Source of the DNA: Nitratifractor salsuginis DSM 16511
GTDB taxonomy: Bacteria > Campylobacterota > Campylobacteria > Campylobacterales > Sulfurovaceae
NCBI RefSeq assembly: GCF_000186245.1
Contig: NC_014935.1
Coordinates: 1,798,001 to 1,862,000, forward strand
Length of the DNA stretch: 64,000 nucleotides
Reading direction: 5' to 3'
In this document: piece by piece, positions 1-64,000 of the stretch
Position numbering within the stretch: position 1 is the stretch's first letter
Layout: the number at the start of each line of letters is the position of its first letter
Translations under genes and position numbers: made by a program
The notes under the pieces: generated by a model
What the model was told of the DNA's origin: nothing
Database searches by the model: none
The model's input: the letters and a program-made list of their open reading frames with translations, nothing else

Positions 1-294
1 TTCATCGACCTGACTTTCTTCGGCAGGAGTGCCGAGATTGCCAATCAGTATCTGCGCAAGGGGAGCAAGGTCCTCGTGGAGGGACGCCTGGTGCTGGAGC
101 AGTGGACCGCCCAGGACGGCACCAAACGGAGCCGCCACTCGGTCACCGTGGACAACCTGCAGATGCTGGATCGCCCCGGTGAGAACAGCGGACAACCCCA
201 GACCAACCAGAACGCCCCCGCATCGGCACCACGTCAGCCCGCCCAGCCCAGTGTCCCAGAGATCGACATTGATGAAGATGAAATACCCTTTTGA
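1..294 (+). CDS. ssb: Single-stranded DNA-binding protein, 5' end outside window
   Basis: Partial SSB, open from base 1 and ending at TGA 292-294. It shows the end of the OB fold, a Pro/Gln-rich linker and the acidic tip DIDEDEIPF that in SSBs docks partner proteins. It closely matches the chromosomal ssb at 49686-50189: bases 109-192 are identical to 49941-50024. It leads the phage-like gene string, with the methylase start 10 bases after its stop, so it is probably the island's own SSB, derived from or converted by the host gene. The linker is shorter than in the host copy. Confidence 0.93.
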
Positions 295-304
295 GGAGGA
301 GCCT

Positions 305-1096
305 ATGAGCACACTTTTGTCGCCACAGGCCCATCTGTTTTCCAACAAAAAGATCAAGATTAGGCTCTTCAATGACAATTTCCAGAATTTCAAACGCTAC
401 AACATCCCCAGAGCACAACTCGTCATCGCCGACATCCCCTACAATCTGGGGAACAACGCCTACGCATCCAATCCGATGTGGTACAAGGACGGCGACCGGA
501 AAAACGGGGAGAGCAAGAAGGCCGGGAAAGCGTTTTTCAACTCCGACTACAACTTCAACATTGCAGAGTTTTTCCACTTTTGCAGCAAGCTCCTGATCAA
601 AGAGCCCAAAGAGGCGGGGAAGGCTCCGTGCATGATCGTCTTTTGTGCCTTTGAGCAGATCCCGTCAATCGTGGAATATGCGAAAAAGCACGGTTTCAAA
701 AACTCCATCCCCCTGTTTTTCATCAAAAACTACTCCGCCCAGGTGCTGAAAGCGAATATGCGCATAGTCGGCGCGACAGAGCACGCCGTCATCCTCTACC
801 GCGACAAGCTCCCGAAATTCAACAACCGGGGCAGGATGATCTACAACTGGATGGAGTGGAGGCGTGACGGAAAAGAGATCCCGAAGATCCACCCCACACA
901 AAAGCCGGTGAACCTTTTGGCTCATCTTGTCCAACTCTTCACCGACGAGGGGGATACGGTGATAGATCCGGTCGCAGGGAGTGGATCTACTCTGCGCGCC
1001 TGTTTCGAGCTCAACCGGAACGGGTATGGGTTCGAGGTATCAAGGGATATGTACAGATTGGCTACCGAGAAAATGCTACCAAAGGAGACCGCATGA
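305..1096 (+). CDS. Phage-type DNA (adenine-N6 or cytosine-N4) methyltransferase
   Basis: 263-residue amino-methyltransferase. The catalytic motif appears as DIPYNLG near residue 43 (a DPPY variant with Ile for the first Pro), and the AdoMet-binding motif near the C-terminus as DPVAGSGST, preceded by HPTQKP. This order (catalytic motif first) is the beta class. A strong GAGGAGG site lies just upstream of ATG 305, although the frame is open further upstream. It likely modifies DNA for the mobile island or protects it from restriction. Its stop overlaps the next start (ATGA at 1093). The Ile substitution is seen in some phage enzymes, so activity is likely but unproven. Confidence 0.85.
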   Translation: MSTLLSPQAHLFSNKKIKIRLFNDNFQNFKRYNIPRAQLVIADIPYNLGNNAYASNPMWYKDGDRKNGESKKAGKAFFNSDYNFNIAEFFHFCSKLLIKEPKEAGKAPCMIVFCAFEQIPSIVEYAKKHGFKNSIPLFFIKNYSAQVLKANMRIVGATEHAVILYRDKLPKFNNRGRMIYNWMEWRRDGKEIPKIHPTQKPVNLLAHLVQLFTDEGDTVIDPVAGSGSTLRACFELNRNGYGFEVSRDMYRLATEKMLPKETA

Positions 1097-1290
1097 TCGA
1101 CTACATCGACTACACAGCCGAATTCAAAGCAGCCCTCAAGCTGCTCCATCGGAACGTAACGGACACCGACAAAAACTACCTGCTCCGACGCGCAATGCTT
1201 GCCATCAAAGCCGCCAAGGAGAGCGGCCAGCGGGCAACGCGCGTGAAGTGGAGCTGTCATCCGCAGCCGCGGGTAGGAGGTGGGAGATGA
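1093..1290 (+). CDS. Small hypothetical island protein
   Basis: 65 residues, coupled to the methylase by ATGA overlap and overlapping the next gene the same way at 1287. Mostly helical, basic in its second half; no family recognised. The overlap at both ends supports it as a real gene of the compact phage-like string. Confidence 0.55.
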   Translation: MIDYIDYTAEFKAALKLLHRNVTDTDKNYLLRRAMLAIKAAKESGQRATRVKWSCHPQPRVGGGR

Positions 1291-1580
1291 CGGGGAAATG
1301 CCGCAATTGCGGCAAAGACTTCCTGACCAAGTGCAAAGACACGCGCTACTGCTCTCCCGGTTGCGGCGGAGAGGGCAGTGTTCGACAAGGCCATCGACCG
1401 GCAGATCGAGGCTCTGAAAACAGAGTTGAGGGAGATCAGGGCGAAAAGAGCCGGGGAAACCACCGCCACCGAAAAAGGCCGCCTCATCGACCCATATTTC
1501 CTCACACGCGGGGACACAAAGATGAGCCGCCCGATTTCCGTGATCGAGGCGGGGGCGATAATATGAAGGATTGGGGATGA
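1287..1580 (+). pseudogene. Zinc-ribbon phage protein with apparent frameshift
   Basis: From ATG 1287 the frame encodes a four-cysteine zinc ribbon (CRNCGKDFL... RYCSPGC). Around 1360-1376 natural-looking sequence jumps to another frame: the original frame becomes Arg/His/Gly-rich and runs to 1580, while the other gives AERAVFDKAIDRQIEAL followed by a helical tail and stops at 1566. Removing one G near 1361 would join ribbon and tail into an ordinary small zinc protein of about 93 residues. Either a one-base insertion broke the gene, there is a sequence error, or there is programmed frameshifting. The next gene starts at 1577. Confidence 0.5.
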
Positions 1581-2257
1581 AGCCAAAAACACATAGAAAG
1601 AAATCAAAACGCGAGATCAGGATGGAGCGCACGGCGTCCGCGAGCGTGGCGATCGGGGAAATAGAACACGGTCAAGATGTGTTCATCCTCACATACGGTC
1701 AATTCTCACTGATCGATGCTCTTATCGCCATTCTGCGGCAGACTGGTCCGGCTGATGTGATCATGTCTACATGGACGGCTGCGGCCGCACATCTCGACAA
1801 AACGGCCGCGATGATGGAAGACAAAAACATCAGGTCGCTGAAGATGATCGTAGATCGCTCGTTCCGAACCAGGCAGCCAAAATATTTCGCACGGATGATT
1901 GAGCTTTTTGGAGAAGAGTGTTTCAGGGAGATCACTACACACGCAAAATTTCTGGTTGTCAAAAACGATGAATGGAACATCGTTGTGAGAACATCGATGA
2001 ATCTGAACGAAAATCCAAGACTCGAAAATCTTGAAATCAGCGATGATAAGAATTTCGCTGATTTTTTTATAAAAATTGCCGACAGCATTTTCAAAGAGGT
2101 GCCAGCAGGCAAAGGGAGAGGGGAGATCCCGGAGCTGCGCGGCCTTTCAAATACCACCCGATTCAAAAAAATCGAAGCCGGCGTGATCTCCCCAACATCA
2201 CTCAAGGAGGCGAGCTATGACACAGAAATGGATACAAAAAGCGCGAAATGCATGTAA
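1577..2257 (+). CDS. PLD-like (HxK) domain phage protein
   Basis: About 226 residues from ATG 1577, with an AAGGA site at 1565-1569. A Lys/Arg-rich N-terminus is followed by a fold with the motif HAKFLVVKND and SMNLNENPR in the second half, like the HxK...D signature of phospholipase D-superfamily nucleases. Only one HKD half-site is visible, as in small PLD-family nucleases that dimerise. It may be a DNA-acting enzyme of the island; the substrate cannot be read from sequence. The 3' end overlaps the next gene by 41 bases. Confidence 0.6.
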   Translation: MKPKTHRKKSKREIRMERTASASVAIGEIEHGQDVFILTYGQFSLIDALIAILRQTGPADVIMSTWTAAAAHLDKTAAMMEDKNIRSLKMIVDRSFRTRQPKYFARMIELFGEECFREITTHAKFLVVKNDEWNIVVRTSMNLNENPRLENLEISDDKNFADFFIKIADSIFKEVPAGKGRGEIPELRGLSNTTRFKKIEAGVISPTSLKEASYDTEMDTKSAKCM

Positions 2258-2462
2258 CAGGACCACACCGGAAGCTATTGTAGAGATAGTCGCTCGGAAA
2301 TTGTTTACAGCCGACAACTGCAAAGAACGGATAGAAAAAGAGGGGCATGTTGTGAGAGACATGTCTGGGAAGGTCGTCCCGCATCCAGCTATCTCGATAT
2401 TGGAGACCACCGAAAAATCATTGCTCGATATCCTGAAAATTTATGGGGCGAAACAAAAATGA
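2217..2462 (+). CDS. P27-like phage terminase small subunit (probable)
   Basis: 81 residues, started by ATG 2217 behind a good AAGGAGG site. The C-terminal half, with GKVVPHPAISILETTEKSLL, resembles the conserved end of P27-family terminase small subunits, in which a Pro-rich HPA segment precedes a long helix. The family's N-terminal helix-turn-helix is only partly present, so the protein is shorter than usual. No large terminase subunit follows in this window, so a packaging role is inference. Confidence 0.45.
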   Translation: MTQKWIQKARNACNRTTPEAIVEIVARKLFTADNCKERIEKEGHVVRDMSGKVVPHPAISILETTEKSLLDILKIYGAKQK

Positions 2463-2623
2463 AGCAGAAGATCGAAGAAGCCAAAGTGTTGCTCGCCCGC
2501 GCCCAGGCCAGGCTAGCAATGGCCCAGCGCGAGGACGATCCAGCTGCCATAAAACACCATGTACTTAAAGCACAGGAGATCCTGGGAAGCGGGAAGGAAT
2601 CGGAATGGAGGTTGAATGAATGA
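2459..2623 (+). CDS. Small helical hypothetical protein
   Basis: 54 residues from ATG 2459, overlapping the upstream stop (ATGA) and overlapping the downstream methylase start by 8 bases. One long charged, Ala-rich helix, probably coiled coil. The tight coupling supports expression; function unknown. Confidence 0.55.
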   Translation: MKQKIEEAKVLLARAQARLAMAQREDDPAAIKHHVLKAQEILGSGKESEWRLNE

Positions 2624-3632
2624 GCTGGCACTTTTTGCGGGGGCCGGAGGCGGTCTCCTCGGTAGCAGACTCCTTGGATGGCACACCGTATGCGCCGTCG
2701 AGATTGAAGAGTATGCGCGGGAGGTCCTGCTCCAGCGACAGCGCACCGGAGACCTCGAATCCTTTCCGATCTGGGACGACGTACGGAGCTTCGACGGGAA
2801 GCCGTGGAAGGGCGTCGTCGATGTCATCACCGGCGGATTTCCATGCCAGGACATCTCGATTGCGGGGTCTGCGGACTGGACGGAACGCGCAGCGGGCTCT
2901 GGTCGGAGATGGCGCGAATTGTCGGCGAGGTTCGACCACGATACGTCTTCGTGGAAAACAGCCCAATGCTTGTTTCAAGAGGCCTCGATCGCGTCCTTGC
3001 GGACCTTGCCCAAATGGGGTATGACGCGACGTGGGGAGTTGTGGGAGCTGACGATGCCGGAGCCCCGCATCGTAGAAAGAGGATCTGGATACTGGCCCAC
3101 TCCGACGATATTCGGAAACAACAATGCGCCGAAAGAGGGAACCAAAAGAGGCGCCGGATTGGCGACGGCGGTCAGATTCCCGACTCCAACCGCATCGGCG
3201 GCGAACCAGTCCTATCGGACAGAGCATGCCGGGGGGCTGAGGCTGGATGAATATGTGGTAGCCAAATATCCAACCCCCACAGCTACCGCTCACAAGGGCT
3301 GGAGCCCCGGACACAACCGGGCCGACTCGAACGACCGGATCGACTATACGGTTGAACGGGAGGCCTCACAGTCCAGCAAACCGGGGCGGCTCAATCCTGA
3401 TTGGGTCGAATGGCTGATGGGTTGGCCGATCGGATGGACAAACATTAATAGAAAAGAGATCGATGAATCGTGGACCTGGGCGACCGATCCGGCAGACGTC
3501 GGAGCCGTCCAGAGAGTCACGCATCGACGAGAACACAGAGCCAGGCGGATCAAAGCCATCGGCAACGGACAGGTACCGGACGCGATGGTTTTGGCTTGGC
3601 TGGTGTTGAATCGAATTAAGGAGATCGGATGA
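2616..3632 (+). CDS. Phage C5-cytosine DNA methyltransferase, motifs split over two frames
   Basis: The frame starting at ATG 2616 carries AdoMet motif I (LALFAGAGGG), catalytic motif IV (GGFPCQDIS), the WPTPT-rich region, LNPDWVEWLMGWP and the terminal IGNGQVPDA motif. The intervening motif VI (VENSP) and motif VIII (HRRKRIW) are encoded in another frame at 2873-3250. A complete enzyme therefore needs a switch near 2868-2873 and a return before 3250. Oddly, the original frame between 2934 and 3100 also reads as family-like sequence (DTSSWKTAQ, WGMTRRGELWEL). Two compensating indels, a frameshift product or two overlapping genes are all possible. Its stop overlaps the next start (ATGA at 3629). 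Confidence 0.7.
   Translation: MNELALFAGAGGGLLGSRLLGWHTVCAVEIEEYAREVLLQRQRTGDLESFPIWDDVRSFDGKPWKGVVDVITGGFPCQDISIAGSADWTERAAGSGRRWRELSARFDHDTSSWKTAQCLFQEASIASLRTLPKWGMTRRGELWELTMPEPRIVERGSGYWPTPTIFGNNNAPKEGTKRGAGLATAVRFPTPTASAANQSYRTEHAGGLRLDEYVVAKYPTPTATAHKGWSPGHNRADSNDRIDYTVEREASQSSKPGRLNPDWVEWLMGWPIGWTNINRKEIDESWTWATDPADVGAVQRVTHRREHRARRIKAIGNGQVPDAMVLAWLVLNRIKEIG
2873..3250 (+). other. Second-frame segment carrying methyltransferase motifs VI and VIII
   Basis: Read in the frame of base 2873, this stretch gives GLDGTRSGLWSEMARIVGEV, RPRYVFVENSP, RGLDRVLADLAQMGYD and HRRKRIWILAHSD, the canonical middle of phage C5-cytosine methyltransferases, ending at TGA 3248-3250. There is no convincing separate start: an ATG at 2804 exists, but its first 20 codons are not family-like. 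It should be joined to the flanking frame rather than annotated as an independent gene. Confidence 0.7.
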
Positions 3633-3877
3633 AAGAACTAACCGTAAACGGCAACCGCTACCGCATAAGAGAGGAAACCCCGCCAAAAGGCCGCGAACCG
3701 TCGGACCGCTTCGTTTTGGAACATATCTCGACCGGGCAACGGTCAAAGCACGGTAAGGCGGAGTTTTACGAACAGGCGCGCTTGATGCTGCGGACATCGA
3801 GCGCTGAGAGGTGCATACGCTACATCGAGGAGATTGAGCGTGTGCCGGTTGAGAATATTAATGAGACAAAGAAATGA
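3629..3877 (+). CDS. Hypothetical island protein
   Basis: 82 residues, coupled by ATGA overlaps to the methylase upstream and to the next gene at 3874. The N-terminus reads as small beta strands (MKELTVNGNRYRIREE) and the rest as a charged helix. No family recognised. Confidence 0.6.
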   Translation: MKELTVNGNRYRIREETPPKGREPSDRFVLEHISTGQRSKHGKAEFYEQARLMLRTSSAERCIRYIEEIERVPVENINETKK

Positions 3878-4053
3878 GCGCCACAACCTCTCTTCGTGAT
3901 CTTGTAGATCTCGCAAACGAACCAGATGTGTCCAGGGCCAAGATTGAGGCCAAAATCAAAGAGCTCGACCGCGAAACAATCGAGGGGATGCTGATCAAGG
4001 CGGTTTATATTGTCAGTATCTATATGGACGGAAAAGAAGAGGAGGAGGAATAG
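3874..4053 (+). CDS. Small acidic hypothetical protein
   Basis: 59 residues from ATG 3874 (overlapping the previous stop) to TAG 4051-4053, directly abutting the AlpA start at 4054. Helical, with a C-terminal Glu run (KEEEEE). Its codons also provide the GAGGAGGAG ribosome site of the next gene. Function unknown. Confidence 0.55.
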   Translation: MSATTSLRDLVDLANEPDVSRAKIEAKIKELDRETIEGMLIKAVYIVSIYMDGKEEEEE

Positions 4054-4254
4054 ATGAGTCTGGAATACATGGGCCGGGTTGACCGGCTGCTGAACATCAA
4101 ACAGGTGTCCGAGAAAACTTCACTCGGGCAAACGAAGATCTACGAAATGATCAAGCTGAACGAGTTCCCGCCCCCGGTCAAATTGGGCCGCTCCAGGCGC
4201 TGGAGAGAGTCCGACATAGACCGCTGGATAGCCTCCCTACCGCTCGCAGTATAA
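4054..4254 (+). CDS. AlpA-family excisionase / transcriptional regulator
   Basis: 66-residue winged helix-turn-helix protein: LLNIKQVSEKTSLGQTKIY, then FPPPVKLGRSRRWRESDID, the standard AlpA/MerR-like excisionase signature including the RRWRESDI wing. Such proteins control integrase expression or excision of prophages and islands and usually sit next to an integrase. None follows here, so the island is either degraded at this end or relies on an integrase elsewhere. Confidence 0.85.
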   Translation: MSLEYMGRVDRLLNIKQVSEKTSLGQTKIYEMIKLNEFPPPVKLGRSRRWRESDIDRWIASLPLAV

Positions 4255-4468
4255 GGGCATCTATGGGGGCATCTGCAAAACATATCTCTAAAAACTCACC
4301 AATTTTCCGCAAATCTTACTCTTATTTCGATTCCTCCACCCTCTCGCCAGATTTCGTCGTTAGAAAATTGTGTTACGTGCTAAGTGCTACGTGTTACGTA
4401 ATGTACTTTATTACTCGGTTATTCACTCTCATATTCTCAGCACTCAACGCTAAACTCTCATTGTAAAC
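4255..4468. repeat. Gap with tandem heptamer repeats
   Basis: No gene seen. The repeat GGGCATCT occurs twice just after the AlpA stop. Bases 4370-4405 are diverged copies of a 7-base unit (GTGCTAA/GTGCTAC/GTGTTAC); 4430-4460 carry a CTCAACG/CTAAACT series. The same units recur in other gaps (48974, 55400, 16544). Confidence 0.7.
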
Positions 4469-6295
4469 CTATTCAAATTTGAGCAAGCGTTTCTCCCCTT
4501 CCCGCACCACATCACCGCTTTTATCCAGATATTCCAGATAGGCGATGCAGTATTTTCGGCTCATCCCCGTTTCCGCTTTGAAGGTGCGGATATCGATGAA
4601 GCCGTGCTTGACCATGATCTCCCGCATCAGGGCCAGGGTTTGGCGCAGGCTCTCGGAGGTGACGAAAAGGTTGTGGGCCAGGCGAACCACCTTTTTGGCT
4701 TTGGTCAGGGATTTGAGCGCGGCATCTCCCTTTTTGCGGTCGAGATCGAGACGGTCATAGAGGTCGTAGGGCGCCTCCGGGGTCATCCCCTCCTCTTCCA
4801 ATATACGGTAAATGCGCTCCGGAAGAGTGTCGAGCAGTTCCGCCGGATCGAGACCGGAGCGCAGATAGACCCCCTGCGCTTCTTTCAGGAATCCCTCCGC
4901 CACGAGCCGTTTCATCACCTGCTCCACCAGCGCTGCGCTGGCCCATTTGATCCGTAAAGTTACCGAAGCGGGAGCCAGTAGCGCTCTGGGGTTGGTTTCG
5001 TAGATCCGGCGCACGGCATTCTCCACTTCACCCAGAGCTTCGGCGGGGTAGAGCACCAGGTCGGCTTCGTCGAGGAAGGCTCCCTCGATCCCGCGGGCGA
5101 TCTCCAGCGCCTCTTCGTGATTCAGGGCGAAGCGCTGAGCGCTGGAGATGAGGCCGAAGCCCCGGCGGTGGTTGGCCAGCAGCAGGGAAAAGGCCGTGGG
5201 GAAATCCCGCGCCTCCAGCGCCTTCAGCAGCGGGAGTTTACGGTTCTTGCGTATCGGTTCGCTGATGGGGATGAGCACCTCTCCCCCCGCCGCCACGCGC
5301 CCCGAAGCCAGCAGCAGATAGGGGTCGCCGAATCGGGTGAAGACCTTCTCGTTCAGATGCAGCGCCGCGTAGCGCTCATCGGCGTAGTAGAGGATCTTGC
5401 CCCCTACCCGCTTGGCCCCGCTGATAAAGAGGATTTCACTGCCGTGGGGCAGAGGGTCGTCCCCCAGTTGACGCACCGAGACATCGATACGGTCGAAGCC
5501 TCGGAAATAGCCCCGACTGGCCAGCAGATACCCTTTGCGCAGCCTGGTATGGGGGATGTCCAGCTGCAGGGCCGCCCGCTGGTGGGTATGGGCCTCCTCC
5601 CGGTCCTCCCCGTGTACCTGGATCCGGCGCACCGTGGCGGCTTTGTTCAATTCGGCCACCAGGACTTTGCTCCCCACCGCCACCCGGCCGGAGAGCACCG
5701 TTCCCGTCACGACCGTCCCCACCCCCCTGGGGCTGAAGACCCGGTCGATGTAGTAGCGGAAGAATGGGGCGTCAGGCGCCTGCCGGGCGGGAAGGGCGAA
5801 GAGCAGCTCTTTGAGCCTTTCGATGCTCTCTTGGTCGTGGATCGACGTGGGAAGAACCGCGATAATCTCCAGGTCGGGATGGGCTTTGGCCAGATACTCC
5901 CGGACCTCCGCCTCACGCTCTCGCAGCAGATCCGGGCTGACCCGGTCGCTCTTGCTCAGCCCCACCACCAGCCGCCCCACCCGCAGCAGGTCCAGCACCG
6001 CCAAATGCTCCCGCGTCTGGGGCATGATCCCCTCGTCTGCCGCCACCACCAGCAGCGCCGCATCGAAGCCGAAAGCCCCGCTGACCATATTTTTGATGAG
6101 GCTCTCGTGCCCCGGCACATCGATGAAGGCCACATTGACCCCCTCCCGACGCATATTGGAGAAGCTCAGATCGATAGTGATCCCCCGCTCCCGCTCCTCG
6201 GCCAGCTCATCCCCGTTGTAGCCCGTCATCGCCTCGATGAGAGCGGTTTTGCCGTGGTCGACGTGCCCGGCGGTACCGACGATTAATTCTTTCAT
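4469..6295 (-). CDS. selB: Selenocysteine-specific elongation factor SelB
   Basis: 608 residues. N-terminal GTPase with GTAGHVDHGKT (7-17), DVPGHE and the guanine-specificity motif as SKSD; then EF-Tu-like beta barrels and C-terminal winged helices that in SelB bind the SECIS hairpin. It delivers Sec-tRNA to in-frame UGA codons. Usual length for bacterial SelB. It lies 148 bases downstream of selA in the same direction, separated by heptamer repeats and hairpins. The ATG at 6295 begins the conserved GTPase. No in-window target selenoprotein was identified. Confidence 0.96.
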   Translation of the reverse strand: MKELIVGTAGHVDHGKTALIEAMTGYNGDELAEERERGITIDLSFSNMRREGVNVAFIDVPGHESLIKNMVSGAFGFDAALLVVAADEGIMPQTREHLAVLDLLRVGRLVVGLSKSDRVSPDLLREREAEVREYLAKAHPDLEIIAVLPTSIHDQESIERLKELLFALPARQAPDAPFFRYYIDRVFSPRGVGTVVTGTVLSGRVAVGSKVLVAELNKAATVRRIQVHGEDREEAHTHQRAALQLDIPHTRLRKGYLLASRGYFRGFDRIDVSVRQLGDDPLPHGSEILFISGAKRVGGKILYYADERYAALHLNEKVFTRFGDPYLLLASGRVAAGGEVLIPISEPIRKNRKLPLLKALEARDFPTAFSLLLANHRRGFGLISSAQRFALNHEEALEIARGIEGAFLDEADLVLYPAEALGEVENAVRRIYETNPRALLAPASVTLRIKWASAALVEQVMKRLVAEGFLKEAQGVYLRSGLDPAELLDTLPERIYRILEEEGMTPEAPYDLYDRLDLDRKKGDAALKSLTKAKKVVRLAHNLFVTSESLRQTLALMREIMVKHGFIDIRTFKAETGMSRKYCIAYLEYLDKSGDVVREGEKRLLKFE

Positions 6296-6314
6296 ATGGA
6301 GACTCCATCTGAAA

Positions 6315-6447
6315 GAATGAGGAATGAGGAATGAGGAATGAGGAATTTATGTAAGCTTTGCTGTGCAAAGCTTTTTATTTTAAACAAGAGCGTTGCCCAG
6401 CAACGCTTACCGACATCCAAAATCCAAAATCCAAAATCCAAAATCAT
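6315..6447. repeat. selA-selB gap: two heptamer arrays and two hairpins
   Basis: 6315-6347 is tandem GAATGAG; 6411-6445 is tandem AAAATCC. Between them are two perfect small hairpins, AAGCTTTGCTGTGCAAAGCTT near 6353 and GCGTTGCCCAGCAACGC near 6389. The arrays sit inside what should be one operon, so transcription must cross them unless selB has its own promoter. Confidence 0.8.
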
Positions 6448-7778
6448 CCCCCAATCTCCTTTCCCGCTTCCGCGATCAAAGAAAGTTCCTCCTCCCGCAC
6501 CGTCCGCATATCCAGCACGAAGCTGTCCCGCTCGATCCTGCCGATGATGCGCCGGGCTCTGAACTGCCGCTCCAGCTCCACGGCGTCTCCCTCCAGGGCC
6601 AGGACGACGGTGGGAATCTTTTTGCCGGGCATGGTGCCGCCGCCGACGTAGGTTTCCGACTCCCGGACTTCTGCCTCTATGGGGGGCAGCATCCCGTTGA
6701 GGCGTTCGGCTCGTTCTCGCAGATTTTCGATCGGTTCCCGCAGCATCCGCAGGGTGGGGATCTTGTCGTATTCTCCCTTGCGGTAGGCCAGGACCGTGCG
6801 CTCCAGCAGGGCCAGGGTCAGTTTGTCCACCCGGAACATCCGCAGGATCTGATTCTTTTTGAGCCGGGCGATGAGCTCTTTTTTTCCCAGGATGATCCCC
6901 GCCTGGACGGAACCGAAGAGTTTGTCACCGCTAAAGCTGATCAGAGAGGGATCGTCGGCCAAGACTCTGAAGATCGAAGGCTCGTAATCGCTGAGCCCCC
7001 AGGGGAGATCGGGCAGATAGGCGCTGCCCAGGTCGTAGTAGTCCAGCAGGCCACGAGTACGGGCGACGGCGCGGATGTCGGCGAAGGGGACCTCTTCGCT
7101 GAAGCCCTCGATCCGGTAGTTGGATTTGTGGACCTTCATCAGCAGGGCCGTTTCTTCGCCGACCGCCTCTTCGTAGTCGCGGCAGTGGGTTTTGTTGGTG
7201 GTGCCCACCTCACGCAGGATCGCGCCACTGGCCTTCATCACTTCGGGGATGCGGAAGCTCCCCCCGATCTCCACCAGCTCCCCCCGGGAGACCACCGCCT
7301 CTCTGCCCGCAGCGAAGGTGTTGAGGATCAGATAGACCGCCGCGGCGTTGTTGTTGACCACCAGGGCGTCTTCGCAGCCGAAGAGCTGCCGCAATGCCTC
7401 GGCGGTGTGGTGGTAGCGGTCTCCCCGCCGTCCCGCCTCCAGGTCATACTCAAGGTTGCAGTAGTTGCAGGCGACCGATTTGGCCTCTTCGAAGAGCTCC
7501 GGATCGATGAGGCTGCGCCCCAGATTGGTATGGACAGTGATGCCCGTGGCGTTAACGAGGGGTTGCAGAGACGGAGTGAGAAAGGCGTGGTAGCGTTCCA
7601 GGATCTCCCGTATCAGAGCCTCCCGGTCCACCGACGTCACCTCGCCCCGCCCGATGGCGGAACGCAGCGCCTCGATCGCTTCACGGGCCGCCTGGGTCAG
7701 CAAAACGGTGTTGCAGCCGGCAAAAGCCTCATCCTGGAGCAGTTTGTCGATCTGGGGGATTTGGCGGTAGGGATTCAT
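6444..7778 (-). CDS. selA: L-seryl-tRNA(Sec) selenium transferase SelA
   Basis: 444-residue PLP enzyme of the aspartate aminotransferase fold that converts Ser-tRNA(Sec) to Sec-tRNA(Sec) with selenophosphate. Seen: NATGITVHTNLGRSL near residue 77 and the lysine-containing SFSGDKLFG. Length is typical. It is the third gene of yedF-dsrE-selA-selB; the DsrE gene stops 12 bases upstream. Confidence 0.96.
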   Translation of the reverse strand: MNPYRQIPQIDKLLQDEAFAGCNTVLLTQAAREAIEALRSAIGRGEVTSVDREALIREILERYHAFLTPSLQPLVNATGITVHTNLGRSLIDPELFEEAKSVACNYCNLEYDLEAGRRGDRYHHTAEALRQLFGCEDALVVNNNAAAVYLILNTFAAGREAVVSRGELVEIGGSFRIPEVMKASGAILREVGTTNKTHCRDYEEAVGEETALLMKVHKSNYRIEGFSEEVPFADIRAVARTRGLLDYYDLGSAYLPDLPWGLSDYEPSIFRVLADDPSLISFSGDKLFGSVQAGIILGKKELIARLKKNQILRMFRVDKLTLALLERTVLAYRKGEYDKIPTLRMLREPIENLRERAERLNGMLPPIEAEVRESETYVGGGTMPGKKIPTVVLALEGDAVELERQFRARRIIGRIERDSFVLDMRTVREEELSLIAEAGKEIGG

Positions 7779-7790
7779 CGGCTTTCTCCG

Positions 7791-8147
7791 CTAAAAGCTC
7801 AGCACACGGTACGAATCCAAGACCCAATCGGAGAGATCGTTCATCGTCCCTTTGACCTCGGGGGCGAAGTAGGGTTCGTTCTTGTGGATCCCGCAGCGGG
7901 CTTGGCAGGTGCCGCAGACTTTCAGCGCCACACCGTCGGCGTAGAGCTCCTTGAGCATCGCCACCAGATCGTGGTCGTAACTCTCGGGTTTGAGGGTGCA
8001 CTCTCTAGCCAGATCCACCGAATCGTTCATCAGAAAGATCCGTACCTCTTCACCCCGCTCGTGGAGATTTCTCGCCAGGCGCAAACCGTTCCAGGCTACA
8101 TCGCTTCCGTCGTAGGGTTGATGGTTGAAGACAATCAATACTTTCAT
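7791..8147 (-). CDS. DsrE-family sulfur-relay-like protein
   Basis: 118 residues from ATG 8147, beginning MKVLIVFNHQPYDGSDVAWN and carrying VCGTCQARCGIH, a cysteine pair in the place of the DsrE catalytic cysteine. DsrE-like proteins carry persulfides or perselenides. Set between yedF and selA, it may handle activated selenium or sulfur for selenocysteine synthesis; that role is inference from position. Confidence 0.8.
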   Translation of the reverse strand: MKVLIVFNHQPYDGSDVAWNGLRLARNLHERGEEVRIFLMNDSVDLARECTLKPESYDHDLVAMLKELYADGVALKVCGTCQARCGIHKNEPYFAPEVKGTMNDLSDWVLDSYRVLSF

Positions 8148-8158
8148 TTCCGATCCTT

Positions 8159-8752
8159 TTAGAGGGTTACCGTGTCGGTATGCAAAAGCATATCCATCGT
8201 ATCGTAGGCATTCCCGATCTCCCCGACTTTGAGGGCTTCCGGGGCGATGCCGTAATGGTTCATACAAAGCCCGCAGCTGTAGATCCTGACCCCCCGCTCC
8301 TGCAGTTGGCGCAGGATCCCGATGATCTCCCCGTGTTTGGCCTCATCGGTGGTCAAAAAGACGCCCCGATTGACGAAGACAATGTTTCGGGGCAGGCGCT
8401 CGAACTCCAGCGTCGTTTTGAGAAAGCCCTTCATCAGGATCAATCCCAGCTCCCCTTCGCCGACTTTGTCGTCTTTGATGAAGAGGGTCCGATCGAGAAA
8501 AGGAGCCTGCTCCTCCGCCTCCGCGATTTCACAGGCGAACCCTTTGATGATCGTCATAAGGGTTTTACCCTCTTCCTGCGCTTCGCTGCGGCACTCGTAG
8601 CCCTGATTCTCGGCAAAACGCCGTACGTTGGCCACCGAAGAGGCACTGTTGACCAGGACTTCCAGAATGGAATTCTCCGGCAGCTCCTCCAAAGCCTTTT
8701 TGGTCCGAAGCACCGGCTCCGGGCACGCCAAATCACAACAATCGATACGCAT
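8159..8752 (-). CDS. yedF: Selenium metabolism protein YedF (TusA-DsrE fusion)
   Basis: 197 residues from ATG 8752 (MRIDCCDLACPEPV); a TTG start at 8779 is less likely. The first 70 residues are a TusA/SirA domain with the CPxP motif at 10-13; the remainder is DsrE-like with YSCGLCMNHYG. This fusion is the hallmark of the YedF family found beside selenium genes, proposed to deliver selenium to SelD. It begins the yedF-dsrE-selA-selB operon. selD is not in the window. Confidence 0.88.
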   Translation of the reverse strand: MRIDCCDLACPEPVLRTKKALEELPENSILEVLVNSASSVANVRRFAENQGYECRSEAQEEGKTLMTIIKGFACEIAEAEEQAPFLDRTLFIKDDKVGEGELGLILMKGFLKTTLEFERLPRNIVFVNRGVFLTTDEAKHGEIIGILRQLQERGVRIYSCGLCMNHYGIAPEALKVGEIGNAYDTMDMLLHTDTVTL

Positions 8753-8905
8753 CCTGTCGCTCCGAAATAGATTTACCAACGGATATCTGATGAAAAGAAG
8801 GGATAAAAAAACGCCTCTTTCATGTCTGTTCGCACCGCGAACGCTGTGGCATAGAAAGATTATAGAACGTTTTGAATAAAGTATCTCTTATTCTGTATCC
8901 CACAC

Positions 8906-8934
8906 TTGACACGGAAAAGATGGAGTATTATAAT
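8906..8934 (+). promoter_or_regulatory. Sigma-70 promoter of the NifX-like gene
   Basis: TTGACA at 8906-8911 and TATAAT at 8929-8934 with exactly 17 bases between, 46 bases before ATG 8981. One of the two clearest consensus promoters in the window. Confidence 0.85.
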
Positions 8935-8980
8935 CGATAAAAATTATTATTATAATTCAAACGAAAAAAGGAGTCATATT

Positions 8981-9394
8981 ATGAAAATCCTCGTTCCCGT
9001 AGAGGGAGAGAATCGTAAAGTCTTTACCCGCATCGGACAGGCACCCTTTTTCGCCATCTATGAAAATGGAGATTTCCTGGAACTGCGGGAAAACCTCCAC
9101 GCCAAAAGCCATCAAGAGGAAGGTACCGGCCATCATCACGGCAAAGATCAGGGAGAGGGCCAAAGGCACGGCGGCGGGAAGCCCCACACCGAACCCTATT
9201 CCAAAGAAGAGGTGGAGCACCACCGCCGCGACCTGGGAAACATCAGCGATGTCGATCTGGTCCTCACCCGTGCCGTAGGGCCCAATATGAAAGAGGCATT
9301 GGAGCTTCAGGGGCACAAAGTGGTCAAAATCCGCAAAGCCGACGGGGAGACTTCCGATGAAGTCGTCGAAAACTACCTGAACAAGCAGCAATGA
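8981..9394 (+). CDS. NifX/NifB-type iron-molybdenum cofactor-binding domain protein with His-rich insert
   Basis: 137 residues from ATG 8981 (AAAAGGAG upstream). It begins MKILVPVEGENRKVFTRIGQ and ends with DLVLTRAVGPNMKEALELQ, the small dinitrogenase-cofactor-binding fold. Between them is a His/Gly-rich stretch (GHHHGKDQGEGQRHGGGK) likely to bind metal. No nitrogenase genes are nearby, so it is probably a general metal-cluster carrier or metal buffer. It has its own strong promoter and a tandem stop (TGATAG). Confidence 0.85.
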   Translation: MKILVPVEGENRKVFTRIGQAPFFAIYENGDFLELRENLHAKSHQEEGTGHHHGKDQGEGQRHGGGKPHTEPYSKEEVEHHRRDLGNISDVDLVLTRAVGPNMKEALELQGHKVVKIRKADGETSDEVVENYLNKQQ

Positions 9395-9417
9395 TAGAAA
9401 GGTATAAAAACAACTTT

Positions 9418-9492
9418 TGAGGAGCAGCGACTTCAGTCGCTGAAATCAACGCTTCTCCCTACGCTGCGCGTGGAAATGCCTATCCAGGCACT
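9418..9492. repeat. Hairpin/REP-like spacer
   Basis: CAGCGACTTCAGTCGCTG (8-bp stem) near 9426, a likely terminator for the NifX-like gene, followed by a degenerate copy of the element at 16408 (CTACGCTGCGCGTGGAAATGCCTATCC-like, near 9460-9486). Confidence 0.6.
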
Positions 9493-9494
9493 TT

Positions 9495-9770
9495 TCACAT
9501 TCCCAGAATTTCCGCGTGACTTCCAAGCCTTATCAGATAGATCACCTCATCTTCGATCGTATAGAGCACGAGAAGATCACCGCCGATATGAAGCTCCCGA
9601 TATCCGGCCAATCTCCCTTTGAGAGGATGATCTCGACAGTATGAGGGCAAGGGCTTGCCCTCCATGAGACAGCTTAGAGCTTCAATCAAAGATTGAAAAT
9701 GCTTATCCCCCATCTGCGTCGCATAGTTCCGGAGATCTTTTTTGAATTGCCTGGAACGGCTCAATTTCAC
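9495..9770 (-). CDS. RelE/YafQ-family mRNA interferase toxin
   Basis: 91 residues with the compact RelE fold: KLSRSRQFKKDLRNY at the N-terminus, then HPLKGRLAGYRELHI and LYTIEDEVIYLIRLGSHAEI. The conserved basic residues and the C-terminal histidine fit YafQ-like ribosome-dependent RNases. It overlaps the antitoxin stop by four bases, the usual coupled module. Confidence 0.88.
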   Translation of the reverse strand: MKLSRSRQFKKDLRNYATQMGDKHFQSLIEALSCLMEGKPLPSYCRDHPLKGRLAGYRELHIGGDLLVLYTIEDEVIYLIRLGSHAEILGM

Positions 9771-10018
9771 CTTGCTTCCTCGATGAACTGTGCCAGCTCA
9801 ATCGGTTCTTCAAAGGTCTTTCGCTCTTTTTCAAAATCCTGCAACACAGCTTCTGTTTCCGGGGGAAGTAACATATCAACATCTTTTTGAAGAAATTTAG
9901 CCAACATGACATTGACAAAACTGCTGAGATTCATTCCATACTGATCGAGCTTTTCCTGCGCTGCCTCTTTCAATTCACTATTGAGGTAAAGATTGGTTCT
10001 TACTTTTGTTACACCCAT
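9767..10018 (-). CDS. RelB/DinJ-family antitoxin
   Basis: 83 residues. The N-terminus KVRTNLYLNSELKEAAQ and GMNLSSFVNVMLAKFL form a ribbon-helix-helix DNA-binding domain, followed by an acidic toxin-binding tail. It neutralises the adjacent toxin and probably represses the pair. The promoter should lie in 10019-10070. Confidence 0.88.
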   Translation of the reverse strand: MGVTKVRTNLYLNSELKEAAQEKLDQYGMNLSSFVNVMLAKFLQKDVDMLLPPETEAVLQDFEKERKTFEEPIELAQFIEEAR

Positions 10019-10107
10019 TTTGCACCTCCTGTGCGCATATTATACGCAACAAACTCTCCTTTGTCAAAAATCTCACCGTATCGAAAGAGAGCCCCCAATG
10101 GCGTTTC

Positions 10108-10212
10108 GTTTCCTCTCGTTCCCACGCCAAATTTACCAGAGATAGTGAATCGGGAATATGCCTTTATATATGGCACGTAGTGTATGGATTCCCACGTTCA
10201 ACGTGGGAACCG
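10108..10212. repeat. REP-like hairpin elements
   Basis: CCTCTCGTTCCCACGC near 10113 matches the left half of the element at 16408. Further on, TTCCCACGTTCAACGTGGGAA (9-bp stem) lies near 10188-10208. These separate the toxin-antitoxin promoter from the 3' end of mrp. Confidence 0.7.
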
Positions 10213-10234
10213 GAAAGAATGGGTGCCCACCCCC

Positions 10235-11314
10235 TTAGAAAATCGTCGGCTGAATCGCCGAATTGTCCACGCCTCCTTCGGCATTGACCTCCTGCATCGC
10301 TTCCCAAAGCTTCCCGGCCGCCTCCAGATAGCGGCGGGTGGTCTCACAGCCGGGGGCGAGCGTGACGATGGGCATGCCCATATCGCCCCCCTCCCGGACC
10401 GCCGGCTCGATGGGGATCTCCGCCAGTACCCGGGTTGCGTAGCGCTGCGCCAGTTCCGGGGTCGTCCCTTTGCCGAAGATCGGATACTCTTTGCCGGTCT
10501 CGGGGCAGATAAAGCCGCTCATATTCTCCACGATCCCGGCGATGGGGATATGGAGCTGCCGGAACATATCCAGCGCCCGCACCGTATCGTCCAGGGCCAC
10601 CTTTTGCGGCGTGGTCACACAGACCCCCGCCGTGATGGGAAGATTCTGAGCCAGGGCTAACTGGGCGTCTCCGGTGCCCGGGGGCATATCGAAGATCAGC
10701 ACATCCAACTCCCCCCACTCGATATCTTCGAGCATCTGCTCGATCGCCTGGGTCACCATCGCCCCCTTCCAGATGAGCGACGCATCGGGAGCGATAAGCG
10801 ATCCCATACTCATCACCTTCACCCCGTGAGCCATAATCGGTTTGATCCTCTTGCCCATAAAAACGGGCTCCACCCCTTCGATCCCCATCATCCGGGGAAT
10901 GTTGGGGCCGTAGATATCACTGTCGAGCAGGCCGACCCGTTTACCCTGCTGCGCCAGGGCCAGGGCCAGGTTGACCGTCGTGGTCGTTTTGCCCACGCCC
11001 CCTTTGCCGGAGCTGACCATCACGAAGTTGGCGACATTTGGCAGCACGTTTCGCCCGTTGGAGCTGGTCTGCCGCGGCTTGGGAGGTTGGCGGATCTCCA
11101 GGACCCCCAGAGCGATCCCCGCCGCCTCCAGCCTCTTGCCGATCTCCAGCCGCAGCTGCTCGGCCACCTGCTCCGAAGCGGAGGGAATCTCCAGAACAAT
11201 CTTCGAAGCCTTGCCGTCAAACTCGACTGATTTGACGAAATCGTAGGCGACGATACTCTTGGGAAAACCGGGATAGAGCGTCTCTTCCAGAAGAGCCCAT
11301 ACTCTTTGTTCCAT
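10235..11314 (-). CDS. mrp: Mrp/NBP35-family iron-sulfur carrier ATPase
   Basis: 359 residues. An N-terminal DUF59-like region is followed by the ATPase, with deviant Walker A SSGKGGVGKTTTTVNL near residue 102 and FDMPPGTGD. Mrp/ApbC proteins carry and insert Fe-S clusters. The frequent C-terminal CxxC is not evident; FICPETGKEYPIFG is present. The ATG at 11314 begins a helix typical of the family. Single-gene unit. Confidence 0.9.
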   Translation of the reverse strand: MEQRVWALLEETLYPGFPKSIVAYDFVKSVEFDGKASKIVLEIPSASEQVAEQLRLEIGKRLEAAGIALGVLEIRQPPKPRQTSSNGRNVLPNVANFVMVSSGKGGVGKTTTTVNLALALAQQGKRVGLLDSDIYGPNIPRMMGIEGVEPVFMGKRIKPIMAHGVKVMSMGSLIAPDASLIWKGAMVTQAIEQMLEDIEWGELDVLIFDMPPGTGDAQLALAQNLPITAGVCVTTPQKVALDDTVRALDMFRQLHIPIAGIVENMSGFICPETGKEYPIFGKGTTPELAQRYATRVLAEIPIEPAVREGGDMGMPIVTLAPGCETTRRYLEAAGKLWEAMQEVNAEGGVDNSAIQPTIF

Positions 11315-11401
11315 AAAATGGCTCCTATTGTTTTTTTGGGTGCCATTTTATCCAAATCGGAATCGCTGAGCTGTTGAATTCACAGCTTTGTGCCAAATAA
11401 T

Positions 11402-11466
11402 TGAGAATGATTACCAATTTAAGAAGAGGACAAGTTTCATATTGCTATAGTTGCGAACGATTATCA
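11402..11466 (+). promoter_or_regulatory. Two Fur-box-like sites
   Basis: TGAGAATGATTACCA (11402-11416) matches the 7-1-7 Fur consensus TGATAATNATTATCA at 12 of 14 defined positions; TGCGAACGATTATCA (11452-11466) matches at 11 of 14. They flank the likely promoter of the small ORF and barrel genes, suggesting repression by Fur with iron. Confidence 0.6.
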
Positions 11467-11491
11467 ATTCCAACAATGAGAAGGAGCGATT

Positions 11492-11608
11492 ATGACCGTC
11501 GGTATCCAAAACACCTCGGCCAGGAAGATTTTGTCTCAAGCCTCGGCGATTTGCCGCAAAGCCCAAAAGAAGAGTGTCTCAAATCAAAACGAGAAAGGAA
11601 AAAAGTAG
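11492..11608 (+). CDS. 38-residue basic leader ORF
   Basis: Starts at ATG 11492 after AAGGAG and stops at TAG 11606-11608, directly abutting the ATG of the barrel gene (11609). The sequence is basic and Ser/Lys-rich (MTVGIQNTSARKILSQ... NEKGKK). The ribosome site and exact abutment suggest translational coupling. No family recognised; it could be a leader peptide or non-coding. Confidence 0.4.
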   Translation: MTVGIQNTSARKILSQASAICRKAQKKSVSNQNEKGKK

Positions 11609-12583
11609 ATGAAGAGCGTAAAACAGACCCTATGGATCGCCCTGCTCGCCGCGGCGGCCCTCCCCTATAGCCTCGGAGCCCAGGTAATCCCCGGTATCAA
11701 TACCAAAGCCGGGGGAATGGTCGTCCCCAAAGGCAAGGCCGTGATGGGGATCAAATATGTCTATCTCAAAAAGAACCATATGTTCGACGGCACCCACGAA
11801 GTAACCAACCTACAGCACCTCGACGCCACCGCCTATATGACCCTGCTGGCCCTTCGCTACGGGATCGCCGACAATATGGATATCCGTGTGGTGATGCCGG
11901 TCAAACATATCGACGCGACGGCCCAGCTGATGCCCGGCGTCGGTGTCGCCATCGACAACACCGGCCTGAGCGATATAGTCGTGATGGGCAAATACCGTTT
12001 CTACAACCAAAACGGCCTTCAGCTCGCCGTCGGCGCAGGACTCAAGCTCCCGACCGGTTCCACGAACAAAGGCTTCAAAAAGGCTCCTCCTTTCCACCTC
12101 ACCAAAGGGGATAGAACACCCCTTCCTACCCAGCCCGGCACCGACAAAACGGAGTATAAAATGGAAGCGGGTCTCTCCAAAGTCTTCAGCCCCGACTTCA
12201 GGCTCGATATGCACGCGATGTACACTTATCGCCCCAAAGCCAAAAACGATTACGACTTCGGCAACGAGTTCCTCTTCGATGCCGGGGTCGTCAAAGCTCT
12301 GAACGATAAATTCAATGTGGGTCTGGAGTATAATTTCCAATACAACAGCGCCACCGATATGGGTAGCGATATCCCCCCCAACAAAGCGTTAAGAAAGATT
12401 TTCCCCTTCAAAGCCTTTAGCGGAAGCGCGGGCTACCTGACACCGGAGATTGAATTCCTCCCCTTCGGGAAACCGAAACTCTTTGTGGGCGCGGGGATGA
12501 GTTTCCTGATCCATAAAAACCTCAAAGAGTATCAGCCTTTGGAGAAACGGAGATTTATGCTCCGCGTAGGTTATATGTTCTAA
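11609..12583 (+). CDS. Outer-membrane beta-barrel protein, Fur-box controlled
   Basis: 324 residues with a signal peptide (KSVKQTLWIALLAAAALPYS, cleavage near LGA-QV). The mature part is a run of alternating strands ending in aromatic MLRVGYMF, a classical barrel C-terminus. It resembles the phenol-degradation MetA-like / transporter-type barrels, not a TonB-dependent receptor (no plug or TonB box). Fur-like boxes lie upstream and again between it and the ABC genes, so it may let an iron-related solute through the outer membrane. Substrate unknown. Confidence 0.7.
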   Translation: MKSVKQTLWIALLAAAALPYSLGAQVIPGINTKAGGMVVPKGKAVMGIKYVYLKKNHMFDGTHEVTNLQHLDATAYMTLLALRYGIADNMDIRVVMPVKHIDATAQLMPGVGVAIDNTGLSDIVVMGKYRFYNQNGLQLAVGAGLKLPTGSTNKGFKKAPPFHLTKGDRTPLPTQPGTDKTEYKMEAGLSKVFSPDFRLDMHAMYTYRPKAKNDYDFGNEFLFDAGVVKALNDKFNVGLEYNFQYNSATDMGSDIPPNKALRKIFPFKAFSGSAGYLTPEIEFLPFGKPKLFVGAGMSFLIHKNLKEYQPLEKRRFMLRVGYMF

Positions 12584-12588
12584 TCTTA

Positions 12589-12639
12589 TGAGAGTGATTC
12601 TCATTTTAAGATGTTTGAAAGCGATAATGGATATCATTA
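12589..12639 (+). promoter_or_regulatory. Two Fur-box-like palindromes before the ABC operon
   Basis: TGAGAGTGATTCTCA (12589-12603) and GATAATGGATATCATTA (12623-12639) both resemble Fur operators. They fill the short gap between the barrel gene and the substrate-binding protein at 12667. Confidence 0.6.
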
Positions 12640-12666
12640 CAATACAAAACAGATAGGAGATCGAAA

Positions 12667-13641
12667 ATGTTAAAAAGAATTATGGGAACGATGCTGCTGC
12701 TCGCCTCCACCCTGCTTATGGGGGCGGACAAAGTGGACAAGATCGTCATCGCCGGACCGGCGGCCAATGTGTCCCACCCCATTTTCCGGATGATCGAAAG
12801 CGGGGCGCTCAAGGATGTCGCCAAAAAGGTGGAGTTCAGACTCTGGAACAACCCCGATCAGCTTCGGGCGATGATCATCAACAAAGAGGTCGATTTCGTC
12901 GCCGTGCCCACCAATGTCGCCGCGATCCTCTACAACAAGAAGCAGCCCATTCAGATGCTCAACGTCTCCATCTGGGGAATCCTCCAAATCCTCGTGCGCG
13001 ATCAAAAGATCGACAGCCTCGCCAAGCTCAAAGGGCAATCCCTCGTCGTGCCCTGGAGGGGAGATATGCCCGATATCGTGCTGCGAAGTGTGATGAAAAA
13101 AGAGGGCTTGAGCCAAAAGGATCTCAAGATCATCTACGTCTCCAACCCGATGGATGCCGCCCAGCAGCTCATTATGCGCCGCCAGGACAATGCCCTCCTG
13201 CCTGAACCGGCCGTTTCGATGGTGCTGCGCAAGACCCACTCTTTTCCCGTCAGCATCATCGCACCGGAGCTCTACCGGGGGATCGACCTGCAAAAAGAGT
13301 GGGGCAAAGCCTTCGGCGTCGAACCCAAAATCGCCCAGGCAGGGATGGCCGTCGTAGGGAAGATGCGCTCCAACAGCGAAATCGTGTCCAAATTTGAAAA
13401 GGCATACGAAGCGGCGATGGCGTGGTACAAAAAGCATCCCAAAGAGGCGGGAGATCTGGTGGTCAAATATACCAAGATGTTCACCCCCGAAGCGGTCGCC
13501 GACTCCATCGGTCACGTGAAGATGAAGGTGGTCCCGGCCAAAGCGGCCCGCAAAGATGTGGAGTTCTTCTTCGAAAAGCTCAAAGAGAACGATCCCAAGA
13601 TCATCGGCGGAAAACTGCCCGATGAAGGATTCTATCGCTGA
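12667..13641 (+). CDS. ABC transporter substrate-binding protein, NitT/TauT (NMT1-like) type
   Basis: 324 residues with a signal peptide (MLKRIMGTMLLLASTLLMGA). The periplasmic fold includes HPIFRMIESGALKD, EVDFVAVPTNVAAILYNKK, SLAKLKGQSLVVPWRGDMPD and DNALLPEPAVSMVLRK, typical of NMT1/SsuA-like proteins for small organic ligands. The stop overlaps the permease ATG (TGATG). Fur-like sites upstream suggest an iron-linked ligand such as a chelate or haem-related compound; this is inference. Confidence 0.85.
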   Translation: MLKRIMGTMLLLASTLLMGADKVDKIVIAGPAANVSHPIFRMIESGALKDVAKKVEFRLWNNPDQLRAMIINKEVDFVAVPTNVAAILYNKKQPIQMLNVSIWGILQILVRDQKIDSLAKLKGQSLVVPWRGDMPDIVLRSVMKKEGLSQKDLKIIYVSNPMDAAQQLIMRRQDNALLPEPAVSMVLRKTHSFPVSIIAPELYRGIDLQKEWGKAFGVEPKIAQAGMAVVGKMRSNSEIVSKFEKAYEAAMAWYKKHPKEAGDLVVKYTKMFTPEAVADSIGHVKMKVVPAKAARKDVEFFFEKLKENDPKIIGGKLPDEGFYR

Positions 13642-14423
13642 TGGATGCCCTCAAGAAAATCATCAGAGACTTCCCCGCCTTCCTCTGGGGCGGGTGGGGA
13701 GCACTCGCCGCTATCTTCCTTTTTATCGCCCTGTGGGATCTGGGAAGCCAGCTCTACGGCGATATGATCCTCCCTTCACCTCTGCACTCTTTCCAGACCG
13801 TCGTGACACTTTTTCACAATGACGAATTTCTCGCCAACCTCTCTTTGACGATCGAACGTGTCGCCGTAGGTTTTGCCGTCTCCCTTGTCATCGGGACCCT
13901 CCTGGGGCTGCTGGCCGGCTTTTTCGTCACCGCCTCGATCACCAGCCGCCCCATCATCACCATTTTGATGGGGATGCCGCCGATCGCCTGGATCGTCCTG
14001 GCGATGATCTGGTTCGGAATGGGAAATATGACCGTGGAGTTCACCGTTATCGTCGCGTCGCTGCCGATCGTCTTCATCGGGGCCCTGCAGGGGACACGGA
14101 CCCTCGAGGACAAGTTCGACGAAATGGCCGACACCTTCAAAGTCCCGAGGATGATGAAATTCACCGACATTTACCTGCCCCATATCTTCTCCTACATCTT
14201 CCCCGCCTGGGTCAGCGCCCTGGGAATGGCGTGGAAGATCGTCGTGATGGCGGAACTGCTGGCCGCCAGCGACGGGATTGGGGCGGCCCTGGCGATGGCA
14301 AGGAGCCAGCTCGATACCGATACGGCAATGGCGCTGGTGGTGATTATGATCGGATCGCTGATGATCGTGGAGTATATCTTCCTCGAACCGATCAAGCGGG
14401 AGGTGGAAAAATGGCGCGATTGA
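13641..14423 (+). CDS. ABC transporter permease, NitT/TauT type
   Basis: 260 residues with about six membrane helices and the inner-membrane EAA loop (DEMADTFKVPRMMKFTDIYL, then MAWKIVVMAELLA) that docks the ATPase. It overlaps the binding-protein stop by one base and the ATPase start by 13 bases, so all three are co-translated. Confidence 0.88.
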   Translation: MDALKKIIRDFPAFLWGGWGALAAIFLFIALWDLGSQLYGDMILPSPLHSFQTVVTLFHNDEFLANLSLTIERVAVGFAVSLVIGTLLGLLAGFFVTASITSRPIITILMGMPPIAWIVLAMIWFGMGNMTVEFTVIVASLPIVFIGALQGTRTLEDKFDEMADTFKVPRMMKFTDIYLPHIFSYIFPAWVSALGMAWKIVVMAELLAASDGIGAALAMARSQLDTDTAMALVVIMIGSLMIVEYIFLEPIKREVEKWRD

Positions 14424-15148
14424 AACTGGAAAATGTCAGCTTCTCCTTCGGCTACAAGAAGATTCTCAAGGATATAAGTTTCGAGCTGAACGAGGGAGAA
14501 GTCCTCTCGGTGGTCGGCCCCAGCGGCGGAGGGAAGACCACGCTGCTTCGGCTCTGCGCCGGACTCCTGGACCGTCAGGAGGGGTGGATCGAAAACAGCT
14601 TCAAAAGCCAGGCGATCGCCTTTCAGGACCCGCGGCTCCTGCCCTGGAAGAATGTGATCGACAACATCTCCTTCGGGCTCAAAGCCAAGGGAATGCCCAC
14701 CAAAGAGCGGATCGAACGGGCCGAAGAGATCGCCCTGAAATTCGATCTCGAAGCGGAAGATTTCGACAAATTTCCCAAGGAGCTCAGCGGAGGGATGAGC
14801 CAGAGGGTTAGCTTTGCCAGAGCGCTGGTGACCGAACCGGAGCTTCTCTTTCTCGATGAGCCTTTCTCGGCGCTGGATATCGGGCTCAAGCGGGAGCTGC
14901 AGAACCACATCATCGAAATGATCGCCCAAAAGAAGATCACCATCTTCTTCATCACCCACGACCTGATGGAAGCGATCCGCCTCAGTGACAAGATCCTGCT
15001 GCTCGAGCCCGATCCGGGGCGCATCGTCAAGAGCTACAGCTTCACCCTTCCCCAAAAAGAGCGCACGGATGAGTGGGTCTATGCCCAGACCGCCAAACTG
15101 CTCGCCGACCCCTATGTCATCGAGACCTTTGAACTGGAGTTTAAATAA
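14411..15148 (+). CDS. ABC transporter ATP-binding protein, NitT/TauT type
   Basis: 245 residues from ATG 14411. Walker A VVGPSGGGKTT, Q-loop region FQDPRLLPW, signature LSGGMSQRVSFARAL, Walker B LLFLDEPF and switch FITHD are intact. It energises the adjacent permease. The start overlaps the permease end, and its TAA shares a base with the NnrS ATG (TAATG). Confidence 0.93.
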   Translation: MARLKLENVSFSFGYKKILKDISFELNEGEVLSVVGPSGGGKTTLLRLCAGLLDRQEGWIENSFKSQAIAFQDPRLLPWKNVIDNISFGLKAKGMPTKERIERAEEIALKFDLEAEDFDKFPKELSGGMSQRVSFARALVTEPELLFLDEPFSALDIGLKRELQNHIIEMIAQKKITIFFITHDLMEAIRLSDKILLLEPDPGRIVKSYSFTLPQKERTDEWVYAQTAKLLADPYVIETFELEFK

Positions 15149-16377
15149 TGGCCGCTACCGAACATTACGCCTACTACCCCGAAGGGGATTTCCCCCCGTA
15201 CCTGGCCTACGGATTCCGCCCCACCTTTTTGCTGATGGCTCCTTATATGATCCTCTCGATCCTCCTTTGGGCCCTGCACTACACGGGCTACATCCCTCTT
15301 CCTTTCCTCGGCGACGCGCTCAGCTGGCACATCTACGAGATGCTCTATGGAGTCGGCTTTCTGGGGATGGCGGCCTTTATCCTCACGGGAGCGCCTGAGC
15401 TCTACCCCGGCACCGTGCCGATCGTGGGCGAAACCCTGCGCCGCCTCTTCGGCCTCTGGATCCTGGGGCGTGTGGCCTTTTGGCTTTCGGGGTGGATCAC
15501 CTTCTACCCTGCCGCACTCATCAATATCGCCCTCTTCGCCTGGCTGACCCTGCTGGTCATCAAACCCATCTTCCAAGACCCGGCCAAACGGCACGTCAGT
15601 ATCGCCTACGCATTCGTCGCTGTGCAGGCAGCGCAGGTCTGGTTCTATCTCGCCGCGGCGGGCTGGGTCGGCACGCCGCCGCTGGAAGTGCTCAAAGTCG
15701 CCTTGGGGATCTTTCTGGTGCTCATCGTCCTTTCCATCCGCCGGGTCAATATCGAAGCGGTCAACGAGATCCTGGAGCACGAAGGGTACGAAGAGGTCTT
15801 CTTCGCCCGGCCGCCTGCCTATAACCTGACGATCTTTATGATCGCCCTCTTTACCGCCGTCGAATTCTTCTGGCCCCAGAACCGGGCTATCGGCTGGATC
15901 GCCCTGGGCACCGCCGCGGCAAGCCTGGCCATTCTGAACGATTTCATCGCCTACGACGAGACCAATCTCTTCAAAAAACGGCTCATCTTTTCGCTGACGC
16001 TGGTTCCTGTGAGTATGGCGGCGGGATTCGGATTGATCGGCTACAACTACTTGGCGGGATTACCCTGGTACAACGGCGATCTTCTCCATATGCTCACCTC
16101 CGGAACCTGGACGCTTTCCTTCTATCTCGTGATGGTGGTCATCACCATCGTCCATACCGGACGCGATATCGCCAAAGAACGGGATATTTGGATCTGCCTG
16201 AGCGTCGGGCTCATTCTCTTCTCGGCGATCCTGAGAACCGCCGTCACTTTCTACCCGGCGCAGGGAAGCCTCCTGATCCTCCTCTCGGCGATCGTCTGGG
16301 CGCTGCCTTTTATCCTCTATATCAAACGCTATTTCAAATGGCTCCTGAGCCCCAGAGCCGACGGGATCCCGGGATAA
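15148..16377 (+). CDS. NnrS-family haem/copper membrane protein
   Basis: 409 residues, about 12 membrane helices, starting with YYPEGDFPPYLAYGFRPTFL, where the FRP(T/F)F motif is diagnostic of NnrS; conserved histidines include SWHIYEMLYG. NnrS proteins contain haem and copper and protect against nitric-oxide stress. Co-translation with a Fur-boxed ABC transporter is unusual and suggests a joint role in iron, haem or NO metabolism. Confidence 0.87.
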   Translation: MAATEHYAYYPEGDFPPYLAYGFRPTFLLMAPYMILSILLWALHYTGYIPLPFLGDALSWHIYEMLYGVGFLGMAAFILTGAPELYPGTVPIVGETLRRLFGLWILGRVAFWLSGWITFYPAALINIALFAWLTLLVIKPIFQDPAKRHVSIAYAFVAVQAAQVWFYLAAAGWVGTPPLEVLKVALGIFLVLIVLSIRRVNIEAVNEILEHEGYEEVFFARPPAYNLTIFMIALFTAVEFFWPQNRAIGWIALGTAAASLAILNDFIAYDETNLFKKRLIFSLTLVPVSMAAGFGLIGYNYLAGLPWYNGDLLHMLTSGTWTLSFYLVMVVITIVHTGRDIAKERDIWICLSVGLILFSAILRTAVTFYPAQGSLLILLSAIVWALPFILYIKRYFKWLLSPRADGIPG

Positions 16378-16407
16378 GGCAAAAAGGCACTATCCAAGCA
16401 CTCTCTC

Positions 16408-16582
16408 GCCTCTCGTTCCCACGCTATGCGTGGGAATGCCTATCCCACTCAAATCTATCATAGGTAAGAGGCTAAAAGTATGTCCTCTGTATCAAGTATC
16501 GTATGGGGTTCTACGTTCAACGCGAGAACCAGAAAGAGAACCGTCTCAACTCTCAACGCTCAGCTCTCAACGCTAAACTCTC
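16408..16582. repeat. REP-like hairpins and CTCAACG heptamers
   Basis: CCTCTCGTTCCCACGC, then TTCCCACGCTATGCGTGGGAA (9-bp perfect stem) and ATGCCTATCC; shares parts with 9460-9486 and 10113. A degenerate copy (GTTCTACGTTCAACGCGAGAAC) sits near 16508. 16544-16582 is a heptamer run of CTCAACT/CTCAACG/CTAAACT. It lies between convergent NnrS and the DUF1858 gene. Confidence 0.75.
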
Positions 16583-16587
16583 GCCCC

Positions 16588-17103
16588 TCATTTCCTCACA
16601 TAGGTCAAGAAGCGCTCCGGCGACTCCTCTTTACAATAGACTTCGTGGCCGGCCTTTTGAAGCTCTTCGATCAGCGGTTCGGGCTTGAAATCGGACTCGA
16701 TAGCGATCATTTCTCCCTCATTCAATCCTTTGAGCGCCATATGGGCTTCGGCCAGAGGGTTCTTTTGGGCATCCAGCAGTTCGTTGGCGTTGAGAGTCGC
16801 TTTGACCTCTCCATCAATCCACTCGGGTGCTTCACTCACACTTTCGCTCTCCGTAGCTACCCCTTCGGCATCGACGGGAGGCTGCCCCACCGCTTCGCGC
16901 AGCTTGTTGAGCAGATCGAGGGGCTCCATCCCGCCGACGATCGCCGCCTGGCGTACACCGGCGACTTTGGCCAGGGTGCGGCGCAGGACGGGGTTGTTGA
17001 GCTTTTTGAATTTAGGGTTGATGGCGATCAGTGTCTCCTTCATCCCCGGATAGTTGTTGAGCAGATCAGCGATCTTGGTCTCCATCGTAATCTCTTTCAT
17101 CAT
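16588..17103 (-). CDS. DUF1858 plus DUF2249 domain protein
   Basis: 171 residues. The N-terminal 65 residues (IADLLNNYPGMKETLIAINPKFKKLNNP...) match the DUF1858 helical domain and the C-terminal 70 (PLAEAHMALKGLNEGEMIAI, then HEVYCKEESPERFLTYVRK) the DUF2249/SirA-like fold, joined by an acidic linker. Such pairings occur near denitrification and redox genes, with suggested metal or sulfur roles. ATG at 17103 or 17100. Confidence 0.75.
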   Translation of the reverse strand: MMKEITMETKIADLLNNYPGMKETLIAINPKFKKLNNPVLRRTLAKVAGVRQAAIVGGMEPLDLLNKLREAVGQPPVDAEGVATESESVSEAPEWIDGEVKATLNANELLDAQKNPLAEAHMALKGLNEGEMIAIESDFKPEPLIEELQKAGHEVYCKEESPERFLTYVRK

Positions 17104-17209
17104 CGACTCCTTCTTTTATTAATTTCTATTAATCAGGAGAATATTACTCCAGATTCAATAGTATACTACTTATTATTCCGATAAGAAAGCGTTAATCCAA
17201 GGAGCCTTT

Positions 17210-17947
17210 TTGCCTGCCGAATATCTTCTCTATGTCTTCCTGGCCTTTGTATTGTCCATTCTCTTTTCAATGGGTGGCGCCGGATCGGGGATTGCCCTGA
17301 TCCCTATCCTGCACTTTTTGGGAGTCGATTTCAACGTCGCCAAGGCAGTCGGGCTCTTCGCCGGGGCCTCTACCACCATCACCTCCAGCGTGATGAACTT
17401 TCGGCGCAAAGCCCTGGATATCGCCCAACTCTGGCCTATGGCCCTGGGGATGCTGCTCTTCGCCCCGTTGGGAGCCTGGTTCAACCGCTTCGTCGATCAG
17501 GAGTTCGTCAAGGCGCTCTTCGTGCTTCTCCTGCTCTATAGCGCCACAATGATGATGTTCGGGAGGAAAAAGGCGCTGACCCATTTGCACTCCAAACCGC
17601 TCCTTCTGGCGGTGGGAAGCGGCGTGGGGCTCGTCTCCGGTCTGCTGGGGGTCGGCGGAGGAAACCTGCTCATCCCTCTCCTGATCCTCCTGGGATTCGA
17701 ACCCCGCAAAGTGGCCGTGGCTGTCAGTTTCGTCGTTCCGTTCTCTGCACTGGGCTCTTTTTTCACCTACGCCAGCTACGTCCCCCTCGACTGGAGACTC
17801 CTGCTCCTCGTCGCCCTCGCCTCCGTCGTCGGAGGATACTTGGGGAACCACCTGATGCATTTCAAACTCAATCAGCAGCAGATCAAAAAGATTATGGCAT
17901 TGATCCTTTATATTCTGGCCTTCAAAATGCTCTACGGGCTGCTCTAA
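17210..17947 (+). CDS. TauE/SafE-family sulfite/organosulfonate exporter-like membrane protein
   Basis: 245 residues, eight or so membrane helices in two repeats, each starting with a glycine-rich segment (SMGGAGSGIALIPIL and SGLLGVGGGNLLIPLLILLG), the TauE/SafE signature. Probable anion export or uptake. Apparent TTG start at 17210 behind AAGGAG. Divergent from 16588-17103 across an AT-rich promoter region. Confidence 0.85.
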   Translation: MPAEYLLYVFLAFVLSILFSMGGAGSGIALIPILHFLGVDFNVAKAVGLFAGASTTITSSVMNFRRKALDIAQLWPMALGMLLFAPLGAWFNRFVDQEFVKALFVLLLLYSATMMMFGRKKALTHLHSKPLLLAVGSGVGLVSGLLGVGGGNLLIPLLILLGFEPRKVAVAVSFVVPFSALGSFFTYASYVPLDWRLLLLVALASVVGGYLGNHLMHFKLNQQQIKKIMALILYILAFKMLYGLL

Positions 17948-17979
17948 TCACTCAAGATATTTGGGCACACGAAGTCGCT

Positions 17980-18492
17980 TTAGCTTTCCAGGTTCTCCAG
18001 AAATTCGAGCAGACCCTCGATGATCCGATCCGGGCTCGGGGGACAGCCGGGGATATGATGGGCTACCGGCAGATGCTCCGAAGCGGGAGCGGTGACGGCG
18101 AAGGTGTGTTCGAAGGGTGCCTGCATCGCCGGGCAATCCCCCAGGGTGATGCACCATTTGGGCTCGGGGATCTGCTCCCAGGCATCCAGGACGTGGGGGA
18201 GCATATTGAAAGTCAGCACGCCGCTGAGCAGCATCAGGTCGGCATGCCGGGGCGACGCGACGAAATGAATCCCCAGACGCTCCAAATCGTAATAGGGATT
18301 GCTCAGGGCATTGCACTCCGCTTCGCAGGCGTTGCAGCTGCCGCTGTCCACCATCCGAATCGCCAGAGAACCGGCGAATTTGCGCTTGACCTCATCCCTG
18401 AGCCGCTTGCGCAGCTCCTTCATCCGCTCGTCAAACTCAGGATGCTCCGTCAAAACCCCGGTTTGGAATCGCTTTTGCCAATATTTCAGCAT
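17980..18492 (-). CDS. hyfI: Hydrogenase-4/complex I small subunit (HyfI/NuoB-like)
   Basis: 170 residues from ATG 18492. The NuoB-type 4Fe-4S ligands are present: SGSCNACEAEC, GDC and IPGCPPSP. In related complexes this subunit holds the N2-type cluster and contacts the large subunit. Last gene of the hyfB-C-E-F-G-I order, separated from hyfG by repeats. The ORF is open upstream but the family begins at MLKYWQKRF. Confidence 0.87.
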   Translation of the reverse strand: MLKYWQKRFQTGVLTEHPEFDERMKELRKRLRDEVKRKFAGSLAIRMVDSGSCNACEAECNALSNPYYDLERLGIHFVASPRHADLMLLSGVLTFNMLPHVLDAWEQIPEPKWCITLGDCPAMQAPFEHTFAVTAPASEHLPVAHHIPGCPPSPDRIIEGLLEFLENLES

Positions 18493-18517
18493 AATGCAGC
18501 CTCCGGCTGGGAGTCGT

Positions 18518-18630
18518 TGGTCGTCAATCGTCGATCGTTGGTTTGCGGGCTTTGCCCGCTCATAATTAATTGCGTTGTGAAACAACGCTTACCAAAATTC
18601 CTCACTCCTAACTCCTCATTCTTCACTCAT
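18518..18630. repeat. hyfG-hyfI gap: heptamer repeats and two hairpins
   Basis: GTCGTTGGTC-type copies (18518-18545), hairpins GCGGGCTTTGCCCGC (near 18546) and GCGTTGTGAAACAACGC (near 18570), then TCCTCAC/TCCTAAC copies (18600-18630). The gap lies inside the presumed hyf operon. Confidence 0.75.
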
Positions 18631-20034
18631 TTATAGGTCATTTCCCGCATAGCTCAGATCGCAGCTCTTGTTGATCAGGGGGAAATCGGCGATGATATTA
18701 CCCGGCATCATCAGGTGCAACGCCTGCCAATTGACGAAGCTGGGATCCCGGTAGAAAAAGCGACCGATCTTCCCGGCCTCGATCTCGATGCTCATATAGA
18801 TCTCTCCCAGGGAACTTTCGACGAAGCTCTCGTAGAAGCCATCCTTCGCCTCACTCTCCAAAAGGGAGAAGTCTTCGCCGGATTCGGCACCCTTCTCCAT
18901 CAACTCCCGCACGAAGCTTTGTATCAACGCCAAAGAGCTCTTGACTTCGGCGATACGGACTTTGAAACGGGCTGCGACATCTCCGCTCGTTTCCGTGGCC
19001 GCTGCGAAGCCCCTCTCCGTGTAAAAGGGATCGTCAGAACGCACATCCAGACTCAAACCGCTGGCACGGGCCATCACCCCCACACAACCGTAACGCTTGG
19101 CATCGTCGGCTTTCAGGATACCCGTGGTATCCATCCGGTCCCAGAGGGAGGGGATATCGACGATCCAATTCTCAAACCATCCGATCGCCTCCTCCATCCG
19201 CTGGGCAAAGCTCGAAATCTCCCCGAGATCCCAAGCCGGAAGCTCCCTGAAAAGCGCCTCGAAACCGAAGCGGCTTCTTGTGAGCCGGGCCATCAAGCGC
19301 CGTGCCTCTTCCGCCCGGGCGGAGCCCCAGGCCAGAGCTGCGCCGAAACCGGCATCGTTGGGGATGAAGCCCAGGTCGGTCCAGTGGTGGATAATCCGCT
19401 CCAGCTCCAGCAGCAGGGCGTGGCGCAGGCGAAGGGCTTCGGGCAGTTCCTGAGCTGTGGATTCTTCCACGATGTGCAGGAAGGCCGACTGGGCGGCGAC
19501 ACTTTCGTTGCCGCTGATCCGGCTGACGATAGGGGCGGCTTCGGCCAGGTTTTTGCCCTCCAGCATCTTTTCGATGCCCCGGTATTTGTAGAAGTGGCGC
19601 ACCTCCTGGTGAAGCATATCTTCCCCCGCCTGGGAAAAATGAAAATGCCCCGGCTCAATGATCCCGGCGTGGATCGGTCCTACCGCCACTTCAAAGACTC
19701 CATCCCCGCCGATCGTTTCATAATGATAGGGGCGGTACTCCGCCGCTTCAAGAACCGTATGAACGTCAAAATCCCTGCGCATCGGGTAAACCCCCTCGGG
19801 CCAACGTTCGTGATGGACCAGAGGCCGGAAGTCGAAAGCCCCCTCGAAACGGATCCCGAAATCGTCGGCCGTCTTGCGCTCGAACCAGATCGCCGCCGGA
19901 AAACGGGGCATGATACTCGCCGCCACCGGCTGAGAGCGGGAAACCTGTTCACGGACCATCCCGTCATCGAAACGGGTCAGCAGTTCGAAGTTGTCGCCGC
20001 GATCGACGGCATAGCGGGCAATCAGACGTTTCAT
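18631..20034 (-). CDS. hyfG: Hydrogenase-related large subunit lacking NiFe ligands (HyfG/Ehr type)
   Basis: 467 residues, a NuoC-like N-terminal part followed by a NuoD/HycE-like part (VGPIHAGIIEPGHF, HQEVRHFYKYRGIEKML). Where NiFe hydrogenases have RICGIC it reads SRISGNESVAAQSAF, and the C-terminal DPCxxC is replaced by NKSCDLSYAGNDL. The active-site metal therefore cannot be bound as in hydrogenases. This matches the energy-converting hydrogenase-related (Ehr) complexes, whose reaction is unknown. The start MKRLIARYAVDRGDNF fits the family. Confidence 0.88.
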   Translation of the reverse strand: MKRLIARYAVDRGDNFELLTRFDDGMVREQVSRSQPVAASIMPRFPAAIWFERKTADDFGIRFEGAFDFRPLVHHERWPEGVYPMRRDFDVHTVLEAAEYRPYHYETIGGDGVFEVAVGPIHAGIIEPGHFHFSQAGEDMLHQEVRHFYKYRGIEKMLEGKNLAEAAPIVSRISGNESVAAQSAFLHIVEESTAQELPEALRLRHALLLELERIIHHWTDLGFIPNDAGFGAALAWGSARAEEARRLMARLTRSRFGFEALFRELPAWDLGEISSFAQRMEEAIGWFENWIVDIPSLWDRMDTTGILKADDAKRYGCVGVMARASGLSLDVRSDDPFYTERGFAAATETSGDVAARFKVRIAEVKSSLALIQSFVRELMEKGAESGEDFSLLESEAKDGFYESFVESSLGEIYMSIEIEAGKIGRFFYRDPSFVNWQALHLMMPGNIIADFPLINKSCDLSYAGNDL

Positions 20035-20050
20035 TGTGCAAAGCCTTTTT

Positions 20051-20132
20051 CAGTCGCAAGTCTCAGGCACGGGCCTTCGGCCCTCACGTCGCAAGTCAAA
20101 TTCTCCATTCTCAATTCTCCATTCTCAATTCC
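20051..20132. repeat. GTCGCAAG hairpin element and heptamers
   Basis: GTCGCAAG flanks a perfect hairpin GGGCCTTCGGCCC (20071-20083), followed by TTCTCCA/TTCTCAA copies to 20132. The hairpin element recurs at 48932, 53125 and 53516. Confidence 0.75.
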
Positions 20133-20139
20133 AAAAGGC

Positions 20140-21555
20140 TCATCCGATTCCCTGGAGGAAGCTCATCGAAGAGGGAAGCAACAGCGCCGCCAGGCCCACC
20201 GCGAAGATCGCCAGGGCCAGTACTTCACTCGTGTAGACCTTTTTGGGGCTCTCCTCCCCCTCGTATTTCATCGACTGATAGATCTGCACAAAGCGGTAAA
20301 AGATCACCGAGAGTAGCACCAGTAGCAGGGCGATGGCCCCCAGCATCGCCAGGAGATGGTGGCTTGTTTTGGCATTGTCGATCATAGCACCGAAGCCGTA
20401 GAGTTCACTGAAGAACATCGGGCTGGGAGGGATCGAAATGATCGCCAGCATAAAGAGCCCCACCAGGAACCAGAAGAGCCGGCCCCGATTGCCGCTGTAG
20501 CCTTTGAGCGCCCCGGCGAAGTGGTAACGCCCGGTCGATTCCAGTACCCCCGTCGAAAGGAAAAGGGCCGGTTTGAGAAAGGCGTGGGCCCCGAAATGAA
20601 GCAGTGCGGCGAAGGTCCCCCCACTCACCCAGAAAAGGGCGATGAGGGCCATATGCTCGACCCCTGAGAGGCTGAAGAGGCGCATGAAATCCTTGGCCCG
20701 GAAAATCAAGAAAGAGACGATGAAGATCGTCAACAGCGTATAGATAAAGACGAAGATGAAGAGGTGGTCATAGTTGACCCGCTCGGCAATCTTCGAAAAA
20801 CGGAAAAAGCCCGCCATCACCCCGCTCTCCAAAATCCCGCTAAACAAAGCCGCCACGGGGTAGAAGGAAGCCCGCTCGATATGGGCCAGCCAGAGGTTCA
20901 TGGGGAAAAAGCCCATCTTGACGAACATCCCCAGAGCCGCCAACGCAAAGCCCATCTCGAAGAGGAAGGGAGAGGGGATCCTGTCGGCGTGGCTCAGGAG
21001 CGCATCGAAGAGCATCGCCTCCTCACCCAGGATCGGCTTGGCCGCCGCGTAGATGAGGATCACCCCAAACAGTACCAGCGAAATGGCGATGGCCCCGACG
21101 ATCATATAGTTCCATGCCTCTTTATGGGCGGCGGGGCTGTGGTTGGTCTTGATCATATAGACCGTGGAGAGGGTCGCCATCTCCAGACCGATCCAGAAGA
21201 TCCCCATATGGTTGGCCAGGATCGAAAGGGTCAAACCGATCCAGAAGAGCCCGAAGAACCGGTAGAAGCGGTAGAGGGCTTTTTGGGTGACCTTCACGTG
21301 TTTATCCAGGGTCAGCAGCGCCAAAGTCACCCCGATGCCGACCACGGATGAGACCAGCAGAATATAAGTGTTGAGATCGTCGGCCACCAAATAGTTGCCC
21401 CAGAGATGATAGGGTTTGGGCAGGCGGAAAAGTTCGATCACCGGCAGCAATACCGCAAAAGAGCTGATCGGCAGCAGTCGGCGCGCCCAGAGATTGTGGG
21501 AAAAGCTGGCGGCGAACATCAGGAAGGGGGGTAAGAGCAGGAAAAAGAGCATCAT
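20140..21555 (-). CDS. hyfF: Membrane antiporter-like subunit HyfF (NuoN/M-like)
   Basis: 471 residues, about 13 membrane helices with the proton-translocating Mrp/NuoL-M-N core: NHMGIFWIGLEMATLSTVYM carries the key glutamate, and lysines lie in MGFALAALGMFVKMGFFPM. It likely pumps ions in the Hyf/Ehr complex. A 151-base gap with a small GC-rich hairpin separates it from hyfE. Confidence 0.88.
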   Translation of the reverse strand: MMLFFLLLPPFLMFAASFSHNLWARRLLPISSFAVLLPVIELFRLPKPYHLWGNYLVADDLNTYILLVSSVVGIGVTLALLTLDKHVKVTQKALYRFYRFFGLFWIGLTLSILANHMGIFWIGLEMATLSTVYMIKTNHSPAAHKEAWNYMIVGAIAISLVLFGVILIYAAAKPILGEEAMLFDALLSHADRIPSPFLFEMGFALAALGMFVKMGFFPMNLWLAHIERASFYPVAALFSGILESGVMAGFFRFSKIAERVNYDHLFIFVFIYTLLTIFIVSFLIFRAKDFMRLFSLSGVEHMALIALFWVSGGTFAALLHFGAHAFLKPALFLSTGVLESTGRYHFAGALKGYSGNRGRLFWFLVGLFMLAIISIPPSPMFFSELYGFGAMIDNAKTSHHLLAMLGAIALLLVLLSVIFYRFVQIYQSMKYEGEESPKKVYTSEVLALAIFAVGLAALLLPSSMSFLQGIG

Positions 21556-21706
21556 AATCCCTCTCCTCTACAAGACAACGGAGCTTTGATTCGATGGTGA
21601 CAAAGGAGCACCCAACCCCGCAGGGGCGCCGCAGGCGTTTGCGACTGCCGGAGCTGTCGGGTCAAAGTGGAGTGATTTTGAAACAGTTGGAACGCTCTAC
21701 AAACAA

Positions 21707-22300
21707 TCATGACTCGGCCTCCTCACGATAGAGCAGCAGGTTGATCACCACAATGGCCATCAACAGATCGAAGAAGATCCCCAGCTCCACCAGCATCGGC
21801 ATCCCGCCCGTGGCGGTGGTCCCCAGCAGGAAGAGGGCATTCTCCATACTCAAAAAGCCCACGATCTTGGGGGCGATGTTGCGGTGCTCGATCATCAGCA
21901 GCAGCGAAAGAAAGAGCGATGAGATACTGACCGCCACATAGTTAGCATTGCCCTGCACCATATGGCTGATGGGTTCGGCCAGATAGAAGGTAAAGACCAG
22001 AATCGCCGGCACCAGCATAATGGCATACTGGGTTTTGATGCTGGGAGGAACCTGACGCACCAACTGAAACTTCTGGCTGAGATACTTCAGAATGTAGGGA
22101 ATCGCCAGGGCTTTGAGCAGGATCGTCAGCGTCCCGCTGATGAGCATCGCCCGGTCGCCAAGCTCGCTCCCCAGGACCAGAGCCAGCAGCCCCAGGGTCA
22201 ACGAGTTGAGGGAATACCAAAACAGCAGCCGATAGAGCCGCGTGGTAAAGAGCGCCGTAATCAGTGTGGCCAAAAAAAGACCGATCAGAAAATCCACCAT
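21707..22300 (-). CDS. hyfE: Hydrogenase-4 component E (HyfE, NuoK-like)
   Basis: 197 residues, about six membrane helices. Includes RLLFWYSLNSLTLGLLALVL and the C-terminal ENALFLLGTTATGGMPMLVE, the NuoK-like part with a buried glutamate. Ends one base before the hyfC stop region, so it is translationally linked. Close to the usual length of about 216. Confidence 0.85.
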   Translation of the reverse strand: MVDFLIGLFLATLITALFTTRLYRLLFWYSLNSLTLGLLALVLGSELGDRAMLISGTLTILLKALAIPYILKYLSQKFQLVRQVPPSIKTQYAIMLVPAILVFTFYLAEPISHMVQGNANYVAVSISSLFLSLLLMIEHRNIAPKIVGFLSMENALFLLGTTATGGMPMLVELGIFFDLLMAIVVINLLLYREEAES

Positions 22301-22301
22301 T

Positions 22302-23222
22302 TCAAGCCCCCAGTACGTAAAAGGTAATCAGCGACAAAAAGGCAAACACAATGGCGATCCCCAGCAGATCGGGCACCTTGAAAAGCCGCAGTTTGGCCGT
22401 ATTGACTTCGATCAGCGCCACCGCCAAAGCCACGGCGAAGAGCTTGCCCACGAAGATCAGCAGGGCCAGAGGCCAGGCAGCCTCCATCCCGAAGGGCAAA
22501 AAGAGGGTTGCAAAAAGCGACGCGAAGATGACGAATTTCACCGAAGCCGCCGTCTCGATGATCGCCAGATAGATCCCGGTAATGTCCAGGATCATCGCTT
22601 CATGCACCATCGTCAACTCCAGGTGAGTTTCGGGATTGTCCACCGGGATGCGCCCGTTCTCGGCGATGAGCAGGATAAAGAAACTGATCGCTGCAAAGAG
22701 GTAGCTGGCCATATGCTCCCGGGGGAAATGCTGCGCCAGGTTCACCCCCGCCTGCCCCACTCCTAGGTCACCGGCCATCATCGAGACACTGAAGATGGTC
22801 AAAACCATCGCCGGCTCCACGAGAGCGGAGATGAAGGCTTCGCGGCTCGACCCCATCCCTCCGAAACTGCTGGCACTGTCCAGGCCCAGCAACATCAGGA
22901 AGAAGGTCGAAAGAGCCAGCAGCCCCGTGATGGTGAAGGCATCGACGAAACTGACGTAATAGGCCCCTTTCACCGCCGGGGGGAGATAAAAGAGGACGAT
23001 CAGCAGCGGAGCGAGGACCAAAAAGGGCGCCACCCGGGTCATCACACTGGCTTCCCGGCTGAGCACCGTCTCTTTGCCAAGCAGTTTGGAAAAGTCCCGA
23101 TAACCCTGCAGCAGCGAAACGGGCCGTTTGTAGAGCAGCCACATCTTGACCGCCTTGATAAAACTGAGCAGGATCGGGGCCAAAGCCAGTAAGAGCACTA
23201 TTGTCACGAAATAGAGGATCAT
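22302..23222 (-). CDS. hyfC: Membrane subunit HyfC (NuoH-like)
   Basis: 306 residues, eight helices. The signature ENGRIPVDNPETHLELTMVH (quinone- or coupling-site loop of NuoH/HycD) is intact, as is KLLGKETVLSREASVMTRVAP. It connects the peripheral arm to the ion-pumping subunits. Overlaps hyfB by four bases. Confidence 0.92.
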   Translation of the reverse strand: MILYFVTIVLLLALAPILLSFIKAVKMWLLYKRPVSLLQGYRDFSKLLGKETVLSREASVMTRVAPFLVLAPLLIVLFYLPPAVKGAYYVSFVDAFTITGLLALSTFFLMLLGLDSASSFGGMGSSREAFISALVEPAMVLTIFSVSMMAGDLGVGQAGVNLAQHFPREHMASYLFAAISFFILLIAENGRIPVDNPETHLELTMVHEAMILDITGIYLAIIETAASVKFVIFASLFATLFLPFGMEAAWPLALLIFVGKLFAVALAVALIEVNTAKLRLFKVPDLLGIAIVFAFLSLITFYVLGA

Positions 23223-25111
23223 CGTTTCTCTCCGATAATGAGCACTTTGATCGAAATCACCATCACCACCGACTCCAGGGCGAAGGTAGCCCAGCTGAAT
23301 TCGTGGGCGAAGATCCGGTAGCTGAAGAGCACCAGCAGCATCAGGTTGAAGATCATCGCCGCGTAACGGGTCTGCTCGAAGTGGGCCAGTCGGTAGATCC
23401 AGTAGCTGATCCGGTTCGCCAGCTTCGCCGTGCCGTCATAGAGAGAGCGCTCGAAAAGGGGTTTGACGTGCACTTCGTAGCTGGAGGCGTCGAATTTGCT
23501 TTCGTGCCCGGCCAGCGTCTCCTTGTGCAGGTGTTCCTCGGGCCGGTAGAGCCAGGTGAAGAAGCGGCGGATTGGTCCGGCGAAGCCGGTGGCCGAATAT
23601 TGGGTCCGCGCCCCGGTGCGGTAACCGCAGGCCCAGGTACGGTGGAGCCGCTCTTTGACCCCCAGCATCCGATAAGCCCAGGCCAGAAGCAGCGTCACCC
23701 CCAGCAGGGAGATCAGAAGAAGGAGCGGAGAAACCACCCCGCCGTTGACCGCCACGGAGTGCATATGCCAAACGCCAAAGGGGAAGATGGCATCATAAGC
23801 CCCCACTTTTCCCTCGGCCACCAGCGCCCGGTCAAAGAGATGAATAAAAGCCGGAGCGAAGAGCATCAGGGCGATCACCACCCCCGCCATCGCCAGCATC
23901 CCAAAACGCATCAGGCCGTTAACCTCTTTGGCGTGTCGGGCGTTGGCACTGCGATGCAAACCCAAAAAGGTAATGCCGTAGGCTTTGACGAAGCAGGCGA
24001 TGGCCAAGCCTCCGGTGAGCGCCAGGGCGAAAATGGCAAAGGGGATCGCCAGCTTGAGAGACATATTGGTGATGGTGTTGGAGCTGAGCAGCGATTGAAA
24101 AATCATCCATTCACTCAAAAAGCCGTTGGTCGGCGGCAGGGCCGAAATGGAGACCGAAGCCAACAAAAAGGTCAGGGCCGTGATCGGCATACTCTTGATG
24201 AGCCCGCCATAGGCTTCGATGTTTTTGGTATGGGTTTCGTGGAGCACACTCCCCGCCCCCATAAAGAGCAGAGATTTGAAACTCATATGGTTGAAGGTAT
24301 GGAAAAGGGCCGCGATGAAGGCGAAGGTGCTCAGAATCCCCAGCTGCAGCGCGTCGAAGATCATCCCCATCCCGAAGCCGATCAGAATAATGCCGATATT
24401 CTCGATGGAATGATTGGCCAGCAGGGCTTTGATATCGTGCTCGCTCAGGGCGTAGAGCACCCCCACCAGGGAAGAGAGGGCCCCGATCACCAGGATCAGG
24501 ATCCCCCACTCCAGCGGCCAGGGGTAGAGCACATCGAGCATAAAGCGGAACATCCCGTAGATCGCCACTTTGAGCATCACCCCGCTCATAAGCGCGGAGA
24601 CGGGACTGGGGGCTGCCGGGTGGGCATAGGGGAGCCAGACATGCAGGGGCACTGCCCCGGCCTTGGAGAGAAAGCCCAGGATCAGGAAGAAGAAGAGCAG
24701 CGTCGGATAGGCGAAGTGGGCCGCAACCCCCTGCATCTGGGCAAAGTCCAGCTCCAGATTCCCGTCGGTGACCAGGAGGAAGAAGAGCAGCAGAAAGACG
24801 AAGCCGAAGTGGGTCATAAAGAAATAAAAACGCGCCGCAGGGATCGTTCCCTTCTCTTCGGGCTCCGTCAGGATCAACTGCCAGCTCGTCAGGCTCATCA
24901 ATTCCCAAAAGAGCAGAAAGGTCAGAGCGTTGGCCGCCGTCACCACCCCCAGCATCGAGAGGATGAAACCGAAATAGTGGATCAGGTAGTGGGCTTTGCG
25001 CTCGATATGGGGCAGGTATCCCTGGGAGTAGAAGAGATTGGGCAGGGCTCCGAGGAGGATCAAAAAGACAAAGAGCAGCGACAGGGCATCAAGATGAAAT
25101 GCAAAAGGCAT
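23219..25111 (-). CDS. hyfB: Membrane antiporter-like subunit HyfB (NuoL-like)
   Basis: 630 residues, about 16 membrane helices. Conserved FLLFWELMSLTSWQLI (key Glu), KAGAVPLHVWLPYAHPAAPSPVSALMSG and LANHSIENIGIILIG identify the NuoL/HyfB family. First gene of the six-gene hyf/Ehr-like operon. No hyfA or hyfH ferredoxin gene and no hydrogenase maturation genes are present, which supports a non-hydrogenase complex. Confidence 0.92.
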   Translation of the reverse strand: MPFAFHLDALSLLFVFLILLGALPNLFYSQGYLPHIERKAHYLIHYFGFILSMLGVVTAANALTFLLFWELMSLTSWQLILTEPEEKGTIPAARFYFFMTHFGFVFLLLFFLLVTDGNLELDFAQMQGVAAHFAYPTLLFFFLILGFLSKAGAVPLHVWLPYAHPAAPSPVSALMSGVMLKVAIYGMFRFMLDVLYPWPLEWGILILVIGALSSLVGVLYALSEHDIKALLANHSIENIGIILIGFGMGMIFDALQLGILSTFAFIAALFHTFNHMSFKSLLFMGAGSVLHETHTKNIEAYGGLIKSMPITALTFLLASVSISALPPTNGFLSEWMIFQSLLSSNTITNMSLKLAIPFAIFALALTGGLAIACFVKAYGITFLGLHRSANARHAKEVNGLMRFGMLAMAGVVIALMLFAPAFIHLFDRALVAEGKVGAYDAIFPFGVWHMHSVAVNGGVVSPLLLLISLLGVTLLLAWAYRMLGVKERLHRTWACGYRTGARTQYSATGFAGPIRRFFTWLYRPEEHLHKETLAGHESKFDASSYEVHVKPLFERSLYDGTAKLANRISYWIYRLAHFEQTRYAAMIFNLMLLVLFSYRIFAHEFSWATFALESVVMVISIKVLIIGEKR

Positions 25112-25297
25112 TTTTTACTCCAAAATCAGACTTCATTGGCAAACGACTTCACGCCGAAAAAATCAAAACAACGAAACAACGAATAAACAATTAAACAATG
25201 ATAATTTTTTGGGAAAGCGTCGCCGATGCGGCGCGAAAGAGGGCTTGCCCGGCGGAAGATCACCGGTGGGTAAGTCCTGATTTGGGGCGATTATACT
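25112..25297 (-). promoter_or_regulatory. Leader of the hyf operon with possible -10 box and hairpins
   Basis: On the minus strand GTATAATCG puts a TATAAT-like -10 at about 25291-25296. The 170-base leader to the hyfB start can fold, including GCGCCGCATCGGCGACGC near 25218-25235 and a CCACCGG...CCGCCGGG pair near 25255-25275. No known riboswitch class recognised. Confidence 0.35.
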
Positions 25298-25388
25298 CCG
25301 GAAAGCTTAAAATATTACTCTGCCATTAGAGGGAGCTGTCGAGTGAAAGCTCTGTCGGGAATAAGAATAAAATTTACCGGTCGATGAT

Positions 25389-25892
25389 TTATTTGAAATT
25401 TCCGAAGACCAGGGGCGCTTTGAGATTCAGCTTTTTGACTGCGGCGATCACCTGCTGCAATTCGTCGATCTTCTTGCCGCTGACCCGGATCTCCTCCCCC
25501 TGGATGGAGGGAGTGACCTTGAGCTTGAGATCTTTGATCGCTTTGACGATCTGTTTCGCTTCATCCCGGTCGATGGAATCGACGATGCGGTAAATCACCT
25601 TGACGTTTCCGCCGCTGATCCCTTCTCTCTTGACCTCATCGAGGGATTTGGGCGAAAGCCCCCGCTTGATCATTTTGGAGAGGAGAATGTCTTTAAGGGC
25701 ATCGATCTTCGAGTCGCTGGAGCTCACCAACGTCAGGGTCTTGGCCTTTTCATTGAGCTCGATATCGGTACTGATCCCTTTGAAATCGAAACGGGTACTC
25801 ACCTCTTTTTTTGCCTGCTCGATGGCATTTTTCATCTCCATCATATCCAGCTTGGCGCTGATATCGAAATAATGCTCTTTCGCTTTCGCCAT
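25389..25892 (-). CDS. yajQ: YajQ-family nucleotide-binding protein (DUF520)
   Basis: 167 residues. Starts AKEHYFDISAKLDMMEMKNA and contains VSTRFDFKG and MIKRGLSPKSLD, all diagnostic of YajQ. Family members bind nucleic acid or cyclic-di-GMP. Full length, stand-alone, with its own promoter region shared with repeats at 25963. Confidence 0.93.
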   Translation of the reverse strand: MAKAKEHYFDISAKLDMMEMKNAIEQAKKEVSTRFDFKGISTDIELNEKAKTLTLVSSSDSKIDALKDILLSKMIKRGLSPKSLDEVKREGISGGNVKVIYRIVDSIDRDEAKQIVKAIKDLKLKVTPSIQGEEIRVSGKKIDELQQVIAAVKKLNLKAPLVFGNFK

Positions 25893-25919
25893 AAAAGCTC
25901 CTTTTATTGATCAGTCGTT

Positions 25920-26040
25920 AGTCATTGGAGTAGAGAGTTTTTCCCTATTCTCTCACAGTAGCGTTGCGTAGCAACGCAAACCAAAATTCCTCATTCCTAA
26001 CTCCTCATTCCTCATTCGAGAAGTGACGAATGTCACTTCT
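25920..26040. repeat. yajQ-hom gap: hairpin plus TTCCTCA heptamers
   Basis: Hairpin GCGTTGCGTAGCAACGC near 25967, heptamers TTCCTCA/TTCCTAA/CTCCTCA 25988-26018, then GAGAAGTGACGAATGTCACTTCTC (GAAGTGAC/GTCACTTC stem, 26018-26041) overlapping the hom stop codon; the last is a probable terminator for hom. Confidence 0.75.
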
Positions 26041-27295
26041 CGATTCTTATCATCGTCACCTTCTCCTCCACCACATCCAGCTTCTTCAGCGCTTCGATCG
26101 CCTCTTTCATCTTGCGCTCTTCGCACTGGTGGGTGGTAAAGAGCAGCCGCACCCGGTCGGCCAGGCGGGAAGGCTTCTGAAGCATCGATTCGATGGAGAT
26201 GCCGAACTCGCCCAGAGTGCTGGTGACCTTGGCCAAAACCCCCGGCTCGTCCAGCACTTTGAGCTTGAGGTAGTATTGGGTGACGATTGCTTCGGGCGGA
26301 ACCAGGGGCAAGCCGCTCTCGAGACCCTTTTTATACCCCAGCATCGGGCCGCTGTTGCCCCGGACGATCTCCACGATATCGGCGATCACGGCACTGGCGG
26401 TCGCGTCACCCCCGGCACCGGGGCCGTAGAACATCGTCTCTCCGACCCGGTCACCCACCACGCTGACGGCGTTCATCACCCCATCGACTTTGGCGATCAT
26501 ACTCTTGGCGGGGATCATCGTGGCATGCACCCTCATCTCCACGCCCTTCTCGCCTTTCTTGGCGATTCCCAGCAGTTTGATCTCATAGCCGAATTCCCGG
26601 GCGAATTCCACATCGGTGGGGCTGATCTCTTCGATCCCTTCGATGATGATCTCTTCGGGCTTGGCGTCGATTCCGTAGGCGATGGAACCCAGGATCAGCA
26701 GCTTGTGCGCCGCGTCATAGCCCCCCACGTCGAAGGTGGGGTCGGCTTCGGCATAGCCGAGCTCCTGGGCCTCTTTGAGCACCTCCTCGTAGGCGACCCC
26801 TTCCTGGATCATCTTGGTGAGCATATAGTTGCAGGTGCCGTTCATGATCCCTTTGATCGACTCGATGTGATTGGCACTCAGGCCGTTGCGCAGAGCGCCG
26901 ATGATGGGGATCCCTCCGGCGACACTCGCTTCGTAGAAGAGCGGAATCTCCCCGGCGATCTCCTGGAGCTCGTAGCGATGGTAAGCCAGGAGCGCTTTGT
27001 TGGCGGTGACCACCGGTTTTCCGGCTTCCAGAGCTTTGCGCACCAGCCGGTAGGGTTTTTCGATCCCGCCCATCAATTCCACGACGATATCCACATCGGC
27101 ACTCTCGATCACTTCCCCGGGATCGTCGGTCAGGGGAATGCTGACATCGCGGGGCTTGTTCAAATCCCGCACCGCTCCCAGGACCGGTACGATCTTTTTG
27201 CCGGCGCGTGCTTCGATGATGTCGGCATTTTCCAGCAGAATCTTCGCGACACTCTCTCCGACGGTCCCTACACCCAATATCCCTATTTTTACCAT
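26033..27295 (-). CDS. hom: Homoserine dehydrogenase
   Basis: 420 residues. N-terminal Rossmann motif GILGVGTVGESVAKIL, catalytic region with AGGIPIIGALRNGLSAN and GIMNGTCNYML, and a C-terminal ACT domain (YYLKLKVLDEPGVLAKVTST) for threonine feedback control. Converts aspartate semialdehyde to homoserine. Starts four bases after the alaC stop, so co-transcribed. Confidence 0.96.
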   Translation of the reverse strand: MVKIGILGVGTVGESVAKILLENADIIEARAGKKIVPVLGAVRDLNKPRDVSIPLTDDPGEVIESADVDIVVELMGGIEKPYRLVRKALEAGKPVVTANKALLAYHRYELQEIAGEIPLFYEASVAGGIPIIGALRNGLSANHIESIKGIMNGTCNYMLTKMIQEGVAYEEVLKEAQELGYAEADPTFDVGGYDAAHKLLILGSIAYGIDAKPEEIIIEGIEEISPTDVEFAREFGYEIKLLGIAKKGEKGVEMRVHATMIPAKSMIAKVDGVMNAVSVVGDRVGETMFYGPGAGGDATASAVIADIVEIVRGNSGPMLGYKKGLESGLPLVPPEAIVTQYYLKLKVLDEPGVLAKVTSTLGEFGISIESMLQKPSRLADRVRLLFTTHQCEERKMKEAIEALKKLDVVEEKVTMIRIEK

Positions 27296-27299
27296 AAAG

Positions 27300-28574
27300 C
27301 TACACTTCCTTCTTCACTTCTTTTTTCATCGTCTCGGTATCGTTCCCCGTCTTTTGCTGCCCCTTGAGCTCGGCAAGATAACGTTTGATGTTTTTGGCTG
27401 CCTGGCGGATCCGTTTTTCATTTTCGATCAGGGCGATGCGCACATACCGGTCTCCATACTCCCCGAACCCGATGCCGGGGCTCACGGCCACATGGGCCTT
27501 GAGCAGCAGCTCTTTGGAGAATTCCAGCGAACCCAGGTGCCGGGCACACTCGGGGATCCTGGCCCAGACGAACATACTCGCCCTGGGCTTGCCCACTTCC
27601 CAGCCCGCCTTGGCAAAGGCATCGACGAGCACATCCCGACGCTTCTGGTATTTGGGAATGACGATCTCTTCGACCAGGTGTTCGTATTCGTCCAGGGCCA
27701 CCGTCGCTGCGACCTGGATCGGGGTGAACATCCCGTAGTCGAGCCAGGATTTGATCTTTTGCAGTGCGCCCACCAGTTTGGGATTGCCCACGATGAACCC
27801 GACCCGCCAGCCGGCCATATTGTAACTCTTGGAGAGGGTGAAACTCTCCACCGCCACATCCTTGGCCCCTTCGACCTGGAGGATCGAAGGGGTCTTGTAC
27901 CCGTCGAAGGTAATATCGGCATAGGCGATATCGCTGATGATGTAGAAGCGCTCCCGCCTGGCGATCGCCACCAGCTTCTCGTAAAAGTCCAGCCCCACGG
28001 TGGCAGTGGTGGGGTTATGGGGGAAGTTGACCACCAGGAACTTGGGCTTGGGGACCGAATTTTTCAAAGCCCGCTCCAGATCGGAGAAGAAACGTTCCTC
28101 ATCCACTTCGAAGCTCTCTTCATCGAAGGTCAGCTCCATCTTCTCCACATTGCCGCCGGCCAAGACAAAGGCGTAGGAGTGGATGGGATAGGTGGGATCG
28201 GGGACGATGGCCACATCGCCGGGGTTGGTGATCGCCTGCACCAGGTGGACATAGCCCTCTTTGCTCCCCATCGTCGCTACCGCTTCGGTCTCGGGGTCGA
28301 GGACCACATTGTATTTGCGCAGATACCAGTTGCAGATCGCCAGGCGGAGCTTGTAGATCCCCTTAGAAGCGCTGTAGCCGTGGGTGTGGGGTTTGCGGGC
28401 GCTTTCGACCAGCTTTTCGATCACCGGTTCGAAGGCGGGGCCGTCGGGATTGCCCATACTGAAATCGATCACATCGGCCCCGGCACGCCGCTCGGCCATC
28501 TTCAGCTCGTTGACCACGGCGAAGACATATTTGGGAAGCCGATTGATTTTGTTGAATTGAATTTCGTCAAACAT
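27300..28574 (-). CDS. alaC: Alanine/LL-diaminopimelate-type aminotransferase (AlaC-like)
   Basis: 424 residues, class I PLP aminotransferase: VIDFSMGNPDGPAF, THGYSASKGIYKLR, NFPHNPTTATV, the PLP lysine in FTLSKSYNMAGWRVGF and GIGFGEYGDRYVRIALIEN. The pattern follows E. coli AlaC throughout. A Lys/Glu tail (MKKEVKKEV) extends the C-terminus. Sits between a RodZ-like gene and hom. Confidence 0.87.
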   Translation of the reverse strand: MFDEIQFNKINRLPKYVFAVVNELKMAERRAGADVIDFSMGNPDGPAFEPVIEKLVESARKPHTHGYSASKGIYKLRLAICNWYLRKYNVVLDPETEAVATMGSKEGYVHLVQAITNPGDVAIVPDPTYPIHSYAFVLAGGNVEKMELTFDEESFEVDEERFFSDLERALKNSVPKPKFLVVNFPHNPTTATVGLDFYEKLVAIARRERFYIISDIAYADITFDGYKTPSILQVEGAKDVAVESFTLSKSYNMAGWRVGFIVGNPKLVGALQKIKSWLDYGMFTPIQVAATVALDEYEHLVEEIVIPKYQKRRDVLVDAFAKAGWEVGKPRASMFVWARIPECARHLGSLEFSKELLLKAHVAVSPGIGFGEYGDRYVRIALIENEKRIRQAAKNIKRYLAELKGQQKTGNDTETMKKEVKKEV

Positions 28575-28580
28575 TTTCGT

Positions 28581-29867
28581 TTACCATACCTTGCTTTTGT
28601 TGAGTCGTTGGAACTCTTCATGGGAAATCTCCCGCACCCCGCCCTTGGCGATCATAAAGAAGTGCCGTTTTCCGTCGTTGAGCTTGAGGGTATTTTTTCC
28701 CTTGAACTCCAATTTGCCGTGACCGGTCGCGAGGATATAGTCCCCTTTGGACGTATCGAAAGTGATATCCCCGGTCGCCACCTTTGCGGTGCGTTTCATG
28801 CTCCGCAACTCCGTATATCCCACCCAGACTTTGGATCGGGGGTGGAAAATCACCAGGGAATCGGTGACAGCCGCGGGTTTTTTGGCTTTCGGCTCAGGGA
28901 TTTCGAGGGCCGCTTCCGCCGGCTGGGCCGCGGTCTCCGTCCTCTCCGCTGCCGAAGGATTCTCCTCGGCTTCTTTCTCGGAGGCCTCGGCCTGTTCCTG
29001 CCCCGCCGATGTGGAGGCGGCTTCCTTTCGGGAAGCGTTCTCCTCTTCATCCGCCCCCGCCGTCGCGGCGACGATCATCCGGGAGACATCGCTCAGGTTC
29101 CCCTCACCGTTTTCCTCGGGTGCCTGGGCGCTCTCCCGGCGCAACGCCTCGGCCTTGGCCTGCTCCTGCTTGACCTGGGTGATGATCTTCTCTTCTTCCT
29201 GAGCTTCGTCGCTCTTCCCGCTCTTCTGTTTTGCGGCCGTCTCCACCTTGGCGATCGTCAGAGGCTTGGCGGAGGAGTCGTTGCTCTCCGCATTCTGCGA
29301 ATCGTTGCCCTCACTCCCGTTTTTCTCCGCCCAGGCCCCCTCGCTGACGGCCGTAGGGTTTTGCCCACTCTCGGCTCCACTCGGAGACTCCTGCGCAGCG
29401 GCGGGTTTACCCGTCCCGGGCTTCTCTTCTCCCAGCCATCCTTTCGTCATCGAGAGAACCGAATCAAAAAAACCGCTCCTGGGTTCGGAAGCGGAGGCCA
29501 CATCGGATTTCCCGGCGGGAGCTGCCGCCATATACTTCCAGGCACCGTAGGCCAGGGCCAGCAGGACGAGGACCAGCAGGGCTTTATAGAGTACGCCCGA
29601 TCCCTCTTTCTCCACCGGCGACACCACCAGGGCATCGGGTTCCCGTGCCGGGGCATGCTCCTCGTAATAGGCCCGACACTCTTCTCTGAGTTTACCGAGA
29701 TCGGCGTGATATTCCCGCTCGAGGATCGAAATGAACCCCAGAGCCTGAACCTTTTGCAGACGGCTCCAGTCCCGATCGATCAGCGCCTGCAGGTTTTCGA
29801 CGGAGATCCGGGTCTTCCGGCTGATGGTAGGGAGGGTATTCTCTTCGATAATATCATTCAACTGCAT
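28581..29867 (-). CDS. Single-pass membrane protein with Ala/Glu-rich linker (RodZ-like layout)
   Basis: 428 residues. A helical cytoplasmic N-terminal domain (TRISVENLQALIDRDWSRLQ, ILEREYHADLGKLREECRAY) is followed by one membrane helix near 100-115 (VLYKALLVLVLLALAYGAW), about 200 residues of low-complexity Ala/Glu/Ser/Lys, and a folded beta-rich end (IFHPRSKVWVGYTELRSMKR, FFMIAKGGVREISHEEF). The layout resembles RodZ, but homology was not established. The start overlaps the rlmB-like stop by 14 bases. Confidence 0.6.
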   Translation of the reverse strand: MQLNDIIEENTLPTISRKTRISVENLQALIDRDWSRLQKVQALGFISILEREYHADLGKLREECRAYYEEHAPAREPDALVVSPVEKEGSGVLYKALLVLVLLALAYGAWKYMAAAPAGKSDVASASEPRSGFFDSVLSMTKGWLGEEKPGTGKPAAAQESPSGAESGQNPTAVSEGAWAEKNGSEGNDSQNAESNDSSAKPLTIAKVETAAKQKSGKSDEAQEEEKIITQVKQEQAKAEALRRESAQAPEENGEGNLSDVSRMIVAATAGADEEENASRKEAASTSAGQEQAEASEKEAEENPSAAERTETAAQPAEAALEIPEPKAKKPAAVTDSLVIFHPRSKVWVGYTELRSMKRTAKVATGDITFDTSKGDYILATGHGKLEFKGKNTLKLNDGKRHFFMIAKGGVREISHEEFQRLNKSKVW

Positions 29868-30540
29868 AACTCATCCTGTGTATCATAATGGCTGCCGCGG
29901 CGCTGACATTGAGGGAGTCGAAGGGCCGCTTCATCCGAATCGCCACCGTTTCGTCGAGACGCTCTCGGGCCTTTTTGGAGATCCCCCGCTCTTCGCTTCC
30001 CAGCACCAGGGTCCGCTTCCGGTCAAAGAGTTTCTCTTCGATCGGCTCACCCTCCATCGACGCACCGTAGAGGCGGTGGCCGGCCTGTTTGAGCTCGTGG
30101 AGCACATCCAGGATATTGCGGTGCAGGGCAAAGGGCATCTCCAGCAACGCCCCGCTGCTGGTACGGGTGACCGCCGAGAAGTTGAGCTGGCCGATCCCGG
30201 TCGCCACGATCCCGTCCACTCCCAGCGCATAGGCGCTTCGGACGATCGCGCCGATATTCCCCGCATCGGTCAGGGTGTCGAGCACCAGGACGAAATCTCC
30301 CTCTTTGACCTCGGCCAGGCTGGCCGGCCGGTAGTCTTCGATCTCGGCCAGGAGCCCCTGATGATTCCCTCCCCGGCTGAGCTGCTGGGCCCATCGGTTT
30401 TCGATAAAGGTGATCTTGTCGCCGTATTTCTCAAAGAGATCCTGAGGCAAGACCCCTTTTTTGGCGATGTAGATTTTGTGTACCTGTTCGGGGTGCCGTC
30501 GCAGTGCGTGCAGCACTACCTGTTTTCCATAAATAATCAT
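29854..30540 (-). CDS. rlmB: TrmH/SpoU-family 23S rRNA 2'-O-methyltransferase (RlmB-like)
   Basis: 228 residues from ATG 30540 (MIIYGKQVVLHALRRHP, the substrate-binding domain). SPOUT motifs: LDTLTDAGNIGAIVRSAYAL, LVLGSEERGISK and VAIRMKRPFDSLNVSAAAAI, which form the knotted AdoMet site. Target Gm2251 is assumed from family similarity. Confidence 0.88.
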   Translation of the reverse strand: MIIYGKQVVLHALRRHPEQVHKIYIAKKGVLPQDLFEKYGDKITFIENRWAQQLSRGGNHQGLLAEIEDYRPASLAEVKEGDFVLVLDTLTDAGNIGAIVRSAYALGVDGIVATGIGQLNFSAVTRTSSGALLEMPFALHRNILDVLHELKQAGHRLYGASMEGEPIEEKLFDRKRTLVLGSEERGISKKARERLDETVAIRMKRPFDSLNVSAAAAIMIHRMSYAVE

Positions 30541-30598
30541 AGGGGATTTTACCATTTTTTCCGAAAGCAAGGCCTTTCCACCGCGAAAGGGGAGCGGG

Positions 30599-31420
30599 TC
30601 ACTTCTTTTGACACAACTCCTGATACCACTGGGAAACGCTCCCTCCCAGGAGCTTGGCCAGGAGCTTCGCCTTGACTTTGGGGGGAAGGTCCATGCTCCG
30701 GATATCTTCCTGATAGAGCGCCGGTGCCGAATCTTTCGCCCCGGCGATGATCACCACCCACTCCCCCCGGAAGGCGTTCTCCGCCCGCAACCGCTCCAGC
30801 AATACCCGGGCCGACCCGCGATAATAGCGCTGGTGCTTTTTGCTCAACTCCTTGGCGGCGAAGAGCTCCCGATCGGGGTCACGGGAGACGATCTCTTCGA
30901 GAAGGCGTTCCAGACGATGGGGCGCTTCATAGAGCACACTGTCCCAAGGGGAGCGGAGCAACTCCTCCAAAGCCTCTCTGCGCTCCCTCCCCTTGTGGGG
31001 CAAAAAACCGTAGAAGAGAAAACGGCCCGACTCGAAACCGCTCGCGGCATAGGCGACGGTGACGGCGCTGGGGCCCGGCAGGACATCGTAGGCGATCTCC
31101 CGTTCCTGGCAGTAGCGTACCAGAAGCTGGCCGGGATCGGAGATCGCCGGCATCCCCGCATCACTGACATAGACGACATTTTCCGCTTCCAGCCGTGTGC
31201 CCACCTCATCCAGGCGCGCCGGCCCGTTGTGTTCGTTAAACGAGAGAAAATCGGCTTCGGGAAGTCGTTCCATCAGTCCCCGTTTATGAAGCAGTTCGAG
31301 CAAATGTCGAGTGACACGGGTATCTTCACAGAGAAAGAGGGTTGCAGATTCAAAAACGGAAAGGGAACGGTAGGTAATATCCTGGAGGTTTCCCAGGGGA
31401 GTGGGGACAAAGGTCAACAT
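30599..31420 (-). CDS. rsmI: 16S rRNA (cytidine1402-2'-O)-methyltransferase RsmI
   Basis: 273 residues, tetrapyrrole-methylase fold: LTFVPTPLGNLQDITYRSL, FLCEDTRVTRHLLE, YVSDAGMPAISDPGQLLVR and LPGPSAVTVAYAASGF. Modifies the decoding region of 16S rRNA. It lies with rlmB-like, rpmE and rsmE in a translation cluster. Confidence 0.95.
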   Translation of the reverse strand: MLTFVPTPLGNLQDITYRSLSVFESATLFLCEDTRVTRHLLELLHKRGLMERLPEADFLSFNEHNGPARLDEVGTRLEAENVVYVSDAGMPAISDPGQLLVRYCQEREIAYDVLPGPSAVTVAYAASGFESGRFLFYGFLPHKGRERREALEELLRSPWDSVLYEAPHRLERLLEEIVSRDPDRELFAAKELSKKHQRYYRGSARVLLERLRAENAFRGEWVVIIAGAKDSAPALYQEDIRSMDLPPKVKAKLLAKLLGGSVSQWYQELCQKK

Positions 31421-31447
31421 AGCAACGCCCCCGCAGGGACGAATGTC

Positions 31448-31648
31448 TTAGGAGAGCTTGTACTTGTTGCGGAACTTCTCGACGCGACCGGTGGCATCGA
31501 CGATCTTTTCCGAACCGGTATAGAAGGGGTGGCACTGATTACAAATGTCGATGGAGAGCTCCGGCTTGGTGGAGCGAATATCGAACTCGTTGCCGCAGGC
31601 GCAGGTGACGTGACAATCTACATACTTAGGATGAATATCTTTTTTCAT
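31448..31648 (-). CDS. rpmE: 50S ribosomal protein L31
   Basis: 66 residues, zinc-binding (C+) form: [11 protein letters not shown] and [10 protein letters not shown] supply the ligands, with the usual RVEKFRNKY end. Starts [11 protein letters not shown]; upstream of rsmI in the same direction. Confidence 0.97.
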
Positions 31649-31841
31649 CGGAAATACCTTTTAAAAATATTTGGATGATGGGCAACCAACCCATTCCGGT
31701 ATGCAGAAGCATACCCTTCCGCTGCCGAAGGCAGGGGTCGCTGCAACGCATTTCGCGAGACAACTCTCCCATTCATGTCGCCATGCATGGGGAAAATCAG
31801 GGCGTAATTATATCCGGTATCTTTTAAAAAAAGCTGAGTCC
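31649..31841. other. rpmE-rsmE spacer
   Basis: Carries the rpmE ribosome site and promoter region on the minus strand. Bases 31700-31790 contain GC-rich imperfect inverted repeats (GGTATGCAGAAGCATACC). No gene seen. Confidence 0.5.
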
Positions 31842-32519
31842 CTATCCCAGAAGCAGCCGGGCCGCCGCGGCGCAAACGGCCGTTTCGCTCCGCAGGATCG
31901 TCGGCGTCTCCAAGCCGAAGATGCGCTCTTCGGAAAAGAGAGCACGCTCTTCGGGGGTAAAGCCCCCTTCACACCCTACCACGATCGAACGCTCTGTCCA
32001 ATCCCCTCCGCAGGGCAGCCTCCGATCGGAAAAATCCAGGAGCATCGCCTCGGGATGACGCTCGAGGAATGCCTCCAGACTCTCCGCCGTTTCCAGCCGC
32101 ATCAGTTCGCTGCGCCCGCACTGCTGGGAAGAGTTGATCAAAATCCGTTCCAGACGCTCAAAATCGGGCTCGAACTGCCGCTGACTCCGCTCACATCGAA
32201 CAAAGGTGATACCGAAGACCCCCATCTCATTGAGCGCCGGCAGGGTTTTCTCCACATTCCGGGGATCGATTTGGCACCAACCCAGATGAAGCTTTCTGTT
32301 CAGTACTATTTTTAAATCCCGGCAGGAGACCAGCGCGATCCTGGCCCGACGGCGGTCCAGCGTCTCGGTCCGGTAAGTATAGAGGCAATCATCCCGCATA
32401 TTCCTCAAATGAAGCGGATCTTCGCTGCGAAGACGGCGGACCTTGAAGAGGTAGCGGTAGGATTCCCCCTCGAGCAGAAGTTGCGAAGCGCCCGCCTCGG
32501 GATGATAGAGGAATTGCAT
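31842..32519 (-). CDS. rsmE: 16S rRNA (uracil1498-N3)-methyltransferase RsmE
   Basis: 225 residues. N-terminal PUA-like part (MQFLYHPEAGASQLLLEGES, YLFKVRRLRSEDPLHLRN), then a SPOUT domain with SIVVGCEGGFTPEERALF and LRSETAVCAAAARLLLG at the C-terminus, the RsmE knot. Starts seven bases after the next upstream gene's stop. Confidence 0.93.
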   Translation of the reverse strand: MQFLYHPEAGASQLLLEGESYRYLFKVRRLRSEDPLHLRNMRDDCLYTYRTETLDRRRARIALVSCRDLKIVLNRKLHLGWCQIDPRNVEKTLPALNEMGVFGITFVRCERSQRQFEPDFERLERILINSSQQCGRSELMRLETAESLEAFLERHPEAMLLDFSDRRLPCGGDWTERSIVVGCEGGFTPEERALFSEERIFGLETPTILRSETAVCAAAARLLLG

Positions 32520-32525
32520 CGAGGG

Positions 32526-32918
32526 TTATTTAAGGAAGATACTCACGAGAATCGTGGCGACGACGGCCAGGATCTCCAGCAGGACGATCAGGGTGTGGAA
32601 CCCCAATCCGTCCTTTTCTTCCAACCAGAGTCGGCGCAGACGTATCGCCCGATAACCGTCCAGCATAGGAAGCAGGATCATCACACCCAGCATCACGAGA
32701 ATCGGGAGGCTCACCGGCCGTCCAGCGAAGATCCAGACGATCAAACCGCTGAAAACCGTCATCGCCCAAAAGGCCCAGAAGGCGAAATAACCGATCCGGG
32801 TATAGAAGATTCTGCGGGCTGGATGGCCCCGAAGGATCCAGGGCAGCACGAGATTCAGCAAAAGGACCAGTAGGAGCCCTTCGACCAAGGTCCGGTGATA
32901 GGAGATGAGCAGATCCAT
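32526..32918 (-). CDS. Small membrane protein, four helices
   Basis: 130 residues with four hydrophobic segments (LLLVLLLNLVLPWIL, YFAFWAFWAMTVFSGLIVWI, LPILVMLGVMILLPML, LIVLLEILAVVATILVSIFL). No family recognised. Between rsmE and the cytochrome c gene, same strand. Confidence 0.7.
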   Translation of the reverse strand: MDLLISYHRTLVEGLLLVLLLNLVLPWILRGHPARRIFYTRIGYFAFWAFWAMTVFSGLIVWIFAGRPVSLPILVMLGVMILLPMLDGYRAIRLRRLWLEEKDGLGFHTLIVLLEILAVVATILVSIFLK

Positions 32919-32928
32919 ACGGCTCCGC

Positions 32929-33567
32929 TTATTTCAGCTTAGAAATATAATCGGCCAGCGCCTGGATATCTTCGTCGCTGAGTCCGGCAGCCTGTCCCTG
33001 CATCACTCCGCCCATTCCGTAGGCATTGCGGGTACCGGCTTTGTAGGCTTTGAGCTTCTCGGCGATCGAAGCGGCATCTTGCCCGGCGATCGCAGGGGAT
33101 TTACCCAGGGCTTTCATTTTTCCATCGGCGCCATGGCATCCGGCACATTTGGCGAAGAGTGCCTTCCCCTTCGCTTCATCTCCTCCGCCCAGGCTCTTCT
33201 TGGCCTCGGTAGCCTTTTTTTCAACGCTTGCAGCCGCTTCTGCCGTTTTGGCTTTGGCCGCCTCCACGGCCTCAGCCGTGGCTTCTTTAGCCTTTTCTGC
33301 CACTTGGGTAGCATTCTTGGCCGCGCTCTCTTTGGCCTTTTCCATCGCTTCACTCGCCGTTGTCTTGGCCTTTGCTACAGCTTCTGCTGCTTTGGCTTTT
33401 GCCTGTGCCATCAGATCCGCACTCTTCTCTTTGACCTTCTCAACCACGACAGCCGTATCCTTGGCAGCGCTTTGAACCGTCTCTTTCGCATGCTCTTTGG
33501 TCTCCTGGCTGCATCCGGCCATCAATGCGACAGCTACACTCGCTGCAATCAAATAACTTTTTTTCAT
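32929..33567 (-). CDS. Lipoprotein cytochrome c with long Ala/Lys coiled-coil stalk
   Basis: 212 residues from ATG 33567 (AAGGAG site; an in-frame GTG lies six bases upstream). Lipobox VALMAGC anchors it to a membrane. Residues 25-125 are almost pure Ala/Lys/Glu helix (AKAKAAEAVAKAKT type), then an 80-residue c-type cytochrome with CAGCHG haem binding and Met ligand candidate GMGGVMQGQ. The stalk would hold the haem far from the membrane, suggesting periplasmic electron shuttling, perhaps to or from the bc1 complex at 35670-38354. Confidence 0.85.
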   Translation of the reverse strand: MKKSYLIAASVAVALMAGCSQETKEHAKETVQSAAKDTAVVVEKVKEKSADLMAQAKAKAAEAVAKAKTTASEAMEKAKESAAKNATQVAEKAKEATAEAVEAAKAKTAEAAASVEKKATEAKKSLGGGDEAKGKALFAKCAGCHGADGKMKALGKSPAIAGQDAASIAEKLKAYKAGTRNAYGMGGVMQGQAAGLSDEDIQALADYISKLK

Positions 33568-33632
33568 AATCACACTCCTTGATAGGTCATTTGGGGGAAT
33601 TATAGCCGATTTTTGTGAAGCGATCGTGAGAT

Positions 33633-34394
33633 TTAGACACCGACCGTGGTATCGAAGATCCGAATATGGAGCCGATCGGAGTAATGAAAATTATGACGGA
33701 TGCAAAACGCGAAGACGGCCCAGTCGTTTTGCCGGAGTACTTCCCGGCTCTCTCCCATAGGCATACAGTAGACTTCCGTCTCCGGCAAATAATTCCGGAT
33801 CTCCTCAATTTCCCTGAGGGCCTCTCCGCTTTCGATGGAAGATCGATCCAGAGTGAATTTCAAAAAGGCTTCCCCCGCTTCCGAGGCGATCGTCCTGAGC
33901 ACTTCGGGATGGATCCGGCGCTCTTTGGGCTCGCCGCTGTTGGAGAGTTTGACCGAAAGGGCAAAAGTGCACGCTTTATAGGCGCCATAGCGGAGAAAAT
34001 CCGGGGCCACCGTGCCGTTGGTCTCAAACGTGATCTGTACTCCCCGCTCTACCAACCCCTCCACGACTTCGTAAAAGGCGGGATCCGCCGCATAGATCAG
34101 AGGCTCCCCTCCGGTGATGACGACGTGAGGGAGATAGCCGATCTCAAGAAAAGCCCGGTCCATCTCTTCGAGCAGTGGTGCGGCCGACTCCACAGCCTGC
34201 CACCGAGCGGCGAAGGCACGGTCCACGGAAAACCAGGTATCACACCCGTAGCGCTTCTCACCCTCCACGTCATACTCCGCTCCGAATCCCGGACAATGGA
34301 GATTGCATCCCCCCGTACGCAAAAAGTAGGAGGGAACACCGGCATAGCGCCCCTCTCCCTGGATGGAGAGGAATTTTTCGGTCAGCCAAAACAT
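33633..34394 (-). CDS. queE: 7-carboxy-7-deazaguanine synthase QueE
   Basis: 253 residues from ATG 34394 (MFWLTEKFLSIQGEGRYAG). Radical-SAM enzyme of queuosine precursor synthesis. Ligand cysteines appear as GGCNLHCPGFG plus a later GCDT, i.e. C-x3-C-x16-C rather than CxxxCxxC; this insertion looks like the epsilon-type QueE subfamily. VVITGGEPLIY and TFETNGT are also family motifs. Confidence 0.9.
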   Translation of the reverse strand: MFWLTEKFLSIQGEGRYAGVPSYFLRTGGCNLHCPGFGAEYDVEGEKRYGCDTWFSVDRAFAARWQAVESAAPLLEEMDRAFLEIGYLPHVVITGGEPLIYAADPAFYEVVEGLVERGVQITFETNGTVAPDFLRYGAYKACTFALSVKLSNSGEPKERRIHPEVLRTIASEAGEAFLKFTLDRSSIESGEALREIEEIRNYLPETEVYCMPMGESREVLRQNDWAVFAFCIRHNFHYSDRLHIRIFDTTVGV

Positions 34395-34413
34395 GTTTTG
34401 CCTTCTGCAAAAC

Positions 34414-34574
34414 AAATGAGGAATGAGGAATGAGGAATGAGGAATTTTGGATAGCTTTGCTGCGCAAAGCTTCTATATACTAAATAACTCATAAAAATCC
34501 TTCCTATAAAACCAAGCGGAGCCACTGCACCGCAAACCACAAGTCCTCACTCCTCACTCCTAATTCCTCACTCT
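34414..34574. repeat. queE-moaA gap: heptamers and hairpin
   Basis: Tandem GAATGAG 34414-34445, hairpin GCTTTGCTGCGCAAAGC near 34451-34467 (compare 6353), then TCCTCAC copies 34543-34574 running up to the moaA stop. Confidence 0.8.
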
Positions 34575-34576
34575 TA

Positions 34577-35545
34577 TCATCCGCCCGTTTCATAGAAAGC
34601 CCGGTTGGAGCCTTCGTTCTCCGTCTCGCTCCAGCGGTTCTCCTTGGGTTTGTTGGCCAGGACGTCGGCCAGGATAGCTGCCGCGGCGTCGATGTCGCCT
34701 TCCCGGACCGCTTCTGCGATCGATTGGGCTTCGTCGAAATAGAGGCAGGGGATCAGATGGCCCTCGGCCGTGAGACGGATGCGGTTGCAGCTTTCACAGA
34801 AATCGTGTTTATGCGGATCGATGAGGCCGAAGATATAGCCGTTCTCTTCAATCTTGTAGTTGTAAGAGGGGCTCGCCCCTTCCCGTCCGAGACGGCGGAT
34901 GGTATAACGCTCTTTGATCCGCTCCAGGATCTCCTTGCCGTGCATACCTTCGATCTCACTGTTGGCGTGGGCATTCTCCATATATTCGATGAAACGGACC
35001 CGGATCCCCCGCGCTCTGGCATACTCCAGAATATCGAGGATCTCCGCATCGTTGATCCCTTTGAGCGGGACCATATTGATCTTGACCCCGAGTCCCACTT
35101 CCAGGGCCTTGTCGATCCCTTCCAGCACTTTGCCCAGGACGTTCTTTTGGGCGATCTGCGCGGCCACGGCGGGCTTGAGGGAGTCGAGGGAAATGTTGAT
35201 GCGTTTCAGCCCCGCATCCCTCAATGCCTGGGCGGTATCGGGCAGGAGATATCCGTTGGTCGTCAGGGCCAGGTCGATATCGGGTTTGTAGTCGTGGATC
35301 ATCTTCACGAAACGATCCAGGTCCTGTCTGAGCAGGGGTTCTCCTCCCGTCAGGCGTATTTTGCTCACCCCTTCGTCAATGGCGATCTTGATAAATTTGA
35401 AGAGATCTTCGAAACTGAGAAGATTCTCCTGGGGAACCCAGCTGAAAGGTTTTTCCGGCATACAGTATTGACAGCGGAAATTACAGCGCTCCGTTACCGA
35501 GACGCGTAAATAGTTGACGGTGCGTCCATGTCCATCGATGAGCAT
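34577..35545 (-). CDS. moaA: GTP 3',8-cyclase MoaA
   Basis: 322 residues from ATG 35545, the normal MoaA length. N-terminal radical-SAM [23 protein letters not shown], and the second cluster [19 protein letters not shown]; ends in Gly-Gly. First step of molybdopterin synthesis, consistent with moeA (62453) and the molybdopterin oxidoreductase (58592) in the window. Confidence 0.96.
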
Positions 35546-35669
35546 GACTCTCTTTTCGTACCTATCGGCAAAAGTTGAATTCAAAAGATAAGAGTATCAG
35601 AAAGATCTTGAAAGAGGATTGACGCCCGACAAGCGGACGTCGAAGATTGGAAAAAACTCGGGAAGCCTC

Positions 35670-36572
35670 TTAGTGGAGGTCTTTCCACTGAGACTTGTAC
35701 CAGAGGTAAGCCAGGAAGGCGAAGAGGACAAAGTAACCGAGCACCCAGGGACCGACTTTCTCGCGCTTGGGCTTGCTGGGATCACCGACCTCTTCGAGGT
35801 ATTTATAGACTTTTTCGTATCCCTCGTTGTTTACGCCGACACGGGGCATCGCTGTTCCGTGCAGGAGGTTTTGGGGATTCTCAACAAACGTCTTGAGATA
35901 GTGCTCACCCCGTGCCCGAACGATAATCGAAAGATCGGGGGGGAGTTTACCCAGGTACTTGGCAAGGTTCAGCTGATATTGACCCACTTTCTTCTCGAAA
36001 TCGAGCTTCGCCAGATCGACACCGGTTTTGATGTCGGCTTTGGTCTTGGGAACGAAGCCGATCTGAGTCCACTTGGCATAGCGCATAGCGTGGCAGCGTC
36101 CGCAAGCGAATTCGAAAGCTTCCTGAGGCTTGACCTCTTTGGGAGCGATGGACTTCAGGTAAGCAGCGATATCGGCCGCACCCTGGGCATCAGCCATACC
36201 ACCGGGCATTCCGCTCTTTTTGACCAGACCGGCATGGGTGGGGCTGACGATAAAGTTGGCCAGGAACTTCTCGTCAAGTACGGCGCCGGCATTGCTCAGA
36301 TCGGGAGGATTGACCCCGTAGGCTGCAGAAGCGGAAACGGGATCCATCGGCGCTTTCATTCCCTGAGACTTGATGCCGTGGCAGGAAGTACAGGTAGCGA
36401 TGAGCGCTTTACCCTTGGCGGGATCTCCCTTGGGAGGAGTTTTGAGGTCCTTATATTTGAACCCCTCGAACTCCACATGCTTGTGCATGACGGAGTGGGC
36501 ATAAGGCTCCACTCCCCAATAGGTCACCAGCGTAAAGAATACGACGACGGCTAAGACTTTCAAATCTCTCAT
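35670..36572 (-). CDS. petC: Cytochrome bc1 complex, two-haem c-type subunit
   Basis: 300 residues. N-terminal membrane or signal helix (VLAVVVFFTLVTYWGVEPYA), two haem sites CTSCHG and CGRCHA, and a C-terminal anchor (GYFVLFAFLAYLWY). The duplicated haem layout is that of the epsilonproteobacterial bc1 complex, not of mitochondrial c1. Passes electrons from the Rieske protein to periplasmic cytochromes. Overlaps petB by four bases. Confidence 0.9.
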   Translation of the reverse strand: MRDLKVLAVVVFFTLVTYWGVEPYAHSVMHKHVEFEGFKYKDLKTPPKGDPAKGKALIATCTSCHGIKSQGMKAPMDPVSASAAYGVNPPDLSNAGAVLDEKFLANFIVSPTHAGLVKKSGMPGGMADAQGAADIAAYLKSIAPKEVKPQEAFEFACGRCHAMRYAKWTQIGFVPKTKADIKTGVDLAKLDFEKKVGQYQLNLAKYLGKLPPDLSIIVRARGEHYLKTFVENPQNLLHGTAMPRVGVNNEGYEKVYKYLEEVGDPSKPKREKVGPWVLGYFVLFAFLAYLWYKSQWKDLH

Positions 36573-37801
36573 TTCTGCCCCCTAACAGGTTTTTCCATTT
36601 TGGTAATGAACGGCAGAGCGATCCAGAGAATGATGAACGTCCAGGCCGCTACCGTTCCGATTTTCGTATAGATGCCCATCGGAGGCACTTTACCCATGAT
36701 TGTCAGCACGACCATATCTACCAGCAGCAGCCAGAACCAGATGGCGAAGATTCCGCGCCGGTTGGCAGGAGCCACGTTGGGGCTGCGGTCCAGGAAAGGC
36801 AGGAGGAAGAAGATCACCTGGGCGAAACCGAAGGCGATCAGACCTGCATTCTTGGAGAAGGGCCGCAGGATTTCATAACTCCAGAGGAAGTACCACTCGG
36901 GATAGATGTGCGGCGGAGTTTTCAGAGGATCGGCAGGATCGAAGTTGACCGGATCCATCGCAAACTCGAAGTGGTAGAAGACCAGATAGAAATAGAGAAT
37001 GAAGTAGATCCCCATAACGAAGGTATCCTTACTCAGGAAGACCGGGTTGAAGGGGATGACTTTGGACTCTTTGCGCAGACCGGCTTTCCACTTCTCGGCT
37101 TCCGCTTCGAAGTCGATCTCTTCACCGTCCTGGTTGTTGACGTGGGGAATCCGCAGGGTTCCGAAGTGCAGTACGATCAATGCCATGATGATCAGAGGCA
37201 TCAGCACAACGTGCAGCATAAAGAAGCGGCCCAGGAATGCCTGGCCGGGAACGTAGTCACCACGGATCCACTCGACCAGTCCGTTAAGGTTCAGAGAACC
37301 GAGGCTGAAGAGGTTGGTGATAACCATTCCCGCCCAGTAACTCATCTGTCCCCAGGGCAGCATATAACCGGAGAAAGCTTCAGCGGAGAAGGAGACGAAG
37401 AGCAGCATACCACTCAGCCAGATCAGCTCACGGCCCCGCTTATAGGAGCCGTAATAGATTCCGGTAAACATATGGATGTAGATAATCAGGAAGACCAGAG
37501 AAGCGGCTACAGCGTGCATATGACGCCAGAGCCATCCGTAGCCCACCTCACCCATAATGGTGTGGTTGACACTGTCAAACGCCAATTTGGTGTCAGGGAT
37601 GTAATACATCAACAGGAAGATTCCGCTGATCAGCAGTACGCCGAAGGTGGCGGCGAGGACCATCCCCATGGCCCAGAGGAAGTTGATGTTTTTGGGGATC
37701 CAGTATTCGGTGGACAATACCCTCTTGAGGGTATCGATCGCCAGTCGTTCATTGAGCCATTGATGTGAAAACGGCTTCGCGTTGGGGTCAAAATGTGCCA
37801 T
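36569..37801 (-). CDS. petB: Cytochrome b of the bc1 complex
   Basis: 410 residues, eight or nine helices. Haem-ligand histidines appear in WLWRHMHAVAAS and FFMLHVVLMPLIIMALIVLH; the quinol-site motif PEWYFLW is present. Oxidises menaquinol at the membrane. Order petA-petB-petC is normal. Confidence 0.96.
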   Translation of the reverse strand: MAHFDPNAKPFSHQWLNERLAIDTLKRVLSTEYWIPKNINFLWAMGMVLAATFGVLLISGIFLLMYYIPDTKLAFDSVNHTIMGEVGYGWLWRHMHAVAASLVFLIIYIHMFTGIYYGSYKRGRELIWLSGMLLFVSFSAEAFSGYMLPWGQMSYWAGMVITNLFSLGSLNLNGLVEWIRGDYVPGQAFLGRFFMLHVVLMPLIIMALIVLHFGTLRIPHVNNQDGEEIDFEAEAEKWKAGLRKESKVIPFNPVFLSKDTFVMGIYFILYFYLVFYHFEFAMDPVNFDPADPLKTPPHIYPEWYFLWSYEILRPFSKNAGLIAFGFAQVIFFLLPFLDRSPNVAPANRRGIFAIWFWLLLVDMVVLTIMGKVPPMGIYTKIGTVAAWTFIILWIALPFITKMEKPVRGQK

Positions 37802-37811
37802 ATACCTCTCC

Positions 37812-38354
37812 TTACGCCACTAAACCGGCTTCTTTGAGCTTCTTGTACTCGGGACCTTCTTCACCGAGGACAACTGCATTGCCTTTGATCTTGAACGGGG
37901 GAATCACCAGGGGGCTTGGCGGCGGAGCCTTGAGGACTTCACCGGCAGCGTTGAACTGCCCTCCATGACAGGGGCAGACAAACTTGTGCTTCTCGGGGAA
38001 GTAATCGGGGATACACCCCAGGTGGGTACAGAGGCCGATGACGATCATAAACTTCTTGTCGCCCACTTTGATCAGACGGGGATCTTCGTAGGCGTTCTTG
38101 TCGTTGCCGTTGGGTGCCGTGTCGGGCTTGGCATCCTTGGGCACATTGATGATCAGGATCGGTTTACCGCGCCATTTTTCGACGTAGAGCTTGTTCTGCT
38201 CTTTGTAGGCGCTCAGATCCAGGGTCGTAAACCCGGCCGCTTTGACACTCGGCAGGGGATCCCAGGTGCGCTTGGCCGCATAGAGAGCCCCGAGGGCTCC
38301 CAATCCGGCATAGGCACCGAGCACTTTGCCGAAGAAATCTCTTCTGTCGCTCAT
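37812..38354 (-). CDS. petA: Rieske iron-sulfur protein
   Basis: 180 residues. Twin-arginine-like N-terminus (SDRRDFFGKVLGAYAGLGAL) for Tat export and anchoring, and 2Fe-2S motifs CTHLGCIPDYF and CPCHGGQF. First gene of the bc1 operon. Confidence 0.96.
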   Translation of the reverse strand: MSDRRDFFGKVLGAYAGLGALGALYAAKRTWDPLPSVKAAGFTTLDLSAYKEQNKLYVEKWRGKPILIINVPKDAKPDTAPNGNDKNAYEDPRLIKVGDKKFMIVIGLCTHLGCIPDYFPEKHKFVCPCHGGQFNAAGEVLKAPPPSPLVIPPFKIKGNAVVLGEEGPEYKKLKEAGLVA

Positions 38355-38532
38355 TTCGCGTCCTTTGATGGAAGATTAAAACGTTTAATTATAGGACGAA
38401 ACCTTTTAAAAAGGATTGATAGGGCTCAAAAGATTCGGGGAATATAGTGGCAAATGTGAAAAAAAGATACAGCTTTTCAATTTATCCGTCAAAAAAAGCC
38501 CGAATTAAGAATTCGGAGTAAATTTATCGGAT
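38355..38532. other. bc1 operon promoter region and short AT-rich spacer
   Basis: Minus-strand leader of petA. AT-rich at 38380-38400 and 38450-38480; an AGCCCGAATTAAGAATTCGGA hairpin (38498-38518) downstream of the 38533 gene is a likely terminator for it. No gene seen. Confidence 0.5.
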
Positions 38533-39369
38533 TTACCGGGTGCTCAGAAGCTCCGCCCACTTTTCGACCCGATTGTCCACTCCATCCACCGGCGACAAGT
38601 CCTTCAGCGCAGCGCCAAGCTCTTCCCACGCACCCCAGGGGAGCCCACGCACGCCTGCCTCCCGCAGAGTATCGCTGACACAGGCCGCATTCTCTCCCCG
38701 ATCCAGCCACACGACCCGCGCCCCGGCAGCCGCCGCCTCCGCCGCCGTCTGGGGCATCGCGGTGATGACGGTCTCGGAGCTTTGAATCAGCTCGGCATAC
38801 TCCTCATCCTCGTGGATCACCCTGAAATGCTTCGCGAGCTCCTCTTCGTATTTGACATAGAAATAGATCCCCCAGTAGAGCTCCAGATCCAAGACCGCCA
38901 AATCGGGCGCCGCTTCCAGCAGGCGTCTGTCCTGATCGGTATCGCCGTAGATCAGCACCCGGCGCGCCGCTTTCTCCCCGACTCCTTCGGCGTAGAGGGG
39001 ATCGACCACCGCCCCCTCTTTCCACGCTTCGAGGATCTTTTCTCCGTAGCGGGGCGCTTCGCCACACTCACTCACCCGCCAAACTTCCCGATACTTCTCC
39101 ACATAGTAACCCAGCCGTTCCCCGGCCTCCTCGGGAGAGTCGATCACCAGCGTATCGCCGCGTGTCACCAGTGCATCGAGCTCCATAATGTTCTCCACCG
39201 TCGTCGCCAGGGGCAAGCCCAGCTCACGCCCCGCCAGTTGGGCGCGATAGTCGTTGACAATGATCTCCGCCGGGACCCCGCGACGCTCCAGCGCCCGCCA
39301 AAGCGCCCCCATACGCCGCAGGTGATCCAGGTCGGCACGGTGGTTGGTATAGGCATAGAGGTAGATCAT
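38533..39369 (-). CDS. Hypothetical protein, possible nucleotide-sugar glycosyltransferase fold
   Basis: 278 residues. The N-terminus ([20 protein letters not shown]) and alternating alpha/beta pattern with [20 protein letters not shown] and [20 protein letters not shown] resemble the two Rossmann domains of GT-B/PseG-like proteins, but no diagnostic motif is clear. Its start overlaps the mnmG stop by four bases. Confidence 0.5.
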
Positions 39370-41240
39370 GCTTTTCCTTTCTGGGCCATTTTGATGTAGA
39401 CGTGGAGAATCTCGATCGCCGCGGGGGTGATCCCGCTGATCCGGGAGGCTTCGAAGAGGGTCGGAGGGGTCGCCTTCTCCAGCTTTTCCACGATCTCGTT
39501 GCTGAGCCCCTGGACTTTGCGGTAGTCGAAATCCTCGGGGATCCTGACGGTGTGCATCTCGTGCATCCGGTCGATCTGCTGCTGCTGTTTTTCGATGTAG
39601 CGGTAGTATTTGGCTTCCACCAGAATCTGCTCGATCACCTCATCGGGATATTTGGCGAACTCCGGCAGAAGCTCCAGGAGCTTCTCTCTGGAAGGTTCGG
39701 CGATGCGGGCGAGCAGATCGATCCAGGCGGTCTTGTCGTTGATGCGCTGCTCCCCCATCGCTTCGAGCTGGGCGATGAACTCTTTGGTCGGGGTGGCGTA
39801 GTGGCTCCGCAGCCACTCCAGCGCCTCGGCGATCTGCGCCTTGGTCCCGGCCACCTTTTTGCCGAACTTCTCGGGGAGCAGCCCCAGCTTCACTCCGTAG
39901 TGGGCCAGGCGCAGATGGGCATTATCCTCCCGCAGCAGGAGCCGGTATTCGGCCCGGCTGGTAAACATCCGGTAGGGCTCGTTGGTCCCCTTGGTGACCA
40001 GATCGTCGATGAGCACTCCGATGTATGCTTCGTCGCGCCCCAGGATGAGAGGCTCTTCCCCCCGCAGGGCCAGCACGGCGTTGATCCCCGCCATCAGCCC
40101 CTGGGCCGCCGCCTCTTCGTAACCGGTGGTGCCGTTGACCTGCCCCGCCCAGTAGAGCCCCCGGATCTTTTTGCTCTCCAGGGTATGGTAGAGCTCGGTA
40201 GGTTGGATGAAATCATACTCGATGGCGTAGCCCCAGCGGACAATTTTGGCCTTCTCCAGCCCGGAAATGGAGCGGATCATCGCCTCCTGCACATCGGTCG
40301 GCAGCGAAGTGCTTAGGCCGTTAAGGTAGAACTCGTCCGCCTCCCGCGTCTGGGGCTCCACGAAGACCTGGTGCCGGGGCCGGTCCCGGAAGCGGTCGAT
40401 CTTGTCTTCGATGCTGGGGCAGTAACGGGGCCCTACTCCCTCGATCTGCCCGCTGAAAAGCGGTGCCCGGTGAAAATTGCTCTCGATGATCCTGTGGGTC
40501 TCTTCGGTGGTATAAGTGACCCAGCAGGGCATCTGCTCGGGATTGAAATTCTCCCGGTCGGTGCGGAAAGAGAAGGGAATGGGCCGTTCGTCGCCTGGCT
40601 GCTCCTCCATCACGGAGAAGTCGATGGAATCCCCGGCGATGCGGGCGCAGGTCCCGGTCTTGAGCCGCCCAATCTCGAAGCCCATTTCGCGCAGATTCTC
40701 CGCCAGGCTCACTGAGGCGAACTCCCCCTGACGCCCCGCCTGCTGGGTCCGCTGCCCGATATGGATCAGACCGTTCAGAAAGGTCCCCGAGGCGATGATC
40801 ACCTTGGGAGCCAGGTAGCGGTTGCCCAGCTGGGTCTCAACCCCCTTGACCTCCCCATCCTCGACGATGAGCCGCTCCACGATCTCCTGCTTGACTTCCA
40901 GGTTGGGGGTATTGAGGCAGACGTCACGCATATAGATCCGGTAGCGGTCCATATCGATCTGGGCCCGGCTGCCGCGAACGGCGGGGCCTTTGGAAGAGTT
41001 GAGCAGACGAAACTGCAAACCCGTCGCGTCGGTACAGAGCCCCATCTCCCCGCCCAGGGCGTCGATCTCCTTGACCAGGTGCCCCTTGGCCAATCCCCCG
41101 ATGGCGGGGTTACAGCTGCTGGCACCGATCTGCTCGGCCAGAATGGTAATCATCAGGGTCTTCGCCCCCATCCGCGCAGCGGCCAGGGAAGCCTCGATCC
41201 CCGCATGCCCCCCGCCGATGACAATCACGTCGTGATTCAT
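39366..41240 (-). CDS. mnmG: tRNA uridine-5-carboxymethylaminomethyl modification enzyme MnmG
   Basis: 624 residues. FAD-binding [53 protein letters not shown] and the C-terminal [15 protein letters not shown]. Works with MnmE on wobble uridines. Full length, ATG 41240. Confidence 0.98.
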
Positions 41241-41632
41241 AAAAACTCCAATTTTTAGTCAGGAATTAGGAGTGAGGAGTGAGGAGTTTCAGTTGAAAGC
41301 TGACGCTTTCTTTTTTTACTTAGTCTACTCGCTACTCACTCTTTATCCCAGAATATGTGGCGGGATTTCTTTCAGATGTGTCGATGCTTGGTGCGCAGGG
41401 GGGAGAAGCGTGAACCAACGCAAACTGCTTTGCGTTGGTAGCTTCGAACCCGAAGCGGTCGGAGCAAATACGAAGCCGCGTAGGCCAAGGCGAAACGGAG
41501 GCCTACCCGGAGGGTAAGTCGAGTATTCGCATCGATCGCCCATGCCGCCGATCATCGATACAGATGATGAAAGTCCGCTGCATCTTCCGGGATGTTGTAT
41601 AATTGCCGCAATTATAGCCAAAGGGGGACGTT
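41241..41632. repeat. mnmG-ribE gap: heptamers, hairpin cluster and ribE promoter
   Basis: 392 bases between divergent genes. 41260-41290: TTAGGAG/GTGAGGA copies. 41412-41437: ACCAACGCAAA...TTTGCGTTGGT hairpin; 41445-41460: GCTTCGAACCCGAAGC; 41478-41512: GTAGGCC...GGCCTAC. Then an extended -10 TGTTGTATAAT (41594-41603) followed by the short palindrome ATAATTGCCGCAATTAT (41599-41615) before the ribE start. No FMN riboswitch motif seen. Confidence 0.65.
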
Positions 41633-42253
41633 TTGTTTACCGGATTGATCCGTGAGATCGGCACTGTCGTCGATGACCGAAACCACATCCTCACCATCCG
41701 CTCCTCCCTCCGGCCCGAGGTGGGCGACTCCATCGCCGTCAACGGCGTCTGCCTCACCGTCACCGAAGTCCTCCCCAACGGCTTCCGCGTCGAAGCCGCC
41801 GACGAAACCCGCCGCATCGTCCCGCCACAGAAGCTCCGGGGCCGGGTGCACCTGGAGCCGGCGATGCGCATGGGCGACCGCTTCGAGGGGCACATCGTCC
41901 AGGGCCACATCGACACCGTCGGCACCGTCCGCCGCATCCAGCGGGGCGAAAATGCCACCGAATACACCATCTCCGTCGACCCCGCCCAGATCGCCTACAT
42001 CATTCCCAAAGGTTCGGTAGCCATCGACGGAGTCAGCCTCACCATCAACGAAGTAGGAGACGATTGGTTCCGCCTGACCATCATCCCCCACACCATTGCA
42101 AACACTCTCTTTCGGGATTATCGCGTCGGGAGCAAGGTCAATATCGAAACCGATCTTTTCGCCCGCTATGTGGATCATATCCTGCGCCATCGGCAGGAGA
42201 GGAAAAGGGGACTCAGTTGGGAAGAGGTGGATGGGATGAGTATGAGTTTTTGA
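41633..42253 (+). CDS. ribE: Riboflavin synthase, alpha subunit
   Basis: 206 residues starting at TTG 41633 (FTGLIREIG, as in all homologues; AAGGGGG site upstream). Two lumazine-binding repeats: DSIAVNGVCLTV...GHIVQGHID and GSVAIDGVSLTINEV. Makes riboflavin from two lumazines. Slightly over typical length (about 200). Immediately upstream of the AT-rich accessory segment. Confidence 0.95.
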   Translation: MFTGLIREIGTVVDDRNHILTIRSSLRPEVGDSIAVNGVCLTVTEVLPNGFRVEAADETRRIVPPQKLRGRVHLEPAMRMGDRFEGHIVQGHIDTVGTVRRIQRGENATEYTISVDPAQIAYIIPKGSVAIDGVSLTINEVGDDWFRLTIIPHTIANTLFRDYRVGSKVNIETDLFARYVDHILRHRQERKRGLSWEEVDGMSMSF

Positions 42254-42383
42254 AGCACAATGTCAATACGATCACCGTTTGGATACCGATCATAAAGATT
42301 AAGAGTGATGTCGCCATCTTCGGGAAGTCGAATTTGATACTTCTTTGGTTAAAATTATTAGGGTTTACTGTGTGCTATTTTTT
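42254..42383. other. Left flank of the accessory segment
   Basis: GC content drops here. A 34-codon minus-strand frame (42317 leftwards, SLLIFMIGIQTVIVLTLCF) could be a small membrane peptide but overlaps the ribE end. No supported gene. Confidence 0.35.
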
Positions 42384-42450
42384 GCTTAACGATTGAATAG
42401 AGTCATCAATGACCACCCCGTAACCAATTGGCTCCTATATTTTGTTAATT
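42384..42450 (-). repeat. attC-like site after the Shedu-like gene
   Basis: On the minus strand it runs from AATTAAC (R''-like, containing the TAA stop of the 42445 gene) to GTTAAGC (perfect GTTRRRY). The arms pair: TTAAC/GTTAA outer boxes, then ATAGGAG against ATAGAG with one unpaired G, then CAAT. 67 bases, within the attC size range. Pairing is weaker than at the two other sites. Confidence 0.45.
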
Positions 42451-43308
42451 TCGTTTAATAATTTCCAAATATTTAGTTTCAGATTCAGAAAAACCATCTC
42501 TTAAAATCCCACGTACTGATTTTTCTAAATTAAATTCTTTGTAATCATGTGGCAAAGGTTGACTTGGCAAATCCCAAGCAACCATTATTCCTCCATTACC
42601 ATAATGTTCATCGACAATTCCTTCTGTACCTATAGGTACAGAAGGCCACGCAATTTTTGTTTTTACTCTTGTGCCAATTGGAAAACTTTTATTTGAACAA
42701 GTACTTATAAAGTTTGTCATCTTTATTCTATTTTTGTTCTCAACTTTTCTCAGGAAACTATCCCATGATTCAAATTGAATCTTAAGATTAGAATCTAATT
42801 CAAGCTGATTCCTTTTTTTACTTTCTAAAATATCGTCGGTTGTGTATCCACCAATAACAATACCACGATATTTAATTTCTTTATTAGGATCAACATGTAA
42901 AAAACCATTGCTACCCAATAAGGAGTTGTATTTTATTTCACCTTTTTCAACCTCTTGTCTAATCTCATGAACTTTCCGTCTAAAAAGCTCGTAATTATGG
43001 TTTATGAAATCAAATCTTTCTAATATTTGCTCATGTGCATCTCTTATCACATTAGATGTTTTATTAGATTTAGTCAAATATGGAAAATCAGCTCCTTTTA
43101 TCTCTATTAGAATAATCTGCATTCTCGAACGATCTGTAAATATTACGAAATCTACTTTACCTTCATCTATTGGAAATTCTGAAAAGATTATATATTCATT
43201 TTCAGAAGATGCATAATGTTCTGCAATTAAATGAAGATTGCTTTTCAAATACTTTTGAATAACTCGTTCCGTTGATTTATTTTTTATTAATTCTTTTAAT
43301 TTTTTCAT
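42445..43308 (-). CDS. Shedu-like (DUF4263) nuclease with extra C-terminal domain
   Basis: 287 residues, markedly AT-rich. N-terminus STERVIQKYLKSNLHLI, then the PD-(D/E)xK-type core EGKVDFVIFT...ILIEIKG as in SduA/DUF4263 anti-phage nucleases. Residues about 205-265 (FPIGTRVKTKIAWPSVPIGT, GGIMVAWDLPSQPLPHDY) are a small beta domain not needed for the nuclease. A defence role is inferred from the family. Its stop lies in the attC-like site at 42384-42450. Confidence 0.72.
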   Translation of the reverse strand: MKKLKELIKNKSTERVIQKYLKSNLHLIAEHYASSENEYIIFSEFPIDEGKVDFVIFTDRSRMQIILIEIKGADFPYLTKSNKTSNVIRDAHEQILERFDFINHNYELFRRKVHEIRQEVEKGEIKYNSLLGSNGFLHVDPNKEIKYRGIVIGGYTTDDILESKKRNQLELDSNLKIQFESWDSFLRKVENKNRIKMTNFISTCSNKSFPIGTRVKTKIAWPSVPIGTEGIVDEHYGNGGIMVAWDLPSQPLPHDYKEFNLEKSVRGILRDGFSESETKYLEIIKRN

Positions 43309-43456
43309 TATTAAAAGTCCTTATTTATTTTCCCAATACTTTATATTATTTATCCTTAAAATCTTGTGAATACCTCCACCGGCTAATAGCCGATGGCTTC
43401 AGGTTACGGCTAAAAGCCGGTCATACAGCCTGAAGGCCGTCGGTTGATCAGACAAC
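43309..43456. repeat. IS200/IS605-type end hairpins
   Basis: Bases 43377-43445 contain nested stems: CCGGCTAATAGCCG, CGGCTAAAAGCCG and a CTTCAGG...CCTGAAG pair, downstream of the transposase remnant. IS200-family ends are subterminal hairpins of this sort. Confidence 0.5.
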
Positions 43457-43560
43457 TCAGAACTCATCAGGCTCTGGGGGTTGTTGGTTCTTGATATATT
43501 CCATCCAGACTTCATCAGTTATATTTCCACTCGCTGCAACCCAGTATCCTCTTTCATAGG
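43457..43560 (-). pseudogene. C-terminal remnant of an IS200-type TnpA transposase
   Basis: Minus-strand reading gives YERGYWVAASGNITDEVWM then EYIKNQQPPEPDEF and a stop at 43457. This matches the end of IS200/IS605 TnpA (RGYFVASSGNVTDEVI...YIKNQ). The rest is missing; the RAYT element begins exactly where the homology breaks off (43559). Confidence 0.7.
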
Positions 43561-44388
43561 GTCAGGCGTTGAATATCCACTAAATATACGCTATACTGCA
43601 CAAAAAAGAGGATAGGTTACTATGCCAAGAAAACCCCGAATAGATCTCGCAGGTTATCACCATGTCATCAACAGAGGTGTCAACCGCTCCGATATCTTCG
43701 TTGATGAGGATGACTATGAAGCGTTTTTGCAAATACTCTGCAAAGCTTGCAGGGATTACAAAGTCGTCGTGCATGATTATTGCCTGATGAGTAACCATTT
43801 CCATCTGCTGATCGAGACTCGACTGAATAACCTCTCACTTTTTATGAAACAGCTCAATAGTAATTACGCCCTCTATGCCAATAAAAAACAGAAACGCTCC
43901 GGTCACTTCTGGCAGGGAAGGTTTTATTCCCGCTATATCGTCAATGAAGAGTACTACTATACGCTGATACGGTACATAGAACAAAACCCCATCGAAGCAG
44001 GCTTGGTCGAGAGGGTAGGTGAATATCCCTATACACTGGGAGCGGTCATTGCCAACCGGCAAAAACCTATACCGTGTACTCGTGACTCAAAACTGCTTCA
44101 GGAGCTCGATTACGAAAATATACAGGAGATCATCGGAGTGAAGCTCGATGAAGAAGCGATGACACAGCTGGCAGAGATACAGGCACAAAAGGTGATAGAA
44201 AAAGACGGAGTCAAGCAAGTCGCTTACAGCAAAAGTCTCGAAGAACATTTCAAAGATGCCGAACGCAACGAAGCCATACGCCATGCTTTGGATGATGGCT
44301 ACACACAGGCAAAGATCGCTGCGTATCTCGGCGTATCACGATCGCTGGTCTCAAAGATGCTCAAAGGTAGATATTCAACGCCTGACCC
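43559..44388 (+). mobile_element. RAYT element with 19-bp perfect inverted ends
   Basis: GGGTCAGGCGTTGAATATC at 43559-43577 is repeated as exact reverse complement at 44370-44388 (22 bp with one mismatch if extended inward). The two copies bracket the transposase gene, the right one overlapping its last codons. Pieces beginning GGGGTCAG recur at 45871 and 45957, as expected for REP sequences scattered by a RAYT. Confidence 0.75.
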
Positions 44389-44392
44389 GTAA
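43622..44392 (+). CDS. REP-associated tyrosine transposase (Y1/IS200-like)
   Basis: 256 residues. N-terminal Y1 domain: PRKPRIDLAGYHHVINRGVN, HDYCLMSNHFHLLI (HUH metal site), HFWQGRFYSRYIVNEEYYYT with the catalytic tyrosine, and RYIEQNPIEAGLV. The C-terminal 60 residues carry a helix-turn-helix (GYTQAKIAAYLGVSRSLVSK), as in group-type RAYTs with a DnaA-like domain. It processes single-stranded hairpins. Intact. Confidence 0.9.
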   Translation: MPRKPRIDLAGYHHVINRGVNRSDIFVDEDDYEAFLQILCKACRDYKVVVHDYCLMSNHFHLLIETRLNNLSLFMKQLNSNYALYANKKQKRSGHFWQGRFYSRYIVNEEYYYTLIRYIEQNPIEAGLVERVGEYPYTLGAVIANRQKPIPCTRDSKLLQELDYENIQEIIGVKLDEEAMTQLAEIQAQKVIEKDGVKQVAYSKSLEEHFKDAERNEAIRHALDDGYTQAKIAAYLGVSRSLVSKMLKGRYSTPDP

Positions 44393-44467
44393 AACAGGCG
44401 GAGACTTGAATTCTCGGGGGCAAAAGACCTCAAATTCTCCGAATTCTAATAGAGCAAAAGTTCCACT

Positions 44468-44647
44468 TTACGTTACCAAACCAGGTTGAATATGACTTGG
44501 TGATTCTTCGAGACCCACGAGTTGCCTTATCTCAGGAACAGTTACCGAAACAACAATATAATTGCAATAGTGGTTCCAACTAGCTAAGCCAAGAATTTTA
44601 TCTTTGGTGCCATAACATCCTTTGCCAAGTTCGAAGGCTAACGTCAT
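44468..44647 (-). CDS. 59-residue cassette ORF
   Basis: Minus-strand ATG 44645-44647 to TAA 44468-44470 (MTLAFELGKGCYGTKDKIL... IVVSVTVPEIRQLVGLEE). The start lies inside the attC-like site 44636-44707. Composition is protein-like, but no family is recognised. It may be the gene, or a truncated gene, of the next integron cassette. Confidence 0.45.
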   Translation of the reverse strand: MTLAFELGKGCYGTKDKILGLASWNHYCNYIVVSVTVPEIRQLVGLEESPSHIQPGLVT

Positions 44648-44707
44648 GGGTCACTTGCCGCTGTGGAGCACAGCGGAACAGCAATTAAGTGCACCCACTT
44701 GTTAGTT
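44636..44707 (-). repeat. attC-like recombination site 3' of the nuclease cassette
   Basis: Minus strand: AACTAAC (R''-like, containing the nuclease gene's TAA stop) to GTTAGCC (R'-like). Arms pair as attC sites do: CTAAC/GTTAG, an unpaired spacer, TGGGTGCACTT against TGGGTCACTT with one extrahelical base, and an inner perfect stem CCGCTGTG/CACAGCGG with a 3-base loop. Confidence 0.62.
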
Positions 44708-45715
44708 TTTTAGTATTGGATAATGTGGCTTTATTAAATATAACCCTCTTATAAGACCAAAGTCAGGATTTGGTTGAGCAAATTCGATTAAATTAATGTT
44801 TTTTCCATTACCTAATCGCGTATTCCATATGGTGATAATTTTATTAGCCACTTCAATTAAATGATAAAAGCAACTTCTGATATTGTCTTTTTTGCTTTCC
44901 ACAAAATCACTTCGTTCGTGGTATTCTAAATGTCCATACTCAACCCAGTAAATAAGTATAATATCGTCGCTATTTGTTGAAGTTTCTTTTTTAGGTTCAT
45001 ATTCATGGAGCGCGTATAGTAAATTTTGGGCGGCAACATTAAATTTTGAAATATACTCTTTCAATAAGCTATTACTATTTACAGCTAATGTACTTGATAT
45101 AAAATCATCATGTTTATTTAAATAACTATTTAGAATTTCAATAAAATAATAAGAATACTGAAGATCATAAGTATGGAACGGTAAATAACACCCATAATAC
45201 CAGAGTTTATCTATAGATGCGTTTCTATACCAAAAATTAAAATAAATTTCATCTGGACTTGATGGATTAATCAAAAAATTATAGTATTTTTTTAAAATAT
45301 TTCTATAATTATATATTTTCTCTAAAATATCCTCCCAACCATATACATATATTGAAAACTTACCATTTGTGAAATTTTGTACATTTAACTGCCTTACATG
45401 ATTTTCTATTCTTACATCTTTTGAAGCAGATGTTGCGATAATATATTTATCTAATCTTGGCCTAAAACTTTCTGCTTTTTTTATTTCGCTGTCAATTTCA
45501 CTAATATCTAATTTTTTGTAAAAAGTTTTGTGTTTACATTGTATTCCATATCTCTCCCCTGTCTCATCATCTACTCCATAAATATCAACACCATTTTGAG
45601 CTTGTCCTCTTCTTCCATTTCTTTGAATGTTTTTATCTTTCAGTATTTCAGACCACAAGTCCGCACATAGTTCTTCAAAAGTCTCCCAATCTTTAGGTGG
45701 CGGTAACTCAAACAT
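44702..45715 (-). CDS. Mrr-like restriction-endonuclease-fold protein in a cassette
   Basis: 337 residues from ATG 45715 (AAGGAGAG 9 bases upstream). The N-terminal 110 residues have a PD-(D/E)xK nuclease pattern: WETFEELCADLW, NGVDIYGVDD and YGIQCKHKTF, and DKYIIATSASKD. The remaining 225 residues are AT-rich, aromatic-rich and unrecognised. Placed between attC-like sites with short leader and stop inside the R'' box, the standard layout of an integron gene cassette. A defence function is plausible. Confidence 0.72.
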   Translation of the reverse strand: MFELPPPKDWETFEELCADLWSEILKDKNIQRNGRRGQAQNGVDIYGVDDETGERYGIQCKHKTFYKKLDISEIDSEIKKAESFRPRLDKYIIATSASKDVRIENHVRQLNVQNFTNGKFSIYVYGWEDILEKIYNYRNILKKYYNFLINPSSPDEIYFNFWYRNASIDKLWYYGCYLPFHTYDLQYSYYFIEILNSYLNKHDDFISSTLAVNSNSLLKEYISKFNVAAQNLLYALHEYEPKKETSTNSDDIILIYWVEYGHLEYHERSDFVESKKDNIRSCFYHLIEVANKIITIWNTRLGNGKNINLIEFAQPNPDFGLIRGLYLIKPHYPILKN

Positions 45716-45730
45716 AAAATCTCTCCTTAA

Positions 45731-45803
45731 AACTAACGACCAAGCTGTGCGGCGCAAACGAAGCGTAGCGTTGTTTGCGTCCGAACGAGCTCCTTGTTAT
45801 ACA
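45731..45803 (-). repeat. attC-like site 5' of the nuclease cassette
   Basis: Minus strand GTATAAC to GTTAGTT. Left arm AAGGAGCTCGTTCGGACGC pairs with the other arm except for one extra C and one extra A, the same two extrahelical positions as in well-known attC sites; inner stem CGCAAAC/GTTTGCG. It ends 16 bases before the nuclease ATG. Confidence 0.6.
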
Positions 45804-46104
45804 TTTTCATCTCATAAACAAAACAATTTTTCTACCCACGAATCTTTTTCAAGCAAGCAAAAGAGCAAAAGGGGTCAGTCGCTACCTTAAAATCCCATAA
45901 AATCTCCCCTTCAATCCACTCAACTTCACCCCTGTATTTCTCCCCGGAAGAGTCAAGGGGTCAGGTAACAACTACAACTAATTTCCTACTTCTCTTAATT
46001 ATCAAACAAACAGCTTGCTATATTATTCCTAATATATCAGCAATCATCTGCTGAGAATCTCCATCTATGTTAACTCACGACATCAGACATCCATCTCATC
46101 GACT
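45804..46104. other. Gene-free spacer with REP fragments
   Basis: No supported gene on either strand. GGGGTCAG occurs at 45871-45878 and 45957-45964, matching the RAYT ends. Otherwise AT-rich; may be the decayed preceding cassette. Confidence 0.5.
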
Positions 46105-46434
46105 CTATTTCTTCAACAGCTTCCTCAACAACAAATCCTCAAGATTGCGCCTCGAATCAACGATCGCCATAACATAGACCCTTTCATCCATTATCCGATA
46201 AATGATCCGCCAAGGCGGGGCAACTATTTCACGGTAAAGAGTTATCCCCTCCCGTTCTAATTCTGGAACCACCCGGCCTTTGAGGGGGAAGAAGCTACTC
46301 GACTCGGCTTTTTCTCTAATGCTTCGATACACCCTCTCCGCAGCATCAGGATTATCTTCTTTGATATAGGCAATAATCTCTAGCAGATCTTCCAGGGCAT
46401 TGGCAGTCCAAACCAGGTGATACGCTTGACTCAT
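46105..46434 (-). CDS. RelE/ParE-family toxin
   Basis: 109 residues: YHLVWTANALEDLLEIIAYI, NPDAAERVYRSI, GITLYREIVAPPWRIIYRIM and VYVMAIVDSRRNLEDLL match the ParE/RelE plasmid-stabilisation fold. Overlaps the antitoxin stop by four bases. Confidence 0.9.
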   Translation of the reverse strand: MSQAYHLVWTANALEDLLEIIAYIKEDNPDAAERVYRSIREKAESSSFFPLKGRVVPELEREGITLYREIVAPPWRIIYRIMDERVYVMAIVDSRRNLEDLLLRKLLKK

Positions 46435-46703
46435 TTTTCCAACAGCTCTTCCACAGAAGCAAAGACTTCCTCTTCGCTGTACACTTCGCCCTTGCGGATA
46501 TCTTCTTCGGCGAAAGAGAGCATTTTCATCAACGTAATGGCACGCTTCATCTCTTCATAGCTTTTGGGATCTTGAATAACTGCCTTTGCTTCACCGTTTT
46601 GGGTAATGATCATTGGACGGCCGGTTTCGTTGATCTGCTTCAAGACATCAGCCGCCCGGCTCTTCAGATAGGTAATTGATTTGATATCACTCACTATATC
46701 CAT
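46431..46703 (-). CDS. Phd/YefM-family antitoxin
   Basis: 90 residues. DIKSITYLKSRAADVLKQIN and RPMIITQNGEAKAVIQDPKS are the Phd/YefM DNA-binding fold, with an acidic C-terminal tail that would wrap the toxin. First gene of the pair; a shared intergenic region at 46704-46771 separates it from the divergent cupin. Confidence 0.92.
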   Translation of the reverse strand: MDIVSDIKSITYLKSRAADVLKQINETGRPMIITQNGEAKAVIQDPKSYEEMKRAITLMKMLSFAEEDIRKGEVYSEEEVFASVEELLEK

Positions 46704-46771
46704 AAGGGACTCCTTTCAGTCAGAATATGATACCTTATTCGGACTGACAGATCAATCCAGAAGGAAGCACA

Positions 46772-47089
46772 ATGACCGATCTCAACCTCTTCTACTACAC
46801 CGTGCCCCCCACCGGCGAAGCGTTCACCACCCTCCTCCAAGACAAAAACGTCAAGATCGTGCGCATTGTCAGCTCCAACAATATCGAGCCCACCGAATAT
46901 CACCAGGAGGAGGACGAGTGGGTTGTGCTGCTGGAAGGGGAAGCAGAGATGGAGATCGACGGGAAACGGCGTACCTTGAAACGGGGTGACACCCTCTTCC
47001 TCCCGGCCCACACCCCCCACACGGTCCTGCGCACCGCTCGAGGGACCCTCTGGCTGGCGGTACATATTTATCCCGCTGAAAAAAGTTAA
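46772..47089 (+). CDS. Cupin-domain protein
   Basis: 105 residues, one beta-barrel cupin: EYHQEEDEWVVLLEGEAEME (motif 1, metal-ligand His and Glu) and LFLPAHTPHTV (motif 2). Small stand-alone metal-dependent or sensory cupin; substrate unknown. Followed by the leuA promoter. Confidence 0.88.
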   Translation: MTDLNLFYYTVPPTGEAFTTLLQDKNVKIVRIVSSNNIEPTEYHQEEDEWVVLLEGEAEMEIDGKRRTLKRGDTLFLPAHTPHTVLRTARGTLWLAVHIYPAEKS

Positions 47090-47109
47090 GGATAATTTTT
47101 ATTATCTAC

Positions 47110-47138
47110 TTGACTTTCAACTCTACAAAGGCTATACT
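47110..47138 (+). promoter_or_regulatory. Promoter of the leuA leader
   Basis: TTGACT (47110-47115) and TATACT (47133-47138), exactly 17 bases apart. Transcription would start near 47146, leaving a 210-base leader before leuA. Confidence 0.75.
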
Positions 47139-47161
47139 TCCGTCAAAATAATTTACCCGAA

Positions 47162-47233
47162 AGGAGGATAGACAATGGTCTACAGCATCAATCGATACGA
47201 CCGCCACTTCAACAAAAAGAGTTCTATCCTCCT
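47162..47233 (+). promoter_or_regulatory. Inverted repeat masking the leader-peptide ribosome site
   Basis: AGGAGGATAGA (47162-47172, containing the Shine-Dalgarno) is exactly complementary to TCTATCCTCCT (47223-47233), which contains the Leu codons. A third CU-rich copy, TCTCCTCC (47250-47257), could compete. This gives alternative leader folds. Confidence 0.55.
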
Positions 47234-47246
47234 GCTACGCTTCTAA
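47175..47246 (+). CDS. leuL: Leucine leader peptide (predicted)
   Basis: 23 residues, MVYSINRYDRHFNKKSSILL then LRF, with an excellent AAGGAGGA site. Three consecutive Leu codons (CTC CTG CTA) after an Ile codon lie just before the stop, the arrangement of branched-chain amino-acid attenuators. With low charged tRNA-Leu the ribosome would stall there and change folding upstream of leuA. Too short for ordinary gene calling. Confidence 0.6.
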   Translation: MVYSINRYDRHFNKKSSILLLRF

Positions 47247-47287
47247 TTTTCTCCTCCACGATTCGATCCGATATTTAGCTTTCGGTG

Positions 47288-47316
47288 CCGATTTAGGCCC
47301 TTTTGGGTAAAATCGG
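47288..47316 (+). terminator. Attenuator-like hairpin upstream of leuA
   Basis: CCGATTT...AAATCGG encloses GCCC TTTT GGGT, 42 bases after the leader-peptide stop and 40 before leuA. It is followed by TTCAATTT rather than a pure T run, so termination would be moderate. Confidence 0.5.
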
Positions 47317-47355
47317 TTCAATTTCCTCAGCGTTTACCATTGCAAAGGCTACATT

Positions 47356-48918
47356 ATGAGTAAAGAGCATATCGTCATATTCGACACCACACTCCGCGAC
47401 GGGGAGCAGAGCCCCGGCGCCTCGATGAACACCGAAGAGAAGATCCAGATCGCCAGTCAGCTCGAAAAGCTGGGGGTGGATGTGATCGAAGCGGGCTTTG
47501 CCGCGGCCAGCCCCGGAGACTTCGACGCCATCGCCCGCATTGCCCAGCGGGTCAAAAATTCCACCGTCTGCTCCCTGGCACGGGCTTTGGAAAAAGACAT
47601 CAAAGCCGCCGGAGACGCCATCGCCGCCGCGCCCAAGAAGCGGATCCACACCTTCATCGCCACCAGCCCCATCCATATGGAGTACAAACTCCGGATGAAA
47701 CCCGACGAAGTGATCAAGCGCGCCGTAGAGGCGGTGCAGTATGCCCGTACCTTCGTCGACGACGTGGAGTTCAGCCTCGAAGACGCGGGGCGCAGCGAAA
47801 TGGGCTTTATGAAAGAGATCATCGACGCCACCATCAGCGCGGGTGCCGGCACCATCAATATCCCTGATACCGTGGGGATCCTCTTGCCCCAGGAGGTCGC
47901 CGAGCGGATCGCCGAGCTCAAAGCCTTCATCGGTAACCGGGCCATCATCTCGGTGCACAACCACAACGACCTCGGTCTCGCCGTGGCCAACTCCCTCGCT
48001 GCCATCCAAAGCGGCGCCCGACAGGTGGAGTGCACCATCAACGGCCTGGGAGAGCGGGCGGGCAACGCGGCTTTGGAGGAGATCGTCATGGCACTCAAGG
48101 TCCGCAGCGATGTCTTCGATAATGTCGAAACCGGCATCAATACCCGGGAAATCTACCCCACCAGCCGCCTGATCGCCTCCATCACCGGCATCGAGCCCCA
48201 GCCCAACAAAGCCATCGTGGGTAAAAACGCCTTCGCCCACGAGAGCGGCATTCACCAGGACGGCGTGCTCAAAAACAAGCAGACCTATGAAATCTTCGCC
48301 CCCGAAGAGATCGGCCTCGATGTCAACGATACCCTGGTGCTGGGCAAGCACTCCGGCCGCGCCGCCTTCAAGGACAAGCTGGAGAAACTCGGCTTCACCC
48401 TCGACGAAGAGGAGCTCAACGAAGCCTTCGCCCGCTTCAAAGAGCTGGCCGACAAGAAGAAGGATATCTACGACGACGACCTGCGTGCCCTGGTCACCAG
48501 CCAGATGACCAACATCGAAAAGACCTGGGAACTGGTGGCCCTGCAGTTGATGGATTCCACCGGCGGTGTCCCCAGCGCAGCGGTGACCATCCGAAAGAAC
48601 GACGGCAGCGAAGTGACCGACGCCGGCATCGGCGACGGGACCATCGACGCGGTCTTCAAGACCATCGACCGGATCACCGGCTACCACGGCCTGCTCAAGG
48701 ATTACAAGGTCAAATCGGTCTCCCAGGGCAAAGACGCCCTCGCCAGCGTCACCGTCCAGGTCGCCTTCAACGACAATGAACCCGCCGTCATCGGCCACGG
48801 GCTCAGCATCGATACGATGTTCGCCAGCGCCAAAGCCTATCTCGGAGCGCTCAACAGCTACATCAGTATGGAAGGGATGCTCAAAAAGCGCCCCCAGGGG
48901 AGCGGGTGTAATGTCTGA
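47356..48918 (+). CDS. leuA: 2-isopropylmalate synthase
   Basis: 520 residues. Catalytic TIM barrel with [37 protein letters not shown] and [14 protein letters not shown] (metal His pair), linker [19 protein letters not shown], and a C-terminal leucine-binding allosteric domain. Commits 2-oxoisovalerate to leucine. Leader features upstream suggest leucine attenuation as well as feedback inhibition. Confidence 0.97.
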
Positions 48919-48931
48919 GTCAGTCCCACGT

Positions 48932-49080
48932 CGCAAGCACGGGCCTACGGCCCTAAGTCGCAAGAATTAAACCGTGCTAAGTGTTATGTGCTACGTGCTA
49001 CGACAAATAGGTCATTCGGTTATTCATTACTCGGTTACTAATTACTCATTAATCTCGTTTCTCATTTCTAATTTCTATCT
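48932..49080. repeat. GTCGCAAG hairpin element and several heptamer runs
   Basis: 48938-48964: GTCGCAAGCACGGGCCTACGG-type element (GGGCC/GGCCC stem, flanked by GTCGCAAG). 48974-49003: GTGCTAA/GTGTTAT/GTGCTAC copies. 49014-49080: GGTTATTC/GGTTACTA, then TCTAATT copies. Followed by the rpsF promoter region. Confidence 0.8.
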
Positions 49081-49195
49081 TCTCATTAAAAACAAAGTTT
49101 CACTTCGCTAAAATATTGCTCCAAAATTCTTGCTCGTTTTTGGACGGCCCCTGGGGGTCGGGAGAACGGGCTATCAAACCATAAGAAGGACTTCA

Positions 49196-49660
49196 ATGAA
49201 CTGTTACGAAACACTGTTCGTCGTCAAGCCCACCCTCACAGCCGAGGAGATCGAAGGGCAGATTGCGCGGGTCAAAGAGATTATCGCCGAGAACGGCGGT
49301 GAGCTCAAAGCTACCGATGAGATGGGAATGCGCCGTCTGGCTTACCCCATCGAGAAGCAGGAGCGCGGTTACTACACTGTCGTTTACTACACCGCTCCCT
49401 CCGAGATGGTCATCGAGCTGGAGCGCCAACTGCGGTACAACGAAGAGATCCTGCGCTTCATGACCGTGAAGTACACCAACAAAAAAGAGTTGGCCGTCTT
49501 CGAAAAAATGGTCGAAGCCGCCAATAAAAAACCTGCACCCGAGAAGAGCGAAGCTCCCGTAGCCGAGGAAGCCCCTGCCGTAGAGGCTCCCGCTGAAGAG
49601 AAGCCCGCCGAGACCGAAGCACCCGCCCAAGAGGCCGCTGCCGAAAGCACCGAGGCGTAA
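49196..49660 (+). CDS. rpsF: 30S ribosomal protein S6 with Ala/Pro/Glu-rich tail
   Basis: 154 residues from ATG 49196. The first 100 residues are S6 (CYETLFVVKPTLTAEEIEGQ, YPIEKQERGYYTVVYYTAP). About 50 extra residues of low-complexity APAEEAPAEEKP type follow, longer than usual S6 and reminiscent of the natural Glu tail in E. coli. First gene of rpsF-ssb-rpsR. Confidence 0.95.
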   Translation: MNCYETLFVVKPTLTAEEIEGQIARVKEIIAENGGELKATDEMGMRRLAYPIEKQERGYYTVVYYTAPSEMVIELERQLRYNEEILRFMTVKYTNKKELAVFEKMVEAANKKPAPEKSEAPVAEEAPAVEAPAEEKPAETEAPAQEAAAESTEA

Positions 49661-49685
49661 GCGCCCGTAACCCAAGGAGCTTCCT

Positions 49686-50189
49686 ATGTATAACCGCGTG
49701 ATATTGGTGGGAAACCTCACCCGTGACGTCGAAATCCGGTACACCCCCAGTGGGAGTGCCATCGGCAAGGTGGGCATCGCCACCAACCGCCGCTTCAAAG
49801 CCGCCAACGGCGAGCAGCGGGACGAGACGATGTTCATCGACCTGACCTTTTTCGGACGCACCGCCGAGATCGCCAACCAGTATCTGCGCAAGGGAAGCAA
49901 GGTTCTCGTGGAAGGACGCCTGGTCCTGGAGCAGTGGACTGCCCAGGACGGCACCAAACGGAGCCGCCACTCGGTCACCGTGGACAACCTGCAGATGCTG
50001 GATCGCCCCGGTGAGAACAGCGGAACCGGCTACGGCGGAAGCGAAGGCGGCTACGGTGCGCCCAAAGCCAACAGCGGCTACGGACAGCCCCAGCCCAACC
50101 GAAGTGCTCCCGCCTCGGCTCCCCAGCAGCCGCCCGCCCAGCCCAGCGTCCCCGAGATCGACATTGACGAAGACGAAATACCCTTTTAG
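49686..50189 (+). CDS. ssb: Single-stranded DNA-binding protein (chromosomal)
   Basis: 167 residues. OB fold ([39 protein letters not shown]), Gly/Gln/Pro-rich linker and DIDEDEIPF tip. Standard position between rpsF and rpsR. Near-identical in part to the SSB fragment at 1-294. Confidence 0.97.
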
Positions 50190-50200
50190 GAGAATATGAA

Positions 50201-50464
50201 ATGGCCGAAAGAAGAAGATTCAAAAAACGCTACTGCCGCTACTGCGAGCAGAAAGTCGATTTTATCGATTACAAAGATTTGCAACTGCTGAAGTTCAGCC
50301 TCTCTGAGCGCTACAAAATCATGCCCCGTCGCCTGACCGGCAACTGCAAAAAACATCAGGAGATGGTCACCGCTGCCATCAAGCGCGCCCGCCAAACCGC
50401 CCTGATCCCCTACATCGTCGACCGCAAGCGCGTCGTCGAAAACCCCTTCGAGCTGATCAAGTAA
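50201..50464 (+). CDS. rpsR: 30S ribosomal protein S18
   Basis: 87 residues with [20 protein letters not shown] and [20 protein letters not shown], the S18 core. The CxxC pair may bind zinc. Starts 12 bases after ssb. Confidence 0.97.
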
Positions 50465-50790
50465 GCAGCTCACCCTCCGGGCCGTTTGACCCGATCCTTT
50501 TTAACTACTCTGCACAACAAACCTCAACTTTCCCTATTTCTCACTTTAACTTTTAGAATCACATCAAAGACCGCAAGGCAAGGCGCAACAAACAAGACGC
50601 CAGTGAATCGCCCTTTCTTCTTTCTTTGGGTTCGTTTCTCTTCTTCTTTGTGGCGCTAACAAAGAAGAAAGAAAGGAACAAGGATCTGATCAATGAGCAA
50701 CCGAGCAACTGATAAAGCGGAGAAGCGGAGAACTGGCATAGGAAAAAATTATCATATTCAATACTAAACGCTCAACGCTTAGCACTCCAT
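50465..50790. repeat. rpsR-lptB gap: strong hairpin, no gene
   Basis: 50641-50669 is TTCTTCTTTGT / ACAAAGAAGAA (11-bp perfect stem, 7-base loop GGCGCTA), flanked by further CTTTCTTC and GAAAGAAAGG; it probably ends convergent transcripts. 50750-50790 has CTCAACG/CTTAGCA heptamers. No protein-coding frame supported. Confidence 0.65.
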
Positions 50791-51513
50791 TTAGAGCGAA
50801 AACTCCTCTCCCAGATAGTGTTTCCGTACCTCGGGATTCTTCGCGATCTCTTCGCTGCTTCCCTCCGCCATCATTTCCCCCTGACGCATCACATAAGCCC
50901 GTTCGCAGATCCCCAGGGTTTCTCGGACATTGTGGTCGGTGATGAGAATCCCGATATCCAAATCCCTGAGCTGGCGGATGATCGCCTGGATATCCAAGAC
51001 GGCGATCGGGTCCACCCCGGCGAAGGGCTCATCCAGGAGCAGAAACTTCGGCCGCCCCACCAGAGCCCGGGCGATCTCTACCCGGCGCCGCTCTCCCCCG
51101 CTGAGCCGAAAGCCCAGACGGTCCCGGATCGGCTCCACGTTGAAAAGCTCCAGGAGATCGTCGATCCGCCGACCGGCCTCCTCTCGGCTCATTTCGGTCG
51201 CCTCGGCGGCGATCCAAAGGTTCTCTTCCACGCTGAGATCTTTGAAAATACTCGACTCCTGGGGGAGATAGCCGATCCCCATCCGGGCCCGCACACTGAG
51301 GGGATAGGGGGTCAGATCGGTGCCGTCGAGGATCACCCGCCCCTCCGTCGCCTCGGTCAAGCCGCAAATCATATAAAAAGAGGTGGTCTTCCCTGCCCCG
51401 TTGGGCCCCAGGAGCCCCACGATCTCCCCGCTCTTGACCTCCAGGGAGATATCGTGAACGATGGTCTTTTTTTTGATGACCTTGGCCAGGCCCTGGGCTT
51501 GAAGTCTATGCAT
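50791..51513 (-). CDS. lptB: LPS export ABC transporter ATPase LptB
   Basis: 240 residues from ATG 51513 ([20 protein letters not shown]). Walker [17 protein letters not shown], signature [16 protein letters not shown], Walker [17 protein letters not shown]. LptB-specific [18 protein letters not shown] and [18 protein letters not shown] are present. Drives lipopolysaccharide transport. Overlaps the tsaE stop by 8 bases. Confidence 0.95.
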
Positions 51514-52093
51514 TGAGGGGCTCGATTCGATAGATTCGGCGATCACCCTCGGGAGTGATCGTCACTTGCCAGAGATTATATCCCGCGGCGGCTAAGAAGG
51601 CTTTGAGCCGATCGTCCATCCACTCCACCAGATGCCAGCCCGGTTTTTCGAACTCTTCCATCATCCCCAACTGGGCCAGCTCCTCGAAGCCGACCCGGTA
51701 GAGATCGTAATGGTAGAGCCCGCCGCCGTAGGCGTGCTGCAAAGAAAAAGTGGGAGAGGTGACCGCCGATTCGTTGCCGAGGCTCCGGGCGATGGCCTGC
51801 ACCAGCGTCGTCTTCCCCGCCGCCAGATCACCCCGCAGGGAGATCACGGCATTGTCGGGGATCAGGCGCTTCATCGCTTCGACGACATTGGGCAGCTCTT
51901 CCAGATTTGCAGTGATTTCTTTGGAAGCATTGAGCGTTGAGCGTTGAGCGTTGAGAATATCTTGGTCGTTGGTCGTTGGTCGTTGGTCGTTGGGAGAAGA
52001 CGTTTGTGATTGGAGCGTTGGGGATTTTTCCTCTTCGGTTGCTCGGTTGCTCGGTTGCTCGGTTACTCGGTTATCCAGTTCCTCACTCCTCAC
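51506..52093 (-). CDS. tsaE: tRNA threonylcarbamoyladenosine ATPase TsaE, start inside repeats
   Basis: The folded part, about 130 residues, has Walker [19 protein letters not shown] and [20 protein letters not shown] of TsaE. The open frame runs on upstream for about 55 residues through four different heptamer/octamer arrays, giving odd peptide repeats ([20 protein letters not shown]), to a GTG at 52093. No in-frame ATG lies nearer; the true start is probably a rare codon close to 51925, or the repeats are translated. Confidence 0.88.
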
Positions 52094-52110
52094 TCCTCAC
52101 TCCTCACTCG
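51929..52110. repeat. Four adjacent tandem arrays over the 5' end of tsaE
   Basis: 51929-51956 GTTGAGC x4; 51962-51992 GTTGGTC x4; 52035-52070 GGTTGCTC/GGTTACTC (8-base unit); 52081-52110 CACTCCT x4. Adjacent to the trpD 3' end. Confidence 0.85.
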
Positions 52111-52113
52111 AAT

Positions 52114-53094
52114 TTACAATTCATTGGAAATTCGGATCGTTTTCTCCAAATGTTCCGCCGCTTTGCCGCTGTCGATGGTTTCGGAGAGGATCTCGATCGC
52201 CTCCTGGATGTCTCGGACCCTTCCATCGGCGGAGAGGGCATAGGCGCCGTTGAGGAGGACGATCTCTCGTTTGGGGCCCTGCTCCTCTCCCGAAAGGATG
52301 CGGCGAAGAATCGTCGCATTCTCTTCGGCCTCTCCACCCAGGATCGCCTCTTTGGGGGCGCGGCGGAAGCCGTGGGCCTCCGGCTCGATCACCCCTTCGC
52401 TCACCTTCTCCGCCTCGACATAGGCGAAACGGGTCGGGGCGGAGATGGAGATCTCGTCCATCCCGTCCTCGCTGCTGAGCACATAGGCCCGCTCCACATC
52501 CAGGTCCAGCAGTGCTTTGGCGATGGGGCACACATAGTCGGGGCTGAAAACCCCCAGCAGGTATTTGCGGGCTCCGGCGGGGTTGGTCAGGGGGCCGAGG
52601 ATGTTAAAAATAGTGCGGTGGTCCAGGGAACGGCGGATGGGCATAATATGCTTCATCGCCGGATGGTGATGGATGGCGAAGATGAAGGTAAAGCCGGTCT
52701 CCTCCAGCATCATCACCTGCTGTTCGGGGCTCAGGTCCAGGCGCATTCCCAGGGCGTCGAGTACATCGGCCGAACCCGATTTGCTGGTGATGGAGCGGTT
52801 CCCGTGCTTGGCGACATAGGAGCCCGAAGCGGCCAGCAGCAACGCCACGGTGGTCGAGATATTGAAGCTGCCGCTCTTGTCCCCGCCGGTACCCACCACG
52901 TCGATGAGCTTTTGCCGCAGATCCTCGGGAACCGGCAGCTTGACGGAATGCGCGCGCATCACCTCCGCCGCCGCCGCGATCTCTTCAGGGCTCTCCCCTT
53001 TTTCGTAAAGCGCGACCAGAAAATCCCGCGCCTCCTCCTCGCTCATCTCGTTGGCAAAGAGCCTCTCAAACTCTTTTTTAACCGAACTATTCAT
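52114..53094 (-). CDS. trpD: Anthranilate phosphoribosyltransferase
   Basis: 326 residues from ATG 53094. PRPP-binding DVVGTGGDKSGSFNISTTVA, YVAKHGNRSITSKSGSADVL and LGPLTNPAGA mark TrpD. Tryptophan synthesis; no other trp genes are adjacent. Downstream is the repeat block before tsaE. Confidence 0.96.
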   Translation of the reverse strand: MNSSVKKEFERLFANEMSEEEARDFLVALYEKGESPEEIAAAAEVMRAHSVKLPVPEDLRQKLIDVVGTGGDKSGSFNISTTVALLLAASGSYVAKHGNRSITSKSGSADVLDALGMRLDLSPEQQVMMLEETGFTFIFAIHHHPAMKHIMPIRRSLDHRTIFNILGPLTNPAGARKYLLGVFSPDYVCPIAKALLDLDVERAYVLSSEDGMDEISISAPTRFAYVEAEKVSEGVIEPEAHGFRRAPKEAILGGEAEENATILRRILSGEEQGPKREIVLLNGAYALSADGRVRDIQEAIEILSETIDSGKAAEHLEKTIRISNEL

Positions 53095-53117
53095 CTTTCC
53101 ATCCTCCATTCTATAAA

Positions 53118-53245
53118 GTCGCACGTCGCAAGCACGGGGCTTCGCCCCTCAAGTCGCAAGAAAAATCGTATGTGCTAAGTGCTGCGATTTTCCCAGCAAA
53201 TCTATTCTCAATTTTTCATTTTCCATTCTCAATTCGTGAACTCTA
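53118..53245. repeat. GTCGCAAG hairpin element and heptamers
   Basis: 53125-53160: GTCGCAAGcACGGGGC TTC GCCCC...GTCGCAAG. 53167-53180 GTGCTAA/GTGCTGC; 53205-53235 TTCTCAA/TTTTTCA/TTCCATT; then GTGAACTCTACTAGAGTTCAC (53236-53256), a perfect palindrome overlapping the S4 gene's stop. Confidence 0.75.
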
Positions 53246-53491
53246 CTAGAGTTCACGAACGTATTCCTCTTTTTTCGACTTGGGGATCGTCTTGGTCGTC
53301 GGGATCGCCAGCACTTCATACTCTCTGGGCCCCTTGAGATACTCGATGATGACCCGGTCCCCGACCTTGACCTCTTTGGAGGGTTTGGCTTTGACCCCGT
53401 TGATGAAGACCACTCCGCTCTTGACCATATCCTGAGCGATGGTGCGGCGCTTGACCACATTCACGCTGCTAAGCCACTTATCGATCCTCAA
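53246..53491 (-). CDS. S4-domain RNA-binding protein (Hsp15/RqcP-like)
   Basis: 81 residues from TTG 53491 (LRIDKWLSSVNVVKRRTIAQ), with GGAAGGAAAGA just upstream; the open frame extends to 53551 through repeat sequence. A single S4 domain (GVVFINGVKAKPSKEVKVGD). Likely binds stalled 50S-tRNA complexes or rRNA. Confidence 0.88.
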   Translation of the reverse strand: MRIDKWLSSVNVVKRRTIAQDMVKSGVVFINGVKAKPSKEVKVGDRVIIEYLKGPREYEVLAIPTTKTIPKSKKEEYVREL

Positions 53492-53515
53492 ATCTTCTTT
53501 CCTTCCAAATCTATT

Positions 53516-53558
53516 AGTCGCAAGTCTCAAGCACGGGGTTTTACCCCTCAAGTCTCAA
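53516..53558. repeat. GTCGCAAG/GTCTCAAG hairpin element
   Basis: Fourth copy of the element: GTCGCAAGTCTCAAG, GGGGTTTTACCCC stem, GTCTCAAG. Overlaps the unlikely upstream extension of the S4 gene. Confidence 0.7.
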
Positions 53559-53603
53559 GAATATTTTAGTGTAAAGTATTTCTAGTTACTAGTCTCTCGA
53601 TCT

Positions 53604-53843
53604 TCAAAGTTTGAATTCCGCCTCGGCTTTTTTCGCCTCGATCAGCCCTTTGACGGTCAGGGATCCCTCGCTGAGATAGCCCTCCGCTTCCAGATTCTTA
53701 CGGATTCTCTTGCCTTCTTTGGGGGTGAACATCCCCGTATTGGCCAGGGCCAGGACCAGATCGTTGAGGCTCTGCCCCTTCTCCTGGGTCATTACTCCCA
53801 GTAAAAAGACCCGCTCATTGATCCCCAATCCGCCATCTTCCAT
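53604..53843 (-). CDS. Small conserved-looking helical protein
   Basis: 79 residues. INERVFLLGVMTQEKGQSLN... GMFTPKEGKRIRKNLEAEGYLSEGSL reads as two helices and a winged-helix-like hairpin. No family recognised. Upstream lie CCATCTT/CCATCCT heptamers (53833-53866), so the first codons may be repeat-derived. Confidence 0.6.
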   Translation of the reverse strand: MEDGGLGINERVFLLGVMTQEKGQSLNDLVLALANTGMFTPKEGKRIRKNLEAEGYLSEGSLTVKGLIEAKKAEAEFKL

Positions 53844-53887
53844 CTTCCATCCTCAATCTTCCATCCTGATCGAAACTACGGTTTCGA

Positions 53888-55081
53888 TCAGTGCAGTTCC
53901 TCGTTGAGCTTCACTTCCCGGGTGCTGCGGCGCGCGACCATCTCTCCGCTCAGGGAGTCGATGCGGTAGTGGATGCCGTTGAGCCCCTGGAGCTCGGCGC
54001 CTTTGAAGACGGTTTTGTCCTCCAGATCCGCCTCGGGGTTGGCTGCTTTGATCTTTTCGAGCTGATCCTCGTCGATACGGATCTTGGTCCCGGCCAAAAC
54101 GGCGATGCCAGCATCGACGATGCAGCCGTCGCCCAGGGGCACGCCGGTCACGGAGTTGGCTCCCAGGAGGGTATTTTCGCCGATGCTGATGGGATTGCCG
54201 TCGGTTCCGGATAGGACCCCCAGGATGCTCGCGCCGCCTCCGACGTCGGAGCCGCTTCCCACGACGGCGGAAGAGGAGATACGGCCCTCCACCATCACGG
54301 GCCCCAGGGTTCCGGCGTTGAAGTTGATGTAGCTTGCGCCGGGCATCACGGTGGTGCCGGGGGCCAGCTGGGCGCCCATGCGGACCTTCGAAGTGTCGAG
54401 GATCCGGGTATTGTCGGCGGGGATGATGTGCTGGAGGTAGCGGGGGAATTTGTCCACGCTGTCGATATTGGGGAAGGTGCCGTTGAGCTTCATCTCGATC
54501 TCGTTCTCCCGCAGGTACTCCAGCTCATAGGGCTTGTTGCCCACCCAGGCGACATTGCTGAGTACGCCGAAGGCTCCGTTGAGATTGACCCCTCTCAGCG
54601 GTGCTTTGCCAAGAGAGAGGGCATAGAGTTTCAGATAGACCGCCTCCACGCTCCGGGGTGCCGCATCCTCGAAGAGGAAGGTGATGCGGAAGTTGCGACC
54701 GATATCCTCCATCGCCGCCAGGGTCTTGATGACCTGGACATTCTTGTGGGCTTCACCCACCGCTTCGGCCAGGTAAGGGGTGAAGGCGTTCATGGCGTTT
54801 TTGACGAACTCGTCTCCGATCGTGGCGACAAATTCGCTGCCGCTGAAATCCACCTCGACGCGGGACTCCTGCAGGGCTTTGATGAAGATCGCGGCGGAAC
54901 CGTAATTCTCCTTCCAGTTGACGATGGCGTAGTTGGCCTGCAGCACCTTGTCGGCGTTTTTCTGCCCACGGTCCACCCGGGCGATGCCGAAAGCGACGGG
55001 TTCGCGGTACCCCTCGCTCGCTTTGATCTCCTCAACCAATGTTTTGAACGCTTCGGTGCTTGTTACCGTTTCGATTGCCAT
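53888..55081 (-). CDS. dapD: Tetrahydrodipicolinate N-succinyltransferase, long type
   Basis: 397 residues. The C-terminal half is a left-handed beta helix (GAQLAPGTTVMPGASYINFN, SSAVVGSGSDVGGGASILGV, ENTLLGANSVTGVPLGDGCI). The long N-terminal domain is that of the epsilonproteobacterial/actinobacterial DapD rather than the 270-residue form. Lysine and peptidoglycan precursor pathway. Confidence 0.94.
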   Translation of the reverse strand: MAIETVTSTEAFKTLVEEIKASEGYREPVAFGIARVDRGQKNADKVLQANYAIVNWKENYGSAAIFIKALQESRVEVDFSGSEFVATIGDEFVKNAMNAFTPYLAEAVGEAHKNVQVIKTLAAMEDIGRNFRITFLFEDAAPRSVEAVYLKLYALSLGKAPLRGVNLNGAFGVLSNVAWVGNKPYELEYLRENEIEMKLNGTFPNIDSVDKFPRYLQHIIPADNTRILDTSKVRMGAQLAPGTTVMPGASYINFNAGTLGPVMVEGRISSSAVVGSGSDVGGGASILGVLSGTDGNPISIGENTLLGANSVTGVPLGDGCIVDAGIAVLAGTKIRIDEDQLEKIKAANPEADLEDKTVFKGAELQGLNGIHYRIDSLSGEMVARRSTREVKLNEELH

Positions 55082-55205
55082 AAATACTCCTAAAAAGAAT
55101 TGTTTTGATAAAAAATGCCTAATTATATCTTACTTGAGATTCTTCTTGAATTCGGTTTGAGGATGAGTGGAATCATCACCATTACGATCCGGAGAGTCTC
55201 CGAGT

Positions 55206-55213
55206 GCTATAAT
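55206..55213 (+). promoter_or_regulatory. Extended -10 element
   Basis: GTGCTATAAT (55204-55213) contains TGn plus TATAAT, 30 bases before the small ORF at 55243. No clear -35. It is the nearest recognisable promoter upstream of the TonB receptor gene. Confidence 0.5.
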
Positions 55214-55242
55214 AAAAGCCCTTTGAAGGTAGAATACGCCCC

Positions 55243-55407
55243 ATGAAACATCTCCGGGGCCACAGCAAGCGCTATTTTTCACTCGCCACGATTGCCATGC
55301 ACTCCACGCTGCACAGACTCTGCAGCCTCGATGAGCGCTACCGCCGCCAGGACCGCCCCCACCTCTACCACGAATATAAAACATCGCCGCCGTATCCTTC
55401 GTGTTAA
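55243..55407 (+). CDS. 54-residue basic ORF
   Basis: ATG 55243 to TAA 55405-55407. Sequence MKHLRGHSKRYFSLATIAMH ... DERYRRQDRPHLYHEYKTSP, rich in Arg, His and Tyr. Good promoter but weak ribosome site. Its last codons enter the heptamer repeat. No family recognised. Confidence 0.4.
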   Translation: MKHLRGHSKRYFSLATIAMHSTLHRLCSLDERYRRQDRPHLYHEYKTSPPYPSC

Positions 55408-55506
55408 GTGTTAAGTGCTAAGTGCTACGAAAAAGTAGTATTTAGTGCTGACACTCTTTGCACATATTTCCAAACGTAACACATAACACATAGCACATAA
55501 CACAAT
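55400..55506. repeat. GTGCTAA and AACACAT heptamer arrays
   Basis: 55400-55430 GTGTTAA/GTGCTAA/GTGCTAC; 55476-55506 AACACAT/AGCACAT. The two are complementary in style (GTGTTAT versus ATAACAC) and could form a long imperfect stem upstream of the receptor gene. Confidence 0.75.
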
Positions 55507-55520
55507 TCAAAAGGACTACT

Positions 55521-57344
55521 ATGACCAAATATCGTTTTTCTCTTGCTGCCCTGTTGGCATTGAGCACCCTGAATCTCCAGACTCTTTCGGCAGACAATCT
55601 CGACTCCGGGGAAGACCTGGGGGTCATCACCGTCACCCCCGATCGGGTCAGCGAACCCCTCAAAGACAGCACTGCCAATGTCACCGTTATCACGGCCAAA
55701 GAGATCAGGGAACGGGGTTATCAGACCGTGTCTGATGCCGTCAGCCGGATCAGCGGTTTTGCCGCCAGCGCCAACGGCGGCCCGGGACAGACCACAGGAC
55801 TCTATCTTCGGGGATTTAATAGCGGAAATATTCTCATCCTCCTCGACGGTATCCCGCTCAAAGATCCGACCGACCCCTCCTTCTCCGCCGGCCTAGCGCA
55901 CCTTAGACTCGACGATGTCGCCCGGATCGAAGTCGTCAAGGGAGCTCAGAGCGGAGTTTGGGGCGCGGATGCCGTCGCCGGGATAATCAACATCGTCACC
56001 AAAAAAGCGGCGCCGGGGGCCCATGTCTCCCTCCGGGGACAGTACGGTAGCTACGATAGCAAATCCGCAGGGATCAGCCTCTCCGCAGCCGGTGAAGCTG
56101 GGAGCTTCGTTCTCAGTGGTGACCACTTCAAAACCGACGGTTTTTCCGCTCTCGCTCCCCGCGGCGCGGAAGATGATGGCTACACCAACAATACCCTCCA
56201 TTTCAAAGGAAAGATCAATGTGGGGGAGAATGCCGATTTCGGCCTTTTTTATCACGATATCCAGGGAGATTTCGATTACGACTCCGGCAATCCTGATGAT
56301 TCTATAAGTCAGGGGACCTTTGAAGATAAACTCATTGGCCTCGATTATCATTACGACGACGGGACCCGCAGCCTCCACGGAAGCTTCAGCACTAACAGGA
56401 TCGATCGCCATATGCTCGATGCTTCCTGGGGTGCCAGCGACTATCACGGAGACGCCACGCGCGCCACACTCAACGGTGCCTGGAAAATCGACGCCCACCA
56501 GCGACTCAGCGGCGGTATCGATTACAACCGTTACAGCGGCAGTACCACCTTCCAACCCGAATCGAGCTACGACAATCGGGGATACTATGCCGGCTACCGC
56601 TATATTTTCGACGATCTGCTGGGAGCCCGCACCCTCGTGAACGCGACCGTGCGCTACGATGATTTCAGCACTTTCAAAAACAAAACGACCTACCGCTTCG
56701 GGATCAAGCGGGAGTGCCTGGCTCTTCCGGGGCTTTTCACCGCCGCCAATCTCTACAGCGCCTACAAAGCCCCCAGCCTCTATCAATACAGTACCAATCC
56801 CGACCTCAAACCCGAATCAACCCAAGGCTACGAAATCAGCGCAGGCTATGAAGAGCTCTTGAAGGTGACCTATTTCCGAAACAAGGTCAAAGACCGGATC
56901 GATTACGACTTTAATACCTGGAGCTATTTCAACTCAGCCCGGGATTACACCCTCGACGGTATCGAAGTGGAGAGCCGCTACCGCATCGATTCCATCGATA
57001 CGGAAATCAGCGCCAACTGGACCCATATGTTCTCCCTGACCGACGATAAAGGCAATACCGTTCTAAGAGTTCCGCGCAATGAAGCCAATCTCTTCGTAGA
57101 TTATTTCTTCTCCCCCGAAATCCACCTGGGAGCCAACCTCCAGTATGTGGGAAAACGCACCGACTACGGCAATGTACCCCTGAGCAGCTACACCCTGCTC
57201 AATCTCAGCTACAACCAACAGGTCACAAAGAATCTGAGTCTCTCCATTCAGGCTCACAACGTTCTTGACCGGCATTACGAAAGCGTCAAAGGCTACAGCA
57301 CCGAAGGGCGCAGCATCTATGGTAAAGTGGAGTATAAATTCTAA
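55521..57344 (+). CDS. TonB-dependent outer-membrane receptor (BtuB-like)
   Basis: 607 residues with a signal peptide ending near LSA-DN. A TonB-box-like EDLGVITVTP near residue 34, plug domain (VTVITAKEIRERGYQTVSDA, GLYLRGFNSGNILILLDGIP, RIEVVKGAQSGVWGADAVAG), 22-strand barrel and terminal Phe (YGKVEYKF). Size and plug resemble BtuB and related vitamin B12 or siderophore receptors. No cobalamin riboswitch or Fur box recognised upstream, so ligand unknown. Confidence 0.88.
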   Translation: MTKYRFSLAALLALSTLNLQTLSADNLDSGEDLGVITVTPDRVSEPLKDSTANVTVITAKEIRERGYQTVSDAVSRISGFAASANGGPGQTTGLYLRGFNSGNILILLDGIPLKDPTDPSFSAGLAHLRLDDVARIEVVKGAQSGVWGADAVAGIINIVTKKAAPGAHVSLRGQYGSYDSKSAGISLSAAGEAGSFVLSGDHFKTDGFSALAPRGAEDDGYTNNTLHFKGKINVGENADFGLFYHDIQGDFDYDSGNPDDSISQGTFEDKLIGLDYHYDDGTRSLHGSFSTNRIDRHMLDASWGASDYHGDATRATLNGAWKIDAHQRLSGGIDYNRYSGSTTFQPESSYDNRGYYAGYRYIFDDLLGARTLVNATVRYDDFSTFKNKTTYRFGIKRECLALPGLFTAANLYSAYKAPSLYQYSTNPDLKPESTQGYEISAGYEELLKVTYFRNKVKDRIDYDFNTWSYFNSARDYTLDGIEVESRYRIDSIDTEISANWTHMFSLTDDKGNTVLRVPRNEANLFVDYFFSPEIHLGANLQYVGKRTDYGNVPLSSYTLLNLSYNQQVTKNLSLSIQAHNVLDRHYESVKGYSTEGRSIYGKVEYKF

Positions 57345-57356
57345 AGGAACCTGCCC

Positions 57357-57968
57357 GTGTCCGACACGCCAAGCAACGCTTTCCGCCGGGAGGGCTGGGA
57401 GCTTCGCCCCCGATCCTATATCCGCTACAAACTTTTCAACTCCCTTTTCCTGGGGCTGAGTGTGGGCACCATCTTTGTCATCTACAAGCCTCTCGATCCC
57501 TCCATCTACTCCCTGGGGGGCATCGCCCTGGCCCTGGCGATGCTCGCCATCGCCCAGCTCTACGGCCGGATTATGACCCTCCCCTGGTTTTTCCGCATCT
57601 CCCTGCTGGTGGAGCTGGTGGTTTTGGTGATGGTGCTTATCTTTCTGGCCAAGCCCTACACCTGGACCACGGCCCTGCTGGTCTATGCGGGCTATCAGGT
57701 CACCTTCTCCTTCGGCAGCTACCTGGTGCGGGCCGAGACCCTGGCCCTGGAGGACGATGAACTCTTGCGCCGGGTCGATACCGCCAAACAGATCGGATAC
57801 CTCATCGGAATGGCCGCCTCCTGGCTTACCTACAAAGTCCTGGAACATTACGGCATCAGCACCCCCGAAGCGAAAGTTTATCAGCTCCATTGGCTCCTGC
57901 TGGCGACGGAACTTGTGATAATATATTTCCTAATTAGAAGTTTTAGGAGAGTAACTAGTAACAAGTAA
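57357..57968 (+). CDS. Membrane protein, about five helices
   Basis: 203 residues from GTG 57357, 12 bases after the receptor stop, so co-transcribed. Hydrophobic segments LFLGLSVGTIFVIY, GGIALALAMLAIAQLYG, ISLLVELVVLVMVLIFL, ALLVYAGYQVTFSFG and LLLATELVIIYFLI. The last residues (RRVTSNK) and stop are encoded by the first repeat unit of the following GTAACTA array. Function unknown; may support the receptor. Confidence 0.7.
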   Translation: MSDTPSNAFRREGWELRPRSYIRYKLFNSLFLGLSVGTIFVIYKPLDPSIYSLGGIALALAMLAIAQLYGRIMTLPWFFRISLLVELVVLVMVLIFLAKPYTWTTALLVYAGYQVTFSFGSYLVRAETLALEDDELLRRVDTAKQIGYLIGMAASWLTYKVLEHYGISTPEAKVYQLHWLLLATELVIIYFLIRSFRRVTSNK

Positions 57969-58024
57969 CTAAAAATTCGGTTACTCATTACTCGGTTACT
58001 CGGTTGCTAGTTACTCGTTACTCG
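57951..58024. repeat. GTAACTA / GGTTACTC arrays
   Basis: Copies of GTAACTA followed by GGTTACTC-type units to 58024, then GGAGG of the macrodomain gene. The same unit occurs at 49014 and 52035. Confidence 0.8.
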
Positions 58025-58039
58025 ATCCGGAGGTTCGGT

Positions 58040-58573
58040 ATGGGCATTGTCATCAAAACCGGAGACATCACCAAAGAGGAAGCCTGTGCCATCGTCAACG
58101 CCGCCAACAGCTCCTGTATGGGCGGGGGCGGGGTGGATGGGGCGATCCATCGGGCCGGAGGGCCTCAGATGCTGGAAGAGTGCAAACGTATCCGCCGCGA
58201 AGCGTTGCCCGATGGCTTGCCGACGGGGCAGGCGGTGGCCACCACCGCCGGGAAGATGCCCGCGCGATACGTCATCCACACCGTTGGCCCCATCTGGGGG
58301 CGCTGCGGAAGCGAAGAGGAGTGCGACCGGCTGCTGAGCGACGCTTACCTCAACTCCCTGGAACTTGCCCACAAACTCGACTGCCGGAGTATCGCCTTCC
58401 CCGCCATCTCCACCGGGATCTACGGCTTCCCCAAAGAGCGGGCGGCACGGATCGCCTGGCAAACGGTCAATGAGTGGCTCAAGACCCATCCGGAGATGGA
58501 AGTGCGGTTTGTCTTTCATTCCGACAGAGATCGGGAGATTTTTGATAGAGCAGTCAGGGAGGAAAAACCTTAA
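58040..58573 (+). CDS. Macrodomain ADP-ribose hydrolase
   Basis: 177 residues from ATG 58040 (CCGGAGG upstream). GDITKEEACAIVNAANSSCM, GGGGVDGAIHRAGG and RYVIHTVGPIWG, SIAFPAISTGIYGFPKERAA are the MacroD/YmdB motifs that bind ADP-ribose and O-acetyl-ADP-ribose. Single domain, no partner gene. Confidence 0.93.
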   Translation: MGIVIKTGDITKEEACAIVNAANSSCMGGGGVDGAIHRAGGPQMLEECKRIRREALPDGLPTGQAVATTAGKMPARYVIHTVGPIWGRCGSEEECDRLLSDAYLNSLELAHKLDCRSIAFPAISTGIYGFPKERAARIAWQTVNEWLKTHPEMEVRFVFHSDRDREIFDRAVREEKP

Positions 58574-58591
58574 TTCCTACCTCCTAATTCC

Positions 58592-60385
58592 TCACTCCTC
58601 ACTCTCTAAAGTTACTTTGACTTCCTGATAACAAGCCCCGTCGCCCTCTTCACTGAGAATAGGTGGAGTAAGGCGGTTGACGCCCCGGGTACCGGCGGGG
58701 ATCAGCACGCAGTCGGGACGCAGGCGCTCGTCGATATGAGCCGTTAGCGTCACGCTGCCGTGTTCGGAACGCACGGTGATCTGCGCCCCCTCCTCGATCC
58801 CTGTCGTCGGCGGTACGTGAACCGACTCGGGCCGGTGGAACTGGGTGTTGAGGGATTTGTTCTGCTTGGGAGTCAGGAGCCAAAATTCGGTGATCTCTTC
58901 ATCCCTGGGCTTGAGTTTGCGCGCTTTGCGGAAGCGGCGGGTATCTTCGAACTCGTCGTCGAAATCATCCATAAAGGCAAACGCGTCACCCCCCTCCTCG
59001 CCGAAGCCCTCGGCATAGGGAAGCTCCTCGTAGTCGGGCAGGAGCAGCCAATCCCCTTCGCGGCGGCACTGGGCGATCCACTCCTGCAGATACTCCTCTT
59101 CTCTCCGCAGGCCTTCTAAACCGAGACGGCGGAAAAGCTCAGCCGTGAAGTCATATTCGCTGATCCCGATCCCACTCTCGACCGCCTGGTTCATCACCGT
59201 CACATAGGGGTGGCCGTAGCTCAGGCGCAGATCCCTTTTTTCCAGGAAATTCTTGGCGGGGATCACGATCCGAGCCAGTTCGCTGGTTTCGTTCTCGTAG
59301 AGGCCGAAGTAGATCAGGTTTTTGACCGCCTTAAGGCTTTCGACGACTTTTTCACTGGCGGGCATACTGGCGGCGGGGTTGCCCCCCTGCACCAGCACCG
59401 TTTCGAACTTCTCGAAGGGAGTGGTCACCATAGGGACCGTCGGGGTCTTCACAGCGAAGGGGTCTTTGAAGCCCTGGCGGGATTCCCCCAAAAAGCTCAC
59501 GCCGCACCCTTCTCGGCCGAATAGCCCCAGCGTCGCCGCTAGGGAGTCGATGGCCCAGAGGGCGTAGTGGCCGATGGAGTATTTCTGCACCCCGCCGCCG
59601 ACGAGAAAGACCACCCGATCCTGCTGCAGAAAGGTCAGCAGATCCCCCATATCGTCCAGACTCAGCCCCATATACTCCAGCAGAGCCTTGATCCGGAAAG
59701 AGCGGGTGAAATCGTAGAATTCGTCAAAATCGGGGCCCCATTCCTCCAACCAGGCGTCGTTCTGGGTATCCTCCATCGTGATGAATCGGGCCAGCAGCAG
59801 CGCCAGATAGACATCGGTGCGGGGTTTGAGCTGGATATGCAGATCGGCCCTCTGGGCCAGCTTGGTACGCACGGGATCGATGACGACGAGCTTCTTCCCC
59901 TCGATGAAGGGCATCAGGTGGACATTGGTCACCGGGAGATTGCGCCCCCAGACCACCACCACTTCCGCCTTGGCGATCTGCTCGGGAGGGAGTTGGCGGT
60001 TGATCCCCCGCCCTTCGCGGATCCCCGCCTGGCCAGGCCCGTCACAAAGCGAGCCGTGGGTGAGCGTGCCGCCCAGGCGCTCGATGAGTAGATTGGTCAC
60101 CGACTGCATCACCCCCAGATTCCCCGACCCGCGCCAAAGCAGCGGATTTTTGGCTTTGAGGGCTTCGGCCACGGCATCGAGTGCCTCCTCCATACTCACT
60201 TCCCGCCCGTCGATGCGGGGCTTTTCGATCCTCGGTGCTTCGTGGATGGAGCGGTTGAGCAGAGTGCACAGGGCTCCGTTGTACATCGGGTGGCCGGGGG
60301 TGGCTACCAGTTTGTCGGGGCGGGAAGAGTCGCAGGTGATCGCGCAGGCGTCCCAGCAATCCAGAGGGCAGGCGGTTTGAATCAT
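58592..60385 (-). CDS. Molybdopterin oxidoreductase, FdhA/BisC-like
   Basis: 597 residues, short for the family. N-terminal 4Fe-4S site CPLDCWDAC plus a later Cys, molybdopterin-binding GRNLPVTNVHLMPFI and GGGVQKYSIGHYALWAID, and a C-terminal beta barrel (QFHRPESVHVPPTTGIEEGA). No Tat signal, so probably cytoplasmic. The molybdenum ligand may be the Cys of GSLCDGP; no in-frame UGA. An acidic insertion (FMDDFDDEFEDTRRFR) is unusual. Overlaps the 60382 gene by four bases. Confidence 0.87.
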   Translation of the reverse strand: MIQTACPLDCWDACAITCDSSRPDKLVATPGHPMYNGALCTLLNRSIHEAPRIEKPRIDGREVSMEEALDAVAEALKAKNPLLWRGSGNLGVMQSVTNLLIERLGGTLTHGSLCDGPGQAGIREGRGINRQLPPEQIAKAEVVVVWGRNLPVTNVHLMPFIEGKKLVVIDPVRTKLAQRADLHIQLKPRTDVYLALLLARFITMEDTQNDAWLEEWGPDFDEFYDFTRSFRIKALLEYMGLSLDDMGDLLTFLQQDRVVFLVGGGVQKYSIGHYALWAIDSLAATLGLFGREGCGVSFLGESRQGFKDPFAVKTPTVPMVTTPFEKFETVLVQGGNPAASMPASEKVVESLKAVKNLIYFGLYENETSELARIVIPAKNFLEKRDLRLSYGHPYVTVMNQAVESGIGISEYDFTAELFRRLGLEGLRREEEYLQEWIAQCRREGDWLLLPDYEELPYAEGFGEEGGDAFAFMDDFDDEFEDTRRFRKARKLKPRDEEITEFWLLTPKQNKSLNTQFHRPESVHVPPTTGIEEGAQITVRSEHGSVTLTAHIDERLRPDCVLIPAGTRGVNRLTPPILSEEGDGACYQEVKVTLESEE

Positions 60386-61209
60386 TTGAGCTCCACTTTC
60401 ACAAGCGATGAGAAGGGATAACGGCCGGCGGGCACTTCGATCTCGGCCCGGTAAGAGGAGAGATACTTCTCATCGGTCTCTTTCCATACCTTGTAGGGCC
60501 TCAGATCACTCGGCTTTCCGTTGATCCAGAGCCGGAGTTTGGGCAGCGCCTTGACCTCATCCTCCGCCAAATAGATCACCAGGCGGGCGCGGCTCAGATC
60601 ATCCACGATCGCTAGGGGGGTGCCGATCCCGGCATACTCCCCGGGGCGGACCAGCAGGCGGTAGAGATAACGGTTTTTGAACCGGATATTCTTCTTGGCG
60701 ATCCTATCCTGGAGCGTGGCGACCTTCTGCTCCATCTCCAGGATGCTTCGGCGCAGGTTGATCACCTGCTGCCGGGTACTCAACCACTGGTTCTGCGCCG
60801 CCACCATCGCCTGGTAAGCCTGATCTTTCTGGGTCTGGCTGGCGGTGGAGAGTTTGTTCAGGCGCTGGAAATAGCCCTGCTGCCTTTGGAAACTTCCCTT
60901 CAGGCCGGGCAGCATCTTTTGGGTAAGCTCAAGATTTTGCCGCAACAGCTTCAGCGTCTCGCGGGAATGCTCCAGATCGAGCCGGTCCAGCCGATCGTCG
61001 ATATGAATGATTCTAGCATCCTCGATGAGCTTCCCCTCCAGAGCACGATTCGCCTCCAGTACCTCCCCCGGAGCCGCCGCCTTGATCGTCGCCCGATCCC
61101 AGGGCTCCACCCGAGCATAGTGCTCGGCGGCGGAAAGAAACGAACCAAGGAAAAAGAGCGAAAGAATTATAAATGTTTTATGGAGTTTCACAGCGTGGTA
61201 AACCTTCAT
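60382..61209 (-). CDS. Periplasmic HlyD/MFP-like coiled-coil protein
   Basis: 275 residues with a signal peptide (KTFIILSLFFLGSFLSA-AE). Short lipoyl-like half (RATIKAAAPGEVLEANRALE), a long coiled-coil hairpin (about residues 70-190) and LYRLLVRPGEYAGIGTPLAI completing the barrel: an efflux adaptor layout. No transporter gene adjacent; co-transcribed with the oxidoreductase. Confidence 0.75.
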   Translation of the reverse strand: MKVYHAVKLHKTFIILSLFFLGSFLSAAEHYARVEPWDRATIKAAAPGEVLEANRALEGKLIEDARIIHIDDRLDRLDLEHSRETLKLLRQNLELTQKMLPGLKGSFQRQQGYFQRLNKLSTASQTQKDQAYQAMVAAQNQWLSTRQQVINLRRSILEMEQKVATLQDRIAKKNIRFKNRYLYRLLVRPGEYAGIGTPLAIVDDLSRARLVIYLAEDEVKALPKLRLWINGKPSDLRPYKVWKETDEKYLSSYRAEIEVPAGRYPFSSLVKVELK

Positions 61210-61320
61210 GAATTAGGAATTAGGAGTTAGGAATTCTTTTTTAGTCGTGGAGATGTAATAATTGAACACACTACCATCAATTTCCAATTTCTAATTTCTA
61301 ACTACTAATTTCTAATTTGA
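61205..61320. repeat. TTAGGAA and TCTAATT heptamers
   Basis: 61209-61232 ATTAGGA/GTTAGGA copies; 61284-61318 TTCTAAT/TACTAAT copies, next to the rnpB 3' end. Confidence 0.75.
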
Positions 61321-61325
61321 AAAAG

Positions 61326-61664
61326 AAGGCAGGCGATAAGCCGGGTTCTGTCGTTGGGTGACTATTTATCTAGGCCCGCCGTCACCGACGGGCTCGAGCG
61401 AAGCACACAAGATGTGAGGCTTGTACCAGGTGCTTCTTGCTGCGGACCGGGTTTACCTGGCTGCCCCCGTTACCGGGGGCACCGGTGGGCTCTTACCCCA
61501 CCCTTTCACCCTTACCTGTGCGGGAAAACCCGCCATCGGCGGTCTACTCTCTGTTGCACTTGCCCTCGAATCGCTTCGGCCAGCCGTTAGCTGGAGTCCT
61601 GCCTCACTGCAGCCCGGACTTTCCTCTTGCGGCACCAACCGCAAGCAGCCACCTGCCTGCCTTC
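61326..61664 (-). ncRNA. rnpB: RNase P RNA
   Basis: Minus-strand RNA with GAAGGCAGGC at the 5' end (61664-61655) perfectly paired to GCCTGCCTTC at the 3' end (61335-61326), stem P1. The plus strand shows the universal AAGCCGGGTTCTGTCG, CTACTCTCTGTTGCACTTGC and CCTCGAATCGCTTCGG, all reverse complements of conserved cores. A TATACT -10 box sits at 61678-61673. About 339 nt, bacterial A type. Confidence 0.95.
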
Positions 61665-61735
61665 GCGCCGAGTATAACAGATTTTATTCCCGGATGCAAA
61701 CCCCCGAAAAGGGCGCCACAGCAAGGTACCAAAGG

Positions 61736-62449
61736 CTATTGTGATCGAGCGGAAAGCCCCCCGATGCGTTGCAAGATTTGCCGCACTTTTTCTTTGGGAT
61801 CGGGGTCTTGATAGACAGGCCGCCCGATGACGGGAAAGTCCACGTGCTCTTTGGCCGCCAACTCCAGGGTCGCCACCCGCTGCTGATCCCCCGCCTCCTC
61901 TCCAAAGGGGCGGATCCCGGGGCACAGAGTCAGAAATTTCTGCGAAGTCACCTCCTTGACTGCCCGGCTCTCAAAAGCGGAGCAGACCACCCCGTCCAAT
62001 CCCGCCTCATAGCTCATTCGGGCGAACTCCCGAGCTTTCTCGTCGATTCCCTTCCCATAGATACGGCGAAACTCCTCTTCGCTGAAAGAGGTCAACGCCG
62101 TCACCGCCAGGACCAGGGGACGATCCTCTCCATAGGGTTCCAGCCGCTCCATGACCGTCCGCAGGGCCCGCTCCCCGGCGCTGGCGTGGACATTGAACAT
62201 CTCCACCCCCAACTCGGCGATCTCCGCCGCCGCGTCAGCCATTGTGTTGGGGATGTCGTAGAGCTTCAGATCGAGAAAGATCCTGAAACGGGGGTTGATG
62301 CTCCGCAGGGTATCGAGAAAGTCCCGGCCGTCGCGGATGTAAGTGCGAAAGCCAACCTTCATCCAAAGATCATCGAACTCCCCCAGGGCTTCGGCGAGAC
62401 GGAGATTCTCCGCGGAGCTGGGCAGGTCCAGGGCTATAGCAAGTTGCAT
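61736..62449 (-). CDS. pyrF: Orotidine 5'-phosphate decarboxylase
   Basis: 237 residues. QLAIALDLPSSAENLRLAEA, the catalytic FLDLKLYDIPNTMADAA and GLDGVVCSAFESRAVKEV, LTLCPGIRPFGEEAGDQQRV. Last step of UMP synthesis. Follows moeA by four bases. Confidence 0.96.
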   Translation of the reverse strand: MQLAIALDLPSSAENLRLAEALGEFDDLWMKVGFRTYIRDGRDFLDTLRSINPRFRIFLDLKLYDIPNTMADAAAEIAELGVEMFNVHASAGERALRTVMERLEPYGEDRPLVLAVTALTSFSEEEFRRIYGKGIDEKAREFARMSYEAGLDGVVCSAFESRAVKEVTSQKFLTLCPGIRPFGEEAGDQQRVATLELAAKEHVDFPVIGRPVYQDPDPKEKVRQILQRIGGLSARSQ

Positions 62450-62452
62450 CGG

Positions 62453-63688
62453 CTATCCTTCCTGTGAATCGTTTCGAAATTCTACCGCATCCCAAAGGGG
62501 GATCACCTCGATCGATGTTCCTTCCGGAAGTTCCCGGACCTCCTCCCCGAATATCGCTAGGACATCGCTCTCCGCCAGGGGAGTGAGCATCCCCGATCCG
62601 TAGCGGTTGCCCCGGGTAGGAAAGAAACGCCCCTCTCTCATTCGCCCCAGGACCATTTCGCTCCGCCCGCCCCGCAGCTTGAGCACTTCGCCCATCGCGG
62701 CGCTGAAACGGCGGTGCCGGACCGATCGGGCCCCCTGCATCCGAAAGAGCACCGGAATCGCAAGGACCAAAATATTGAGCATCGTAGCCAGAGGATTGCC
62801 CGGCATCGCCATCACGAAGCTCCGCCCCATCCGACCCATCATCGTGGGACGCCCCGGTTTGACATTGACCCCGTGAAAGAGAGGCTCAAGCCCATTAGCG
62901 AGGAAGGCTTCGTAGAGAAAATCGGCTTCTCCCGTACTGATCCCTCCGCTGGTGAAGATCACATCGTAACGCTTGAGCTCCCCCAGCATTGCGACGGTGC
63001 TTTCCCGATCGTCGGGGATGCGGCCGTGGTATTCCGCCGCGAAGCCATAGCGCTGCAGCAGGGCAATGATCCCAAAAGCGTTGGCATTGTAAATCTCGTC
63101 CTCCTCCGCTTCCTCCCACGGTTCGCGGATCTCATCTCCGCTAGACAATACAGCGATCCTCAGCGGCGCCGTCACCTCGGCCGCCATCAACCCCTGGCTG
63201 CTCAGCAACGCGATATGGGAGGGTTCCAACACCGTTCCCGCCTCCAAGAGCGTCGTCCCCACGTCGAGCTCTTCGCCTCGTTTGCGCAGGTTGCTCCCCC
63301 GCTTGATCCCCTCAGGAATCGTCACCGCTTCATCCGTCACATCAGAGCACTTCTCGATCGGAACGATCGTATCGGCATCGGCCGGTACCTGTGCCCCCGT
63401 CATAATCCGGTAGCACTCTCCCTCCTCTAAAATCGCTTCGGGTCGATCTCCGGCAAAAATCGTCGCGGCGATCCGCAGTCGCTTCCCGCCATCCCCATAA
63501 CGAAAAGCGAAGCCGTCCATAGCCGAATTGTCAAATGAAGGAAGGTTTTTGCGAACCTTCACCTCTTGCGCGAGAATACGCCCCAAAGCCCGATCAAGCG
63601 TCACAATCTCCCGTTCCCTTTTGAGCGGCGCATTCTCCAACGCCAAACCCAGCGCCTCTTTTAATGACAAGGTATCCAGCTTCACCAT
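62453..63688 (-). CDS. moeA: Molybdopterin molybdenumtransferase MoeA
   Basis: 411 residues from ATG 63688. SLKEALGLALENAPLKRERE, NLPSFDNSAMDGFAFRYGD, MTGAQVPADADTIVPIEKC and FTSGGISTGEADFLYE, MAMPGNPLATMLN. Inserts molybdate into adenylylated molybdopterin. Confidence 0.96.
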   Translation of the reverse strand: MVKLDTLSLKEALGLALENAPLKREREIVTLDRALGRILAQEVKVRKNLPSFDNSAMDGFAFRYGDGGKRLRIAATIFAGDRPEAILEEGECYRIMTGAQVPADADTIVPIEKCSDVTDEAVTIPEGIKRGSNLRKRGEELDVGTTLLEAGTVLEPSHIALLSSQGLMAAEVTAPLRIAVLSSGDEIREPWEEAEEDEIYNANAFGIIALLQRYGFAAEYHGRIPDDRESTVAMLGELKRYDVIFTSGGISTGEADFLYEAFLANGLEPLFHGVNVKPGRPTMMGRMGRSFVMAMPGNPLATMLNILVLAIPVLFRMQGARSVRHRRFSAAMGEVLKLRGGRSEMVLGRMREGRFFPTRGNRYGSGMLTPLAESDVLAIFGEEVRELPEGTSIEVIPLWDAVEFRNDSQEG

Positions 63689-63853
63689 AAAGATCACTCC
63701 TCTCTGCAATTGTTCAATGGAGCTATTATGTCTAAATCATTGTTAGAGATCGAAATGAAAAAGGCAGTATTATCTAAAAGGCCAACTGTGTGACTGTGGG
63801 TTAAAAATAAAAAAAAAGATGGAAAATAGTAATGAGAAATAAAAAAGGGGGAA
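63689..63853. other. moeA-tRNA spacer
   Basis: A 21-codon plus-strand frame (63728-63793) with a GGAG site exists but nothing supports it. AT-rich run 63800-63850. Confidence 0.4.
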
Positions 63854-63930
63854 TGGTAGCAGGGGGGGAACTTGAATCCCCGACCTCCGGCTTATGAGAC
63901 CAGCGCTCTAACCAGCTGAGCTACCCTGCC
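63854..63930 (-). tRNA. tRNA-Met (CAT)
   Basis: 77 nt on the minus strand: acceptor GGCAGGG/CCCTGCT, D-arm with GCTCAGCTGGTTAGAGC, anticodon loop CTCATAA (CAT), T-arm GGGGATTCAAGTTCCCC and encoded CCA (63856-63854). The first pair is G-T rather than the initiator mismatch, so elongator tRNA-Met; a CAT-reading tRNA-Ile cannot be fully excluded. Confidence 0.93.
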
Positions 63931-64000
63931 ATCAAAAATACAGGCCGGAATATTACCCTAGAAAACTTTAAAAGTCAATACCAAGCCAAAGAGAGAGAAA

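Follow-up and report, generated by a model that had tools for sequence, protein, structure and literature searches.

A hydrogenase-4-like operon in Nitratifractor salsuginis

The window analyzed here is a 64,000-nucleotide stretch of DNA from the deep-sea vent bacterium Nitratifractor salsuginis DSM 16511, a type strain. On its minus strand, from position 25111 to 17980, lie six intact open reading frames whose products resemble HyfB, -C, -E, -F, -G and -I, in an order that is kept among relatives (names beginning with Ehr, for energy-converting hydrogenase-related, are given alongside):

23219 to 25111, minus strand: hyfB-like gene (EhrA), antiporter-like ion-channel subunit, 630 aa (NCBIfam HyfB, E 1e-170)
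22302 to 23222, minus strand: hyfC-like gene, NuoH-like membrane anchor, 306 aa (PF00146, E 4e-31)
21707 to 22300, minus strand: hyfE-like membrane subunit, 197 aa (NCBIfam hydrogenase-4 membrane subunit, E 2e-17, under the family's curated cut-off)
20140 to 21555, minus strand: hyfF-like second antiporter subunit, 471 aa (NCBIfam HyfF, E 5e-50)
18631 to 20034, minus strand: hyfG-like large subunit (EhrL), fused 30 kDa and 49 kDa domains, 467 aa (PF00346 and PF00329), without NiFe ligands
17980 to 18492, minus strand: hyfI-like small subunit (EhrS), 170 aa (PF01058), one predicted [4Fe-4S] cluster, without a ferredoxin domain

For the hyfI-like gene, comparison with relatives led us to prefer the ATG at 18492 (170 aa) over the TTG at 18585, which gives a 201-aa ORF. 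The original prediction, that all six genes are present and intact, holds for the reading frames and needs amending for HyfB: its match to the NCBIfam profile begins at position 73, and ∼70 N-terminal residues (TM1-2) are missing relative to E. coli HyfB, as they are in all Campylobacterota relatives. Also as predicted, the operon contains neither a ferredoxin subunit (HyfH/HycF) nor maturation genes, and it encodes no HyfD and no CxxCxxCxxxC protein. Ehr operons without ferredoxin are common. Elsewhere in the N. salsuginis genome, hypD and true NiFe hydrogenases are present. The hyfF-hyfG spacer carries a dispersed heptamer-phased repeat (20099 to 20131, minus strand), which has 79 genome copies at ≤2 mismatches versus 0 for a reversed control pattern and lies outside the mechanism considered below.

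The NiFe site cannot form in EhrL

The former active-site region of EhrL comprises the following stretches:

19636 to 19683, minus strand: beta1-beta2 loop, residues 118-133, VGPIHAGIIEPGHFHF
19501 to 19521, minus strand: former first NiFe cysteine pair, residues 172-178, RISGNES, with Cys replaced by S174 and E177
18634 to 18669, minus strand: former second NiFe cysteine pair and C-terminus, residues 456-467, KSCDLSYAGNDL, with Cys replaced by S461 and G464

At the N-terminal CxxC of the 49 kDa domain and at DPCxxC, EhrL reads RISGNES and DLSYAGNDL, with none of the four cysteines; S174, E177, S461 and G464 are all Cys in a Campylobacterota Hyf control (L057). The protein ends on NKSCDLSYAGNDL, with 0 residues beyond the second motif compared with 35 in L057, and has no cleavable tail. 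It had been proposed from the window's letters alone that HyfG lacks both cysteine pairs and has SRISGNES for RICGIC, and this is what we find, in N. salsuginis and in 29 Campylobacterota sequences: S174 and E or D at position 177 occur in 29/29, where Hyf has Cys. A frameshift, pseudogene or assembly error is ruled out by the agreement of these 29 sequences at the NiFe-Cys positions. Thus, the NiFe site cannot form in N. salsuginis EhrL.

H122, E127 and H130 are found in 97/97 Ehr sequences, and N455, K456, S457, Y462 and D466 are invariant among all Ehr whose sequence reaches the C-terminus. E127 aligns with E21 of MbhL, and the positions of NuoD His38 and Tyr87 are occupied by Ile126 and Gly175. 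An AF2 model of EhrL alone (pLDDT 90, with low confidence in the 120-125 loop) has HycE as its best solved match (7z0s_E, Z 41.9 across 460 residues).

The locus belongs to the Ehr family

Ehr complexes are widespread and occupy an evolutionary position between hydrogenases and complex I. As is characteristic of them, one operon here holds a NuoB-type small subunit, a NuoH-type subunit and antiporter-like subunits. In a maximum-likelihood tree, the Campylobacterota proteins fall together in a single clade (support 100) within Ehr (78 rows, support 100), which is sister to Hyc/Hyf; a grouping of the Campylobacterota proteins with Hyc/Hyf, and so with true hydrogenases, is rejected by the AU test (p=0.0005). 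Sequence, gene content and phylogeny therefore agree in confirming, at the level of such data, that the locus encodes an Ehr complex of a Campylobacterota type. What goes beyond the original prediction is the conserved loss of HyfB TM1-2, the clade-specific residues Glu177 and Cys91, an inverted pattern of constraint and how common Ehr operons without ferredoxin are.

Separately, large subunits with a CQGDLDR motif in related genomes (L141, L146, L148 and L150) first resembled further Cys-less hydrogenases. Since NuoA-, NuoB- and NuoH-like genes adjoin L141, L148 and L150, we assign these proteins to a second complex I.

Retained cluster ligands and a conserved membrane arm

The small subunit was predicted to have kept its cluster ligands, and C84, C87, C151 and C181 are indeed present (numbering of the 201-aa ORF) and invariant in 28/28 Campylobacterota. 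The first two lie in a stretch with a further cysteine:

18313 to 18336, minus strand: EhrS C84-N-A-C87-E-A-E90-C91, two cluster ligands, a conserved Glu and an extra Cys (numbered from 18585)

C91 is clade-specific (28/28 Campylobacterota versus 0/61 other Ehr) and, together with the four invariant cysteines, argues that the cluster is used in the Campylobacterota clade. Four-Cys coordination is to be expected, since the alignment of EhrS with MbhJ (6cfw_J) is gapless over the cluster loop; at the NuoB tandem-Cys position, EhrS has CNAC, a CxxC. In the membrane arm, HyfB conserves TM5 Glu, TM7 Lys, TM8 Lys, TM11 His/Lys and TM12 Glu, HyfF conserves TM5 Glu, TM7 Lys, TM11 His/Lys and TM12 Glu, and the acidic TM5-6 coupling loop of HyfC is kept (ENGRIPVDNPETHLELTMVHEAM in the alignment to HyfC/NuoH).

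Selection has maintained the complex over the long term. EhrL and HyfB co-occur in the same 17/200 Campylobacteria genomes, with mean identities in the Campylobacterota complex of 59.6% for EhrL, 68.6% for HyfB and 69.3% for HyfC, whereas true Hyf shows 81.0% for HyfG and 55.1% for HyfB. Constraint is thus inverted: among the subunits, the large one is the least conserved here and the most conserved in true Hyf, which suggests that ion translocation rather than H2 chemistry is the conserved job. Unlike EhrL as a whole, its 112-160 loop and C-terminus are >80% identical. Around 30 Campylobacterota loci, we found no conserved partner neighbor; synteny is genus-level only, and the neighbors are unrelated (EAL and GGDEF proteins, a thioesterase, FolD, an ABC transporter and PlsX). 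No partner gene co-travels with the operon, so that donor and acceptor are guesses.

Some Ehr complexes lack small-subunit cluster ligands

In the other Ehr complexes, 61 EhrS sequences could be read, and 13 of them are without three or four of the cluster ligands, so that several Ehr lineages have lost these ligands as well as the NiFe site. Placing the 13 in a single clade is rejected (AU p 2e-52), so the condition arose more than once. The complexes concerned, from candidate-phyla bacteria and methanogens, keep the operon and most membrane-arm residues, and in four candidate-phyla genomes the Ehr operon lies directly 3′ of atpG-atpD-atpC of an F-type ATP synthase, on the same strand. Electron transfer may therefore not be needed for every Ehr, and these redox-cofactor-free relatives offer a sharp test of whether Ehr machines need electrons. 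In a literature search that drew mainly on open-access papers, and not on those that first described Ehr, we found no report of Ehr complexes without small-subunit cluster ligands.

Possible function of the complex

We consider electron transfer via one [4Fe-4S] cluster, coupled to ion pumping, the most likely activity. In the fuller model, which to judge from the sequence has about an even chance of being right, the Ehr machine has EhrL and EhrS as its cytoplasmic arm, a single proximal [4Fe-4S] cluster, and HyfB, HyfF, HyfC and HyfE as the membrane arm that translocates ions. A soluble cytoplasmic redox protein of the ferredoxin type, encoded elsewhere, would exchange electrons with the EhrS cluster, and the former NiFe pocket, probably lined by S174, E177, S461, E127, H122 and perhaps K456, would hold a small acceptor or donor. 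Protonation and redox change of this molecule might then be relayed through the beta1-beta2 loop and the HyfC TM5-6 loop, with HyfB and HyfF moving H+ or Na+ in response. The machine could build up the gradient or, running the other way, consume it in order to supply the reductive TCA cycle with reduced ferredoxin.

A rather improbable alternative is that what the Ehr family conserves is ion translocation, with redox catalysis being dispensable. The complex would be a Mrp-like cation/proton exchanger or a ligand-gated ion transporter with a structural or regulatory cytoplasmic arm, and the Campylobacterota cluster would gate or regulate transport instead of serving a catalytic site. The repeated origin of the ligand-poor relatives, which keep the operon and most membrane-arm residues, the four operons behind ATP synthase genes and the membrane arm being the most conserved part of the Campylobacterota complex all favor this; the invariance of every EhrS cysteine in the window's clade, with a fifth added, does not. 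Were the EhrL cavity to hold quinone, we would be dealing with a minimal, complex I-like ferredoxin:quinone oxidoreductase, in keeping with the fold and subunit homology to NuoCD/B/H/L/M and with the respiration of nitrate or O2 with H2 by N. salsuginis (PMC3156401). We think this unlikely, given the Ile126 and Gly175 substitutions, the CxxC in place of the NuoB tandem Cys and the lack of a NuoI-type subunit; moreover, Ehr is also present in methanogens, in candidate phyla and in Riflemargulisbacteria for which no complete pathway of quinone synthesis was identified (PMC6349859).

Polysulfide or S0 reduction at an open iron site of the proximal cluster, as in Pyrococcus MBS, appears highly unlikely. 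MBS belongs to the same superfamily and is likewise NiFe-less, and the Ehr family is found in sulfur-rich vents; however, MBS retains two of the four MbhL cysteines, has no E21 equivalent and has a p-cluster loop reported to be three residues shorter than that of MBH (PMC7684303), whereas the N. salsuginis complex keeps none of the cysteines, has an invariant E127 and shows no loop shortening versus MbhJ. In addition, S0 reportedly serves N. salsuginis as a sulfur source, its main acceptors being NO3 and O2 (PMC3156401). Lastly, the Sulfurimonas autotrophica homolog has, by annotation and clustering, been published as a Hyc and credited with H2 evolution for acid resistance (PMC4584964). A genuine H2-evolving enzyme is almost certainly not what either organism has: both complexes are without NiFe ligands, and neither genome has a further group-4 large subunit apart from NuoD. 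Judged by its sequence, the S. autotrophica "Hyc" is the same Ehr complex, so that the description in print of the vent "Hyc" as an H2-evolving acid-resistance enzyme stands corrected. In N. salsuginis DSM 16511 and S. autotrophica, Ehr function can be put to the test with no rival group-4 hydrogenase present.

Comparison with known systems

The same B-C-E-F-G-I set makes up Ehr elsewhere (Geobacter sulfurreducens GSU0739-45, Nitrospira, Nitrososphaeria and candidate phyla), and these complexes share with N. salsuginis the absence of NiFe Cys and of a C-terminal tail as well as the motifs HAGIIEPGHF and NKSxxxSYxGxD. The Campylobacterota clade differs from them by a long stem branch, E177 and the extra C91, an EhrL ∼60 aa shorter, a HyfB without TM1-2 and an EhrS without a ferredoxin domain. 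Hyf/Hyc (group 4a) is similar in large-subunit fold and domain layout and has HyfB/C/E/F/I homologs, but the N. salsuginis operon is without the NiFe ligands, HyfA, HyfD, HyfH and HyfJ, and its proteins fall in a separate clade. The likeness to MBS of Pyrococcus furiosus is that of a NiFe-less, group-4-derived and presumably ion-pumping complex; MBS, which has a ferredoxin-type subunit, MbsN (PMC7684303), is set apart here on the basis of its published description and the MbhJ alignment. With complex I (NuoB/CD/H/L/M), the N. salsuginis complex shares architecture and pumping residues but not the quinone ligands His38 and Tyr87, the tandem Cys or NuoE/F/G/I/A/J/K.

An Ehr operon whose large subunit has no NiFe site

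The genome of Nitratifractor salsuginis DSM 16511, a vent autotroph that oxidises H2 and respires nitrate (PMC3156401), comprises 2,101,285 bp in one contig. True NiFe hydrogenases, HypD and NuoD are encoded elsewhere than at the locus described here:

25111 to 17980, minus strand: six stop-free ORFs, homologues of HyfB, HyfC, HyfE, HyfF, HyfG and HyfI
Flanks of the operon (Pfam): TauE/SafE transporter plus DUF1858 protein at one end, DUF520 protein at the opposite end

All six products fall in complex I/hydrogenase-4 families by Pfam and NCBIfam, with scores under the curated NCBIfam cut-offs, as expected because the family is divergent. In the HyfG homologue (EhrL), the 30 kDa and 49 kDa domains are fused; a search of the N. 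salsuginis genome for a further group-4 large subunit found none. The spacers of this operon are longer than those of its relatives, and the hyfF-hyfG spacer (window 20099-20131) holds a heptamer-phased repeat, AATTGAGAATGGAG, a type with 79 dispersed genome copies at ≤2 mismatches versus 0 for the reversed control.

The original prediction of an energy-converting hydrogenase-related (Ehr) complex lacking both NiFe cysteine pairs was borne out. In an alignment with a Campylobacterota Hyf control (L057), the four NiFe positions of EhrL are occupied by S174, E177, S461 and G464, and the protein ends at the second motif, whereas the control has RVCGIC, DPCYSC and a 35-residue tail. S174 is invariant in 29 Campylobacterota sequences, position 177 is Glu in 27 and Asp in 2 of them, and all 28 that extend to the C-terminus share S461 and G464. 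EhrL has no NiFe site. The HyfI homologue, EhrS, keeps all four cluster cysteines and carries one predicted cluster; an extra fifth cysteine, C91, is confined to the Campylobacterota clade (28/28 versus 0/61 other Ehr).

Phylogenetic placement and distribution

An alignment-based scan of one-genome-per-species contigs returned at least 582 relatives. In the maximum-likelihood tree, the Campylobacterota proteins form a single clade (support 100) nested in an Ehr clade of 78 rows (support 100), itself sister to Hyc/Hyf (support 99); a smaller, careful tree gave the same outcome. Grouping the Campylobacterota proteins with Hyc/Hyf, the true group-4 hydrogenases, was rejected as a constraint (AU p=0.0005), and we regard the assignment to Ehr as close to certain.

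Adjoining the Cys-less Ehr (support 97 and 99/93) is a Bacillota/Mycoplasmatota clade with four cysteines kept (CG[AV]C ... ELCY[AS]C), which shares the Ehr motifs HAGIIEPGHF and NKSF and has no C-terminal tail. Because of this position, the NiFe cysteines were probably lost inside the Ehr lineage. The four-Cys proteins (hyfG ORFs of loci L077, L080, L092, L097, L099, L119, L122 and L127) may still be hydrogenases and may picture the Ehr ancestor.

A Group IV hydrogenase, Hyc, clustering with Hycs of vent isolates, was reported in Sulfurimonas autotrophica and proposed to confer acid resistance through H2 evolution (PMC4584964). In genome G128 (2,153,198 bp), which we take to be S. autotrophica, the sole group-4-like large subunit besides NuoD is an Ehr orthologue without NiFe ligands. 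If that identification is right, the published "Hyc" would be a misreading of an Ehr complex.

EhrL and HyfB orthologues occur in an identical set of 17 of the 200 sampled Campylobacteria genomes, across eight family codes, with B-C-E-F-G-I order retained and tandem HyfB in some loci; the complex is under long-term selection. No widely common neighbour outside the six genes was found around the Campylobacterota loci.

Several loci vary in layout. Sulfurimonas-type operons (L039:1058-4840, L040:12700-16635, L061) have hyfB tandemly duplicated upstream of hyfC. At L043:8149-15568, about 5.5 kb with seven other same-strand ORFs separates hyfG from hyfI, and the same genome (G060) additionally encodes a true Hyf that retains every cysteine. 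Genome G194, also from Campylobacterota, carries at L053:7183-14370 a second and distant operon of Ehr type, in which the small subunit is fused to a ferredoxin domain and one cysteine remains at the first motif (LCGDS ... KSFNLSYCGFDL).

Conservation of the membrane arm

The ion-translocation apparatus is preserved. Four positions of antiporter-like subunits are kept in both HyfB and HyfF (Glu in TM5 and TM12, Lys in TM7, His/Lys in TM11); HyfB has in addition the Lys of TM8, and HyfC still has its acidic coupling loop between TM5 and TM6. The first two helices are missing from HyfB, a clade-wide trait. Mean pairwise identities within Campylobacterota were C 69.3, B 68.6, I 67.1, F 62.6, E 61.3 and G 59.6 for Ehr, and G 81.0, I 71.5, F 69.1, E 67.2, C 60.6 and B 55.1 for true Hyf, to be read as rank orders since the two genome sets are unmatched for divergence. 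By rank, the large subunit has shifted from most constrained in Hyf to least constrained in Ehr. Within EhrL, the 112-160 loop (83%) and the C-terminus (82%) remain conserved.

Ehr relatives without cluster ligands

Of the 61 small subunits that could be read at other Ehr loci, 13 are without three or four cluster cysteines, nine of them without all four:

hyfI ORFs lacking three or four ligands: L074, L078, L086, L094, L084, L088, L093, L095, L114, L111, L120, L130, L131

In MAGs of methanogens, Altiarchaeales and Dehalococcoidales the ligand positions read Asp-x-x-Thr/Ala, Asp, Asn; Moranbacteria and Uhrbacteria have Thr/Ser-x-x-Glu, Gly, Asn/Asp; and other candidate phyla, together with one Thermoleophilia MAG, have Asp/Thr-x-x-Cys, Asp, Asp. 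The pattern recurs across independent assemblies. Ligand loss had more than one origin; a single ligand-lacking clade was rejected (AU p 2e-52). Such complexes have no predicted redox cofactor. They keep the operon, the invariant residues of EhrL and the pumping residues of HyfB, with some HyfF TM12 Glu to Lys changes. In G205-G211, six MAGs from candidate phyla plus the one from Thermoleophilia, all incomplete, no small subunit of this type was found besides the ligand-poor EhrS; the archaeal and Dehalococcoidales genomes contain others.

In four candidate-phyla genomes, a cluster-free Ehr operon starts 71-258 bp downstream of atpG-atpD-atpC, genes of the F-type ATP synthase that share its strand:

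L074:1001-4642
L078:21-4336
L086:1394-4659
L111:623-4606

L094, L096 and L131 likewise have ATP synthase genes in the neighbourhood of Ehr genes, but more distantly or on the opposite strand. We found no report of such ligand-lacking Ehr complexes or of this adjacency in the part of the literature covered.

Proposed mechanism and comparison with known systems

We propose that the EhrS cluster would exchange electrons with a soluble carrier, that the former NiFe pocket would hold a small partner reacting with protonation, and that the resulting conformational change could drive or use ion flow. The chain as a whole seems to us about equally likely to be right or wrong.

The AlphaFold2 model of EhrL (pLDDT 90, pTM 0.91) finds its best solved match in HycE of Escherichia coli formate hydrogenlyase (Z 41.9, 460 residues), with complex I scoring behind. 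Where complex I has its quinone ligands His38 and Tyr87, EhrL has Ile126 and Gly175. EhrS aligns gaplessly with MbhJ of the MBH complex over the CxxC loop, unlike MBS, whose loop is three residues shorter by its published description (PMC7684303). Given the replaced quinone ligands and the MbhJ-like loop, the mechanism of complex I cannot be carried over unchanged to this complex, nor can that of MBS. MbhL E21, reported as key to proton reduction in MBH (PMC7684303), has its equivalent in EhrL E127, which is kept in 97/97 Ehr.
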